Part shown: positions 1 to 47,194 of the stretch, piece by piece
Position numbering within the stretch: the first letter of the stretch is position 1
How the letters are laid out: every line of letters starts with the position of its first letter
From: Paludibacteraceae bacterium
GTDB taxonomy: Bacteria > Bacteroidota > Bacteroidia > Bacteroidales > Paludibacteraceae
NCBI GenBank assembly: GCA_017457295.1
Contig: JAFTHS010000059.1
Location: 1-47,194, forward strand
DNA: 47,194 nt
Direction: 5' to 3'
Translations under genes and position numbers: made by a program
The notes under the pieces: model-generated
Told to the model about the DNA's origin: nothing
Seen by the model: the letters and a program-made list of their open reading frames with translations, nothing else
The model's database searches: none

Positions 1-136
1 CAGGGCATTTGCCATCTATGGATATCCATTGTTGTCCTTCTTGCACGCTACATGCGTGTTCAATGGGATTTTCATACTTCGCCATTAAATCAGTATATAC
101 CGTTTGGCGAATAGCGGTGATGCGAACTTTTGCCAT
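1..136 (-). CDS. TIGR04076-like small protein, N-terminal part only
   Basis: Reading leftward from the ATG at 136-134, the first 45 codons give MAKVRITAIRQTVYTDL, then KYENPIEHACSVQEGQQW and IDGKCP, and the frame is open to the window edge. The start resembles TIGR04076 proteins, small cytoplasmic proteins of unknown function with a conserved Cys and a xxGQxW/F segment after a short beta strand. A good -7 box (156-163) and -33 element (184-187) lie just upstream, so this is the first gene of a transcript. The C-terminal part is outside the window, so neither length nor intactness can be judged. The family assignment is from memory of the pattern and is moderate. Confidence 0.55.
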   Translation of the reverse strand, partial: MAKVRITAIRQTVYTDLMAKYENPIEHACSVQEGQQWISIDGKCP

Positions 137-155
137 AATCTGTGTGATATTTGCT

Positions 156-187
156 GCAAAGGTACACAAAATTATTGAAACACACAA
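156..187 (-). promoter_or_regulatory. Bacteroidota-type promoter for the TIGR04076-like gene
   Basis: On the minus strand TACCTTTG (156-163) matches the -7 consensus TAnnTTTG, with TTGT (184-187) 20 bp upstream as the -33 element. It points left toward the ATG at 136. Confidence 0.6.
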
Positions 188-191
188 TATA

Positions 192-244
192 CTTGCTCCT
201 TTTTTTTCGCAGAGGCTTCATTCTTTTAAGAAAAAAGGAGCAAG
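192..244. repeat. hairpin repeat, copy 1 (CTTGCTCC arms)
   Basis: CTTGCTCC followed by a T-run (from 192) faces an A-run followed by GGAGCAAG (237-244), giving a long A/T-rich stem with a loop of about 20 nt. The A-run plus GGAGCAAGCTAT ending recurs at 387-398. As a T-rich hairpin it could act as a terminator on either strand, but the second copy and the lone arm at 1859 suggest a mobile or amplified repeat. Confidence 0.6.
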
Positions 245-308
245 CTATATATGAACTTTATGGGGAGGGGAGAGGGAAGTGGGTGTGGAACCACTAAGTC
301 TTACATGC

Positions 309-333
309 TTGTTTGGAAATTCCGAACAACCAC
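309..333. repeat. palindromic GGAAATTCC element, copy 1
   Basis: A 21-bp imperfect palindrome (309-329) is centred on A319, with arms TTGTTTGGAA and TTCCGAACAA. Extended to 333 it matches, with one difference, the sense strand of the RhuM coding sequence at 1479-1507. It lies between the two CTTGCTCC hairpins. It may be a leftover of a second RhuM gene or a copy of a palindromic repeat. Confidence 0.5.
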
Positions 334-340
334 TTTTTGA

Positions 341-394
341 CTTGCTCCTTTTTTTGTTGAGTTTGCTGCTTTCCCGTAAGAAAAAAGGAGCAAG
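341..394. repeat. hairpin repeat, copy 2 (CTTGCTCC arms)
   Basis: The arms match copy 1 (CTTGCTCC at 341-348, GGAGCAAG at 387-394) but the loop differs. The pair encloses a pyrimidine-rich interior. A further single arm, ACTTGCTCC followed by T7, is at 1859-1875 upstream of the RhuM gene, so the RhuM gene sits between copies of this repeat. Confidence 0.6.
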
Positions 395-402
395 CTATGG
401 GT

Positions 403-515
403 AAGTATATTAGGTATGTGTGGGTATGTATAGGTGTGTGAGGATATGTGTGAGTATATTAAGTATGTGTGAGAATGTGTGGGTGTGTATAAATGTATGG
501 GTATGTATGATTTGT
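403..515. repeat. degenerate GTATGTGTG low-complexity tract
   Basis: About 110 bp of T/G/A-rich sequence consists of irregular repeats of GTATGTGTGGGTATGT type on the plus strand, with almost no C. It separates the hairpins from the small open frame at 503 and the RhuM gene. No RNA gene or promoter could be recognised in it. Confidence 0.5.
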
Positions 516-634
516 TTCTTTGTGTGGAGATGGAGGGATTATATCATATCAATCAGCAGTTGTCGGAGTTGTTGGCTTGTATCTTGCTGGATGATGAGGT
601 GCATGAGTTCGCTATTGAGTTGGAGAGAAAATAA
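503..634 (+). CDS. possible 43-residue acidic peptide
   Basis: An open frame from ATG 503 (or ATG 497) to TAA 632-634 encodes a 43-residue peptide. Its C-terminal half, LLACILLDDEVHEFAIELER, has an amphipathic, protein-like pattern despite the low-complexity DNA before it. It faces the RhuM gene tail-to-tail. I recognise no family and see no good -7 box. It could be a small protein, the remains of a longer gene overrun by the GT-rich tract, or chance. Confidence 0.25.
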   Translation: MYDLFLCVEMEGLYHINQQLSELLACILLDDEVHEFAIELERK

Positions 635-688
635 ATTATATTTTCTGTTTTTTTGAGAGATGATAACTTAGTATGGGGTATGCACCAT

Positions 689-1717
689 TTACTCTTGTAA
701 GCGTTTGAGGTCTTCGTTGAGTTCTTTGATACTCTCTAAATGTTCAGCGACACGCAACATGTGTTTGTATTTGGAATATTCCTCATCTGCTTTTTGCAAT
801 GCCATTTGATGAGAAATTCGTCCTGCATCTTCCAAAATGGACTTTCTATTCATAGTCAATACCATTTTTAGATGCTCTATCCAATCTTTCATATACATTG
901 GTACATGTGCAACAGCTTGCGCTTCAGCAAATGCCAAGAACTGCTCAACTATCAGTTTTAACACCTTAATTTCATCTTCTGTCAGATAGTTTTTGCCCGT
1001 TTGTGTATCAGACTTTCGTACTTTGCCAGCAACCTCTGTCGAAGTAAGTCCCATCATCGGTAATTCCGCATTTGCACGATAATAAATGAGTTCAGCTGCC
1101 GTTTTTCCGCTAACTGCCCATAATAGTTTGTTTTGCACCTCTTTGAAGAACTGCAATGTCAATTCATCGTTAGGGTTGTAGTCAATACTAGTAGCATAGA
1201 TATCCTTGATTTGTTGGTAGAACACGCGCTCCGAGAGGCGAATCTCACGAATGCGTTCCAACAAATCTTTGAAGTAATTCATTGAGTTGCCACGCTTGAA
1301 GCGTTCATCATTAAGAGCAACGCCTTTGATGATATAATCGCGTAGTCGTTGCGTAGCCCAAATGCGGAACTGTGTACCTTGATGTGATTTGACACGATAG
1401 CCGACAGATATGATTACATCAAGGTTGTAGAAGTTGATTTCATGCACTTGTTCCTTATTTTCTATAGCTCCGTGCGGAGTGGTTGTTCGGAATTTCCGAA
1501 CAACCACATTTTCATCCAACTCTCCCTCTTCGAAGATATGCTTAATGTGCTCACTAATAGTGGCTTTTGATTTGCCAAATAGTGTGCATAATTGATTCTG
1601 GTTCAGCCAAACAGTTTCGTTTTCGAACAAAACATCGATTTTAATTATACCATCTTGGGATTGGTAAATCAAAATTTCATCGTTTGAGGCCAATTGAATA
1701 CTCATATTGTTGTCCAT
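689..1717 (-). CDS. rhuM: RhuM family protein
   Basis: This 342-residue protein belongs to the RhuM family, first named in a Salmonella pathogenicity island and common in bacterial accessory DNA; its biochemical function is not established. Evidence: an N-terminal segment with NETVWLNQNQLCTLF, a helix-turn-helix-like stretch (about residues 32-62), then NFYNLDVIISVGYRVKS (about 96-112) and FRIWATQRLRDYIIKG, which are the family's conserved blocks. The C-terminal half is helical and charged with no catalytic motif that I recognise. It has its own promoter within a 44-bp block (1738-1781) shared with the RhuM-Fic gene at 45421. A 29-bp perfect palindrome (1479-1507) lies inside the coding sequence over the VVVRKFRTT region. 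Length is normal for the family. Confidence 0.85.
   Translation of the reverse strand: MDNNMSIQLASNDEILIYQSQDGIIKIDVLFENETVWLNQNQLCTLFGKSKATISEHIKHIFEEGELDENVVVRKFRTTTPHGAIENKEQVHEINFYNLDVIISVGYRVKSHQGTQFRIWATQRLRDYIIKGVALNDERFKRGNSMNYFKDLLERIREIRLSERVFYQQIKDIYATSIDYNPNDELTLQFFKEVQNKLLWAVSGKTAAELIYYRANAELPMMGLTSTEVAGKVRKSDTQTGKNYLTEDEIKVLKLIVEQFLAFAEAQAVAHVPMYMKDWIEHLKMVLTMNRKSILEDAGRISHQMALQKADEEYSKYKHMLRVAEHLESIKELNEDLKRLQE
1479..1507. repeat. 29-bp perfect palindrome inside rhuM
   Basis: GTGGTTGTTCGGAA and TTCCGAACAACCAC flank a single central base, a perfect 14+1+14 inverted repeat within the reading frame. Related GGAAATTCC-centred palindromes lie at 309-333 and 9762-9786, outside genes. 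Confidence 0.7.
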
Positions 1718-1737
1718 AGTTTATATGTTTTAAAATC

Positions 1738-1781
1738 CGCTGCAAAGGTACTACATTAAACTGCTAAATCTTGTCAGTATG
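1738..1781 (-). promoter_or_regulatory. rhuM promoter with shared upstream block
   Basis: On the minus strand the -7 box TACCTTTG (1743-1750) is preceded by CATACTGACAAG and TTTAGCAGTTT. The whole 44-bp block matches 45354-45397, upstream of the RhuM-Fic gene, with about five differences. Conservation upstream of the -7 box while the two proteins have diverged suggests an operator or a jointly inherited promoter. No clear TTTG -33 element is present at the usual spacing, which would fit an activated or repressed promoter. Confidence 0.6.
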
Positions 1782-1858
1782 GAGAGAAAAGTGCAAATTA
1801 ATTGTATTTTCTGGGGTTTTATCTGTGGTGGATTCGGTTTTTACGATGATTTTATTGG

Positions 1859-1875
1859 GACTTGCTCCTTTTTTT
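1859..1875 (+). repeat. single arm of the CTTGCTCC repeat
   Basis: ACTTGCTCC followed by seven T, identical to the left arms of the hairpins at 192 and 341, without the opposing arm. It lies in the 225-bp gap between the RhuM start and the end of the six-gene operon. Confidence 0.5.
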
Positions 1876-1942
1876 ATGTAACTAGTAATATTTTGAACAA
1901 GATATTCATTTTACCATATGCAATTTTGTGTCGAATGGGGGA

Positions 1943-3580
1943 TTATCTTATACGATATTTTTCGAGTAGATTCAAGATGTAGTCATACAATGTTTTGCTT
2001 GAGTCCGATTTAAGCAACAATTCGAGTAATTCGAACTCCACCTCCACACCACTAAAGGTATTTTGTATATTAACAAAAGTCATCATCGCATGCTTTCCTT
2101 CTGTTGGCAATTTTGCATCCTCCTCATATATGTTTGACCAGAAAGGTTCGTTATCTAATAAGATAAATGGTGATGAGAACAATGTAGTCTTCCTTTTTGC
2201 ATCAAAGTACTGTCCAAATAATTGGAGATAAAAACCCTCCCAAGACGCTAAAATAGGTATTCGATTTGTTAGTTCTCCATAAGATGCATGAAGCCATCTA
2301 ACATAATCAATGAATGACAAAAGCATGCACAACTTACCTATTATAATCTTCGAATTCTCTCCACTAATAGAAATATCACGAAAACATCCCTTGTAATAGT
2401 CAACATCTTTCACTCCTTGATATCGAGTTGCCTGTTCGGTATGCTCTATAATTCTCTCAAGAGGTTCAGTTGTTATATAAAAGGTATCGTTCCTATTAGC
2501 AGCAATAATCATAATTTCCCCTAAAGGAGTATTAGAAGTGACGAACTTGTATTCATCATTCACCAGTTCATATGAACTTTTAAAAACTTCGCGAAAATAA
2601 TGTGCGATAGGTTCATCCTTCGCATAGCAAATTTGCAATAATGTTTGTTCTTCTGTTTCTTTTGTAATGTTTAGTGTTGCCTTAAAATGTTTTTTATCAA
2701 CAATAAGATTTATTGCAGAAGACCCTAAATATGAGAAATCTGGATTATCAAGATATTCAGCCCATATTTTATGCACAGAGCAGGGTATCGTTATTCCTTC
2801 TGTTAAGAGGGGAATATTGATTTGTTGCTTCAATAACAATGTTTTCCCAGGAAGAATATTTACAACTCCTTCATCGGAGTTCGAAATTTTGGATTTTGAG
2901 TCAACAATTTTTCCTATAGTAATATTTTCCTTGACACATTCCTGAATACAAATATTTTCTAAGATAGCGACATTACCATAACGTCTTTGTTTGGTTGTGG
3001 GGGATGGGATTGAAGTCATGTATGATAATAGACATACATCACCTTCTGTTAAGTCTGCCGTTATTTTGGCATATAGTGCGTCCCTTAAAAGAGTTCTAGC
3101 CAACAAAGAATGCTTAATATCTTCTGTTAAATCTGGATAAATATAGCCTAAACAACTCAAATACCAAGAATCGTAGTATTCGAATACAAGTCCTAATTGC
3201 GCAGCTGTTTTGATTTGATTTTCTCCAAATTTCTGGAATGAAACTTTATTGTCTGTATTAACATAATTTGGAAAAAGTTTACCTATTTCCACGTATCCAA
3301 GTCCCTTGTTCCCGTCATTTAGTAGCGCATTGCACATTTCTATTTCACATGCTTCGAAGCTGCTACATTGCGTAATATTTTTAGATTCTATTTTTAGGGA
3401 AGTTCGGTTCTCTTTAATATAATTAATAAACTCCGAATAAGGAACAGACAGAATCGTATTTACATAATGATCTAGCGCACCCTTTGGAACAACATAGTCT
3501 TTATCGTCCAATATATATTCATTATACATTTCCTCAAGGTTTCTTGAGAAAAACAATTCTATCACTTCCTTGTTTACCAT
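1943..3580 (-). CDS. unrecognised 545-residue protein, last gene of the six-gene operon
   Basis: I do not recognise this protein. It is soluble-looking, with no signal peptide or membrane segment. Residues about 75-170 (around YVEIGKLFPNYV, FGENQIKTAAQLGLVF and YPDLTEDIKHSLLARTLLRD) look like helical, possibly winged-helix domains of the kind that precede catalytic parts in restriction-like proteins, but no PD-(D/E)XK, HNH, GIY-YIG or P-loop motif is visible. The C-terminal half (about 380-545) is mixed alpha/beta. Its ATG overlaps the stop of the preceding ParB-like gene (TAATG at 3582-3578), so translation is probably coupled. As the promoter-distal product of a helicase/nuclease/ParB/radical SAM operon it could be an effector or a specificity subunit; that is inference from context only. 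The DNA is clearly A/T-richer than the core genes. Confidence 0.75.
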   Translation of the reverse strand: MVNKEVIELFFSRNLEEMYNEYILDDKDYVVPKGALDHYVNTILSVPYSEFINYIKENRTSLKIESKNITQCSSFEACEIEMCNALLNDGNKGLGYVEIGKLFPNYVNTDNKVSFQKFGENQIKTAAQLGLVFEYYDSWYLSCLGYIYPDLTEDIKHSLLARTLLRDALYAKITADLTEGDVCLLSYMTSIPSPTTKQRRYGNVAILENICIQECVKENITIGKIVDSKSKISNSDEGVVNILPGKTLLLKQQINIPLLTEGITIPCSVHKIWAEYLDNPDFSYLGSSAINLIVDKKHFKATLNITKETEEQTLLQICYAKDEPIAHYFREVFKSSYELVNDEYKFVTSNTPLGEIMIIAANRNDTFYITTEPLERIIEHTEQATRYQGVKDVDYYKGCFRDISISGENSKIIIGKLCMLLSFIDYVRWLHASYGELTNRIPILASWEGFYLQLFGQYFDAKRKTTLFSSPFILLDNEPFWSNIYEEDAKLPTEGKHAMMTFVNIQNTFSGVEVEFELLELLLKSDSSKTLYDYILNLLEKYRIR

Positions 3581-4566
3581 TACTTGTCTTTTGTATAACC
3601 ACTCAATGTATTTAATAACTGTTTCATCTGTATAACAAAATCTGAATCACTTTTGAGTTGTTGACGAATTTGTGAATCATAATTATTAAGCAATCTACGG
3701 AATCTATCAAATCCATTAGAAATAACTTGTCCCACATTGGCTTCGCTAACTATCTCTACAGCATCGTCCAATGACATTTCGTCATCCAAATAGGTAATGA
3801 GGGTCTGGAATGCCTCGCCTGTATCAACCTTAGCAATAGTAGCTACTTTTCTCAATTCTCGAGCATCATCAAACTCTTCATTTTTAATTTTCTCACATAA
3901 TTGAGGAATAATATCAATACTTGGGTTCGACGCAGCCATTTTAAGAATAGGTTTACTCTTATATAGCTCATAATAGTAACTCCAATGAGTAGGATGCATA
4001 TCTTCATTATTCTGCATTGCATTGAAAACTTTCACATACAACTCGGCTTCACTCACCTTAATTCCAAAGTCTTGTGCAAGTGCTTTTATTGGACGACGCG
4101 ACTTTTGAGTCATACGATATAGATAACCAGCTTTTTCAAATGGACTCCACTCTGTTTGACCAACAAGGTGAATAGATCCCAGTAATGTTTGCACCAACTC
4201 CTCGGATATATCTTTAGGCAAAACCTTACATTTGATTTTTGACCATCTATGTGGATCTGTTTTTGCTAAAATTCTATAAGCAGCAAGTCGGCTATTACCC
4301 TCAAGAACCTCATTACCACGCACAATAATAGGATTGTTCAACCCTCCATTCGCCTCGATGTTTACACGTAGTCTCTTAACATGGTCAAGACTGGTCATTT
4401 TCTTTTCAATTTCTGCTTGAGAAGGGAAGTCATTGCCAGTGCTTCTTAATTGCGTAAACACACGAGGATTTTCTGCGTAGAACAATAAATCTCTTTGTTC
4501 TAATTCTGTTTCCCAAATTTCGACTTCGTGTTTACCGATAGTCATTGTAGTCTTTCTGCTTTCCAT
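3580..4566 (-). CDS. ParB-like protein B (ParB/Srx fold plus HTH)
   Basis: This 328-residue protein has the order expected of ParB relatives. A short N-terminal strand region is followed by NNPIIVRGNEVLEGNSRLAAYR (residues about 77-98, corresponding to the ParB G-E/N-x-R box that contacts nucleotide). IHLVGQTEWSPFEKAGYL (132-149) aligns with the ParB C3 motif but has HLVG where ParB has EN-Q-R. A helix-turn-helix segment follows (about 159-183, LAQDFGIKVSEAELYVKVF). Chromosomal ParB proteins are CTP-dependent DNA clamps; whether this one binds CTP, ATP or cuts DNA cannot be told. It is one base from the SNF2 gene upstream and overlaps the 545-residue gene downstream. It is similar in layout to the protein at 6450-7463, but the two are diverged and complementary rather than a recent duplication. 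No parA or parS-like site was seen nearby. Confidence 0.75.
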   Translation of the reverse strand: MESRKTTMTIGKHEVEIWETELEQRDLLFYAENPRVFTQLRSTGNDFPSQAEIEKKMTSLDHVKRLRVNIEANGGLNNPIIVRGNEVLEGNSRLAAYRILAKTDPHRWSKIKCKVLPKDISEELVQTLLGSIHLVGQTEWSPFEKAGYLYRMTQKSRRPIKALAQDFGIKVSEAELYVKVFNAMQNNEDMHPTHWSYYYELYKSKPILKMAASNPSIDIIPQLCEKIKNEEFDDARELRKVATIAKVDTGEAFQTLITYLDDEMSLDDAVEIVSEANVGQVISNGFDRFRRLLNNYDSQIRQQLKSDSDFVIQMKQLLNTLSGYTKDK

Positions 4567-4567
4567 A

Positions 4568-6037
4568 TTAATTAGTTTTTAAAATTTCCTGAACAATTTG
4601 AGCAAAAGAATAATCCGCATTTTTCTGATATTCTTCTTTGCTAATATCACCTTGAGCCAGAAAAGCTGCTTGTTGTTTTGCTTTGAGCAAGTAATCAACC
4701 CATATATCAATACTATCTTCAATCAAAAGGTTGTAAATATTGCAATCTTTTTTTTGCGAGATACGATGTATTCTATCTTGAGCTTGTAAGTAATCGTCGA
4801 GATTAAATCCTCTATCATAGAAAATAGCGTTATTGGCAACAGTTAATGTTAAGCCCTCTTTTGCCGACTGTGGAGTAGCAAAAAGCAAACATGCATTACC
4901 TTCTTTGAATGCTTTAACAGAGCGAATACGGTCTTCTGTACTCATCTTTCCCGTAATTTTTACAGCATTTAAATGTTTGTATTTTTTGCAGAACTCATCA
5001 ATATTTCCCGTAAAACTACTCCAAACAATAGCTTTTTCATTGCGTTCGATGATTTGCGTTATAAGTCTATCAAGAAGCATCTCCTTTGCAGATGGACCTT
5101 CATATGCTTCGTCTAACAATTTAGGATTGGAAGTAACTTGTACTAATCGCAAAAGTCTTTTAATGGTATCTGAAGACTCATCCAAAATTGTCTCATCACC
5201 TTGTTTGAGCAGAATGGTCATTTCGTTTTGTATCTGTTTATACATCATTTGTTGTTGATTTTCAAAAGCGATATAAACATCATGATAAATTTTTGATGGT
5301 AAAGTTATTATACCACTATTCTTTGTTTCTCGAACGGTAAACGAGCGAATTTTATCAAAGATTTTAGATACATTGTCTTCAAAAAGTTCCTTTCTTTCTG
5401 TATTATGAACTAAATCATTTGACAAATCGCATGTATGCTTAAAAGAGGCAAAGTCAGTACCAAGGCTTTCACCTAAATCAAGAAAATATATTTGAGACCA
5501 TATATCATAAGGACGATTTGCTACAGGAGTTCCTGACATTATAACTTTTCTGTAGAACAGAGGTGCAAGATATAAGAAGTCTTGGGTAAGTTTTGAATCA
5601 GGGTTTTTGATTTTTGCAGATTCATCAATAATAATAGCAACATTTCTTGTTTTCAAAAATCTCTCAATCCTCTCTTTTTCTCCAGAAATAGTTTCGAAAT
5701 TTGTAATAATGGTGCGAACTGGACTATTAAGAATATAATAATTATTACCCTTGCTATTATTCATTACTTTAGGACGAAGATTCGTATGTGTTGCAAACTC
5801 ATCCACCCAATTGGGGACAAGTGTCTTTTTAGTTACAACCATAACAGTATCCACATCACAAGAAGACAGCCAATATAGAAGTAAATCAATGGCTATTTTA
5901 GTCTTTCCTAATCCCTGTTCATGGAAAATAGCAGCATATGGTTTATCCTTAATTTCAAGGAAAGCCTCGTGCTGATACTTAAACGCATTAAGTTTAGCTG
6001 ATAAATTATAAACAGTATTGTATCTTATATTGCTCAT
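4568..6037 (-). CDS. SNF2-type DEAD/DEAH-box helicase
   Basis: This 489-residue ATP-dependent DNA translocase of the short, phage-like SNF2 type has motif I EQGLGKTK (40-47), motif II DESA (138-141, Ser-Ala in place of Ala-His), motif III SGTP (168-171), and in the second RecA domain motif VI QAQDRIHRISQ (418-428). There is no extra nuclease or accessory domain; the length is close to a bare two-domain helicase core. Its ATG overlaps the stop of the PD-(D/E)XK gene by 4 bp (ATGA), so nuclease and translocase are probably made together and may act as one machine. Such nuclease-SNF2 pairs are also common in phage genomes. Known from the family: DNA or protein-DNA remodelling driven by ATP. Inferred: the motor of the six-gene system. 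Confidence 0.88.
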   Translation of the reverse strand: MSNIRYNTVYNLSAKLNAFKYQHEAFLEIKDKPYAAIFHEQGLGKTKIAIDLLLYWLSSCDVDTVMVVTKKTLVPNWVDEFATHTNLRPKVMNNSKGNNYYILNSPVRTIITNFETISGEKERIERFLKTRNVAIIIDESAKIKNPDSKLTQDFLYLAPLFYRKVIMSGTPVANRPYDIWSQIYFLDLGESLGTDFASFKHTCDLSNDLVHNTERKELFEDNVSKIFDKIRSFTVRETKNSGIITLPSKIYHDVYIAFENQQQMMYKQIQNEMTILLKQGDETILDESSDTIKRLLRLVQVTSNPKLLDEAYEGPSAKEMLLDRLITQIIERNEKAIVWSSFTGNIDEFCKKYKHLNAVKITGKMSTEDRIRSVKAFKEGNACLLFATPQSAKEGLTLTVANNAIFYDRGFNLDDYLQAQDRIHRISQKKDCNIYNLLIEDSIDIWVDYLLKAKQQAAFLAQGDISKEEYQKNADYSFAQIVQEILKTN

Positions 6038-6450
6038 ATAACAGCCACTTTATATATGTTGTCTAAAATATGAAAACTTATATCCGAAATATTCTCGCGC
6101 ATCTTTTTACGAACAATCATATTTTTAATGTGCGAAAATGATAATGCATTTGAGCAAATCACAATATGACGAGTTCCTTTGTGACATCTGACCTCATCTA
6201 TGTAACTATTAATCTGACGTTCTGTATGGTCATTTTCAACATCTCGAATAGTTTTGGCTTCACCAATGATTATTGTATGTGAATCGTTATATAATACATC
6301 TGGAATATATCCATCGAGCGTTGCTATAGGACGTTCTGGAAAATCTGGAAGATCGGCTAGTAAGCAACTAGGAATAAAAGCAGAGGGTATGTCCTTCGCA
6401 TACTCAACAATCCTTTTTACATAGGTTATATGATTAAGGGATTCTGCCAT
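6034..6450 (-). CDS. minimal PD-(D/E)XK nuclease-like protein
   Basis: A 138-residue protein whose centre carries the restriction-endonuclease-like signature: P50-D51 in GYIPDVLY, then E64-A-K66 in IIIGEAKT, followed by a helix with TERQINSY (about 76-83) that fits the conserved Gln/Tyr position of this fold. D51, E64 and K66 would bind the catalytic metal. It is nearly all core fold, like VRR-NUC or Holliday-junction-resolvase-like proteins, with no separate DNA-binding domain, so targeting probably comes from partners. Start codon and upstream ParB stop share TAATG; its own stop overlaps the SNF2 start. The domain is visible from the sequence; nuclease activity is inferred. Confidence 0.78.
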   Translation of the reverse strand: MAESLNHITYVKRIVEYAKDIPSAFIPSCLLADLPDFPERPIATLDGYIPDVLYNDSHTIIIGEAKTIRDVENDHTERQINSYIDEVRCHKGTRHIVICSNALSFSHIKNMIVRKKMRENISDISFHILDNIYKVAVI

Positions 6451-7463
6451 TAGTCCTCCATTTCCATCATTGTTTCAATAATGAAATCTAACTTTGATTT
6501 AAGCAACTCCAAAATTTCTCTTTTCTCAATATGTGATTCTTTTGTAGCCAATAGTTTTATTTCAGTGGCGGCTAAATTATCTAACTTTATACGAAGTTCT
6601 TGAGCTAGTTTTTCATATGGATATTCACTTAGATCAGTAGTCATCAATTCAGCAGCATGCAAAACTTTCTCGGCTTCTGTCAAATTTTGTTTAACAAAAA
6701 CTTTATGAGCTTCTTCGTTTTTTAACACATCAGGAATACGACGAACAGCCATTGCTTTATCAACATTGCCATCTGCGACCCACTTAGCAAACTGATTATC
6801 TTCATAGCCCTTGCGACGTATCGCTCCTTGAATACGGGAATTTTGATATTCTAAGAACTTTGAAAATTCTTGTGGGTCAAATTCCATATTTGGGATAGAA
6901 TTGATGTATGTGCGATAATAATCTTCCATATATTCATATGCTTGAATATATTTGTTTATTTCAGAAGCACGTCCACCGCACATAGAGATAATTTGGTTCA
7001 TTGGTAATCCTGAATGGCTCAATTTATGTAAATATTTAGCCTTAGAATATGGATTCCAATCACGAGGTCCCACTAAGTGTGATTGCAGCCGAATTTCGTG
7101 TTTTTGCAATTCATCTAATTGTTCATATACTAATGCTGGTATCTGTTCCCAATTGCCAGGGACATTCTTGGCTAAAAACTCCTTGTAGATTTGAACGCGA
7201 GTATTTCCTTCGATAACGACATAACGTCCTTGTTCATCGTGATTAACATGAATCGGATTTATGATACATCCACTAGTCTTTATTGAGTCCAATAGAGAAT
7301 GATATGAAGTATGTGAACTATTATCTGAGTCATCAGATAGCGCATTTGCTATTATTGCGCTATTTACCTCTACGTAATTTTCAAGAATTTGCATGATACG
7401 AGGATTCTCTTCATCCAAACAAATGTCGCTAATATTAAGCGTAGTTAGTTGCCATTTTGCCAT
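6450..7463 (-). CDS. ParB-like protein A (ParB/Srx fold plus HTH)
   Basis: A 337-residue ParB relative, second gene of the operon. Residues 81-94 (YVVIEGNTRVQIYK) correspond to the ParB GxRR nucleotide-binding box, and SHLVGPRDWNPYSKAKYL (128-145) to the C3 box, again with HLVG instead of EN-Q-R as in the other ParB-like protein here. A helix-turn-helix stretch follows at about 152-178 (MNQIISMCGGRASEINKYIQ). The C-terminal part (about 260-337) is helical and charged, probably for dimerisation or partner binding. It starts 17 bp after the radical SAM gene and overlaps the nuclease gene by one base. Two ParB-like proteins with the same altered motif in one operon suggests that they act together, perhaps as a heterodimeric DNA-loading or sensing clamp (inference). 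Confidence 0.75.
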   Translation of the reverse strand: MAKWQLTTLNISDICLDEENPRIMQILENYVEVNSAIIANALSDDSDNSSHTSYHSLLDSIKTSGCIINPIHVNHDEQGRYVVIEGNTRVQIYKEFLAKNVPGNWEQIPALVYEQLDELQKHEIRLQSHLVGPRDWNPYSKAKYLHKLSHSGLPMNQIISMCGGRASEINKYIQAYEYMEDYYRTYINSIPNMEFDPQEFSKFLEYQNSRIQGAIRRKGYEDNQFAKWVADGNVDKAMAVRRIPDVLKNEEAHKVFVKQNLTEAEKVLHAAELMTTDLSEYPYEKLAQELRIKLDNLAATEIKLLATKESHIEKREILELLKSKLDFIIETMMEMED

Positions 7464-7480
7464 AGTATATAGATTTATAA

Positions 7481-9355
7481 TTATTCATTGTTTTCCCATA
7501 AAGTAGAATCTACCAAATTGGACATCTTATAGTCAAACATTTCAAGTAACTCCTCCCTATGTTGTGGATACATTTCTAAGAGATTCAATAATGTTCGTAT
7601 AGGACGTGATATTTTTCGAACCTTGCCTCGAACATCCACTTTTTCGTAATAGCCTGCTTGTAAGTCACGCTCAAAGTCAATGAATGATTTTAATTTTTGA
7701 GGAACTTCAAATCCAGCCTGTTCTTCCCAAAATGTTTGATTGCGATAAGTATATTCCCAAAAAGACATTTTCTTGTAGAACGCCTGTTGATTACACCATC
7801 GAGCAACTTGCACATAGATATTCTCTAATGGAGATTTGTGGTAGTCCTCATGGCGCATTACATATCCTACACAACCATATTGCATGAGGATTTTAATTCG
7901 TTGGAACAACTCCCAAATATCACGATAGAACTTGTCAAAATTGTCTTGCGTCTGCATGAATCCACAGAATAGATAGAACTTAGTTCCCTTCTTTGGATTA
8001 TGGCGCTTCCAAATCTTTAATGCACGCTCAATAACTTCGCGGTCTTTCCAATTGTCAAAAGCATAAATAAAATCTCCGTGATAGCGAGAATGACCTAGCA
8101 TAGCAGCCATCTCTTCTCCATGTTCGTCCTCTGCCAAAAGACGCTCATCAAGTCCTTGTCTAAATTGGAAGGAGATTTTATTGTCTATCAAATACTGTAA
8201 TGCAGGTTTCCAAATATGGTATGGAGCAGCAAGGAAATTATCATCCCAGAAATACACATGCGGACGCTTCTTATCATGGAACCATTCGAGTTTTGAATAC
8301 GACACAACACCATCCTCCAATTTATTTACGCAAAATGGGCAATGACGGAAACATTTTCTCGTAAGAAATCCAATGGAATATTTTTCGTAATCTTTGTATT
8401 TATCACGTTTAAATCCCGCTTCAACTTGTCTGTCAATATATTCTTTGTACAGGTCATAGTATGGCATTTGAACTGCCATATTGATTCCTTGTTTGCCAGT
8501 ATGCTTGCAAGTAAGGGTATTCAAAAATGCGTCGTGACTTAGTCTGTCCATATCTTCTTCTCGCAATTGACGAAACTTAGAAACAGACTTTTCGTTTGCA
8601 TAATATCCAGTTCCACCTAAACGAAACTTTTTCTTTTCAGAAGCAGAAGCATTGAGATAGAAAGTAGGTTCTTCTGTGAAAGTAAAGACGCGGGACATGT
8701 AGATATATGTATATTGGCTTATATCTGTCTTAGTATCTGTAATGAGTTCAAAGGAAATGTTATTATCAAATAAATAACCTGCTATCTTGAGTAAAGCTAA
8801 GTTAGGATGGCGAGTGCCATTGCACAACAAATCAGCATCAACAAGACCGATTTTTTTAGATGCTTTTTTTCTATAGCAACTAAACAAATTATAGCCAGTA
8901 AGATAAATTGGTTCATGCTTTGCTTTACATTCACTATCAAGCAGAACTTTAAGGTCAATATCCTCGAATTTAACTTCCTCCCCTAAAGTAAAAACTAAAT
9001 ACTCGCTACGAGGATTAGGGTAGTCAAGTTGCTGCATTGCTTCTACAGAAAGTACTTCTGACTTCTCAACCTTGTAAATTTTGTATCTATTTTCTTTGCT
9101 ATTTTTATACAAGATGACGTAATCTATTGCATAGGACAATGGATTTTTCTCGTTAACTCCTCCTTTGCGTTTGGCTTCTTCTGGTCTAACATTATACAAA
9201 TGCGTCTTATTAAACCATTTACGGTTTTTTGGACGGATATACCCAACCAAGAATCGTCTCTCAGCATAATCGCGGAAGAGGCGCTTCGTGTTTTTATCTT
9301 CAACATTTGCTTCTGCAAAGTTAAGAGTGAGGGATATATCTTTTTTGGCAACCAT
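7481..9355 (-). CDS. radical SAM enzyme with B12-binding-like domain and N-terminal extension
   Basis: This 624-residue protein opens the six-gene operon. Residues 335-342 are CFRHCPFC, the CxxxCxxC site for the SAM-cleaving 4Fe-4S cluster, preceded by YSIGFLTRK as in MiaB-like and B12-type radical SAM proteins. Residues about 168-250 (KIGLVDADLL, HPNLALLKIAGYL, YIYMSRVFTF, RLGGTGYY) form a Rossmann-like cobalamin-binding-type domain; the usual DxHxxG cobalamin ligand motif is not evident, so B12 need not bind. The first 160 residues are an extension I do not recognise. Similar B12-like radical SAM proteins of unknown substrate occur in phages and mobile DNA. The start was set at ATG 9355 because the promoter (9377-9408) would place the transcript start near 9373, below the upstream ATG at 9430. 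Possible role: modifying DNA or a partner protein. Confidence 0.85.
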   Translation of the reverse strand: MVAKKDISLTLNFAEANVEDKNTKRLFRDYAERRFLVGYIRPKNRKWFNKTHLYNVRPEEAKRKGGVNEKNPLSYAIDYVILYKNSKENRYKIYKVEKSEVLSVEAMQQLDYPNPRSEYLVFTLGEEVKFEDIDLKVLLDSECKAKHEPIYLTGYNLFSCYRKKASKKIGLVDADLLCNGTRHPNLALLKIAGYLFDNNISFELITDTKTDISQYTYIYMSRVFTFTEEPTFYLNASASEKKKFRLGGTGYYANEKSVSKFRQLREEDMDRLSHDAFLNTLTCKHTGKQGINMAVQMPYYDLYKEYIDRQVEAGFKRDKYKDYEKYSIGFLTRKCFRHCPFCVNKLEDGVVSYSKLEWFHDKKRPHVYFWDDNFLAAPYHIWKPALQYLIDNKISFQFRQGLDERLLAEDEHGEEMAAMLGHSRYHGDFIYAFDNWKDREVIERALKIWKRHNPKKGTKFYLFCGFMQTQDNFDKFYRDIWELFQRIKILMQYGCVGYVMRHEDYHKSPLENIYVQVARWCNQQAFYKKMSFWEYTYRNQTFWEEQAGFEVPQKLKSFIDFERDLQAGYYEKVDVRGKVRKISRPIRTLLNLLEMYPQHREELLEMFDYKMSNLVDSTLWENNE

Positions 9356-9376
9356 GGATTTTTCTATTTCAACCCG

Positions 9377-9408
9377 CAAAGTTACTGCTTTTTTTGCATA
9401 AATGCAAA
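9377..9408 (-). promoter_or_regulatory. promoter of the six-gene operon
   Basis: Minus-strand -7 box TAACTTTG (9377-9384) and -33 TTTG (9405-9408) are separated by exactly 20 bp. The transcript start should fall near 9373, 18 bp before the radical SAM ATG. No other good promoter is seen before 1943, so all six genes probably depend on it. Confidence 0.7.
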
Positions 9409-9437
9409 TAAATGGCGAAAAAGTCGCCATTTTAGTT

Positions 9438-9675
9438 TAGTGGACGCTCGCAAGCGAGCTACTGTTTAGAGTTTAGGGGCAAGGAATTCCCGAATGGCAT
9501 TCGGGACAATGACAAAGAAAGAGGGGCGCAAAAGTGCGCAAATTTAAAGTTGTACTTTAAGATTGCGCAAATTGGAGAGCACAATGTGCCTGATTAGAGG
9601 TGCGGAATTACTCGCGGGGGTAGCCGCGAGAACTGAACCAACTATGAGAAATTGGCTCGGCGAATTAGCGCAAGT
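9438..9675. repeat. cluster of short palindromes between operon and phosphoesterase gene
   Basis: This intergenic stretch holds several unrelated hairpins in a row: GCTCG/CGAGC (about 9446-9459), CCCGAATG/CATTCGGG (about 9489-9505), GCGCAA/TTGCGC pairs, TTTAAAGT/ACTTTAA, and CTCGCG/CGCGAG (about 9611-9631). No gene was found; the small open frame at 9563 has no coding character. GGACGC followed by a palindrome, a CTAC-like word and GTTTA also occurs near 11275. Confidence 0.5.
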
Positions 9676-9760
9676 GCACCCCATAACGCGAGCGTTATCG
9701 GGGACCCCGCCGAGCAGTAGACAGATGGTGGAAATGAAAGGGACCCCGTAGGCAATGGAC
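9676..9760. repeat. 85-bp direct repeat, left copy
   Basis: From GCACCCCATAACGCG to GGCAATGGAC this matches 11305-11389 with one difference (GCAGTAG versus GCACTAG). The first 30 bases fold as CCCCATAACGC / GCGTTATCGGGG. Together the two copies bracket the phosphoesterase and winged-helix genes. Confidence 0.8.
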
Positions 9761-9761
9761 G

Positions 9762-9786
9762 AACTATTTGGAAATTCCTAATAGTT
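9762..9786. repeat. palindromic GGAAATTCC element, copy 3
   Basis: A 25-bp palindrome centred on A9774 has arms AACTATTTGGAA and TTCCTAATAGTT, with one mismatch at the same position as in the copy at 309-329. It lies just downstream of the phosphoesterase stop on the minus strand and could also serve as a weak terminator. Confidence 0.5.
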
Positions 9787-9804
9787 GAGATAATATCTCA
9801 ATCT

Positions 9805-10596
9805 TTAGACAGTAATATGATGTGCGGGGTTGAATCCATTGTGTATGGGTTCGCCATGTGAGAGGTAACCAAACTGGTTGCTCATCAAGCGCGTAGTGCC
9901 AATATGTGCATCTATATTGCGGTGCGAGTGTCCGTAAATCCAATAGTCGATACCAGAATCCGCTATATAGTCGCCCAGTTCTACCGTAAACGCTCCGCTG
10001 ATAGTACTTCCACGAAATTCCTCTGCTGTACATAAGTGGGTAGGTACATGGTGTGTAAGTACGATTTTTGTTTTGGCTTGACTATCCGCTACTGCTTTTT
10101 TGATAAACTGCAGGCAGCGTTCGTGCTCGTGATTAAAGTCCTCAGCTGTTAAGCGATGTCCATTGTACATGATGCGATAGAAGTCGCTCACATTACGCTC
10201 GGTAAGGAAAGCATCGTGGGGTTCAATTTTCGCCCAAAGCGTAGAAACGATGATATCTGTATCCTGCAAGTGTACTACGTTATTGTAGTAAGCATGCACA
10301 TTGTGGCGAATCTGTTTGCAATAGCCATCAGGCATAGTAGCCAAATCGTAATGCCCATAGAAATCATGATTGCCGAGGCAAACAATCACTTGGTTATAAT
10401 TAACAGAGGCCCAGTCCCAGAAAGTATAATCGCTGTAGGTGTCTTGTCCCGACAGAGGCAAGTCAAGATACGCGCTATCGCCTGCAATAAGAAGTATATC
10501 GCCTGTCACTTGTAGCGGATGGTCTTGCAGATACTGTCTGTTCTGCGCAAACTCTAAATGCAAGTCGCTGACAAATTGTATTTTAAGTTCTTGCAT
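9805..10596 (-). CDS. calcineurin-like metallophosphoesterase
   Basis: All metal-binding motifs of the calcineurin-like phosphoesterase fold are present in order: SDLHLE near the N terminus, GDSAYLD, GNHDFYG, THHVPT and YGHSH. The substrate is unknown; family members hydrolyse phosphomonoesters, phosphodiesters or nucleotides with two divalent metals. I place the start at ATG 10596, giving MQELKIQFVSDLHLEF as in relatives; the ATGs at 10641 and 10647 would add 15-17 residues and overlap the upstream winged-helix gene by up to 23 bp. It is the second gene of a two-gene unit bounded by 85-bp direct repeats. With no signal peptide it should be cytoplasmic. Confidence 0.85.
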   Translation of the reverse strand: MQELKIQFVSDLHLEFAQNRQYLQDHPLQVTGDILLIAGDSAYLDLPLSGQDTYSDYTFWDWASVNYNQVIVCLGNHDFYGHYDLATMPDGYCKQIRHNVHAYYNNVVHLQDTDIIVSTLWAKIEPHDAFLTERNVSDFYRIMYNGHRLTAEDFNHEHERCLQFIKKAVADSQAKTKIVLTHHVPTHLCTAEEFRGSTISGAFTVELGDYIADSGIDYWIYGHSHRNIDAHIGTTRLMSNQFGYLSHGEPIHNGFNPAHHITV

Positions 10597-10624
10597 GGCT
10601 GATGCAATAGTCTGCAAACGCTCG

Positions 10625-11140
10625 TTATTGGTTTTCTGCATAACCATTGATATGTTTGGCTAATTCCGCAATAGCAATCTCTCTCTCGCGCACGCGACCC
10701 ATACGGAGAGTGTCCACTATCACTAATAGTTGATATAATTCGTTGTCGTCCTGAATGGCTTGAGGGACAGTATTGTATAATGGCTGAATCTGCTGACCGC
10801 GCGCAGAACCTTTGACATCATGCCATACATAGCTCTCATTGTCATTGGAAAGTTGCTCTTTGATGGGCGATGCGCTGATATATGTTGGCACCCCTCGCCC
10901 TACACGCCCTGCCTCAGCTGGGAATACATATTGAATGCCATGTATGAGAAACTCTTGCAGCGCAAGAGCGTTGACACGCTTTTTATTGCGATCAACGAGT
11001 TGAGCTTTCTTACAGCGTTCTAAACACTCGCTAACTGTTGAAGCACTCATACCTAACGAAGCAGCTAATCCATTAGCAGAAAGCACCTTTCCTTGCGAGG
11101 TTATTTTCTTTAGCAAAACAACTATATCTTGCGGTTTCAT
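10625..11140 (-). CDS. winged-helix DNA-binding protein, partner of the phosphoesterase
   Basis: A 171-residue protein. Residues about 1-50 form a helix-turn-helix/winged-helix domain (LLKKITSQGKVLSANGLA, SLGMSASTVSECLERC, then a basic wing), and the rest is a conserved-looking C-terminal part with AGRVGRGVPTYIS and REREIAIAELAKHI. Proteins of this layout in Bacteroidota often precede a toxin-like or enzymatic partner and probably repress their own operon. The start at ATG 11140 follows the promoter at 11209-11240; the ATG at 11239 lies upstream of the likely transcript start. A perfect 10-bp palindrome ATTCGCGAAT (11179-11188) in the leader is a candidate operator. The family is not named with certainty. 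Confidence 0.75.
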   Translation of the reverse strand: MKPQDIVVLLKKITSQGKVLSANGLAASLGMSASTVSECLERCKKAQLVDRNKKRVNALALQEFLIHGIQYVFPAEAGRVGRGVPTYISASPIKEQLSNDNESYVWHDVKGSARGQQIQPLYNTVPQAIQDDNELYQLLVIVDTLRMGRVREREIAIAELAKHINGYAENQ

Positions 11141-11178
11141 ATGGTTGTATATTATTTGATTATACGTGATTTTTCGCA

Positions 11179-11240
11179 ATTCGCGAATAGCGAATGTCGA
11201 TTCGGCTGCAAAGGTACGATATTTTTTGCAGATATGCAAA
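11179..11240 (-). promoter_or_regulatory. promoter and candidate operator of the winged-helix/phosphoesterase unit
   Basis: The -7 box TACCTTTG (11209-11216) and -33 TTTG (11237-11240) are 20 bp apart on the minus strand. ATTCGCGAAT (11179-11188), with neighbouring TTCGC/GCGAA half-sites, lies between the start of transcription and the ATG, where a repressor could block the transcript. Confidence 0.6.
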
Positions 11241-11304
11241 TAATACTGCCGATTTTCTAAAAATTATTGTTTAGAGGACGCGCCAAAGGCGCTACAGTTT
11301 AAGA

Positions 11305-11389
11305 GCACCCCATAACGCGAGCGTTATCGGGGACCCCGCCGAGCACTAGACAGATGGTGGAAATGAAAGGGACCCCGTAGGCAATGGAC
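11305..11389. repeat. 85-bp direct repeat, right copy
   Basis: Direct-orientation match of 9676-9760 with one mismatch. The bases just before it (GGACGC, palindrome GCGCC/GGCGC, CTACAGTTTA) also resemble those upstream of the left copy, so the repeated unit may be longer but eroded. Confidence 0.8.
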
Positions 11390-11605
11390 ATAGAAAAATT
11401 TAGATTGGCTGCGCCTGGAGAGGGGATAGAGGGACATGATATTAAGAAAATGCACTTTTTGATGATTGGGAGTTCTTATCTCGCGAGTGCTCGAACGATT
11501 ATTTCTTAGGTTCGTCCTTGGTTCGTCCTTGGTTCGTCCTTGGTTTTTGACACGGGACCAAAAGGGAAGGGACAGGGGAAAGGAATCTGAAGAAAAGTGC
11601 TGTCT
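11390..11605. repeat. gene-free stretch with an 11-bp tandem repeat
   Basis: No credible gene. GGTTCGTCCTT is repeated three times from 11509 to about 11541 with a partial fourth copy. Open frames through here and the next repeat have repetitive, shadow-like translations. Confidence 0.5.
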
Positions 11606-11791
11606 TGTAGATCGCTCGCTGTGCTCGCTGGAGATGGGAGATCGGCTGCGCCTGTAGGTCGGGCTGATGCCCTGTAGATCGCTCGCTGTGCTCGCTGGAG
11701 ATGGGAGATCGGCTGCGCCTGTAGGTCGGGCTGATGCCCTGTAGATCGCTCGCTGTGCTCGCTGGAGATGGGAGATCGGCTGCGCCTGTAG
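11606..11791. repeat. 67-bp tandem repeat, about 2.8 copies
   Basis: Units beginning TGTAGATCGCTCGCTGTGCT start at 11606, 11673 and 11740, a strict 67-bp period, and the third is incomplete. Copies are nearly identical, so the array is probably young and variable. Each unit contains GCTCGC and GATCGGCTGCGCC palindromic words. Confidence 0.85.
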
Positions 11792-11812
11792 AGGGGGAGG
11801 TTGGGGAATTGA

Positions 11813-11840
11813 AACAGCCGCAGGGAGGCCTGCGGCTGTT
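11813..11840 (-). terminator. hairpin downstream of the OPT transporter gene
   Basis: AACAGCCGCAGG and CCTGCGGCTGTT form a perfect 12-bp stem with a 4-nt loop, 31 bp past the stop codon. The T-run on the minus strand is short, so termination strength is uncertain. Confidence 0.65.
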
Positions 11841-11870
11841 GTATATTGAACACTTAATTGTGCGATGAGC

Positions 11871-13820
11871 TTATTTGGTTTTCTTGCTTGCGCAGATGAA
11901 GTACACAATCAGAGCGACATACGCAGCCAAGCCGACGAGGGCAGCACCGTTGCTTGCAGCCCAAGTGCCTAAGTAGCACTCTACGCCGCAGAACTTAATC
12001 AAAGCACTCACTACACCCATCAATGCACCACCAGCGATGAAGCCAGAAGCGATGAGGGTACCTTTCTCGTTGCGCGCTTGAGCCAACTCTTCAGCTTTCT
12101 CGCCGTCCTTCTCGCGCTTGCGGCTAACGAGCCATGCAATAGCACCGCCCACGAGCAATGGAGTGTTGAGTTCCAATGGGATGAACATACCCAAGGCGAA
12201 TGCCAATACAGGTACGCCCATGAAGTTGAGAATCAAAGCAAGGATTGCGCCTGCGAGATAGAGCATCCAAGGTGCGCCTTGTCCGCTCATCAATGGTTCG
12301 ATGACCGCAGCCATTGCGTTGGCCTGAGGTGCTACGAGTGCGTTCTCGCCTACGAAACCGTAGGTCTTGTTAAGGATAATCATTACACCACCCACAGTAG
12401 CAGCACTAACGAGGGTGCCGAGGAACTTCCAAGTCTCTTGTTTGCGTGGGGTAGTACCAATCCAGTAACCGATCTTGAGGTCGGTGATGAAGCCACCAGC
12501 CATAGCGAGTGCGGTACAAACGACACCACCAATAACCATAGCACCGACCATACCGCTGGAGCCCTTCATGCCGATAGCCACGAAGACTACAGAAGCGATA
12601 ATCAGGGTCATGAGGGTCATACCGCTGACAGGGTTGCTACCCACGATAGCGATAGCGTTGGCTGCCACCGTAGTGAAGAGGAAAGCAATGACAGCCACCA
12701 CGAGGAAAGCGACAAGCGCTTGCCAGAAATTGCCGAGTACGCCGAGCCAGAAGAAGACAAGAGTGATCACGAGCGCTACAGCGATAGCGATAACCACGAA
12801 CTTCATGCTCAGGTCCTTCTCGGTACGGAGAGAGGCGGTGATGACTGCTTTACCCTTGCCACCGAGCTCTTTGCCAGCCAGTCCGACTGCGGACTTGATG
12901 ACGCCCCAACTCTTGACAATACCTATCAGACCAGCCATAGCGATGGCACCGATACCGATATTGCGACCATAGTCCACGAACATGGTTTGTGGGTCCACTT
13001 CTGCCATGCCAGGGATACTGCCGAGCAATGGAAGGAGTACCCACCAGATGAAGAATGAGCCCGCGCAGATAACTGCTGCATACTTAAGACCGATGATATA
13101 GCCCAGACCGAGCACTGCTGCACTAGTATTGATAGAGAAGACCAGTTTGAACTTCGCAGCCAATGCTTCGCCCCAACCCATCATGCGGGTAGAGAGCGAT
13201 TCGGTCCAGAGTCCGAAAGTGGAGACAGCGAAGTCGTAGAGACCACCAATACCTGCAGCCCAGATGAGGGGTTTGGCTTGGTTGCCACCTTGTTCGCCCG
13301 AAACGAGCACCTGTGTGGTAGCTGTGGCTTCAGGGAAGGGGTATTCGCCGTGCTTCTCTTGTACGAAGTACTTGCGGAAAGGAATAAGGAAGAGGATACC
13401 GAGGCAACCGCCGAGCAAGGATGATAGGAAGACTTGCATGAAAGTGACGGTGATATCAGGGTATTTGGCTTGCAAGATATAGAGCGCAGGGAGGGTGAAG
13501 ATGGCACCTGCTACGATGACACCGCTGGAGGCGCCAATGGATTGAATAATCACATTCTCGCCAAGAGCGTTCTTGCGCTTCATAGCCGAAGAGAGGCCTA
13601 CTGCGATGATAGCGATAGGGATAGCTGCTTCGAAGACTTGACCCACTTTGAGACCAAGATACGCTGCGGCAGCCGAGAAAATGACTGCCATAATAACACC
13701 CATGATGACGCTATAAGGCGTGATCTCGGGATACTCTTGGTTGGGTTTGAGAATCGGTTCGTACTTCTCGCCCGGTTTGAGAGGGCGATTAGCGTTTTCA
13801 GGAAGTTGGATTTTCGACAT
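11871..13820 (-). CDS. OPT family oligopeptide transporter
   Basis: This 649-residue polytopic membrane protein has about 14-16 hydrophobic segments. It begins with the family hallmark region KPGEKYEPILKPNQEYPE then YSVIMGVIMAVIFSAAAAYLG, and later has EYPFPEATATTQVL (about residues 158-171) and NPVSGMTL, both typical of the OPT/YSL-like branch found in Bacteroidota. These carriers import small peptides or metal chelates by proton coupling at the inner membrane; the substrate cannot be inferred. It has its own promoter (13851-13882) and a downstream hairpin, so it is monocistronic. The G/C content is visibly higher than in the accessory genes. Confidence 0.93.
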   Translation of the reverse strand: MSKIQLPENANRPLKPGEKYEPILKPNQEYPEITPYSVIMGVIMAVIFSAAAAYLGLKVGQVFEAAIPIAIIAVGLSSAMKRKNALGENVIIQSIGASSGVIVAGAIFTLPALYILQAKYPDITVTFMQVFLSSLLGGCLGILFLIPFRKYFVQEKHGEYPFPEATATTQVLVSGEQGGNQAKPLIWAAGIGGLYDFAVSTFGLWTESLSTRMMGWGEALAAKFKLVFSINTSAAVLGLGYIIGLKYAAVICAGSFFIWWVLLPLLGSIPGMAEVDPQTMFVDYGRNIGIGAIAMAGLIGIVKSWGVIKSAVGLAGKELGGKGKAVITASLRTEKDLSMKFVVIAIAVALVITLVFFWLGVLGNFWQALVAFLVVAVIAFLFTTVAANAIAIVGSNPVSGMTLMTLIIASVVFVAIGMKGSSGMVGAMVIGGVVCTALAMAGGFITDLKIGYWIGTTPRKQETWKFLGTLVSAATVGGVMIILNKTYGFVGENALVAPQANAMAAVIEPLMSGQGAPWMLYLAGAILALILNFMGVPVLAFALGMFIPLELNTPLLVGGAIAWLVSRKREKDGEKAEELAQARNEKGTLIASGFIAGGALMGVVSALIKFCGVECYLGTWAASNGAALVGLAAYVALIVYFICASKKTK

Positions 13821-13850
13821 GTTTTAAGAGTTTAAAAAGTTTTAAGGGTG

Positions 13851-13882
13851 CAAAGGTACATAAAAAATTGCATATAAGCAAA
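13851..13882 (-). promoter_or_regulatory. promoter of the OPT transporter gene
   Basis: Minus-strand TACCTTTG (13851-13858) with TTTG (13879-13882) 20 bp upstream. Divergent from the promoter at 13919. Confidence 0.65.
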
Positions 13883-13918
13883 TAGGTGGGAGAATTTTTG
13901 CAAAAAGCAAGGCGGGAC

Positions 13919-13950
13919 TTTGCGTATATGGAAAAAAAGCAGTATCTTTG
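13919..13950 (+). promoter_or_regulatory. promoter of the DHH phosphoesterase gene
   Basis: TTTG (13919-13922), 20-bp spacer, TATCTTTG (13943-13950); the ATG follows at 13987. Confidence 0.65.
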
Positions 13951-13986
13951 CAATCGGAATAACAAGAACGAAAAACAATAGCACGA

Positions 13987-15078
13987 ATGAATATGATTAG
14001 ACTCTCTCAGATTATTGCTCCCGAACTGGTGGCCGCGGCAAAAGAACGGCTGGATGTATGCACCAATGTGGTGATAGTGACGCATATGTCGCCCGACGGC
14101 GATGCTATGGGCAGTAGTTTGGCCATGCGACACTACCTGGAAGACCAAGGGAAGCATGTGACCGTAGTAGTGCCCAATAAGTTTCCAGAGTTCTTGGCAT
14201 GGCTACCCAAGGCGAACGAGGACATGATATATGAGGCGCAGAAAGAAGCTGCGGACCAAGTGCTGGAGACCGCAGACCTGGTGATTTGTACGGACTTTAA
14301 CGAACCAAAACGCATAGGTTCGCTGGGAGATAAAGTGCAGAGTTTAGCGTGCCCGAAGATAATGATAGACCACCATTTGCATCCATCGGATTTGGCAGAC
14401 GTGGTGGTGTCGTATCCGAAGTTGCCATCGACCTGCGAGTTGGTGTATAGACTGATGATGGACCTGGCAGCAATGGGCAATCCGTGCATAGAGACATTGC
14501 CCAGCCGACTGGAAATAGCCACCTGCATATACACAGGCATGATGACCGATACGGGGAACTTCTCGTTTAACTCGAACTATGCGGAGATGTATCAGATAGT
14601 GGGGCAATTGGTGGAACTGGGCGTGGATAAAGACAAGATATACAACGCTGTGTTCAATGCCTATTCGGCCGACAGAATGCGCCTGATGGGATATTGTTTG
14701 TACAATAAAATGCGCATATTTCCCGAATATCATACGGCACTGATCTATCTGAGCAAGAAGGAGTTGTATAGATTTAACTTTCAGTCGGGCGATGCAGAAG
14801 GCATAGTGAACCTGCCGCTGCAGATAAAAGATATACACTACTCGTGCTTCATGCGCGAAGATAAGGTGAATCCCACCGAGGTGGAGTTGGCCAACGGCAG
14901 CAAGACAAAGATAAAAATATCGCTGCGCAGTCAAGGTGATAGGCCTGTGAACACGTTTGCACACGACATTTTTGGCGGTGGTGGACACGCCAATGCATCG
15001 GGCGGAGAATACTACGGTCCGCTGCCTGAGGCAGTGCAACAATTCTTGGATAATTACCAGAAATACTTCAACAAATAG
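13987..15078 (+). CDS. nrnA: DHH/DHHA1 phosphoesterase, NrnA-like
   Basis: A 363-residue member of the NrnA group, which degrades 2-5 nt RNA oligomers and dephosphorylates 3'-phosphoadenosine 5'-phosphate using Mn2+. Motifs: VTHMSPDGDAMGSSLA (about residues 31-46), the aspartate in CTDFNEP, the DHH motif in MIDHHLHPSD (about 125-134), MTDTGNFS, and the C-terminal DHHA1 glycine loop GGGGHANASGG (about 331-341) that binds substrate. Length is usual. The start could also be the ATG at 13993. It converges with the HAD gene 11 bp downstream without an obvious terminator between them. Function by family: RNA turnover and sulfur-assimilation by-product removal in the cytoplasm. Confidence 0.9.
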   Translation: MNMIRLSQIIAPELVAAAKERLDVCTNVVIVTHMSPDGDAMGSSLAMRHYLEDQGKHVTVVVPNKFPEFLAWLPKANEDMIYEAQKEAADQVLETADLVICTDFNEPKRIGSLGDKVQSLACPKIMIDHHLHPSDLADVVVSYPKLPSTCELVYRLMMDLAAMGNPCIETLPSRLEIATCIYTGMMTDTGNFSFNSNYAEMYQIVGQLVELGVDKDKIYNAVFNAYSADRMRLMGYCLYNKMRIFPEYHTALIYLSKKELYRFNFQSGDAEGIVNLPLQIKDIHYSCFMREDKVNPTEVELANGSKTKIKISLRSQGDRPVNTFAHDIFGGGGHANASGGEYYGPLPEAVQQFLDNYQKYFNK

Positions 15079-15089
15079 CTAACGGGTAC

Positions 15090-15692
15090 TCAAGCGTGCT
15101 CAAGAGCATGAAAGGCCCGTTGCGCCTGCTCGGCAGAGAAGAACTGGATGCCGTGGATACCTAAGGCCTGCGCTGCGGCCACGTTGTGCGCATTGTCGTC
15201 GATGAAGACACACTCGTGGGGAGAAAGCTGGTAGCGAGAAAGCAAGATATGATAGATACGATGGTCGGGTTTGGCAATCTTTTCTTCGCCCGACATGACA
15301 ATACCATCCAACAAATCGAAGACAGGAAAACGATGACGGACCAAGGGGAAAGTCTCTGTGGACCAATTGGTTAGTCCGTAGATGGAGTAGCCATCTTGCT
15401 TCAAACGCAAGATCCATTCGTACATGCCCGGAATGGGGTCGCCAATCATCTGAATCCATTGGTCGCCGTACATGCGTATCTCCTTCTCCCACTCGGGAAA
15501 TTCGGCCGTTTTCTCGGCTATGGCCTGCGCGAAGGTCTTACCAACATCGGTCTGGTTGTTCCATTCGATGGTGCAGATGTGCTGGATGAACCAATCGGTT
15601 TTCTCTTTGCTGCCGAAATAGGGGTCGTATAAATAGTGCTGGTTCCAATCGACCAACACGCGACCAAAATCAAAAATGATATTCTTAATCAT
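15090..15692 (-). CDS. HAD-superfamily hydrolase
   Basis: A 200-residue haloacid-dehalogenase-type phosphatase. Motif I is DFGRVLVDW (D8 nucleophile; the second Asp position is Arg-Val, so the usual DxD acid is replaced by G/R, as in some YihX-like proteins). Motif II is LTNWS, motif III is the Lys in KIAKPD, and motif IV is FIDDNAHNV. A helical cap lies between motifs I and II. YihX-like enzymes dephosphorylate sugar phosphates, but the substrate here is unknown. The start was moved to ATG 15692 because the promoter (15749-15780) puts the transcript start near 15745, downstream of the more distal ATG at 15779. Confidence 0.85.
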   Translation of the reverse strand: MIKNIIFDFGRVLVDWNQHYLYDPYFGSKEKTDWFIQHICTIEWNNQTDVGKTFAQAIAEKTAEFPEWEKEIRMYGDQWIQMIGDPIPGMYEWILRLKQDGYSIYGLTNWSTETFPLVRHRFPVFDLLDGIVMSGEEKIAKPDHRIYHILLSRYQLSPHECVFIDDNAHNVAAAQALGIHGIQFFSAEQAQRAFHALEHA

Positions 15693-15748
15693 ATACTCTT
15701 GCGTTGAAAGTGAGCGGAGGCAGTACAACCTCCGTAGAATTCGCAGGG

Positions 15749-15780
15749 CAAAGGTAGTGAAAAAAAATGAAAAGTACAAA
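15749..15780 (-). promoter_or_regulatory. promoter of the HAD hydrolase gene
   Basis: Minus-strand TACCTTTG (15749-15756) and TTTG (15777-15780), 20-bp spacing. Confidence 0.65.
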
Positions 15781-15797
15781 CGGAAGGCAGAAAAATG

Positions 15798-15828
15798 TTG
15801 CGTAATTCAGAAAATTGTTGTAATTTTG
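15798..15828 (+). promoter_or_regulatory. promoter of miaB, abutting its start codon
   Basis: TTG (15798-15800), 20-bp spacer, TAATTTTG (15821-15828). Only four bases separate the -7 box from the ATG at 15833, so the predicted transcript begins at or next to the start codon. Confidence 0.6.
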
Positions 15829-15832
15829 CAGC

Positions 15833-17167
15833 ATGAAACGATTTTATATAGAAACATATGGTTGTCAGATGAATGTGGCAGATAGCGAAGTAGTGGCCGC
15901 TATCATGCAAATGACTGACGCAGAGATGACAGAGGACATACAAGAGGCAGATATCATCATCCTGAATACGTGCTCTATACGCGAAAATGCCGAACAAAAA
16001 GTGCAACATCGCTTGCAGGAACTGAGAGGAGGACGCAACAGAAAGAATACAAACAAATGGATAGGCGTGATAGGATGCATGGCTGAACGCATGGGAGAAG
16101 AACTGCTGCGCGATTATGGAGTGGACTTTGTGGCTGGACCAGATGCGTATATGGATATACCCAACCTGCTGTCGCAATGCGAACAAGGACTGCCCGCCAT
16201 CAACATCAACCTGAGCACTACGGAGACCTATAGAGAAGTGATGCCCGCAAGAATAGGCAAGCAGATATCGGGATTTGTGAGCATCATGAGAGGATGCAAT
16301 AACTTCTGCTCGTACTGCGTAGTTCCATACACCCGTGGACGCGAACGAAGCCGTGATGTGGAGAGCATAAAAAATGAGGTGCTGGATTTGCAAAACAAAG
16401 GTTACAAGGAAGTTACACTGTTGGGTCAGAATGTGAATTCGTATTGCTATGAGCACATCAATGCTGCGGGTGAGATGGAGAAAATAGGGTTCTCGGAGTT
16501 GCTGCGAATAATAGCAGAGTTGGTGCCCGAAATGCGTATTCGCTTTACCACATCCCATCCGAAAGATATGTCGGATGCGACGCTAGAAGTGATAGCGAAA
16601 TATGATAATCTGTGCAAGTTTATTCACCTGCCTGTGCAAAGCGGTTCGAACAGAATACTGAAACTGATGAATCGCAAGTATACGCGCGAGTGGTACTTGG
16701 ATCGCATAGCTGCGATTAGGCGAATACTGCCTGATGCGGCTATCAGTACGGATGTTTTTTGCGGTTTCCATAGCGAGACGGTGGAAGATCATGAGGAGAC
16801 ATTGTCGCTGATGCGTGAAGTGGGATTTGACTCGGCGTTTATGTTTAAATATAGTGAACGCCCAGGTACGCACGCGCAAAAACACCTGCCAGATAACATA
16901 TCGGAGGAAGAGAAAGTGCGACGACTGAACGAGATTATTGCTCTGCAGACACAACTGTCGCTGGAAAGTAATCAGCGCGAAGTGGGCAAAGTGGTGGAAG
17001 TGCTGGTGGAAGGATTCTCGAAGCGTAGCAAAGATGATATGTATGGGCGTACAAGTCAGTATAAAACAGTGGTTTTTCCGCGCGAAGGTCGCCACGTGGG
17101 CGAATTGGTAAAAGTGGAAATTACGGAGGCAAGTGCCGCTACTTTGAAAGGAAAAATGGCAAAATAA
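15833..17167 (+). CDS. miaB: tRNA-2-methylthio-N6-dimethylallyladenosine synthase
   Basis: This 444-residue radical SAM methylthiotransferase converts i6A37 to ms2i6A37 in tRNAs reading UNN codons. The N-terminal UPF0004 domain has YIETYGCQMNVADS, with the auxiliary cluster cysteines at Cys10, the CSIRENAE region and GCMAER. The radical SAM site is RGCNNFCSYCVVPYTRGRERSR (about residues 153-174), followed by LLGQNVNSY and the C-terminal TRAM domain (about 382-444) with VLVEGFSKRS and GRTSQYKTVVF. Length and motifs are those of MiaB rather than RimO or MtaB. The promoter lies so close that the mRNA may be leaderless; the next in-frame Met is inside the YGCQMN motif, so a later start is excluded. 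Confidence 0.96.
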   Translation: MKRFYIETYGCQMNVADSEVVAAIMQMTDAEMTEDIQEADIIILNTCSIRENAEQKVQHRLQELRGGRNRKNTNKWIGVIGCMAERMGEELLRDYGVDFVAGPDAYMDIPNLLSQCEQGLPAININLSTTETYREVMPARIGKQISGFVSIMRGCNNFCSYCVVPYTRGRERSRDVESIKNEVLDLQNKGYKEVTLLGQNVNSYCYEHINAAGEMEKIGFSELLRIIAELVPEMRIRFTTSHPKDMSDATLEVIAKYDNLCKFIHLPVQSGSNRILKLMNRKYTREWYLDRIAAIRRILPDAAISTDVFCGFHSETVEDHEETLSLMREVGFDSAFMFKYSERPGTHAQKHLPDNISEEEKVRRLNEIIALQTQLSLESNQREVGKVVEVLVEGFSKRSKDDMYGRTSQYKTVVFPREGRHVGELVKVEITEASAATLKGKMAK

Positions 17168-17207
17168 GCAGTTTTAATGCGGAATTTTGCATTTTTTCTT
17201 AAAAAAA

Positions 17208-17239
17208 TTTGCGTATTTGCAAAATATGTAGTACCTTTG
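17208..17239 (+). promoter_or_regulatory. promoter of the small protein-greA-HIT operon
   Basis: TTTG (17208-17211), 20-bp spacer, TACCTTTG (17232-17239). The transcript would have a leader of about 125 nt before ATG 17368. Confidence 0.65.
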
Positions 17240-17284
17240 CAGCGAAAACAATAAATTTTCATAGTTAAGGTTTAGGTTTAATGG

Positions 17285-17312
17285 CAACGAGAGGCTGGGA
17301 AGTTTCTCGTTG
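17285..17312 (+). promoter_or_regulatory. leader hairpin upstream of the small gene and greA
   Basis: CAACGAGA (17285-17292) and TCTCGTTG (17305-17312) form a perfect 8-bp stem with a 12-nt purine-rich loop in the 5' leader. No T-run follows. It could stabilise the mRNA or be a binding site; no known riboswitch class is recognised. Confidence 0.4.
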
Positions 17313-17367
17313 TTTCTTAACCAAATGGCTAGAAGAAATGAATTGTTTTCGTTATTTTTTTGTAGAA

Positions 17368-17478
17368 ATGAGCGATAAAGAAAACAAAGACATTAACCCA
17401 TTGCAAGTTGATTTGAGCGATGTGGATGAGGCTCGTAAGGCATTTATTGCGAGCGAGATTTTTACACGTAAATATTAA
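17368..17478 (+). CDS. small conserved-looking protein upstream of greA
   Basis: 36 residues ending in VDLSDVDEARKAFIASEIFTRKY-type sequence (last residues SEIFTRKY). Short proteins with a closely similar ARKAFI-SEI-NRKY tail occur in Bacteroidales genomes, as far as I recall without assigned function. I chose ATG 17368 because the tail is the conserved part and the upstream in-frame ATG at 17281 lies on the leader hairpin; an alternative 65-residue product from 17281 cannot be excluded. It is 8 bp from greA and surely cotranscribed with it. Confidence 0.6.
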   Translation: MSDKENKDINPLQVDLSDVDEARKAFIASEIFTRKY

Positions 17479-17486
17479 AAATAGAT

Positions 17487-17957
17487 ATGGCAACAACCTA
17501 CATGACCGCAGAAGGTCTTCAGAAACTGAAAGAAGAACTCCAATACCTGGAGTCGGTGGAGCGTCCTCGAGTGATAGCAGCCATTGCAGAAGCACGCGAC
17601 AAGGGCGACCTGAGCGAGAACGCAGAATATGACGCAGCCAAAGAAGAACAAGGCGTATTGGAAAGCAAAATTGCATTGATTAAATCAAAACTGGTAGATG
17701 CTCGCATCATTGATGAAACAACAATCAATACCGATGAAGTGCAAATCTTGACCAAAGTTCGTGTGAAAAACTTGAAAACAGGTCAAGAGAAAGTATATCA
17801 ATTGGTTACAGAAAGCGAGGCAAACATAGCAGAAGGAAAGTTGGCAACAACCACCCCTATTGCAAAAGGTCTGCTCGGCAAGAAAGTTGGCGACGTGGCT
17901 GAAGTAATAGTGCCCGCTGGAAAATTGGAATTTAAGATACTGGAAATTAGCATTTAA
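17487..17957 (+). CDS. greA: transcription elongation factor GreA
   Basis: A 156-residue GreA: an N-terminal coiled-coil finger with the catalytic tip DKGDLSENAEYDAAKEEQ (about residues 38-55, acidic D41/E44), which enters the RNA polymerase secondary channel and stimulates cleavage of backtracked RNA, then a C-terminal FKBP-like domain with TPIAKGLLGKKVGDVAEV (about 120-137). Length and motifs are canonical. It lies between a small unknown gene and a HIT gene in one transcript. Confidence 0.97.
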   Translation: MATTYMTAEGLQKLKEELQYLESVERPRVIAAIAEARDKGDLSENAEYDAAKEEQGVLESKIALIKSKLVDARIIDETTINTDEVQILTKVRVKNLKTGQEKVYQLVTESEANIAEGKLATTTPIAKGLLGKKVGDVAEVIVPAGKLEFKILEISI

Positions 17958-17985
17958 GTTAGTTTTTCCCTAAAAAAAGAAGACT

Positions 17986-18390
17986 ATGACTATCTTTACG
18001 AGAATCATTAATGGCGAAATCCCAAGTTATAAAGTGGCTGAAAATGAGCACTTTTATGCGTTTTTGGATATCAATCCTCTGCAAAAAGGACACACTTTAG
18101 TAGTACCAAAATTGGCAGAACCTGAAAAGGACTATATCTTTGATATGGAGGATGATATGCTGAGCGAGATGCTGGTGTTTGCCAAGCAAGTGGCCAAGGG
18201 CGTGAAAGCTGCAATCGACTGTAAACGTGTGGGAGTGGCGGTGATTGGCTTGGAAGTGCCGCATGTGCATATGCACTTGATTCCAATTAACAAAGAAGGG
18301 GACATGTCATTTGCTAATCCCAAAATGACGCTTCCTGCTGCAGAGATGGCGGAGATTGCCAATTCGATTGCAGAGGCAATGGAGTGTTAA
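17986..18390 (+). CDS. HIT family protein (nucleotide hydrolase/transferase)
   Basis: A 134-residue histidine-triad protein: N-terminal IFTRIINGEIPSYKV, NPLQKGHTLVVPK and the catalytic triad HVHMHLIP near residues 91-98. HIT proteins of the Hint branch hydrolyse AMP linked to amines or phosphates. The gene starts 28 bp after greA and is followed by a terminator at 18501-18533, closing the operon. Confidence 0.93.
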   Translation: MTIFTRIINGEIPSYKVAENEHFYAFLDINPLQKGHTLVVPKLAEPEKDYIFDMEDDMLSEMLVFAKQVAKGVKAAIDCKRVGVAVIGLEVPHVHMHLIPINKEGDMSFANPKMTLPAAEMAEIANSIAEAMEC

Positions 18391-18500
18391 ATTTTATTAA
18401 AATCGACAAATGGCATCTACAACCGATTCCTTCGGCAAGGGTTCGGTAAGGGTAGCGAAAAATAGAGGCGAAATTTCTGAGATAAGAATGTTAAGAAATA

Positions 18501-18533
18501 TAAAAAAATGACTGCCTGGCAGTCATTTTTTTT
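18501..18533. terminator. bidirectional rho-independent terminator
   Basis: ATGACTGC and GCAGTCAT form a stem with a 3-4 nt loop, flanked by A7 on the left and T8 on the right, so it can end both the greA-HIT transcript (plus) and the DUF2147 transcript (minus). Confidence 0.85.
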
Positions 18534-18554
18534 GTTTGATGCAAGTGCGGTAAA

Positions 18555-18986
18555 TCACTTGCGAATCCAAGTTTGGCTTCTGCCTAAGAGTCCCGCTTTG
18601 TCGAGAGAGCCACGAAGGATGAGTTTGCTGTCATCTTCAAGATAGATTTTGGCATAATAGAACTTGCCGTTGTTGGGATCAAGTACCTTTCCCCCGCGAA
18701 GTTCTCCCGATTTGAGTTGCATGTCGCGAACGATGGTAAGACCTACGATAGGTTGGTTGTAATCAGCCCCTGTACATTCGGTACAAAGATCGTCGGGCGA
18801 GCCCGCTAATAATTGGGTGATTTTGCCATAATATAATCCGTTATCTGCTTGATAGATAGAGACTACTGACATTTTTTCTCCCGTTTTGTCATCGACTGTA
18901 ATCCACTCGCCAAGAATAGGTGTTTGGGCAAAGAGGCACGTGTTAGTTAGTGCCAATACAAATAAAAAATACAAACGTTTTTTCAT
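18555..18986 (-). CDS. DUF2147 secreted protein
   Basis: 143 residues with a clear signal peptide (MKKRLYFLFVLALTNTCLFA) and a DUF2147 body: LGEWITVDDKTGEKMSVVSI, YYGKITQL, a CTEC pair, then VGLTIVRDM, GGKVLDPNNGKFYYAKIYL and LILRGSL. The family is a small periplasmic or surface beta-barrel of unknown function, frequent in Bacteroidota. It has its own promoter (19009-19042), divergent from the rdgB promoter, and shares the bidirectional terminator. Confidence 0.9.
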   Translation of the reverse strand: MKKRLYFLFVLALTNTCLFAQTPILGEWITVDDKTGEKMSVVSIYQADNGLYYGKITQLLAGSPDDLCTECTGADYNQPIVGLTIVRDMQLKSGELRGGKVLDPNNGKFYYAKIYLEDDSKLILRGSLDKAGLLGRSQTWIRK

Positions 18987-19008
18987 ATCAATAATTTTTT
19001 TTCAGCCG

Positions 19009-19042
19009 CAAAAGTACAAAAAAAATGTGGAATATGCACAAA
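19009..19042 (-). promoter_or_regulatory. promoter of the DUF2147 gene
   Basis: Minus-strand TACTTTTG (19009-19016) and TTTG (19039-19042), spacing 22 bp, slightly long. Confidence 0.5.
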
Positions 19043-19056
19043 GAAAGGGAAATAAT

Positions 19057-19087
19057 TTTGATATTTGGACAAAAAATAGTAATTTTG
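19057..19087 (+). promoter_or_regulatory. promoter of rdgB and the PorZ-like gene
   Basis: TTTG (19057-19060), 19-bp spacer, TAATTTTG (19080-19087); divergent with the DUF2147 promoter. Confidence 0.6.
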
Positions 19088-19124
19088 CAGACATTTCTTT
19101 AGGAAAATTTGAAAATTCAAAACA

Positions 19125-19721
19125 ATGAAATTGGTTTTTGCATCAAATAATAGCCATAAGCTGGAAGAAGTTAAAAAAATCTTACCAATGGAGCTCGAGA
19201 TTGTGGGTTTGCGTGATGTGGGATTTCTGCATGAGATAGATGAGACTGGAAAAACCTTGGAGGAGAACTCACGTTTGAAGGCACAAACAGTGTGGGATTG
19301 GCTTTTGGAACGAGGTATGGATAGCACGATTGATGGTGTGTTTGCTGATGATACTGGGTTGGAAATCAGTGCGTTGAATGGACAGCCAGGAGTGTACTCT
19401 GCGCGTTGGGCAGGAGAACCTGCGAATGATGCAAACAATCGTGCGAAAGCTTTGCAAGAACTGGCAAATGAGGAGAATCGCGAAGCACGTTTTAGGACGG
19501 TAATAACGTGGATTGGGCAAGGTGTAGATGTGCAAGTGGAGGGGATTGTGTCAGGAAAAATGGCAACAGCAGAACAAGGAGATGGCGGATTTGGATATGA
19601 TGCCATTTTTATTCCAAAAGGATATAATGATACATTTGCGATGCTTTCGGCAGCGGAAAAAAATAAAATTAGCCATCGTGCACGTGCCTTGGCTGCGCTG
19701 AGAAAAATACTAAAAAGATGA
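19125..19721 (+). CDS. rdgB: XTP/dITP diphosphatase (RdgB/HAM1)
   Basis: A 198-residue HAM1-family pyrophosphatase that removes dITP, XTP and ITP from the nucleotide pool. Motifs: FASNNSHKLEEVKKIL at the N terminus, the catalytic FADDTGLEISALNGQPGVYSARWAG (about residues 73-97), GGFGYDAIFIPKG and the C-terminal SHRARAL. The stop codon overlaps the start of the PorZ-like gene (ATGA), so the two are translationally coupled. Confidence 0.96.
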   Translation: MKLVFASNNSHKLEEVKKILPMELEIVGLRDVGFLHEIDETGKTLEENSRLKAQTVWDWLLERGMDSTIDGVFADDTGLEISALNGQPGVYSARWAGEPANDANNRAKALQELANEENREARFRTVITWIGQGVDVQVEGIVSGKMATAEQGDGGFGYDAIFIPKGYNDTFAMLSAAEKNKISHRARALAALRKILKR

Positions 19722-22700
19722 GAATTATGAAGAAACTAATACTTCTATGCTTGTGTTTTATAAGCATTACCACATGGGCAACTTCGGAGAAATGGACCAC
19801 CCATTTTGCGTATAATAGTGTGCAATTGATAGCTGTCACAGAAACGGATGTGTATGCGTTGGCTAATGGTGCGATGTTTTCTGTAAATAAACTGTCAGAA
19901 GAACTAACGAAGTATGACAATCGATATGGTTTGCACGGAACGACTATTGCGTATATCGCTTATGATGAGGAACGTAGCCAATTGTTAATTTTATACGAGG
20001 ATGGTAAGATGGATATATTGTGTAATGGGCATATCACATATATTTCGGATTTGTACAATAAACGTATGACCGCATCGAAGAAGTGCAATAATGTGACTAT
20101 CCATGATAATTGGGCATATTTGTCAATGGAGTTTGGCATTTTGTTATTTGATTTGGTGCGATGGGAATTCAAAGATACGTATTACATAGGAGATGATGCT
20201 GCAGAGATTCGGGTAACGGATGTGATGCTACATGAAGATAGCATTTATGCACAAACTCAAAACGGAGTTTTAGTTGCTTGTATAAAAGATAAATTAGTGG
20301 ATTTTCGTTATTGGCATCAATGTGAGAAATTGCCTGTGGCATTCGATACTAAAAAAGGAAAAGAATATACTGATGATAAAGGTGATTTTTGGAAAGCAGA
20401 AGGAGAATTGGGTGTATACAGAAGCTGCTTTACTGGAGAGCAGATGCATTACTTGCCAGAAGGTCCGCAAGTAAATACTCCATATCGCATGCTGGTAGAT
20501 AGAGGGCGTTTGTTTGTTGTTCCAGGTGGAAGGTGGGCTGTTCAAAATAGTAACCCAGGTCATGTAATGATATATGAAGATGGTCATTGGACAAATATAA
20601 CGAATTCTCAGATTACTTCACAAACAGGAAAACGTGCGCTAGATTTTATGAATGTAGCAGTAGATCCTCAGGATGCGGAGCATTTTTTTGTAACAAGTTA
20701 TGGAACAGGCGTGTATGAGTTTCAAGGAGATGTGGTAAAAAATCATTACACTGCAAGAAATAGTGAATTAGCATCTGCGGCACCAGATGTTCCAGATTTA
20801 TATACTCGAACAGATGGAGCTGCATTTGATCACGACGGACAATTATGGATAGAAAATGCAAGTAATATGGATGGCACTTTAATCCAATTTATGCAAGATG
20901 GTTCTCAGAAAGCGTTAAGTCTACAAAATAGCGGTGATCCATATTGTATACATACTCCCGCAGAATTGTGTATTGACATTTATAATCGACAACAAAAATG
21001 GATGATTGCTTGTAGAGCAGGTACAGCTGTGGTTTTACTCAATGATGGTGGTACAATGTTGGATTCTTTTGATGATCAATTAACAGTACGAACAGAACTC
21101 CACGATCAAGATGGAAATGCAATTATCCCAGAATTTTACTACACAATAGCCCAATCTCCCAATGGAGATATTTGGGTAGGTAGTTCTATGGGGCCAATCA
21201 TTATTCCCCATGAGGTGAATTTTGAACAAGAGGATATATGTCGTCGCTTAAGAATTACAATGCCTGATGGGACATATCTATTAGAAACTGAGCGAATAAA
21301 TTCGTTTGCATTTACTCAGGATAAAATATGTATAGGTACGCACATGAATGGCGTGTATATTTTGAATGAAGATGCCACCGAAGTCTTGGCACATTATACT
21401 AGTGATAATACGCCTATGCCATCCAATACTATATTGTCATTAGCTTATGATGAATTAAATAACATGTTGTATATAGGTACTGGAGGTGGATTAGTTGCAT
21501 GTGATATGGATATTGAAACTGCATTAGATTCTGATTTTGAGGATACATCTGAAGATAATTGGACATATGGCAATATGTATCAATGGAGAACACATCTTGC
21601 TTATTCGAGTGTTGATGAAGTAGAAAGAATGAATGATAAAATATATGCATTATCCAATAATGCATTATTTTCAGTGAATTCGCAAACGGATGAGATAGAA
21701 TATTATAGTCGTTTAACGGGCTTACATGCTGCTACAATAGATCATATAGCATATAACAAAGCGTTAAACAAATTGCTGCTTACTTACCAAAATGGTCAGT
21801 TAGACGTTATAGATTCGAACGAAAGAGTACACAACATATCAGATTTATATCTAAAACAAGCAAATATATCAAAAAAAGTGAATGACATTTGTATGTATTC
21901 CTCAAAGGCATATTTGGCTATGAATTTTGGTATTATTGCGTTGGATTTAAAGAAATATGAAATAGAAGATACATATTATATTGATCAAAACCTGAATGAA
22001 GTAAATGTTCAGTATATTTGTGTATTAGGTGATAGTATTTATGCCGCCTCTAATGCTATCTTGTATTCTGCTCATATGAATGATAATTTAATGGATTTTG
22101 CATATTGGCACAAAACAATATTACCTTCAGGTAAGAATACACAAGGCATGCGTGAGTTTGAAGATAGAATATGTGTTGTGCGTGATAATGTGCTTTGGTC
22201 TCTCTCAAATGGAAAGTGGCATAAACATGCATCTGATTTTTCGCTACGAGGATTGCAAAAAACAAATGATCTATTATTTGCTACGATCGACAATCAGCAT
22301 GGTATTGTTCAGGTGCACTCTGATTTTTCTATAGATATGGCTTTAACCTATGGCCTTGTAAATGACATTTTACAATCTGGAAATGATTATTGGTTAGCGA
22401 CAGAATCAAATGGATTGGTTGCTGTAAGAGGTGGTAATTATAGCGAATATCGTCCTGCTGGACCAATTAGTAATACACCATATAGAATGCGTTTCTTTGG
22501 TGATAGATTGTATGTTCTATCAGGTGGTCGTTGGGCTGCACAAAATCTGCGAATGGGAGAAATAATGTACTATGAAAAGGGGGAATGGACTAATATAACA
22601 AATGGGCAATTAGTTACAATGGCAGACCATGCATTGTATGATTTCATGAATGTCGCCCAAGATCCTGCAGACAAAGAACACTATTTTATAACTACCTATG

Positions 22701-23824
22701 GAACAGGTATGTTAGAAATGCGTGGTAAGGAAGTTGTTAAATTGCACCTTCCACATAATAGTTCCTTGCAATCAGCTATACCATCAAATCCTGATTTTTA
22801 TACACGTACAGATGGAGCGATGTTTGATGACCAAGGCAACTTGTGGGTGTTGAATGCGAGTTATGGTATTAATATTGCAGATCCAAATGGTATTTGGTAT
22901 GCGTTTGATCTTCATAGCAATAGAGTACAAGTGCCTTTAACTACTCCAGGCGAAATGATAATAGATAACCGCAACAAACAATGGAAATGGATTCCATTAT
23001 GTAGAAGCAATACTGGATTATTGTTGTTACAAGATAATGGAACTCCTACCAACCCTAATGATGATAAGGTCCAGTATCGTACAGAGTGGTTTGACCAATA
23101 TAATAATAAAATACGGCCGGATTATATATACACTATTACGCAAGATCACGACAATACCATTTGGGTGGGAACATCAAAGGGCATCTTCACTATCCCAGCA
23201 TCTGTTGATTTCATGAATTCCGACAAGTGCGAACGCATCGTCATTCGTCGTAATGATGGAACTGGATTGGGTGATTTCTTGCTAGATAATGAGCAAGTTA
23301 ATTGCATCGCAGTCGATGGCGCTAATCGTAAGTGGATTGGTACAGCCTCTTCAGGTGCTTTTTTGATTCAGATTGTGACCGATGAAGTGGGAAATACGGA
23401 CGTAGAAACTATTGCCCATTTCACTAAGGAAAATTCTTTGTTACCAAGCGACAATATTTTATCTATTGCAATTCAAGAGTCAACGGGCGAGGTTTTCTTT
23501 GGCACAAGCGATGGTTTGGTTTCATACATGAGTGATGCGTCTGAACCCGAAGACTCGTTCGATAATTTGTATGTTTATCCAAACCCAGTATATCCAACAT
23601 ACAAGGGGTATATTACCATACAAGGAGTCATGTCCAATACTATCGTACGAATATTGGATGCTAATGGCAATTTAGTAAAACTGTTAGAATCTACAGGCGG
23701 TTCTGCTATTTGGGATGGAACAAACGCACAAGGAGAACGTGTTGCTTCTGGTATTTATACTGTGTTATGTAATACGAATTTAGGCAGTGAATATGGAAAT
23801 GTAAAAATATTGATGATGAACTAA
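19718..23824 (+). CDS. porZ: PorZ-like type IX secretion protein with duplicated propeller region
   Basis: 1368 residues with a signal peptide (MKKLILLCLCFISITTWA, from the ATG at 19727), beta-propeller repeats of the two-component-regulator type, and a C-terminal sorting-like domain (YVYPNPVYP, then IVRILDANGNLV, SAIWDGTNAQGERVASGIYT). This order is that of PorZ, a surface component of the T9SS attachment complex. PorZ is usually about 750-800 residues; here the propeller part occurs twice. Residues about 26-600 match about 625-1250 (WTTHFAYNSV/WRTHLAYSSV, ISDLYNKRMTASKK/ISDLYLKQANISKK, NTPYRML/NTPYRMR, GGRWAVQN/GGRWAAQN, LYTRTDGAAFD/FYTRTDGAMFD). The first copy lacks about 80 residues present in the second before NTPYRM. 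The gene is A/T-richer than its neighbours. Coupled to rdgB. Confidence 0.8.
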   Translation: MRIMKKLILLCLCFISITTWATSEKWTTHFAYNSVQLIAVTETDVYALANGAMFSVNKLSEELTKYDNRYGLHGTTIAYIAYDEERSQLLILYEDGKMDILCNGHITYISDLYNKRMTASKKCNNVTIHDNWAYLSMEFGILLFDLVRWEFKDTYYIGDDAAEIRVTDVMLHEDSIYAQTQNGVLVACIKDKLVDFRYWHQCEKLPVAFDTKKGKEYTDDKGDFWKAEGELGVYRSCFTGEQMHYLPEGPQVNTPYRMLVDRGRLFVVPGGRWAVQNSNPGHVMIYEDGHWTNITNSQITSQTGKRALDFMNVAVDPQDAEHFFVTSYGTGVYEFQGDVVKNHYTARNSELASAAPDVPDLYTRTDGAAFDHDGQLWIENASNMDGTLIQFMQDGSQKALSLQNSGDPYCIHTPAELCIDIYNRQQKWMIACRAGTAVVLLNDGGTMLDSFDDQLTVRTELHDQDGNAIIPEFYYTIAQSPNGDIWVGSSMGPIIIPHEVNFEQEDICRRLRITMPDGTYLLETERINSFAFTQDKICIGTHMNGVYILNEDATEVLAHYTSDNTPMPSNTILSLAYDELNNMLYIGTGGGLVACDMDIETALDSDFEDTSEDNWTYGNMYQWRTHLAYSSVDEVERMNDKIYALSNNALFSVNSQTDEIEYYSRLTGLHAATIDHIAYNKALNKLLLTYQNGQLDVIDSNERVHNISDLYLKQANISKKVNDICMYSSKAYLAMNFGIIALDLKKYEIEDTYYIDQNLNEVNVQYICVLGDSIYAASNAILYSAHMNDNLMDFAYWHKTILPSGKNTQGMREFEDRICVVRDNVLWSLSNGKWHKHASDFSLRGLQKTNDLLFATIDNQHGIVQVHSDFSIDMALTYGLVNDILQSGNDYWLATESNGLVAVRGGNYSEYRPAGPISNTPYRMRFFGDRLYVLSGGRWAAQNLRMGEIMYYEKGEWTNITNGQLVTMADHALYDFMNVAQDPADKEHYFITTYGTGMLEMRGKEVVKLHLPHNSSLQSAIPSNPDFYTRTDGAMFDDQGNLWVLNASYGINIADPNGIWYAFDLHSNRVQVPLTTPGEMIIDNRNKQWKWIPLCRSNTGLLLLQDNGTPTNPNDDKVQYRTEWFDQYNNKIRPDYIYTITQDHDNTIWVGTSKGIFTIPASVDFMNSDKCERIVIRRNDGTGLGDFLLDNEQVNCIAVDGANRKWIGTASSGAFLIQIVTDEVGNTDVETIAHFTKENSLLPSDNILSIAIQESTGEVFFGTSDGLVSYMSDASEPEDSFDNLYVYPNPVYPTYKGYITIQGVMSNTIVRILDANGNLVKLLESTGGSAIWDGTNAQGERVASGIYTVLCNTNLGSEYGNVKILMMN

Positions 23825-23831
23825 AGTTTAT

Positions 23832-24956
23832 ATGAATACACTAGTTTATTATACAACATTAGCTCTATATCTTGTAATAAATGTATTATTTGTAGAAAAA
23901 TATGCGGCAAGAGTGACCGATTATCATTTGTTGTTCTCGTTGGCATATTTACTAGGTGCTTATTTATCCATAAATATCATTCTCAAAAAAGTAGCTACAT
24001 CCTTTCTTTCTACAAAATGGCTTATTTGTGTTGGATTCTTGTTTATATGTATCGCTCTTGGAATACAATATAAGATTAATCCTTTGACTATTCAAGTTGA
24101 TAGATGGTCTGCCATACATAACTTTTTGGTGAATTTGTTTCAAGGTAATTATCCATATGGCAGTTCTACGCATCTAGGGGGATATGGTTCGCCATTTCCC
24201 GTTTGGCAGATGTTTCATATTCCTTTTTATTTAGTTGGAAATGTTGGATTATCTATTATTATAGTTACGATTGCTTTCATAGCAACCCTATATTTTTGTC
24301 ATTCTGACAAGTTGGCATGCGTTGTTACCATTTTGCTAGGTATTTCTCCTGCTTTTTGGTATGAGATAGCTGTAAGGAGTGATTTGATAACAAATATTTT
24401 GTTTGTTACCATAATTGCAGAATGGTTGGTGTATAAAGAAGTTAGATTAAATAACCATGTTATATCTCTTGGAATTATGGCTGGTTTGATTCTCTCTACG
24501 CGTTTTATTGCAATAATTCCAATATGTGTTATTTATGGATATGAATTTTTGAAAATAGGGTGGAAAAAACAGGTCGTTTTACTATTGACAACATTAGCAA
24601 CTTTTGGTTTAACATTCCTACCATTTGTTCTTTGGGAGGGTAGCACTTTGCTCTTTTTCGAATACAACCCATTTGTATTACAGACTAGACAAGGCAGTTG
24701 GGGTGTTCTATTTCTTTTTGCATTAATAGCCATTTCAACTACTATTTATATAAAAGGAAATACTAAATATAGAATGGCATACACAGGAATCCTTCTTACC
24801 ATTTTAGTGGTAATGGCATTTGTGGAGAAGATGTGGCAAAATAATCTGTGGACAGAGTTGTTTTCACCAGCGTTTGATATCACTTATCTATCAGTTGCGT
24901 TGCCTTTCTATATTGAAAACATAGGGTTTTCTATTGTTTTAGAGAAAAATTCGTAG
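23832..24956 (+). CDS. polytopic membrane protein, GT-C-like
   Basis: 374 residues with about ten hydrophobic segments and no signal sequence cleavage site. Between the third and fourth segments lies a loop with QVDRWSAIHNFLVNLFQGNYPY and a Gly/Pro-rich GGYGSPFPVW, a layout seen in GT-C-fold lipid-sugar glycosyltransferases, where an acidic residue (here Asp in VDRW) is catalytic. I do not recognise a specific family. It lies 7 bp after the PorZ-like gene, so it may be made together with it. The stop is only 2 bp from the convergent folE stop. Confidence 0.7.
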   Translation: MNTLVYYTTLALYLVINVLFVEKYAARVTDYHLLFSLAYLLGAYLSINIILKKVATSFLSTKWLICVGFLFICIALGIQYKINPLTIQVDRWSAIHNFLVNLFQGNYPYGSSTHLGGYGSPFPVWQMFHIPFYLVGNVGLSIIIVTIAFIATLYFCHSDKLACVVTILLGISPAFWYEIAVRSDLITNILFVTIIAEWLVYKEVRLNNHVISLGIMAGLILSTRFIAIIPICVIYGYEFLKIGWKKQVVLLLTTLATFGLTFLPFVLWEGSTLLFFEYNPFVLQTRQGSWGVLFLFALIAISTTIYIKGNTKYRMAYTGILLTILVVMAFVEKMWQNNLWTELFSPAFDITYLSVALPFYIENIGFSIVLEKNS

Positions 24957-24958
24957 TT

Positions 24959-25540
24959 CTACCCCCTTATCAAATTCATAAATTCTTCCCGCGTCTCTGG
25001 TCGATTAAAAGCCCCTGTAAAGTCGCTAGTAGTGGTCAGCGAGTGTTGTTTTTGCACGCCTCTCATTTGCATGCACAAGTGTTCTGCTTCTATTACCACC
25101 ATCACGCCTAAGGGGTTGAGTGTCTTTTGGATACATTCTTTTATTTGTGTGGTCATACGTTCTTGCACTTGCAATCTTCGCGCAAAAACGTCCACCACTC
25201 GTGCAATTTTGCTCAGCCCTGTAATTTTCCCATTTGGGATGTACGCCACGTGTGCTTTTCCAAAGAACGGCAGCATGTGGTGTTCGCATAGCGAGTAGAA
25301 CGATATGTCTTTCACCACCACCATTTGCCGATAATCTTCTTCAAACAGTGCTGCTTTCAGTATTGCTTCGGGGTCTTGCGTATATCCTTGTGTCAATACC
25401 TGCATTGCCTCGCCCACTCGTTGTGGTGTTTTCTTCAGTCCTTCGCGTTCCGGGTCTTCGCCTATGTGTTTTAGCAACTGCTCAACGTTCCGAGCAATCA
25501 CTTGTGTTGTATCGTCTGATGGGATAAATGGAGGTGTCAT
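24959..25540 (-). CDS. folE: GTP cyclohydrolase I
   Basis: A 193-residue type I enzyme converting GTP to 7,8-dihydroneopterin triphosphate, the first step of folate (and preQ0) synthesis. Motifs: [19 protein letters not shown], zinc ligands in [46 protein letters not shown] and CMQMRGVQK with the second zinc cysteine. Length is slightly short at the N terminus but complete in motifs. It overlaps the SPOR gene by 4 bp and is third in a nucleoside kinase-SPOR-folE operon. Confidence 0.96.
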
Positions 25541-26043
25541 TGTACTAGGATAATTTTGTCGGGCACTACATACGTACTCCCGCTCATGTGTGGAAAAGCA
25601 TTCAGGAAGATGTCTTTATATGCATTGGCTTCTTCGCGTGTTTTGAAGTTGCCTACTCTGACTTTCCAGAACGGAGGTTCTGACAGCGCATAGATTGGCA
25701 CATTCAGCAGAGGTTCCATTTGTTGTTGCAGTTGCAGGGCTTCATTTTTGGCTTGTTGTTGTCTGTTCGAGGCGTATATCTGTACGCGAAAACCTTCTAT
25801 TATTTGTTCTCCGCGCACGCGCCCCACGCGTTTGTCTTGCATCAGTCGTATCAGTATCGAATCCTGATGCACCACTGCGTTGGCCATTTCATCGGTGATC
25901 AGTACTATTTTTTCCTCTTCGATGGGTATAATGCTATCCACCGCCATACTGTCCACTACCACACTATCTACAGGGTAAACTTCGTTCGCTCCACCACTCA
26001 CCCATGGCAGAAACGCGAAGAGTATGAATACTAGTTTTCTCAT
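25537..26043 (-). CDS. SPOR-domain exported protein
   Basis: 168 residues: signal peptide ([17 protein letters not shown]), a linker rich in Asp/Val/Ile, and a C-terminal SPOR domain (about 95-166; [35 protein letters not shown]). SPOR domains bind denuded septal peptidoglycan, so the protein probably acts in the periplasm at division sites. Sits 12 bp after the nucleoside kinase gene and overlaps folE by 4 bp. Confidence 0.9.
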
Positions 26044-26055
26044 ATGTTTTCTCTT

Positions 26056-27732
26056 TTAATAACGGAACGAACTACCGCCCACAAACTCGCGCAAGAACGA
26101 TGTTGGTGGAATCTCGCGTTCTGGTATCGACTCAAAATAGCTCAGGTATTTCTTCAGTCGGTGTGCGGTGGTATATTCGTCGCAATACTTTGGCACTTCA
26201 TCCAGTATGGGTTCTGCGTGGCGTTTCAGCACGGCCAGTTCAAACAGCAGGGCCGAGTTAAACATCACGTCGGCCTCTTCTTGGAACGGTGATATCCATC
26301 TTTCTTCTCCGCGTTGCACGCTATCCAGTCGTGCTATCGTTTCTCGTGCGGAGTAGCCGCGATAGCGATAGTCGCGCACGATTCGGCGTATCAGGCGCAC
26401 GTCGCTGGTGGGAATCCAGTTGTGGTTGTCCAGGTTCACTGTGGTCAGCGAACTCACATAAATCTTGAACATTGCCTGTCTTGGTATATCGGGGAGCAGC
26501 TCTGGGTTAAGGGCGTGCAATCCCTCTAATATCACCACCGTATCTTTTTCCAGACGGAGGGTATCGCCTCTATACTCGCGCATACCTGTCTCGAAGTTGT
26601 AGAATGGCAGCGACACGGTCTTACCTTCCAGCAAATCAGCCACTTGCTGACGGAATAGTGGCAGGTCGATGGTGTGCAGGTGTTCAAAATCCCATTGCCC
26701 ATTCTCATCTCGTGGAGTATCTTCGCGATTAACGAAGTAGTTATCCATCGATATCACTACGGGGCGTATACCGTTCACCATTAGTTGAATAGTCAAACGC
26801 TTCGAGAATGTTGTTTTGCCCGACGAACTCGGACCAGAGATTAGTACAAACTTTGGTATTCCGCCTTCGTGATGGGCTATTTGGTCGGCTATTTGTCCTA
26901 CTTTCTTCTCGTGCAGTGCTTCCGACAGTTTGATCATCTCAAAGCTCTTCTGATTTTTGCATGCTTTGTTAAATTCTCCTACGTTGCTGATATGCAGCAG
27001 TTTGTTCCATCCTACATATTCGTTGAATATGCCGAATCGTTTATCCTGCACGCTGCGTTCGGCCAGGCGGTTAGGGTCTTGACGGCTTGGGATACGCAAG
27101 AGGATATTGTTGTTATAGTATTCCACGTCAAACAGGTTGATATATCCTGTTGAGGGCATCAATGCTCCTGTGTAGTAGTCGATATAATCGCCCATGCGGT
27201 AGTATCGGCAGTAGGGGTTTCCCAGAGTCTCAAACAGGGTGGTCTCGCCTTCGTTGCGTTCGCCAAACAGGCGAATCACTTCTTTGGTCTGCCTCTCTTC
27301 GGTCACGATAGGGCGGTCTTCGGCTATGATGGCTTGCATGCGACGTTTCAGTTGTTCCACCAGTTCGGGTGTAATGGTTTTGGCTACTTCTCTCGACTCG
27401 CGGATGGTGCAGTAGAATCCACTACTTATCGGGTGTTCTATACGTAGGTCGCACTCTTCCCACAGTTCGCGCACGGCGCATGCCATCACCATGCTCAGGG
27501 TGCGTATGTAGCAACGCCTACCGCTTTCGCTGCTGGCGTCAATAAACTCAATGTCTTTTGGCTTGTAAATCAAGAAGTTCAGGTTCTGTACCTTGTAGTT
27601 CACTCGTGCGGCAATGATGGGGTAGTTGGTCTTCAGCGACAGTTGGTCCCACAATTGTTTCAGCGATGTTCCGCAAGGGATTTGAATAAATTGCTTGTTG
27701 TTTTTGCAATAGATAGTTACTAAGTTTTGCAT
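26056..27732 (-). CDS. nucleoside (uridine-like) kinase with N-terminal TGS-type domain
   Basis: 558 residues. The N terminus (about 1-65) resembles a TGS/threonyl-tRNA synthetase-like domain, followed by a ThrRS-like second domain, and the C-terminal half is a P-loop kinase of the uridine kinase/phosphoribulokinase family: GPSSSGKTTFSKRL (about residues 290-303), ISMDNYFVNRE, WDFEHLHTIDLP and ILEGLHAL. This fusion is common in Bacteroidota and Firmicutes and is annotated as nucleoside kinase; the physiological substrate is not firmly known. It opens the operon with SPOR and folE from the promoter at 27780-27810. Confidence 0.9.
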   Translation of the reverse strand: MQNLVTIYCKNNKQFIQIPCGTSLKQLWDQLSLKTNYPIIAARVNYKVQNLNFLIYKPKDIEFIDASSESGRRCYIRTLSMVMACAVRELWEECDLRIEHPISSGFYCTIRESREVAKTITPELVEQLKRRMQAIIAEDRPIVTEERQTKEVIRLFGERNEGETTLFETLGNPYCRYYRMGDYIDYYTGALMPSTGYINLFDVEYYNNNILLRIPSRQDPNRLAERSVQDKRFGIFNEYVGWNKLLHISNVGEFNKACKNQKSFEMIKLSEALHEKKVGQIADQIAHHEGGIPKFVLISGPSSSGKTTFSKRLTIQLMVNGIRPVVISMDNYFVNREDTPRDENGQWDFEHLHTIDLPLFRQQVADLLEGKTVSLPFYNFETGMREYRGDTLRLEKDTVVILEGLHALNPELLPDIPRQAMFKIYVSSLTTVNLDNHNWIPTSDVRLIRRIVRDYRYRGYSARETIARLDSVQRGEERWISPFQEEADVMFNSALLFELAVLKRHAEPILDEVPKYCDEYTTAHRLKKYLSYFESIPEREIPPTSFLREFVGGSSFRY

Positions 27733-27779
27733 ATCTTCTCTTTTATTAGCCGAATACGTACTGAGTATAAAACTGCCTG

Positions 27780-27810
27780 CAAAGTTACTATTTTTTCTTC
27801 ATATATGCAA
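27780..27810 (-). promoter_or_regulatory. promoter of the kinase-SPOR-folE operon
   Basis: Minus-strand TAACTTTG (27780-27787) with TTG (27808-27810), 20-bp spacer. Confidence 0.6.
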
Positions 27811-27944
27811 CACAATCAGTTATTTTTCGCTCCAACATCTCAAATTCGCCTTATTTTTAATCATTCTTTCCACGATTTCCCCATCGCTACTCCCACGTGC
27901 CACTTACACTATCCACTTCCATTTCCTATCTTTATGCTGTTTTT

Positions 27945-27999
27945 AATTAGTGATTAATTAGTGATTAATTAGTGATTGATTAGTGATTAATTAGTGATT
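27945..27999. repeat. 11-bp tandem repeat, five copies
   Basis: AATTAGTGATT is repeated at 27945, 27956, 27967, 27978 (GATTAGTGATT variant) and 27989. It lies in the 374-bp gene-free gap between the kinase start and the SPASM protein stop; the rest of the gap is A/T-rich without recognisable genes. A strict 11-bp period suggests slippage variability, and the spacing is about one helical turn. Confidence 0.85.
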
Positions 28000-28037
28000 A
28001 ACCAATCTCTACCATACTTTCACCGCTCAAATATGCA

Positions 28038-28071
28038 CAAAAAATGCCACAAATTCTACAATTTGCGGCAT
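28038..28071 (-). terminator. terminator of the MarC-to-SPASM operon
   Basis: On the minus strand ATGCCGCAAATT pairs with AATTTGTGGCAT (one mismatch, 4-nt loop) and is followed by six T. It lies 36 bp beyond the SPASM gene stop. Confidence 0.8.
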
Positions 28072-28106
28072 AATGTTCGATAATGAAAAAAATCCTTCCC
28101 TTTTGC

Positions 28107-29195
28107 CTACTGATCACAGTTCTTGCACATCTCGGGTAGAACCTCTGTGCCATCCAGTATGCGCTTGCGCAGCGCATTTGCTTTTGTGCCATGCCACACA
28201 CCCTCCAACGTCTGAGCAGTTAAGTTGCCCAACTTGTGCTGATGGTCTTTGTCGTAGCAGCAGGGTAGCACATCGCCTGCGGTGGTAATCACGCAGCCTG
28301 ACCAGAGGCGATAACATGGTCTCCATTTCCTGCGGAAAGGTAGAATACAATTGGCAGAGGCAGAGCGGCGAAGATGGTAAGTCCCATCGGCGGATTTCTT
28401 ATAGCGCGAGTAGCGTTCGTCGCTGGGCATTAATGGATTACCATGCTCATAATCATATAGTTGCGCCGTCTTGAAGACCAAGTGCGTAGCGCCTAATGTC
28501 TTATAGTTGCGTTGTATCCATTCCCACTCGTGCTCATTGGTGCGAAGGCGAAGCACTTGCAGTTCGATGCGAATCGAAGAACCGTATTCCATTTTTGCCT
28601 CACGCAAGTGTTCCAGTCCCTCTAATGCGCGATGCAGGCTACCTCCCACACGATAAGCGGCATACGACTCTTCCGAAAACCCATCAATCGACACGATGAT
28701 GCGATCCAGTCCGCTCTTCACCAGCTCCTGTGCCATAAGCATGGTAAGTGCTTGTGCATTCGTGGAAACAATAGTGTATAGCCCTGCGTGATGTGCTTTA
28801 CCAATCATCGCTGGCAGTTGCTTATTCAGTAGCGGCTCCCCTTGAAAATAGAACTGCATGGTATGTGCCGTTTCCTGCACCTGCTTTAGCACCTGCTCAA
28901 ACACTTCCATACTCATCACTCTTCCGCTTTCCCCTTTCACTTTTCCGTTTTCCGTTTTCCCTTTTCCGTTTTCCGTTTTCACTTTTCCGTTTTCCGTTTT
29001 CCCTTTCCCAACGGGGCATTCGGGGCAACGCAACTGGCAGAAGTTCGCGGGCTCAACGCTCACGAAAGTGGGCAAATGACGCACACGCACTACCCCCAAT
29101 AGCGATAGTGCGTAACTCCACCAACAACGCAGTTGGTTAATGCTTCTACTGGCAAGGAATCTTATTAACACGACGCTCGTGACGACCGCCTTCAA
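28107..29195 (-). CDS. radical SAM/SPASM protein with an internal repeat insertion
   Basis: 362 residues: CxxxCxxC in ANFCQLRCPEC (Cys53, 57, 60), radical SAM barrel with FQGEPLLN and IIVSIDGFSEESY, and a C-terminal SPASM region with CVITTAGDVLPCCYD and CKNCD for auxiliary clusters. Substrate unknown. Just after the third Cys (residues about 63-93) is a run of KTENGKV/KTENGKG units, encoded by a TTTTCCGT-type repeat (28925-29008), which relatives lack. The N-terminal 40 residues are basic and partly hydrophobic. The ATG at 29195 overlaps rpiB by 50 bp; a GTG at 29171 is an alternative. Last gene of the MarC operon; terminator at 28038. Confidence 0.85.
   Translation of the reverse strand: MKAVVTSVVLIRFLASRSINQLRCWWSYALSLLGVVRVRHLPTFVSVEPANFCQLRCPECPVGKGKTENGKVKTENGKGKTENGKVKGESGRVMSMEVFEQVLKQVQETAHTMQFYFQGEPLLNKQLPAMIGKAHHAGLYTIVSTNAQALTMLMAQELVKSGLDRIIVSIDGFSEESYAAYRVGGSLHRALEGLEHLREAKMEYGSSIRIELQVLRLRTNEHEWEWIQRNYKTLGATHLVFKTAQLYDYEHGNPLMPSDERYSRYKKSADGTYHLRRSASANCILPFRRKWRPCYRLWSGCVITTAGDVLPCCYDKDHQHKLGNLTAQTLEGVWHGTKANALRKRILDGTEVLPEMCKNCDQ
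28925..29008. repeat. TTTTCCG-type simple repeat inside the SPASM gene
   Basis: On the plus strand TTTTCCGTTTTCCGTTTTCC-like units recur with interspersed CCCTTT and CACTTT. The translation stays in frame as Lys/Thr/Glu/Asn/Gly heptads. The tract can change length by replication slippage; steps that are not a multiple of three would disrupt the enzyme. Confidence 0.8.
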
Positions 29196-29586
29196 ACTCG
29201 GTAGTGAGGAAAATCTTCACCAATTCTATGGCTTTCTCTGCCGAGATATAGTTTGCAGGCAGACCGATTATGTTTGCATTGTTGTGTTGGCGTGCCAGGC
29301 GCGCTAATGGCTCGTCCCAGCATAGTGCTGCGCGAATACCTTGATGATGGTTGCAGGTCATGGTAATGCCATTGCCCGTCGAGCAGATAGCAATGCCCAT
29401 GTCGTTAGTCCCATCTTCTACGGATGCAGCCATAGGGTGAGCAAAGTCAGGGTAGTCGCAGCTGTCCGTAGAAGGACAACCGTAGTCGGTTACTATAGCA
29501 CCTTGTTCTTTCAGCCATGCCTTAACTGTTTCCTTGAGGGCAAAGCCCGCATGGTCAGAGGCAATACCTATTTTGAGAGTGTTCAT
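29146..29586 (-). CDS. rpiB: ribose-5-phosphate isomerase B
   Basis: 146 residues: GIASDHAGFALKETVKAWL at the N terminus (Asp-His phosphate site), YPDFAHPMA, the catalytic region CSTGNGITMTCNHHQGIRAALCWD, and NNANIIGLPANYIS. In bacterial RpiB the base is a Cys in G-G-C-G/S or an equivalent; here CSTGNG provides Cys at that place. It interconverts ribose-5-P and ribulose-5-P in the pentose phosphate pathway. Three bases from the QueG-like gene, with its end overlapping the SPASM gene. Confidence 0.95.
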   Translation of the reverse strand: MNTLKIGIASDHAGFALKETVKAWLKEQGAIVTDYGCPSTDSCDYPDFAHPMAASVEDGTNDMGIAICSTGNGITMTCNHHQGIRAALCWDEPLARLARQHNNANIIGLPANYISAEKAIELVKIFLTTEFEGGRHERRVNKIPCQ

Positions 29587-29589
29587 ATG

Positions 29590-30285
29590 TTAGATATTTG
29601 TTGTTAACTGGTTGTACGGGCAGGGCAACTGACATTCCAAGCAGTGGTGGGTGGTGTATGCTATGCATTGGGTAGCGTCCCACTGCTCATTTCTCAACGC
29701 ACCCGTAGGACAAGCGTCCGTGCAAAGACTGCAATCGGCACATCCCTTCCGTATCTTCTCGGTATCTTCTTGGTTTCTTCTCGAAGAGGTATCGGGCAAA
29801 ACGGGTACATTCAGCACAATCTCTCCGGGGTGTACCATGCTACCCAGTGTAGGGTGAATCAGTTGATGATTTTTTCCTATAAAACCCAATCCTGCTTCCA
29901 CGCACCAGCGGCGTTCCAATATGGGTGCAGAGTCGCAAAATATATGTTGATGAGTTGCCGATACTATTTCCTCGCCAAAGTGCTCTTTCAGTTTTGCCTC
30001 CAAGCTGTAGAGCAGCGATTTCACACGTCTATGATAATCTCTTCCCGAATGTGCAAAACTCAGCAAACATACCACCACTGTCTGCGCGCCAGGTACCAGC
30101 ATGGCAGGGTCATAGCGTTTGTCGCAATTGCGCTCCAGATACGACATGTTACCATGCAATCCTTGCGCAATCCATTCATCCATGTACTGTGCATCTTTCT
30201 TTAGACTGCGAACGGGAGCCGTGCCGCACGCATCAAACCCCACCTCAAGAGCCAGCTTACAGATATTTTCTAATGTCAGCGTCAA
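29590..30285 (-). CDS. queG: QueG-like epoxyqueuosine reductase, compact form
   Basis: About 231 residues: N-terminal ALEVGFDACGTAPV, then cobalamin-contact segments (LGFIGKN, LNVPVLPDT) and two 4Fe-4S motifs, GCADCSLCTDACPTGAL and HCLECQLPCPYN, with the QueG-specific CIAYTTH between them. QueG performs the last step of queuosine synthesis in tRNA. Typical QueG is over 300 residues; here the segment between CIAY and the second cluster (usually about 20 residues with GN-YGCD) is missing and there is no C-terminal extension. I chose a TTG start at 30285 because it gives the usual spacing to GFD; the ATG at 30333 would overlap the lipoprotein gene by 77 bp. Confidence 0.75.
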   Translation of the reverse strand: MTLTLENICKLALEVGFDACGTAPVRSLKKDAQYMDEWIAQGLHGNMSYLERNCDKRYDPAMLVPGAQTVVVCLLSFAHSGRDYHRRVKSLLYSLEAKLKEHFGEEIVSATHQHIFCDSAPILERRWCVEAGLGFIGKNHQLIHPTLGSMVHPGEIVLNVPVLPDTSSRRNQEDTEKIRKGCADCSLCTDACPTGALRNEQWDATQCIAYTTHHCLECQLPCPYNQLTTNI

Positions 30286-31324
30286 GTTGCTTGAAATCGG
30301 AATAGCGTCCTTGAATATTGCCTTTGCGGTCAAAGAGGAACAGGGTAGGCAATCCTTGTACGTTGTATTGCATCAGTATAGCAGCGGCTGTGTTTTGGTC
30401 AGCACGTACTGTCACCCATGGCAAGTACTCCACGGTTTGTTCCCATACTAGTTGGTTGCGATCCAGAGATACCGAGTAAATCTCCATACCACGCTTGTGG
30501 TATTTGTTGTATAGTTCGCGCAACTCAAAGTTGTATCCCACCGATTGATCCATTTCCGAAGATGAGAAGTCCAGCACAATCACCTCACCGCGCAGGTCTG
30601 ATAGCGATTGCAAGTCGCCTTGCTCATCGGGTAGGGTAATATCTAAAAATGCATTTTCGGCATTGTCAATAAACTCTCGCATAGCGGCTTGATTTTTCAC
30701 AGCACGTTCTGCTTGCAGCACATCCAGCACTTGGTTGTAGAGCACTTTGGTGCGCTCATATTCGGGCATCCAGATGTGGAATGAGGTGGCTACTGCTTGA
30801 TACATACGGCGATCAGATGGGTTAAGGATATTCCATATATATTCTCCGCCTTGCTTCAAGAATACGGCATAGTATGCGGCCAGCGAACGTGGGTTGTCCA
30901 CTATCACTTGCTTGGCTTCTGCTTTCAGTTCCTCGCGCGAAACGCTACGCGCTTTCGCACGCAACTCTGCCATTTGCAACGATGTCTGGCTACCTTCAAT
31001 GGCAAGGGTATAGGCCAAACTGTCTAATGTAGTAGTCACTTCCACCGATTCGATAGAATCAATGCCCAATGGGAGCGATTTGTTTCCTACGCGAAGACGG
31101 TAGAAATCAGGATGCTGTGGCGACTCCACCTCGAAGCAGAAGTCTCCTTTTTCATCCAATACGCACGAATCAAGGACGGTAGTACGCATCAAGCCCGTAT
31201 GCTCAATGTATAGTAATTGCCCATCAGCATTGGCTATACTACCCGATACCGAGAACTGAGGAGATGATTGACAACCTACCAATACGATAGCTAAAGTCGC
31301 TACAAACAGATATTTACGAATCAT
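30257..31324 (-). CDS. DUF4369/TlpA-like lipoprotein lacking the redox cysteines
   Basis: 355 residues with a lipoprotein signal (lipobox LVGC, Cys18). N-terminal beta-rich DUF4369-like domain (about 23-120: FSVSGSIANADGQLLYIEH), a helical middle, and a C-terminal AhpC/TSA thioredoxin-like domain (about 230-355: DITLPDEQGD, LRGEVIVLDFSSSEMDQS, YNVQGLPTLFLFDRKGNI with the cis-Pro). The usual WCxxC is replaced by SSSEMD, so it cannot act as a disulfide oxidoreductase, though it may bind. Membrane-anchored, periplasmic. Second gene of the MarC operon, overlapping the QueG-like gene. Confidence 0.88.
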   Translation of the reverse strand: MIRKYLFVATLAIVLVGCQSSPQFSVSGSIANADGQLLYIEHTGLMRTTVLDSCVLDEKGDFCFEVESPQHPDFYRLRVGNKSLPLGIDSIESVEVTTTLDSLAYTLAIEGSQTSLQMAELRAKARSVSREELKAEAKQVIVDNPRSLAAYYAVFLKQGGEYIWNILNPSDRRMYQAVATSFHIWMPEYERTKVLYNQVLDVLQAERAVKNQAAMREFIDNAENAFLDITLPDEQGDLQSLSDLRGEVIVLDFSSSEMDQSVGYNFELRELYNKYHKRGMEIYSVSLDRNQLVWEQTVEYLPWVTVRADQNTAAAILMQYNVQGLPTLFLFDRKGNIQGRYSDFKQLDADIRKYL

Positions 31325-31349
31325 AATAGTTTATTTTTTTCAATTTCAT

Positions 31350-31943
31350 TTAGGCAAACACCATAGCCAAGTTGCCAAACATCAGCTTACATGCAATAGC
31401 CAATACGATGATGCCGAAGAATTTACGCAAGATATACAATGTGGTCTGTCCCACATACTTGTTGAGCCAATTGGTGCCCAGCAGCACAAAGAACAGCACT
31501 ACGGTATTCAATGTTACCGAAATCACCAGATTGATAATGTCATACTCTGCGGTAATTGATAGTAGTGCAGTAAAAGCTCCAGGACCAGCATACATTGGGA
31601 AAGCCAGTGGCACAATACTACCCGAACCATCCAGTCCCTCGTTCTTGAAAATAGTTATATCTAACACCATTTCCAGTGCCATCAGGAAAATCACAAATCC
31701 ACCGGCGATAGCAAAGTATTCAATCTTTACCCCGAATAGTTGCAATACCCATTCTCCAGCAAACAGGAAAATAATCAGGATGGTGATAGTGGCAAGACAT
31801 ACTTTCATCGGAGAAATCTTCACGCCCTTTCGTTGCATGTTTATGGTCACAGGCAAGTTGCCCAGGGGGTCGATGATGGCAAATAGGAAGATAAACGATG
31901 ATAAAATCTGCCAAATGTTAAAGGTTCCAAAAAATTCTGTCAT
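31350..31943 (-). CDS. MarC family membrane protein
   Basis: 197 residues, six hydrophobic segments, with FIFLFAIIDPLGNLPVTI at the first segment and the Gly/Pro-rich PLAFPMYAGPGAFTAL in the middle, both typical of the MarC/UPF0056 family of inner membrane proteins. Transport substrate unknown; the E. coli name comes from the mar region but no role in drug resistance is established. First gene of a five-gene operon (MarC, lipoprotein, QueG-like, RpiB, SPASM). Confidence 0.93.
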   Translation of the reverse strand: MTEFFGTFNIWQILSSFIFLFAIIDPLGNLPVTINMQRKGVKISPMKVCLATITILIIFLFAGEWVLQLFGVKIEYFAIAGGFVIFLMALEMVLDITIFKNEGLDGSGSIVPLAFPMYAGPGAFTALLSITAEYDIINLVISVTLNTVVLFFVLLGTNWLNKYVGQTTLYILRKFFGIIVLAIACKLMFGNLAMVFA

Positions 31944-32002
31944 ATTGATAATGCTTTTATTATATTGCTCTTTACAAATCTACTTTCTTAGTAAATGCGC
32001 TA

Positions 32003-32034
32003 CAAAGGTACTACAATTTTCGTAAATGAGCAAA
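32003..32034 (-). promoter_or_regulatory. promoter of the MarC operon
   Basis: Minus-strand TACCTTTG (32003-32010) with TTTG (32031-32034), 20-bp spacer. Confidence 0.65.
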
Positions 32035-32082
32035 AAAAATCCTTCTTTTTTATGTCGCAATCCTGCTTTGAGAGATAGTTGT

Positions 32083-34326
32083 TTATATGCGCTCCAATTT
32101 TGCGTATGTAATCAGCAGTGTCTTCTTGCCTACTTCATCAAACAAAATATCAATCTTGTCATTGTCATTCTCTCTGTATATATCCAGCACCGTACCCTTA
32201 CCAAACACGCGATGCATTACGCGGTCATCTTTGGCCCACTCCGAACGTATAGCACGTTTCTTGCTTTTCTCTTTCATTCCTGTGGTAGAAGTCAGGTTGT
32301 GGGGAATTGTGCTTGTTGTTTTTGCCTGAGAAGCAGTCTGCTGCATACGGTTAGCAAACGTCTTGGGCTGCAGAGGAGTATCTGTCTTGAGTATAAATTG
32401 CGAGTCTATATCTTTCAAGAAGCGTGATGGGGTAGTGAAGCTCACTTGCCCATTGCGGAATCGTTGTCGAGCGTTCATCATATAGCAGCGTTGTTGGCTG
32501 CGGGTAATGGCTACATACAGCAATCTTCTCTCCTCTTCTATCTCGCGTGCTGATTGACAAAATGCAGATGGAAATAGTCCTTCTTCCAGTCCCACAATAA
32601 GGGTGGTATTAAATTCCAATCCCTTGGCTGCATGAATAGTTAGCAGTGTCACTCGGGCTTGCGTGTCGTCCAAGTTTTGGTCTTGGTCAGTCAGCAAACT
32701 TACCTCTGCCAAGAAATCGGCTATAGGAGTAAAATCTATGCCTTCCTCTTTGCGTTGCTCGCAAAATTCGTGGATACTACTCAGCATCTCCTCCAGGTTC
32801 TCCGCACGGGCAATACCTTCTTGACTACTATCGGACTTAGCTTCGCGCATGATACCGCTTTCTGTCAGCAATTCTTGTGCAAAGGTATAGGCATCTTCCA
32901 TTTGGCTACGCTCGGCAAAGCGTTCTATCATTCGCGCAAATTCTACTACGCGTTTCTGTGTAGCCACCGATATGTCCACGCCTGTGCTATCGGGTTGCAG
33001 CGCCACTTGCATTAGTGGCACGGCATGCATGCGTGCCGTTTCATATAGTTTGTTGATAGTGGTATCTCCTATGCCTCGTGCAGGGAAATTCACAATGCGC
33101 AAAAAGGCCTCATCATCCTGTTGGTTAGTCGCCAAGCGCAGATAGGCCAACGCATCCTTAATCTCTTTGCGTTGGTAGAAACTGGTGCCACCATAAATAC
33201 GATAGGGGATAGATAGTTGGCGCAATTCATCCTCAATCACGCGCGACTGTGCGTTGGTGCGATACATCACAGCAAAGTCATCCCACGATGATTTCGGCGA
33301 CTGCTTAATGATTTTAGCCACCATCTTGGCCTCATCACGATCGCTCATATGGGTCGATAGCGAGATGCGCTCTCCTATCTTCAATTCGGAATATACGGTT
33401 TTGGGTATCTGTCCCTTATTATGGCGAATCAGCGAGTTGGCTGCATTCACTATCGTTTGTGTCGAGCGATAGTTGCGCTCCAGTTTGAACAACTGCGCAT
33501 TCTCATAGCCCTTCTGAAAATTCAGTATATTGCTGATGTCTGCTCCACGGAAAGAATAGATCGACTGTGCATCATCGCCCACTACGCATATCTTGTTCTC
33601 GGGCTCTGCCAATGCTTTTACTATCAAGTACTGAGCATAGTTGGTGTCTTGATACTCATCTACCAGCACATAGTGGAAATTGGCTTGATACTTTGCTAGC
33701 ACTTCTGGGTGCTTCTTGAATAGCACGTTGGTTTTCATCAGCAGGTCATCAAAGTCCATTGCGTTGGCGCTTACCAATCGGCGGTTATACTCTGCATATA
33801 TGCGAGCCATGTCAAACATTTTCTCAAAGCGATCACGCATCAGATAATCGCGATTAGCAGCATATTGGTCGGGCGATTGCATCAGGTTCTTCGCCATAGA
33901 GATACGCCCCAGAACAACGCTGCTTTTATATACTTTATCATCCAAATGAAAGTCCTTCACGATATGCTTGATTACGGACTTAGAGTCGGTTGTATCGTAT
34001 ATACTAAAATCACGAGCATAACCTATTGCCTCTGCCTCTTGGCGCAATATGCGCGAGCAAATAGAGTGGAATGTTCCCATCCATAGATGGCGCGACACCT
34101 CCTCGCCCACCAACTGTTGGATACGACTTTTCATTTCTCTTGCCGCCTTGTTGGTAAAGGTCAGGGCTAATATATTACCTGCCCACGTCCCCTCTTCTAA
34201 AAGGTGGGCAATCTTATAGGTCAAAACGCGTGTTTTGCCTGCTCCGGCTCCTGCGATCACCAGTTGTGGCCCATCGTTATAGGTAACTGCCGATAGTTGT
34301 GAAGGATTAAGTTCGTTCAGATTCAT
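32083..34326 (-). CDS. pcrA: UvrD/PcrA-type superfamily 1A DNA helicase
   Basis: 747 residues, 3'-5' DNA helicase acting in repair and replication restart. Motif Q LNPSQLSAVTY, motif I AGAGAGKTRVLTYKIAHLL (about 23-41), motif II VLVDEYQDTNYAQY, motif III GDDAQSIYSFRGAD, motif IV LERNYRSTQTI, motif V TIHAAKGLEFNTTLIVGLEEG, motif VI RLLYVAITRS. The C-terminal tail ends in a Tudor-like RNA polymerase-binding domain (RVFGKGTVLDIYRENDNDKIDILF), as in PcrA. The start is ATG 34326, giving MNLNELNPSQ; the longer ORF reads through the promoter. Confidence 0.95.
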   Translation of the reverse strand: MNLNELNPSQLSAVTYNDGPQLVIAGAGAGKTRVLTYKIAHLLEEGTWAGNILALTFTNKAAREMKSRIQQLVGEEVSRHLWMGTFHSICSRILRQEAEAIGYARDFSIYDTTDSKSVIKHIVKDFHLDDKVYKSSVVLGRISMAKNLMQSPDQYAANRDYLMRDRFEKMFDMARIYAEYNRRLVSANAMDFDDLLMKTNVLFKKHPEVLAKYQANFHYVLVDEYQDTNYAQYLIVKALAEPENKICVVGDDAQSIYSFRGADISNILNFQKGYENAQLFKLERNYRSTQTIVNAANSLIRHNKGQIPKTVYSELKIGERISLSTHMSDRDEAKMVAKIIKQSPKSSWDDFAVMYRTNAQSRVIEDELRQLSIPYRIYGGTSFYQRKEIKDALAYLRLATNQQDDEAFLRIVNFPARGIGDTTINKLYETARMHAVPLMQVALQPDSTGVDISVATQKRVVEFARMIERFAERSQMEDAYTFAQELLTESGIMREAKSDSSQEGIARAENLEEMLSSIHEFCEQRKEEGIDFTPIADFLAEVSLLTDQDQNLDDTQARVTLLTIHAAKGLEFNTTLIVGLEEGLFPSAFCQSAREIEEERRLLYVAITRSQQRCYMMNARQRFRNGQVSFTTPSRFLKDIDSQFILKTDTPLQPKTFANRMQQTASQAKTTSTIPHNLTSTTGMKEKSKKRAIRSEWAKDDRVMHRVFGKGTVLDIYRENDNDKIDILFDEVGKKTLLITYAKLERI

Positions 34327-34350
34327 GTGTAAAAGGTATAAAACAAAGGG

Positions 34351-34381
34351 CAAAGGTACAAAAATTTTGTGAAATATCAAA
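34351..34381 (-). promoter_or_regulatory. promoter of the helicase gene
   Basis: Minus-strand TACCTTTG (34351-34358) with TTTG (34378-34381), 19-bp spacer; divergent from the promoter at 34421. Confidence 0.65.
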
Positions 34382-34420
34382 ATAATTAGTCAAAGTTATG
34401 GATATTTGCGTTTTTTTTTG

Positions 34421-34428
34421 TACCTTTG
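34421..34428 (+). promoter_or_regulatory. -7 box upstream of the RsmF-type gene
   Basis: TACCTTTG 17 bp before the ATG at 34445; no convincing -33 element at 19-21 bp spacing. Confidence 0.5.
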
Positions 34429-34444
34429 CCACGATTTTTTAAGA

Positions 34445-35809
34445 ATGTATATGCTGCCCACCGATTTTATAGAGAACCTTCACGAGATGTTGTCGCCAGA
34501 CGAGGTGCAACAGTTGTGTCAAGCGTTGGAGACAACGCCTATTACGTCTATCCGATTAAACGACAAAATAGATTACCTCACTTTTGATGCCGATACCGAC
34601 GAAGTGCCGTGGCACGAAGATGGCTATTACCTTAGCACGCGCCCGCAGTTTACGCTCGATCCGCTTTTCCACGCGGGTTGCTACTATGTGCAAGAGGCCA
34701 GCAGCATGTTTCTTGAGGAGGTCTTGCGTCAGTATGTTTCGCGTGATAGTGTTGTGCTCGATTTGTGTGCCGCCCCTGGAGGCAAGTCCACCTTGATTAG
34801 TCAGTATATTGGCTCTCAGGGTCTGCTTGTGAGCAACGAGGTAGTACGCCAGAGGGTTTTTATTCTCTCTGAGAATGTGCAGAAGTGGGGAAATGGCAAT
34901 ACGGTGGTTACCCACAATCAAGCAGCTGATTTTGGTATGCGTTTGCCGAATGTATTCGACTGTATATTGGTCGATGCTCCTTGCTCGGGCGAGGGTATGT
35001 TCCGCAAAGATGAAGGGGCTATTGCCGAGTGGACAGAAGACAACGTGGATGCTTGCGTAGAACGACAACGCAAGATATTGGAGGATGTCTGGGATGCGCT
35101 GCGCCCTGGAGGAATAATGATATACTCCACGTGCACATTCAATCCTTGGGAAAACGAGGAAAATGCCAATTGGATTGCAGAGACCTTGGGTGCTGAAGTG
35201 CTGAACGTAGCCCATCCTTCTGCTTGGGGAATCACCCCAGGAGCACCGGGCTACCATTTCTATCCGCATAAGACGCGAGGAGAAGGATTCTATATCTGCG
35301 CTCTGCGCAAAAACTTCAAGGGGGTTGATACTACGGTTCGCCCTTTCTCAGACCGTTTGCCTAAATACAAACCCTCCGCGCCTCAACCTATTGAAGGGGT
35401 GAGTGTAATCAAGAAGTGGCTCAAGCACCCCGATGATTGGGCTATGCGTCAGCAGGATAGATTTATCGTGGCTTACCCTGCCAAATACAAAGAGTTTATT
35501 GACCTGCTGAGCAAGCATTTCATTTGCATCAGTATCGGTTTTGGCTTGGGCGAAATACGTGGTAAGAACCTTGTCCCACAACATGCTTTGGCAATGGCAA
35601 AAGACCTTTGTACATCGGCTTTCCCACGAGCAGAGCTGTCTTTAGAGCAGGCCTTAGCGTATTTGCGAACCGAGGCATTATCGTTGCCTAATTTGCCTAT
35701 AGGAGTGGTGTTGGTTACTTACGATAACGTGCCTCTTGGTTTTGTTAAGAATGTAGGTAATAGGTGCAACAATCTCTATCCCAAAGAGTGGCGTATTCGC
35801 AAGTTATGA
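34445..35809 (+). CDS. RsmF/Sun-type RNA m5C methyltransferase
   Basis: About 454 residues. Rossmann SAM-binding core with VVLDLCAAPGGKST (motif I), DAPCSGEGMFRKD (motif IV, first Cys releases product) and YSTCTFNPWENEEN (motif VI, catalytic Cys attacks C6 of cytosine). A C-terminal RsmF-like extension (about 330-454) with a PUA-like part follows. It probably methylates 16S rRNA, as RsmF does, or a tRNA. The start is ATG 34445 (or 34451), after the -7 box at 34421-34428. The stop overlaps the following lipoprotein-like gene (ATGA), so the two are coupled. Confidence 0.92.
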   Translation: MYMLPTDFIENLHEMLSPDEVQQLCQALETTPITSIRLNDKIDYLTFDADTDEVPWHEDGYYLSTRPQFTLDPLFHAGCYYVQEASSMFLEEVLRQYVSRDSVVLDLCAAPGGKSTLISQYIGSQGLLVSNEVVRQRVFILSENVQKWGNGNTVVTHNQAADFGMRLPNVFDCILVDAPCSGEGMFRKDEGAIAEWTEDNVDACVERQRKILEDVWDALRPGGIMIYSTCTFNPWENEENANWIAETLGAEVLNVAHPSAWGITPGAPGYHFYPHKTRGEGFYICALRKNFKGVDTTVRPFSDRLPKYKPSAPQPIEGVSVIKKWLKHPDDWAMRQQDRFIVAYPAKYKEFIDLLSKHFICISIGFGLGEIRGKNLVPQHALAMAKDLCTSAFPRAELSLEQALAYLRTEALSLPNLPIGVVLVTYDNVPLGFVKNVGNRCNNLYPKEWRIRKL

Positions 35810-36816
35810 GGCATTTCTTTCTATCCATATTGCTTGTTCTTGCATTGCCTATCAGTGCTCAGCAGTGGTATTTCTCTGTTGATGAATACTGTGCGGCTGA
35901 ACGCCCGTTGCTGAAGGATAGCAGGCAAGTGCTGCTTGTGAATAACACTATCCCCCAGCCAGAGGATTTTGGCCATTCTATAGCAGTAGATGGTGTGCCA
36001 CGGGAGAACGATCGTGTGGCTCTTGACCAAGCACCATTGCATTGCCTTTTCACGGCTACGCAGAGTATGGACGAGAGCATGGAGTACGAGCGTGTAGAGT
36101 TGTTGGAAATATCTCAGAACAGCAGTGCCGATTTCTATCATCGCAACCAATTATCTCGCTCGCAAATGCAGGCATTGTGCGAGGAGTATGAGGTACAAGC
36201 CCTCTTGATTCTCAACCAATTGGTGTTGTATAATATACTGGAGAGTTTCCCCTCCGATGATATGTATTATGCCTATTTGCAGGCATGCTCTCAGTCTCAT
36301 TGGACGGTTTATCGCAGAGGTGGGCATTTGGATGTCTTTACCACCTCCGACACCATCTTGTGGGAGAGTGAACTCTCATATACGCGCCAGCAAGCGCTTC
36401 GACAACTCCCCTCTACGGACGATGCCTTGATGTATCTTGCTCGTGAGGTGGGAGAGAAAGTGGCTACCAGTCTCACGCCTCAATGGCAGCCTGCAAAACG
36501 CTATTTATACGATACTAAAAATCCTGCTATACAAGCAGGACTCCAGTCTTTCCGTTTCCAGCATTGGGATGATGCTATTGCTGCGTGGCTGCCTTGTATC
36601 AATGGAATGGACAAGAAGGCTGCACCTATGGCTGCGGCGAATATTGCTATTGCTTATGAGATGCTTGGCGATTATGCTTCGGCTTGCGATTATGCCCAGC
36701 GTGCCATCCGCCTTTTCGGCGCTTGGAAGACGGCTTACGCTCGTCAGCAGCAAGCGAACATACGCTACTATCTGGCGCAGCTCCAAGCTCGGCAGGCAAA
36801 GCCACACGGTCAATAG
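35806..36816 (+). CDS. DUF6340-like exported protein with TPR-like C terminus
   Basis: 336 residues from ATG 35806: signal peptide (MRHFFLSILLVLALPISAQ), a body with FYHRNQLSRSQMQALCEEYEV and ALLILNQLVL, and a C-terminal tetratricopeptide-like repeat (about 245-325: AIQAGLQSFRFQHWDDAI, NIAIAYEMLGDYASACDYAQ). The pattern fits DUF6340 proteins of Bacteroidota, function unknown. The start overlaps the stop of the methyltransferase gene. The last 170 bp lie opposite the coding end of the DEAD-box helicase gene, and both C termini look genuine. Confidence 0.8.
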   Translation: MRHFFLSILLVLALPISAQQWYFSVDEYCAAERPLLKDSRQVLLVNNTIPQPEDFGHSIAVDGVPRENDRVALDQAPLHCLFTATQSMDESMEYERVELLEISQNSSADFYHRNQLSRSQMQALCEEYEVQALLILNQLVLYNILESFPSDDMYYAYLQACSQSHWTVYRRGGHLDVFTTSDTILWESELSYTRQQALRQLPSTDDALMYLAREVGEKVATSLTPQWQPAKRYLYDTKNPAIQAGLQSFRFQHWDDAIAAWLPCINGMDKKAAPMAAANIAIAYEMLGDYASACDYAQRAIRLFGAWKTAYARQQQANIRYYLAQLQARQAKPHGQ

Positions 36817-37936
36817 TCTTCTGCAAAAATCGCTCAATCTTATTAAAGAATCGCTTGTCTTCGGGGCTCACTAAGGTGATGGCCTCGCCTTTGTTTTCTG
36901 CACGCGCTGTACGACCAATACGATGCACATAGTCTTCTGCATCGCGAGGCACATCGTAGTTGATTACCAGCGGTATATCATCCACATCTATTCCGCGTGA
37001 TACAATATCTGTAGCTACCAGCACATCCACTTTGCCGTTTCTAAAGTCCAACATCACTTCATCGCGCTCTTTCTGCTCCAGATCGGAGTGCATGGCGCGT
37101 GCATCTATGTGGTTCGCGCGTAGCGCACGCGTCAATTCCTTCACCTTCTGCTTCTTACCAACAAAGATAATTACTTTTTTGAGTTTCTCGCTGGTGTCGG
37201 GAGTCTGGAGTCCAAAGCCCAATAACCTCACAAGAAACGCAGTCTTCTGCGTTTCGTAAATATCTGCCGCCATCTGTCGAATGCTCTCTGGCGGACGCGA
37301 AATAGCAATCTGCACTTCCACAGGATGCTGCATAATGGCTTTCGCCATCTTGCGGATATTCGTTGGCATAGTCGCCGAGAACATAATCGTTTGGCGGTCT
37401 TTGGGCAACTTGTTCACGATTGTCATGATGTCATCGTAGAACCCCATGTCCAACATTCGGTCGGCTTCATCGAGAATAAAGTATTTCACACCTGAGAAGT
37501 CAATGTCGTAGATATTCATTTGGCTGAGCAATCGCCCTGGCGTAGCGATGACAATGTCAGCACCCTTCTGCAACCCAGTCACTTGCGTTCCCCATGCACC
37601 ACTATCGTTTCCGCCGTAGATGGCTACTGAAGAGAATGGTACATAGAACCCAAATCCCTCCATCTGTTGGTCTATCTGCTGTGCCAACTCGCGCGTAGGT
37701 GCCATGATGATGGCATTGAGTTTGTTAGGGTCGTGGTTGTCGTATTGGAGGTTGGTGAGGAGGGGTAGGATATACGCTGCGGTCTTGCCTGTACCTGTCT
37801 GCGCACACGAAATCACATCGTGTCCGTCCAGTATCACAGGTATAGTCTGTTCTTGCACAGGCGTGCAAGTATCAAAGCGCATGTCCCATAGGGCATCCAA
37901 CACCTCATCCGATAATGCTAACTCGTCAAAATACAT
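36647..37936 (-). CDS. DEAD-box RNA helicase, RhlE-like
   Basis: 429 residues with every DEAD-box motif: Q-motif CTPVQEQTIP, motif I AQTGTGKTAAY (about 45-55), PTRELAQQI, TPGRL, motif II VLDEADRMLDMGF written as DEAD, SAT, then ATDIVSRGIDVDDI and HRIGRTARAENKGEA. A basic C-terminal tail (KPSSKRRKGGWHAGHNRKPK) as in RhlE probably binds RNA. ATP-dependent RNA unwinding in ribosome assembly or decay. It begins 50 bp after the epimerase gene, probably the same transcript. Its final 56 codons overlap the DUF6340 gene on the other strand. Confidence 0.94.
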   Translation of the reverse strand: MYFDELALSDEVLDALWDMRFDTCTPVQEQTIPVILDGHDVISCAQTGTGKTAAYILPLLTNLQYDNHDPNKLNAIIMAPTRELAQQIDQQMEGFGFYVPFSSVAIYGGNDSGAWGTQVTGLQKGADIVIATPGRLLSQMNIYDIDFSGVKYFILDEADRMLDMGFYDDIMTIVNKLPKDRQTIMFSATMPTNIRKMAKAIMQHPVEVQIAISRPPESIRQMAADIYETQKTAFLVRLLGFGLQTPDTSEKLKKVIIFVGKKQKVKELTRALRANHIDARAMHSDLEQKERDEVMLDFRNGKVDVLVATDIVSRGIDVDDIPLVINYDVPRDAEDYVHRIGRTARAENKGEAITLVSPEDKRFFNKIERFLQKTIDRVALPAELGAAPDSSVCSLAADERKPSSKRRKGGWHAGHNRKPKHNRQASHKQ

Positions 37937-37986
37937 GTCTTTTCGCTCAAGCGATTACTTCTTATCTCAGCTTTCGCATCGAACGA

Positions 37987-39567
37987 TTATTTCTCCCAAC
38001 CGTCAAACACTTCAGGGCCATACACATTGTCCTCGTTGGCATCATGAAGCGGAGCCCATAGTTGTGCGAAGAATGGGTTCTTCTTTGCCACTCTGTCCCA
38101 TTGCCATGGACGAGCATTCTTCTCGCCTTTGTATGGATATGGCATACACTCCTCACACCAGTGACCACCCAGCAATACCAATCGTGGTGTAGCGGTAAAC
38201 TTATGCCCCTCTGCACACTCCCACTCCAGCGGAGTGTCCCATAGCGTAGCGTCCTTTAGCCCTTTAGGGCGTCCCATAGGCGGAACGCCGTCCCATAGCG
38301 CAGCGTCCTTACTATAGCCAAGGCATTTTCCTCCGCGGAAAGCCGCCGCTTTTTGCATATCCTCAATGGTAAACAATGCTTTGGGCTTTTGCTCATCGTA
38401 GCCGTGGTCAAGCAATACATATTCCTCGCTATTGTGCGACACATCGGTATGCTTCCAATCTGGAATAGCTTTGTATGCCTCCAACGTGCCATAATATGCA
38501 CTGATGCGTTGGGTCTTGTTGTGCTTAATCCACCATTGCGTACCATGCTCCTTAGACATCGCCATGGCGTACATCGCAAGTTTCACGCAGCGAGGGAAAA
38601 GTTTGGCAATCTTGGTCTTAGCCGCAAACTTGATGCCCCAAGGCACGCTATCTGCCTTAGCCATTTGCTTGAAATACTCTTTCACTGGCACGTTAGCGCG
38701 GAAGTGCAAGTAGTTCTCCAAGCGGTCGCCATCGATATACCACATACCGTGGAAATTGCGTGTAGTAAACCACTTCGCCTCAAAGATTTTCTCTGGGCGA
38801 GGGCAACCAATAGCATCCAACAACAAGCACTCAAACTCATAGTTGCTAATACGGTACTCCTTGCCCGAACCGATATTGTAGTAGTTCTTCCAGAACTCCT
38901 CTGGCACCTCATCGCGGCACACGCGCTCCAATAGTCGTCCGCTGTCTTCCACTGTCGCCCATTCCAACACACCACGGATAGGCACGTGGAACATGATAGG
39001 GTCGTAGTTCCTCAAGATTGCAGGATAGAGGATTCCTGATTGGCGGAGTGCCACCCATTGTTTGATAGGCGAATTGGTAATGATGCGCTCTGCCTGCGCT
39101 TTGGTTAGACCATAGTGATCGTATGCCGACACGCAGATAGGGTCGCCTGCACGTCCCCAATGCAATGGCTCACGGCGGTCACCCATTTGAGCGACACTAC
39201 CGATATAGACCACTTTGGGCTGTTTATCTTCGGGCTGCGCCAACACCGCATCGCGGATATTGGTAGCCGCGGAGATGTTGGTGCGCAAAGTAGCCTTAGG
39301 ACGGTAGTCTGCTTGTGGCGACACCATACCACCTACGTGCAACACAATATCGCTACCTGTCACACCGCGGAGGATATCTTCGTATTTGGTCAGATCGCCC
39401 CAGATAACTTCCACTTTGTCCATCAGAGGCGCAAGCAGTTCTTTGTTTTTAGCACTTGGACGAGCCAATATACGCAAGTGATATTTCTCGGGATAGCGCA
39501 GAATCTCTGTCATACCTGCGTATCCCATGGTGCCAGTCGCACCAGTAAGGAAGATTGTTTTTTTCAT
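37987..39567 (-). CDS. NAD-dependent epimerase/dehydratase with C-terminal extension
   Basis: 526 residues. Extended SDR with the Rossmann motif FLTGATGTMGYAG near the N terminus, DLTKYED, the active-site YGLTKAQ (Tyr-x-x-x-Lys, about residue 150) and an AT-rich-site NYYNIGSGKEYRISN. The C-terminal 200 residues are unusual: they carry WECAEGHKFTATP and a CEEC, which may form a zinc site. Between them lies DAALWDGVPPMGRPKGLKDA, encoded by an imperfect repeat (38236-38312). The start is ATG 39567 since the promoter (39612-39642) lies between it and the longer ORF start at 39669. Substrate unknown. Confidence 0.85.
   Translation of the reverse strand: MKKTIFLTGATGTMGYAGMTEILRYPEKYHLRILARPSAKNKELLAPLMDKVEVIWGDLTKYEDILRGVTGSDIVLHVGGMVSPQADYRPKATLRTNISAATNIRDAVLAQPEDKQPKVVYIGSVAQMGDRREPLHWGRAGDPICVSAYDHYGLTKAQAERIITNSPIKQWVALRQSGILYPAILRNYDPIMFHVPIRGVLEWATVEDSGRLLERVCRDEVPEEFWKNYYNIGSGKEYRISNYEFECLLLDAIGCPRPEKIFEAKWFTTRNFHGMWYIDGDRLENYLHFRANVPVKEYFKQMAKADSVPWGIKFAAKTKIAKLFPRCVKLAMYAMAMSKEHGTQWWIKHNKTQRISAYYGTLEAYKAIPDWKHTDVSHNSEEYVLLDHGYDEQKPKALFTIEDMQKAAAFRGGKCLGYSKDAALWDGVPPMGRPKGLKDATLWDTPLEWECAEGHKFTATPRLVLLGGHWCEECMPYPYKGEKNARPWQWDRVAKKNPFFAQLWAPLHDANEDNVYGPEVFDGWEK
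38236..38312. repeat. in-frame palindromic repeat inside the epimerase gene
   Basis: GTCCCATAGCGTAGCGTCCTT and GTCCCATAGCGCAGCGTCCTT-like copies flank GCGTCCCATAGGCGGAACGCC. The coding strand therefore repeats GGACGC plus a short palindrome, the same word seen in intergenic repeats at 9443 and 11275. It inserts about 20 residues without breaking the frame. Confidence 0.65.
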
Positions 39568-39611
39568 TGTTCTTTTCGGGTTTGTGGTGTCTTCACACAC
39601 CTTTACGGCTA

Positions 39612-39642
39612 CAAAGGTACTACAAAAAATGCACATTTGCAA
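39612..39642 (-). promoter_or_regulatory. promoter of the epimerase/DEAD helicase genes
   Basis: Minus-strand TACCTTTG (39612-39619) with TTG (39640-39642), 20-bp spacer. The -33 element is the first base-paired end of the hairpin at 39640-39683. Confidence 0.6.
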
Positions 39643-39683
39643 TAAAATCGTGCGAAAGTTTACTTTCAAGTGCGATTTTATTG
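39640..39683. repeat. long hairpin overlapping the epimerase promoter
   Basis: CAATAAAATCG and CGATTTTATTG form an 11-bp outer stem around an inner GAAAGT/ACTTTC stem. The right edge of the epimerase promoter is inside it. Confidence 0.65.
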
Positions 39684-39693
39684 TAAATGGGCT

Positions 39694-39780
39694 GCATTAA
39701 GCGACCGTAGCTTCGAGGTGGATGAGTTCGTTTGCGAACTAGGACGGTGTCCTCGAAGGTACAATTGTGTTGCTTAATGC
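39694..39780. repeat. nested three-tier inverted repeat
   Basis: GCATTAAGC (39694-39702) pairs with GCTTAATGC (39772-39780); inside, CTTCGAGG (39711-39718) pairs with CCTCGAAG (39751-39758); inside that, AGTTCG (39725-39730) pairs with CGAACT (39735-39740). The perfect arms with asymmetric spacers suggest a structured RNA, a recombination site or a folded repeat rather than a simple terminator. No gene was found here. Confidence 0.65.
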
Positions 39781-39853
39781 GAGGGCGCAGCCCGCATATA
39801 TTTCTATGTCCATTCTCCCGAATACATTCAGGTATATCTAGAAGGCCTCCACC

Positions 39854-39921
39854 CGCCAAAGGCGCACAACCTCACGAAGTGACACAACCTGCGCTCCGCG
39901 CACACAACCTCGGCAAAGCCG
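39854..39921. repeat. array of mini-hairpins separated by ACAACCT
   Basis: Four consecutive tiny palindromes, CGCC-aaa-GGCG, CAC-gaa-GTG, GCGC-tcc-GCGC and CGGC-aaa-GCCG, are separated by a constant ACAACCT spacer. The spacer is conserved while each palindrome differs but stays self-complementary. Gene-free. Confidence 0.7.
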
Positions 39922-39980
39922 ATTTACACCATCCCCCCTACACCCTCCACCAACAAAATCACCCCACAAAGCGATTTTTA

Positions 39981-40012
39981 TTTGCTCAATTCAAAATAAT
40001 TCACTACCTTTG
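39981..40012 (+). promoter_or_regulatory. promoter of the BRO-N gene
   Basis: TTTG (39981-39984), 20-bp spacer, TACCTTTG (40005-40012); ATG at 40030. Confidence 0.65.
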
Positions 40013-40029
40013 CACTCGCTTAAAAAACA

Positions 40030-40392
40030 ATGATTAACAAGAAGTCCATACAATTCTACAACGACTATAAGGTACGCGCTATCTGGAGCAAAGAAGAAAA
40101 CAAGTGGTATTTTTCCGCTACAGATATTATTGCAGCTATCAACGATGAGCAGGACTATGTGAAAGCAGGTAACTATTGGCGTTGGTTGAAAAAGAAACTC
40201 GCATCACAAGGTATTCAACCCGTGAGTGCCACTCACGACTTCAAATTCCAAGCCCCCGATGGCAAGATGCGCACAACTGATAGTTCTGCTATCCGCGAGT
40301 TGCTCCGTGGGGCTATGACTGACCAAATCAATGATCGCGAGATTTTTATGAAAGGAATTGACTACTCGTATTATTACGAGCAAGAAGATTAA
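40030..40392 (+). CDS. stand-alone BRO-N domain protein
   Basis: 120 residues matching the N-terminal BRO domain: FYNDYKVRAIWSKEENKWYF, SATDIIAAINDEQDYVKAGN, YWRWLKKKLASQG and a DGKMRTTDSSAIREL segment. BRO-N domains bind DNA and occur in phage antirepressors and DinD-like proteins, normally joined to a second domain; here nothing follows, as in several Bacteroidota homologues. It heads the right accessory region, upstream of 6S RNA and the type III restriction-modification genes, and has its own promoter. Confidence 0.75.
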   Translation: MINKKSIQFYNDYKVRAIWSKEENKWYFSATDIIAAINDEQDYVKAGNYWRWLKKKLASQGIQPVSATHDFKFQAPDGKMRTTDSSAIRELLRGAMTDQINDREIFMKGIDYSYYYEQED

Positions 40393-40467
40393 CTAACATA
40401 ATCCGTCGCTCACCGACGTAAAACAGGAGGACATACATTAAAAGGCGTTTATTGACGCTTGTTTTGA

Positions 40468-40475
40468 TACTTTTG
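40468..40475 (+). promoter_or_regulatory. candidate -7 box for the 6S RNA
   Basis: TACTTTTG matches TAnnTTTG; no good -33 element at standard spacing. It would start transcription near 40479, about 25 nt before the conserved RNA body. Confidence 0.35.
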
Positions 40476-40504
40476 AAACTTAGGAACTTTCAATAATATT
40501 CATT

Positions 40505-40680
40505 CAAAACAATGCAACAATAGATGTCTGCGTTGGTATATACCACTCTCGTATTCTGTACGAGAGGACTATATACATATTCGGCGTAGGCTCTGTGTTG
40601 CTTGTATCTGATGAATATGGGTTTCCTAAGGCCTCAAAAGTGCAGGACAAGTAACGAATTACAGACCTGCGCTTTTTTTT
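40505..40680 (+). ncRNA. ssrS: 6S RNA
   Basis: About 175 nt. The 3' half, GCCTCAAAAGTGCAGGACA (40631-40649) then ATTACAGACCTGCGC (40658-40672), lines up with E. coli 6S RNA (GCCUUAAAACUGCGACGACA and GGUUACAGCCUGCGGC), and the 5' part AGATGTCTGCG with AGAUGUUCGC. A closing stem forms between GCGTTGGT (40530-40537) and ACCTGCGC (40665-40672), with CTCTCGTA/TACGAGAG (40546-40566) as an inner hairpin, leaving an open central bubble. Eight T follow as terminator. 6S RNA mimics an open promoter and sequesters sigma-factor-bound RNA polymerase in stationary phase. The alignment was made by eye; the 5' end is approximate. Confidence 0.75.
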
Positions 40681-40716
40681 GTGTGTAATAAAACGAATAA
40701 ATATTGCATACATAAT

Positions 40717-42621
40717 ATGGAAAATCTCTTTACACACTTGGAGCAAGTTGTGCTCCGTATGGATAGCCGTTTTTGCACAGAGGACGGACACCTGTTGAAA
40801 AACAATGTAGTCGAAGCAGCATTAGCACTGGATCCAAAATTGCTCCACTATTTGCTTGCCGACGAGAAACTGCGTAAACAATTCTTTAGGGAAGTGGATG
40901 GGCTTCTTGTCTTTGACAAAGTGCAATTCCAACGCTTTGTGATGAACAAACAGTTCTTACCAGATTCTTATACATCCTTTAAGAATAAAGTAGGATTGAC
41001 AAACGAAAATGGAGAGTTCCTGTCCGAGAGCCGTGAGATTGTTCTTTCATGGCCATATAAGGATTGTATGCTGGAAGGTGGACAGACCAAAGAAGATGCC
41101 AAACGAAATGAGATTTTCTGGAACGAGACCTTGGCACCAGATGAGATTAACCGCCTAACAGAACCAAAAGCACTATGCAATTTCCGTCGCTACGATAGCA
41201 AGGGCGAACATGAAACGACTGAATTATTACCAGATGACAATCTAATCATTAAAGGCAATAATCTGCTTGCACTTTATTCTCTTCGCCAACGCTTTCGCGG
41301 AAAAGTGAAATTAATCTATATAGATCCACCGTACAATACGGGTTCAAATGCTGATACTTTTGTATATAACAACACATTTAAACATACTACTTGGCTCACT
41401 TTTATGAAGAACCGTTTGGAAATCGCTAAACAATTATTGACAAAGGATGGAGCTATAATAGTGGCTATAGATGAAAACGAAAGAGATTATTTGGGAGTAT
41501 TACTTAAAGAAATGTTTGGTAATTACGAGGTACACTGCATATCTATCATTCACAATCCTAGAGGAGTACAAGGCACTAATTTTTCTTACACAAATGAATT
41601 TGCCTATTTTGTAATTCCAGAAAAGAAGAAAACAATCATAGATAGGAAAATTAGACGAGAAGAAATAGAGTGGAGTCCTCTAAGAAATTGGGGAACAGAA
41701 AGTGAACGATCTGATGCCAAAAATTGTTTCTATCCTATAATTATTAATCCTACAAATGGAGAAATTATGGGCTTTGGAGATGTTTCAAATGAAGATTTCC
41801 ATCCACAAAAGAATGTAACCAATGGGCTATATATAGACATATATCCAATAGATGCTCACGGAATTGAACGTAAATGGAGATATGCAAGACAATCAGTAGA
41901 TGGGATAAAACATTTGTTACGTACTGTAGAAAAGAATGGAGTATGGGATATAGAATTAGGAAAAGACTTTGGGCAATATAAAACAGTATGGGATGATCCT
42001 CGATATGATGCAAATGAATATGGCACTAAAATTATCAAAGACTTAGTACCCAATTGTCCATTTAAATTCCCGAAATCTTTATGGAACGTATTTGATTGCT
42101 TGTATGCTGTTGTTGGAAAAGATCCTAATGCAATAGTTTTAGATTTCTTCGGAGGAAGTGGAACTACTGCTCATGCTGTTTTAGAGTTAAACAAACTAGA
42201 TGGAGGAAATCGAAAATTCATTTTAACGGAGCAGATGGATTATGTTGAATCTGTTACATGTGAACGAGTAAAAGAGGTGATTAAAAGAAATAAAACCAAT
42301 TCCTTCGTCTATTGCGAACTAGCACAAGCTAATCAGCAATTAGTAGATGAGATTATGGCTGCAAATGAGTCACTTAAATTACAAGAAGTGTGGACACTAT
42401 TACAAGAAAAAGGATTCATGTCTTACAAAGTTTCTCCGAAATTGATTAATGAGCATGCTGAAGACTTCAACGATCTTTCGTTAGAAGACCAAAAGCGTTT
42501 CTTGATAGAGTGTCTAGATAAGAATATGCTGTATATTCCTTATTCAGATATAGATGATGAAGGATTTACACTCTCTGAAAATGACAAACAACTAACTCGC
42601 CTATTCTATGCCAGCAGATAA
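40717..42621 (+). CDS. mod: type III restriction-modification DNA methyltransferase (Mod)
   Basis: 634 residues from ATG 40717 (a GTG at 40681 in the 6S terminator region is unlikely). Beta-class N6-adenine methyltransferase: DPPY (203-206, YIDPPYNTG) precedes the SAM motif FFGGSGTT (477-484), with the target-recognition region between (about 280-430). It methylates one strand of an asymmetric site and gives the Res complex its specificity. The middle of the gene (about 41500-42150) looks A/T-richer than its ends, as expected for exchange of recognition domains. No good promoter was found; readthrough from the 6S unit or a weak promoter may serve. Overlaps res by 14 bp. Confidence 0.92.
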   Translation: MENLFTHLEQVVLRMDSRFCTEDGHLLKNNVVEAALALDPKLLHYLLADEKLRKQFFREVDGLLVFDKVQFQRFVMNKQFLPDSYTSFKNKVGLTNENGEFLSESREIVLSWPYKDCMLEGGQTKEDAKRNEIFWNETLAPDEINRLTEPKALCNFRRYDSKGEHETTELLPDDNLIIKGNNLLALYSLRQRFRGKVKLIYIDPPYNTGSNADTFVYNNTFKHTTWLTFMKNRLEIAKQLLTKDGAIIVAIDENERDYLGVLLKEMFGNYEVHCISIIHNPRGVQGTNFSYTNEFAYFVIPEKKKTIIDRKIRREEIEWSPLRNWGTESERSDAKNCFYPIIINPTNGEIMGFGDVSNEDFHPQKNVTNGLYIDIYPIDAHGIERKWRYARQSVDGIKHLLRTVEKNGVWDIELGKDFGQYKTVWDDPRYDANEYGTKIIKDLVPNCPFKFPKSLWNVFDCLYAVVGKDPNAIVLDFFGGSGTTAHAVLELNKLDGGNRKFILTEQMDYVESVTCERVKEVIKRNKTNSFVYCELAQANQQLVDEIMAANESLKLQEVWTLLQEKGFMSYKVSPKLINEHAEDFNDLSLEDQKRFLIECLDKNMLYIPYSDIDDEGFTLSENDKQLTRLFYASR

Positions 42622-45286
42622 GAAACTACAGGAAACATTGATAGAGTATTTTGGAAAACGGTATCTCGACCGAGTAGAATTGCCGCAATACCTATACACT
42701 TCTCTTTCGCGCAAGCTGCGTCCTTATCAAGACGAGTGCTTTCGCTATTTCACAACATTTATAAGTGAAAGCTATGATGGGAAGCCTCGCCAACCACATT
42801 TGCTATTTCACATGGCTACTGGTTCGGGCAAAACGCTCGTTATGGCAGGAACTATGCTCTATCTCTACGAACAAGGTTATCGCAATTTCCTATTCTTTGT
42901 GGATAGTACAAATATTGTAGAAAAGACACGAGATAATTTTCTAAACTCGGCTTCTAATAAGTATCTATTCGCACAAAAAATAGAAATCAACGGAAAACAG
43001 ATTGAAATAAATGAGGTACAAAATTTTCAAGCGGCTAATCCCGATTGCATCAATTTCTGCTTAACTACTATACAAGGTTTGCACACTACACTCAACAACC
43101 CTCGTGAGAATAGTGTGACTATTGATGACTTTGCTGAGCAACCAATCATCCTAATCGCAGACGAAGCACACCATATCAATTCCGAAACACGTGATGGCGG
43201 TAGGCAGACTACGCTCAATTTCAATTCTGGCGAAAATAATGACGAGACGACCAACTGGGAGCAAACAGTCATGCGTATCTTCAAGAGCCATGAGAAGAAT
43301 ATGCTCTTAGAGTTTACTGCAACAGCGGATCTTACTAACCCATTTATTGCAGAAAAGTACTACGATAAAATTATTTTTGATTATCCGCTCAAACGCTTCC
43401 GCGAAGACGGTTACTCTAAAGATATAGAAGTAGTACAAGTTGACCTCGAACCCATTGACCGTGCGTTGCAAGCTGTAGTAATGAGCCAATACAAACGCAA
43501 ACTTTTTGCTACTCTTGGGCTCAACGGTAAGCCTGTGGTTATGTTTAAGTCAAAAACCATAAAAGAAAATAATGAATTCCTTAATACCTTTGTGGATGCT
43601 ATCGCTCATCTCCAAACAGAAAAAATAGCATCCTTACGTAGTTTGGCATGTGATGATTTGCAAAAGGCATTTTCCTATTTTTCCGAGCATAGCATATCTG
43701 ACGAAAACCTTATATTGGAAATTCAGGAGGAGTTTTCACAAGAACGTTTATTACTAATTGATGGAAGGAGCATTACGCCAGAAAAGCAGCAGCATCTTAA
43801 CTCTTTAGAGTCGCCACAAAATGATTATCGCGCAGTTTTTGCTGTAGATATGCTGAATGAAGGTTGGGATGTGCTGAACTTATTTGATATTGTGCGTCTA
43901 TATGATACACGCGATGCTAGAGGTAACAAACCTGGCAAGACTACCATGCAAGAAGCACAACTTATTGGTCGTGGTGCTCGGTATTTTGCCTTCAATGACC
44001 CAAACAAACCAGAAAAAATGGGCATGCGTAAGTATGATGATGATATGGATAATCCATTGCGTGTTATAGAGAAACTGCACTATCATAGCCAACACAATCC
44101 ACGTTACATTCAAGAATTACGCTCTGCATTGGTAAGTACTGGTATCATGGCAGAACAATACATTGAGGTAGAGGAAAATCTAAAGGAGGAATTCAAACTT
44201 TCACGTCTATATAAGAGTGGTGTTATCTTTAAGAACGAGCAAAAAGAAATAGCACCCGAAGAAAAGAGTGTAGATGGTCTTAGTGATACTATTCGCAATA
44301 AACGATACGAAGTGACAATGCCAACTGGTCAGCAGAAATCTGGAGATATATTCGGACGATATGCTGCACCTGAATTAACCGCACAAAGCCGTGCCAGTCT
44401 TAAATTCTCCGACTTAGGCGAAAATGTAGTTCGTACTGCTATCAATTGTTTTGCAGAATTGCATTTTGATAAACTACATGCGCTATTCCCATCACTAACA
44501 TCTATTCGTATGTTTATGCAAGATGCTCGCTATTTGAGCAGAATTCAATTTGTCGTAATAGGTGCATCCGATGAAATTGAAATAGGAAGGATGTCGCAGA
44601 AGAATAAACTCTATGTGGCAACAGAAGTACTCCGCCAAATAGTGCCGTTGCTCTCTAAACAAGAGAAACAGTATGTCGGAACAACCGAATTCAAACCAGC
44701 AGATATAAAAATCATCTTCCGTAATCATAAACTGCGATTTGAAAACACGCATAGTGGCGAGCAAATAGGTAAATCCATGAATAATCCATACAATACGGGC
44801 TATCACTTAGATTTAGGCACACGTAATTGGTATGCCTATACAGATTGTTTTGGAACTTCCGAAGAAAAAGAACTCGTCAAGTACATTGATTCTATTTACA
44901 AGAAGTTGCATGATAAATACAGCGAAGAAGTATGGCTGGTGCGCAATGAGTTAGATTTTAAGATTTATAATTTTGAGGACGGAAAAGCCTTTGCGCCTGA
45001 CTTTGTGTTATTCTTGCGGCGTAAAGATGGAGAGAATTATGATAACCTGCAAATCTTTATTGAACCCAAAGGGACACACTTGTTGGCAAATGATCAATGG
45101 AAAGAAGATTTCTTAAATCAAATACAAGGAGCTGATACAGGTCTATTTACACTCAAAGGAGAAAGATTTAACATCTACGGTGTGCCATTCTTTAATAGAG
45201 ACTCCAATCGCCCCGAAAAACTTCAGAACTTCGAGGCGCAACTTAAAGAAATCACAGGATTAACACCGAATCCTAATTTTATGTAA
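42608..45286 (+). CDS. res: type III restriction enzyme subunit (Res)
   Basis: 892 residues. Superfamily 2 ATPase with motif I ATGSGKT (70-76), motif II DEAH (185-188), motif III in LEFTATAD and the late motif QLIGRGARYFAF. The C-terminal nuclease is PD-(D/E)XK: D798 in APDFVLFL, then E819 and K821 in FIEPKG. With Mod it translocates or diffuses along DNA and cleaves 25-27 bp from sites arranged head to head. Full length, all motifs present, so probably active. It begins inside mod (14-bp overlap), typical for coupled synthesis. A terminator follows at 45318-45348. Confidence 0.94.
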   Translation: MPADKKLQETLIEYFGKRYLDRVELPQYLYTSLSRKLRPYQDECFRYFTTFISESYDGKPRQPHLLFHMATGSGKTLVMAGTMLYLYEQGYRNFLFFVDSTNIVEKTRDNFLNSASNKYLFAQKIEINGKQIEINEVQNFQAANPDCINFCLTTIQGLHTTLNNPRENSVTIDDFAEQPIILIADEAHHINSETRDGGRQTTLNFNSGENNDETTNWEQTVMRIFKSHEKNMLLEFTATADLTNPFIAEKYYDKIIFDYPLKRFREDGYSKDIEVVQVDLEPIDRALQAVVMSQYKRKLFATLGLNGKPVVMFKSKTIKENNEFLNTFVDAIAHLQTEKIASLRSLACDDLQKAFSYFSEHSISDENLILEIQEEFSQERLLLIDGRSITPEKQQHLNSLESPQNDYRAVFAVDMLNEGWDVLNLFDIVRLYDTRDARGNKPGKTTMQEAQLIGRGARYFAFNDPNKPEKMGMRKYDDDMDNPLRVIEKLHYHSQHNPRYIQELRSALVSTGIMAEQYIEVEENLKEEFKLSRLYKSGVIFKNEQKEIAPEEKSVDGLSDTIRNKRYEVTMPTGQQKSGDIFGRYAAPELTAQSRASLKFSDLGENVVRTAINCFAELHFDKLHALFPSLTSIRMFMQDARYLSRIQFVVIGASDEIEIGRMSQKNKLYVATEVLRQIVPLLSKQEKQYVGTTEFKPADIKIIFRNHKLRFENTHSGEQIGKSMNNPYNTGYHLDLGTRNWYAYTDCFGTSEEKELVKYIDSIYKKLHDKYSEEVWLVRNELDFKIYNFEDGKAFAPDFVLFLRRKDGENYDNLQIFIEPKGTHLLANDQWKEDFLNQIQGADTGLFTLKGERFNIYGVPFFNRDSNRPEKLQNFEAQLKEITGLTPNPNFM

Positions 45287-45317
45287 TTTACAACACATAT
45301 AACCATCCATCAAAAAA

Positions 45318-45348
45318 TGCAGAAAAAATCACATTTTCTGCATTTTTT
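45318..45348 (+). terminator. terminator of mod-res
   Basis: TGCAGAAAA and TTTTCTGCA form a stem with a 7-nt loop, followed by six T. Confidence 0.8.
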
Positions 45349-45353
45349 CTTTA

Positions 45354-45397
45354 CATACTGACAAGTTTTAGCAGTTTGATATACTACCTTTGCAGCG
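45354..45397 (+). promoter_or_regulatory. RhuM-Fic promoter with shared upstream block
   Basis: CATACTGACAAG, TTTAGCAGTTT and the -7 box TACCTTTG (45385-45392) correspond to the block at 1738-1781 on the other strand. About five differences in 44 bp. No TTTG -33 element at the standard distance. Confidence 0.65.
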
Positions 45398-45420
45398 TAA
45401 AACAATAAACATACAAAATT

Positions 45421-46392
45421 ATGAATCAAGACAATCAAATTATTATCTATCAAACTGCCGACAATCAAACGCAGATAGATGTGCGTTTAGAGAATGAAAC
45501 CGTGTGGCTAACGACTAATCAAATGGCGATGTTATTTAATCGTGAAGAATCAAATATTCGTCGCCATATAATTAATGTATTCAAAGAGAGGGAATTAGAT
45601 CGAGAAAATAACGTGCATTTTTTACACGTTAATGGAGTTAAGAAGCCTGTCCCTTTCTACAATCTTGATGTCATCATCTCCGTAGGCTATCGTGTGAAAA
45701 GCCAACGCGGTGTGCAATTCCGCCAATGGGCAAATCGTGTATTGAAGCAGTATCTCATCAAAGGCTATGCTGTCAACGAACGCTTGCGCCATGAGCAAAT
45801 CAACGAGCTGCGCCAATTAGTGCAAGTGGTTGGTCGCGCGCTGCGACACCGAGAGCAGGAAAACACTATCGAGACGCAAGATCTTCTTGACGTCGTAGTC
45901 GATTATACCTATGCACTTGATACACTTGATAACTATGACTACGAGCGCTTGACCATTGACCAAACCACGAAAGTAGCCTCGTTTCATGCCACTTATGAAA
46001 ACGCCATGGAGCAGATTCAGCGCTTGCGCGATAAATTTGGCGCATCTAATTTGTTTGGAAATGAGAAAGATGATTCTTTCCGAAGCAGTATTGGTCAAAT
46101 ATACCAAACTTTCGGTGGCGAGGATTTGTATCCAAGTGTAGAGGAGAAAGCTGCAATGTTGCTTTATCTGGTAACGAAAAACCATTCGTTTAGCGATGGA
46201 AACAAACGCATTGCTGCAACATTATTCTTATGGTTCTTAAATAACAACAAATTACTTTACCATTCCGATGGTAGCAAACGCATTGCAGATAGCACTCTGG
46301 TTGCCTTAACGCTAATGATTGCTGAAAGCAAAACAGAAGAGAAAGATGTGATGGTAAAGGTAGTTGTCAATTTAATTAATCAACGCAATTAA
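45421..46392 (+). CDS. RhuM-Fic fusion protein
   Basis: 323 residues. N-terminal RhuM domain (about 8-115: LENETVWLTTNQMAMLFNRE, then HTH-like REESNIRRHI, FYNLDVIISVGYRVKS) joined to a C-terminal Fic/Doc domain (about 180-320) with HSFSDGNKR (255-263). The motif H-x-F-x-D-G-N-K-R follows the Doc toxin style (ending NKR) rather than the adenylylating GNGR, so it may phosphorylate or AMPylate a target. I see no inhibitory helix (S/TxxxE[G/N]) with confidence and no separate antitoxin gene beside it; the RhuM domain may have the regulatory role. Located directly after a type III system, as Fic-like and RhuM genes often are. Palindrome at 46393 follows the stop codon. Confidence 0.88.
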   Translation: MNQDNQIIIYQTADNQTQIDVRLENETVWLTTNQMAMLFNREESNIRRHIINVFKERELDRENNVHFLHVNGVKKPVPFYNLDVIISVGYRVKSQRGVQFRQWANRVLKQYLIKGYAVNERLRHEQINELRQLVQVVGRALRHREQENTIETQDLLDVVVDYTYALDTLDNYDYERLTIDQTTKVASFHATYENAMEQIQRLRDKFGASNLFGNEKDDSFRSSIGQIYQTFGGEDLYPSVEEKAAMLLYLVTKNHSFSDGNKRIAATLFLWFLNNNKLLYHSDGSKRIADSTLVALTLMIAESKTEEKDVMVKVVVNLINQRN

Positions 46393-46420
46393 CTAATTCT
46401 ATCGAATTCGACAGAATTAG
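46393..46420 (+). terminator. 28-bp near-perfect palindrome after the RhuM-Fic gene
   Basis: CTAATTCT and AGAATTAG enclose TCGAATTCGA; there is one mismatched pair. It starts right after the stop codon. No T-run, so it may be a weak terminator or a repeat element. AATTCTTAATTC repeats follow it. Confidence 0.5.
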
Positions 46421-46758
46421 CAACTCAAAATTCATAATTCTTAATTCTTAATTCAAAATTACTACTATGGGACTATTTGATTCGTATGAGGATAATGATT
46501 TTTAATGCAAGTGCATCAATAATCTTCGGCACAACTTTCGGCACAATCTTCGCGCGAAGAAACTTTTTTCAAAAAAAATACACCCAAGCGGAAACTCTTG
46601 TAATACAGATATTTCCGCGTATTGTATGTACCATTTCACTCTCCACATTCTCCAACCTTCGGCACAAAACCCCTTCCGCGCCGAAGATTTTTGCAGCATT
46701 ATTATAGAGCCTAAAATGTAAGACTTTTCCCCATAACATAGTGTATATAAACATAATA
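46421..46758. repeat. gene-free stretch with TCGGCACAA repeats and inverted arms
   Basis: Contains AATCTTCGGC (46521-46530) facing GCCGAAGATT (46680-46689) across 150 bp, internal TTCGGCACAA copies (46525, 46537, 46643 regions) and the palindrome TTCGCGCGAA (about 46550). A 12-codon frame MGLFDSYEDNDF (46467-46505) may be the broken start of a gene. No RNA gene recognised. Confidence 0.4.
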
Positions 46759-46803
46759 CCCAAATTTGGGGATTGTGTAGATGAGGAAAAAGCAGTACCT
46801 TTG
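46759..46803 (+). promoter_or_regulatory. promoter of the porin gene with operator-like palindrome
   Basis: TTGT (46773-46776), 19-bp spacer, TACCTTTG (46796-46803). CCCAAATTTGGG (46759-46770), a perfect 12-bp palindrome, ends two bases before the -33 element, a position suited to an activator or repressor. Confidence 0.6.
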
Positions 46804-46847
46804 TATTAGAAATACATAGGAGAAATACTATATAATATACAAAGATC

Positions 46848-47194
46848 ATGAAAAAACATTTACTACTAACTATCTTGCTGATTTTTAGCACGATACCATT
46901 TTATGCAAGCGATTCTGTAAAAGTAAGCACAACAGACCTTACTGCGCTCGTAGAACGCATAGAGAAGTTGGAACAGACCCTTGATTCTACGCAAAATGAA
47001 TCCCCAAAAGTAGGGATGAATGAGGCAAAAGGTGAGAGGTTAGAGGCGAAAAGCAAGGAACAGAAAGGCCGTTTTACTGTGGGTGGATATGGTGAAGCAA
47101 CCATGAAACGCTGCTACTACTCCAACAACTACCTGCGATATACTTCGCCTGACCTCTACAAGAACGACCAATATGGCGAGTTCGACCTCCCACA
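46848..47194 (+). CDS. porin-like outer-membrane protein, N-terminal part
   Basis: Open to the window edge from ATG 46848. Signal peptide (MKKHLLLTILLIFSTIPFYA), a short coiled-coil (VERIEKLEQTL) typical of the periplasmic stalk of trimeric porins, a charged linker, then the first beta strands GRFTVGGYGEATMKR and NNYLRYTSPDLYKNDQYGEF. The GYGE-plus-LRY pattern fits Bacteroidales porin-like OMPs. About 115 residues are present and the barrel continues beyond the window. Promoter at 46773-46803 with a palindrome next to it. Confidence 0.8.
   Translation, partial: MKKHLLLTILLIFSTIPFYASDSVKVSTTDLTALVERIEKLEQTLDSTQNESPKVGMNEAKGERLEAKSKEQKGRFTVGGYGEATMKRCYYSNNYLRYTSPDLYKNDQYGEFDLP

What the first reader, a model, noticed from the sequence alone, without database searches (positions are those of the whole stretch)
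1943..9408. Six-gene coupled operon: radical SAM, two ParB-like proteins, minimal PD-(D/E)XK nuclease, SNF2 helicase and an orphan
Seen: one promoter (9377-9408) and six minus-strand genes joined by TAATG, ATGA or gaps of 17 bp or less. Known: each part has a class role (radical chemistry, ParB clamp, nuclease, translocase), and several appear in DNA-modification or phage replication clusters (dpd and dnd clusters also have ParB- or SNF2-like members). Inference: a modification arm (radical SAM plus ParB) and a restriction arm (nuclease plus SNF2) could form an uncharacterised defence system; alternatively it is a domesticated phage DNA-processing module. I know of no named system with this content.
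Basis: partly seen in the sequence, partly recalled or inferred. Interest (0 to 1): 0.88.

Follow-up and report, generated by a model that had tools for sequence, protein, structure and literature searches.

The report
Radical-enzyme restriction-like defence operon (predicted)
A tightly packed six-gene bacterial operon belongs to an apparently undescribed system, found in scattered members of many bacterial phyla, in which a radical-chemistry enzyme sits where a few relatives carry DNA methylases instead, suggesting a new way for bacteria to mark and defend their own DNA.

Summary
The operon is real and not a chance assembly. Four genes (ParB1, small PD-(D/E)XK protein, SNF2 translocase, ParB2: 'B-c-D-E') stand contiguous and in the same order in 80 of 87 modules (window plus 86 fetched relatives); a radical SAM gene accompanies 77 of 87. 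The strongest clue: four related Bacilli modules lack the radical SAM and carry a D12 adenine methylase upstream of the core, two of them a second methylase, plus DpnII (two) or a probable restriction protein (two). They form one clade nested among radical-SAM modules. Phage relatives of the radical SAM enzyme often lie near DNA methylases (28 of 50 groups). Alphaproteobacterial modules add a DpdB/DndB-like protein and a GHKL ATPase. Best reading: a restriction-modification-like defence system whose modification step uses radical SAM chemistry; B-c-D-E is a translocase-nuclease core and the last gene a swappable reader or effector. Anatomy is shown; DNA modification and phage defence are inferred. 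The defence-neighbourhood test was inconclusive. Neither the family libraries nor the open papers searched name this set.

The parts
9377..9408 (-). Bacteroidota-type promoter-like element (TTTG, 20-nt spacer, TAACTTTG)
   Evidence: Sequence; consensus recalled, not tested
8858..9355 (-). A, N-terminal domain (residues 1-166): module otherwise found fused to DNA methylases and to large putative nuclease subunits
   Evidence: in no other radical SAM protein of the gene set searched
7481..8857 (-). A, radical SAM core (residues 167-624); modelled as a Rossmann-like part followed by a radical SAM barrel
   Evidence: PHROG 9298 8.3e-35; 76 of 77 members keep CX3CX2C; AlphaFold2 model confident for most of the core only
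8330..8353 (-). CX3CX2C (C335, C339, C342) that would hold the radical SAM 4Fe-4S cluster
6450..7463 (-). B, ParB1 (337 aa), EGNTR nucleotide-binding-type motif
6034..6450 (-). C, minimal PD-(D/E)XK nuclease-like protein (138 aa): P50-D51 ... E64-A65-K66
   Evidence: P50 70/74, D51 74/74, E64 74/74, K66 71/74; alignment A3
4568..6037 (-). D, SNF2 ATPase/translocase (489 aa)
   Evidence: Pfam SNF2-rel_dom 1.9e-26, Helicase_C 5.5e-17; motif residues checked kept in 83-84 of 84 apart from conservative T/S changes
3580..4566 (-). E, ParB2 (328 aa), paralogue of B, EGNSR motif
1943..3580 (-). F, variable last gene (545 aa): conserved N-terminal ~220 aa plus an unidentified C-terminal part
   Evidence: Homologues in 14 other loci; orthologue L031 adds a peptidase-S24-like and an SBD-like DNA reader domain

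Best explanation
A restriction-modification-like anti-invader system. The radical SAM enzyme (A) covalently modifies host DNA, taking the part a methyltransferase plays in a conventional R-M system; in this genome a fused N-terminal domain, shared with R-M proteins, probably aims it at DNA. ParB1, the PD-(D/E)XK protein, SNF2 and ParB2 form one complex: the ParB pair loads on and clamps DNA, SNF2 translocates, and the small nuclease cuts DNA lacking the mark. F reads DNA status or acts as effector or regulator; in relatives this slot is taken by DpnII, a probable restriction protein or AbiH, or the role by a DpdB/DndB-like protein and a GHKL ATPase. Shown: gene order, coupling, conserved catalytic-type residues, and one exchange of radical SAM for methylase genes. 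Inferred: the chemistry, the self-mark logic, the complex and phage restriction.
For: (1) Fixed core: B-c-D-E contiguous and in order in 80 of 87 (68 by the first gene picker, plus 12 when all ORFs were searched); of the other seven, four are cut by contig ends (L036, L076, L093, L096), one is decayed (L059) and two are really rearranged (L029: three ParB-like genes before c-D; L107: ParB1 after the radical SAM and ATPase). Radical SAM in 77 of 87. (2) Exchange: of the ten modules without radical SAM, the four that are undecayed and not cut next to the core (L041, L042, L043, L046) have a D12 methylase upstream with at most two genes between (E 6.5e-63 to 7.3e-67 in the three scanned; L042's copy by inspection), L041/L042 also an N6/N4 methylase next to B, L041/L042 DpnII directly after E (5e-108 or better), L043/L046 a DUF6996-6997-7226 protein. 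One clade (SH-aLRT 100) inside radical-SAM modules (enclosing node of 22 rows, 98; midpoint-rooted quick trees). (3) Viral radical SAM relatives: a methylase-cluster member within three genes in 28 of 50 groups, a SAM-synthetase-like gene in 7 of 50. (4) The N-terminal domain of A is elsewhere fused to methylases. (5) L031's F carries an SBD-like domain (2.2e-10 to 8h0l); L026 has a DndB/DpdB-like protein. (6) Catalytic-type residues conserved. (7) Sporadic: among 393 Bacteroidales genomes only the own one has a full-length B-type match.
Against: No modification or phage phenotype was tested. The methylase exchange rests on one clade of four genomes, so one evolutionary event. The flank test did not separate defence genes from control. 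The window's radical SAM has K where 75 of 76 have G just before the first cluster Cys, so this copy could be impaired. Window F has no detectable SBD by sequence. Radical SAM enzymes also do protein, tRNA and small-molecule chemistry (recalled); no conserved extra cysteines point to a reaction. Six modules lack both radical SAM and a seen methylase: five are cut by contig ends in or right after the core, one (L059) looks decayed. B's EGNTR conservation is biased, as that motif was one of the two scan patterns.
Confidence: 0.6

Rival explanations
1. Domesticated phage DNA-processing module: radical SAM, ParB and SNF2 genes came from phages, where they modify or process replicating DNA, and the host operon does a housekeeping or mobile-element job without restricting invaders.
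For: 404 stretches of IMG/VR encode radical SAM relatives; archaeal virus vir335 has SNF2, radical SAM and ParB genes next to each other; D's best PHROG hit is the phage SNF2 family 62 (4.6e-89); eight IMG/VR contigs carry the module itself, their phage nature not checked.
Against: Only one of 82 loci gathered by radical SAM similarity holds the B-c-D-E core (L136, the same contig as L111). ParB1 finds one weak hit in 50,697 phage records (27% identity over 43%) against 8 plasmid records. Methylase and restriction genes stand in for the radical SAM in the Bacilli clade.
Confidence: 0.15
2. The radical SAM enzyme is not the modification enzyme but an effector or signal maker (for instance acting on nucleotides, as viperins do, recalled), and B-c-D-E is the sensor that licenses it.
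For: Radical SAM proteins are a known defence effector class (viperin, recalled); in many modules the radical SAM pairs with a GHKL ATPase and it may lie on the opposite strand to the core, as an effector cassette might.
Against: In four relatives that lack it, DNA methylases and restriction proteins adjoin the core; viral homologues often lie near DNA methylases; phages would hardly keep an anti-phage effector (inference).
Confidence: 0.15
3. A replicon maintenance or partition/silencing device built on the two ParB proteins.
For: Two ParB paralogues; several copies lie on plasmids.
Against: No ParA-type ATPase was noticed in the module (not searched for systematically; one annotated ParA gene lies about 1.6 kb beyond the Roseomonas module); copies also lie on large contigs, four of them titled chromosome; restriction enzymes beside the core do not fit partition.
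Confidence: 0.05

Closest known systems
DpnII-type (type II) restriction-modification
   Same: Four relatives carry B-c-D-E beside D12 (and in two N6/N4) methylases and DpnII or a probable restriction protein; the logic of modification plus restriction would be the same.
   Different: The window has no methylase or known restriction endonuclease among the proteins scanned; it has a radical SAM enzyme, two ParBs and an SNF2 translocase.
Dpd (7-deazaguanine DNA modification)
   Same: SNF2 protein resembles DpdE (1.7e-35); the L026 relative has a DpdB-like protein (5.3e-15).
   Different: No DpdA-like transglycosylase or further Dpd component hit in the proteins scanned.
Dnd / Ssp phosphorothioation
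   Same: DndB-family protein in the L026 relative (1.4e-9); an SBD-like DNA reader domain in the L031 F protein.
   Different: No DndA, DndC, DndD, DndE or Ssp hit in the proteins scanned.
Zorya (ZorD) and DISARM (DrmD) SNF2 proteins
   Same: SNF2 core similarity (ZorD 4.8e-38; DrmD 1.8e-11).
   Different: No ZorA/B/C or DrmA/B/C hits in the window proteins scanned; D is a bare 489-aa SNF2.
Phage radical SAM next to ParB-methylase clusters (PHROG 9298)
   Same: Same radical SAM family (34-41% identity in the 80 listed loci).
   Different: The loci lack the B-c-D-E core (1 of 82 has it).

Membership tests
Type II restriction-modification | DNA methyltransferase in the operon | tested here: not met
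   No methylase hit for the six window proteins in Pfam, PADLOC, PHROGs or NCBIfam beyond ParB-domain overlap with one phage methylase family (phrog_498, 1.9e-4); met in relatives L041, L043, L046 (scanned) and L042
Type II restriction-modification | Cognate restriction endonuclease | tested here: inconclusive
   C has a PD-(D/E)XK pattern but no family hit; F's C-terminal part unidentified
Dpd system | DpdA transglycosylase | tested here: not met
   No DpdA hit in window proteins or in ten relatives' proteins (eight of L026, one of L050, one of L031)
Dpd system | DpdB | tested here: not met
   Absent from the window operon; present in relatives (5.3e-15 in L026; DGQHR-type profile hits in 30 of 87 loci)
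Dnd phosphorothioation | DndC, DndD, DndE | tested here: not met
   No hits among the proteins scanned
DISARM | DrmA and DrmB with a methylase | tested here: not met
   Only SNF2-level DrmD similarity
Zorya | ZorA/ZorB motor | tested here: not met
   Only SNF2-level ZorD similarity
Radical SAM superfamily | CX3CX2C cluster motif in a radical SAM fold | tested here: met
   Motif in 76 of 77 members, the other cut by a contig end; PHROG 9298; Pfam Radical_SAM below its cut-off for L026 (4.6e-5); fold comparison could not be run
ParB-type CTP clamp | Nucleotide-binding motif and DNA clamping | tested here: inconclusive
   EGNTR / EGN(S)R motif conserved (B's motif was one of the two scan patterns, so biased); clamping not testable
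Prophage gene cluster | Phage structural genes around the module | tested here: inconclusive
   Window neighbours scanned gave no phage structural hit (RhuM in four libraries; metallophosphatase and wHTH gene in Pfam only); no systematic PHROG scan of the flanks of relatives was made

The most novel reading that the evidence does not exclude
This is the first restriction-modification-like immunity based on radical SAM chemistry: the enzyme installs an unknown covalent DNA mark (on a position ordinary methylases cannot reach) that a ParB-SNF2-nuclease complex and exchangeable reader modules use to tell self from invader, with a sporadic but phylum-spanning distribution and a phage branch of the same enzyme used for counter-protection.
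Probability: 0.4. Interest if true: 0.95.

Novelty: new variant of a known kind. Interest (0 to 1): 0.85.

Why it matters
Known DNA self-marks are made by methyltransferases, by sulfur or deazaguanine insertion and by a few phage pathways (recalled). A radical SAM enzyme where relatives have methylases predicts a DNA modification not seen before and gives a named strain in which to look for it by one mass-spectrometry experiment. It would also add an unrecognised ParB-nuclease-SNF2-ParB core, shared between radical SAM and DpnII-type systems, to the list of restriction machines, and would suggest that a large family of phage radical SAM genes works on DNA.

Tried and rejected
Rejected or lowered: (a) membership in Dpd, Dnd, DISARM or Zorya (defining parts missing among the proteins scanned). 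(b) 'Phage module' as the main reading, though eight IMG/VR contigs carry the core. (c) An SBD in window F, which I suspected by eye: sequence tests gave nothing, so not claimed. (d) Defence-neighbourhood enrichment: 136 flank ORFs of 20 loci matched 110 PADLOC models, 133 control ORFs from the same contigs 58 (only the first 25 of each list are shown); both lists come from a few proteins and the control happens to include a CRISPR-Cas locus; inconclusive. (e) My first labels 'n' are wrong (profile built on full-length proteins); one search shows the N-terminal domain only in the window protein. (f) The L059 hit of the F profile is a sigma factor and was dropped from the F count. (g) The 68 of 87 undercounts, because the gene picker dropped overlapping ORFs; one search covered all ORFs of 16 of the 19 exceptions (the other three, L076, L093, L096, are cut by contig ends). 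(h) Viral scans with the single radical SAM protein and with the N-terminal domain found no relatives. (i) The slower, better supported tree of D did not finish; quick trees are used. (j) Structure of F and fold comparison of A could not be run.

Paper searches: (open PMC papers only, no preprints). Read as passages: PMC10853773 (also outline and abstract), PMC5379612, PMC12839542 (12 of 19 places shown), PMC2292703, PMC3710099, PMC3459991; none of the passages shown describes this gene set. Other papers were seen only in search listings.
Full report
WHAT IS THERE. Six minus-strand genes between 9355 and 1943 are coupled by overlaps or gaps of at most 17 nt, after a Bacteroidota-type promoter-like sequence at 9408-9377 (consensus recalled). 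The first ATG of the first ORF (9430) is upstream of that box; ATG 9355 is the likely start, and a homologue of the N-terminal domain (L018) aligns from there. Window 2001-9000 is 33-37% GC, the next seven kilobases 43-54%. A RhuM gene lies downstream (689-1717, Pfam 3.8e-99).

PARTS. A: 166-aa N-terminal domain plus radical SAM core (PHROG 9298, 8.3e-35; CX3CX2C). B and E: ParB-like paralogues. C: 138 aa, no convincing family hit, but over 74 homologues D51 is kept in 74, E64 in 74 and K66 in 71, a PD-(D/E)XK pattern. D: SNF2 ATPase whose motif residues are kept in 83-84 of 84 homologues apart from T/S changes; nearest solved chain by sequence is the snf2/rad54 helicase 1z63 (2.4e-60). F: no family hit.

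RELATIVES. tblastn of B, E and D in plasmids gave Rhizobium, Mesorhizobium, Roseomonas and Bradyrhizobium plasmids (D 34-50% identical; I fetched 6 of the 8 records that B hit). A scan of the GTDB genome contigs with a ParB1 alignment found 89 relatives, of which the best 80 were returned. Gene orders were tabulated for these 86 loci plus the window. A first gene picker saw B-c-D-E contiguous and in order in 68 of 87; searching all ORFs of 16 of the 19 exceptions raised this to 80 of 87. Of the remaining seven, L036, L076, L093 and L096 are cut by contig ends, L059 is decayed (SNF2 reduced to 125 aa), and two are true rearrangements: Bradyrhizobium L029 has three ParB-like genes before c-D, and L107 has ParB1 behind the radical SAM and ATPase genes. 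Radical SAM: 77 of 87; 76 of those 77 keep CX3CX2C and the other (L088) is cut by a contig end. Adjacent same-strand pairs are nearly always within 30 nt: B>c 71 of 72, c>D 73 of 74, D>E 77 of 78, radical SAM>B 21 of 23, E>F 15 of 15, E>radical SAM 10 of 13. By record titles on the tree of D the hosts include Bacteroidota, Bacillota, Pseudomonadota, Acidobacteriota, Actinomycetota, Chloroflexota, Planctomycetota, Nitrospirota, Myxococcota, Verrucomicrobiota, Thermotogota, Elusimicrobiota, Fibrobacterota and others; many are metagenome bins, and two close copies in different phyla (L057, L063) may reflect misbinning or recent transfer. The module is rare: a full-length B-type match was found only in the own genome among 393 Bacteroidales (20 other genomes had weak partial ParB matches), and D at E<=1e-80 only in the query genome among 395 of the class of G806. 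Protein distances of the radical SAM correlate with those of D (Spearman 0.50) about as well as those of E do (0.55), against 0.74 for B and 0.63 for C, over 60 loci, so it is inherited roughly as part of the unit; shared host phylogeny was not removed.

THE EXCHANGE. Ten of 87 modules lack a recognised radical SAM gene. Five are cut by contig ends inside the core or right after E (L047, L066, L093, L095, L096) and L059 is decayed. The remaining four, all Bacilli bins, carry a D12 adenine methylase upstream of B with at most two genes between (L041, L043, L046 scanned, E 6.5e-63 to 7.3e-67; L042 by inspection), in L041 and L042 a second, N6/N4-type methylase next to B (2.6e-66, 1.6e-64), and restriction genes: DpnII directly after E in L041 and L042 (1.6e-109, 5e-108), and a DUF6996-6997-7226 protein after E in L043 and before B in L046 (that this last family is a restriction enzyme is my reading). 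In L041 the B reading frame opens before the methylase stop codon and DpnII opens before the stop of E. On quick, midpoint-rooted trees of D alone and of B+D+E the four form one clade (SH-aLRT 100) inside a supported set whose 18 other members carry radical SAM (node of 22 rows, 98). So one exchange took place, and the economical direction is radical SAM to methylase. Of all the evidence this best assigns the radical SAM to DNA modification, but it is one event in four genomes.

THE LAST GENE. F homologues occur in 15 of 87 loci, window included (16 proteins; one further profile hit, a sigma factor in L059, was dropped). They share about 220 N-terminal residues. Eight are little more than this part (222-234 aa; Bacillota, Fibrobacterota, Bacteroidota); others are extended: by a peptidase-S24-like domain (9.5e-10) and an SBD-like domain (2.2e-10 to SBDHga1, 8h0l) in L031, the nearest relative by D (73% identity), and by sigma-70 regions 2 and 4 in L032 and L033. 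The window's own C-terminal part matches none of these by sequence. Elsewhere the place after E holds DpnII, the DUF6996-6997-7226 protein or AbiH (2.8e-26, L051). Other modules have a DGQHR protein (30 of 87 loci; Pfam DndB 1.4e-9 and PADLOC DpdB 5.3e-15 in L026, the one scanned) and a GHKL ATPase (45 of 87 loci). The slot is variable, as effector or reader slots are; some radical-SAM modules have none of these.

THE N-TERMINAL DOMAIN OF A. It is found in no other protein of the 87 modules and 11 further loci searched. Homologues are fused to a type II methylase (L018, 1.8e-92 PADLOC), to a C5-cytosine methylase (L020, Pfam 1e-95), and to the C-terminal part of large proteins (L019, L013, and 7 of 8 loci from a search in which 9 of 395 genomes of the phylum, the own one included, matched) that I take, by inspection only, to be McrC-like nucleases; L022 has it alone. 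A DNA-reading role is inferred; the AlphaFold2 model leaves this domain unresolved.

THE RADICAL SAM CORE. Over 76 sequences the three cluster cysteines are invariant, a D(D/N)N stretch occurs in 76 and QG(L/M/I/V)D in 75; no other cysteine column reaches half of the sequences and there is no DxHxxG before the cluster (0 of 76). The model (mean pLDDT 73; most core blocks 80-96) has a Rossmann-like part before the barrel (my reading of the secondary structure). By sequence only a weak match to RimO (0.0013) was found for the L026 version and none for the alignment, so the reaction cannot be named. The window copy has K instead of the near-invariant G before the first cysteine (75 of 76 have G).

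PHAGES. 404 stretches of IMG/VR encode relatives of the core; the best 80 were returned. In these plus two named viruses, 79 of 82 had a clustered homologue, in 50 groups at 85% identity (one of them the host-type module on L136); 28 of 50 have within three genes a ParB-fused N6/N4 methylase or a C5-type methylase cluster member, and 7 of 50 a SAM-synthetase-like gene; no control for other phage genes was run. One member each of the ParB-methylase and SAM-synthetase clusters was checked in Pfam; the C5 label is by inspection. Only one of these 82 loci (L136) has B-c-D-E. A separate ParB1 scan gave nine viral contigs, eight with the module; whether these are phages was not established. One paper passage reports a DNA-nicking-associated activity of a prophage ParB-methyltransferase in Bacillus cereus (PMC3459991, passage only).

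MECHANISM (inferred). Radical SAM marks host DNA; the two ParB clamps, SNF2 motor and small nuclease patrol DNA and cut what lacks the mark; F, or in relatives other proteins, reads the DNA state or amplifies the response. Rivals are a domesticated phage module, a radical SAM effector, and a partition device; their probabilities are given separately. Neighbourhood enrichment for defence genes was tested and is inconclusive.

NOVELTY. Among the proteins scanned, no PADLOC, Pfam, NCBIfam or PHROG entry names the set (window; relatives). Nine text searches of open papers found no description; preprints and most subscription papers were not searchable, so a description may exist there. It works, as far as can be told, like restriction-modification, but it is not a member of any tested family.

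Noticed in passing
window 40681-45286: Two plus-strand genes that look like a type III restriction-modification pair (methylase 646 aa, helicase-nuclease 892 aa) in another low-GC stretch; read by eye.
   Followed up: no
window 689-1717 and 45421-46392: RhuM-family gene beside the module (PADLOC candidate PDC-S05) and, by eye, a second RhuM/Fic-like gene beside the type III-like pair; RhuM-type genes also lie near the L031 and L101 modules and in L018.
   Followed up: partly
L002 1485-7027 and L017 5647-9453: The same radical SAM core (57-61% identical to the window's) followed by a NERD-helicase-type gene and, in L002, an unidentified 794-aa gene, with no ParB or SNF2 seen: possibly a second radical-SAM cassette.
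   Followed up: partly
L032 13885-16941, L033 13886-16225: F proteins fused to sigma-70 regions 2 and 4, which would be an odd way to couple a defence operon to transcription.
   Followed up: no
L042 15861-19914: An OLD-like ATPase and a UvrD helicase gene (Gabija-like pair by domain content) lie downstream of the DpnII-linked module, separated by one gene.
   Followed up: no
L046 4240-5022; L182 7276-8058: Short SAM-synthetase-like proteins (Pfam S-AdoMet_synt_N) near the Bacilli module and overlapping the start of a viral radical SAM gene.
   Followed up: partly
L025-L027, L029: Several alphaproteobacterial modules are followed by a second GHKL ATPase with a PIN-like protein (PIN_8 2.6e-19 in L026), possibly a separate toxin-like pair.
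   Followed up: no
window 8354-8356: Lysine codon in place of the near-invariant glycine before the first cluster cysteine of the radical SAM (G in 75 of 76).
   Followed up: partly
L093 157-2483: A truncated contig has an AAA-type ATPase and a RloB/AbiL-like gene (by eye) directly upstream of ParB1, perhaps another partner of the core.
   Followed up: no
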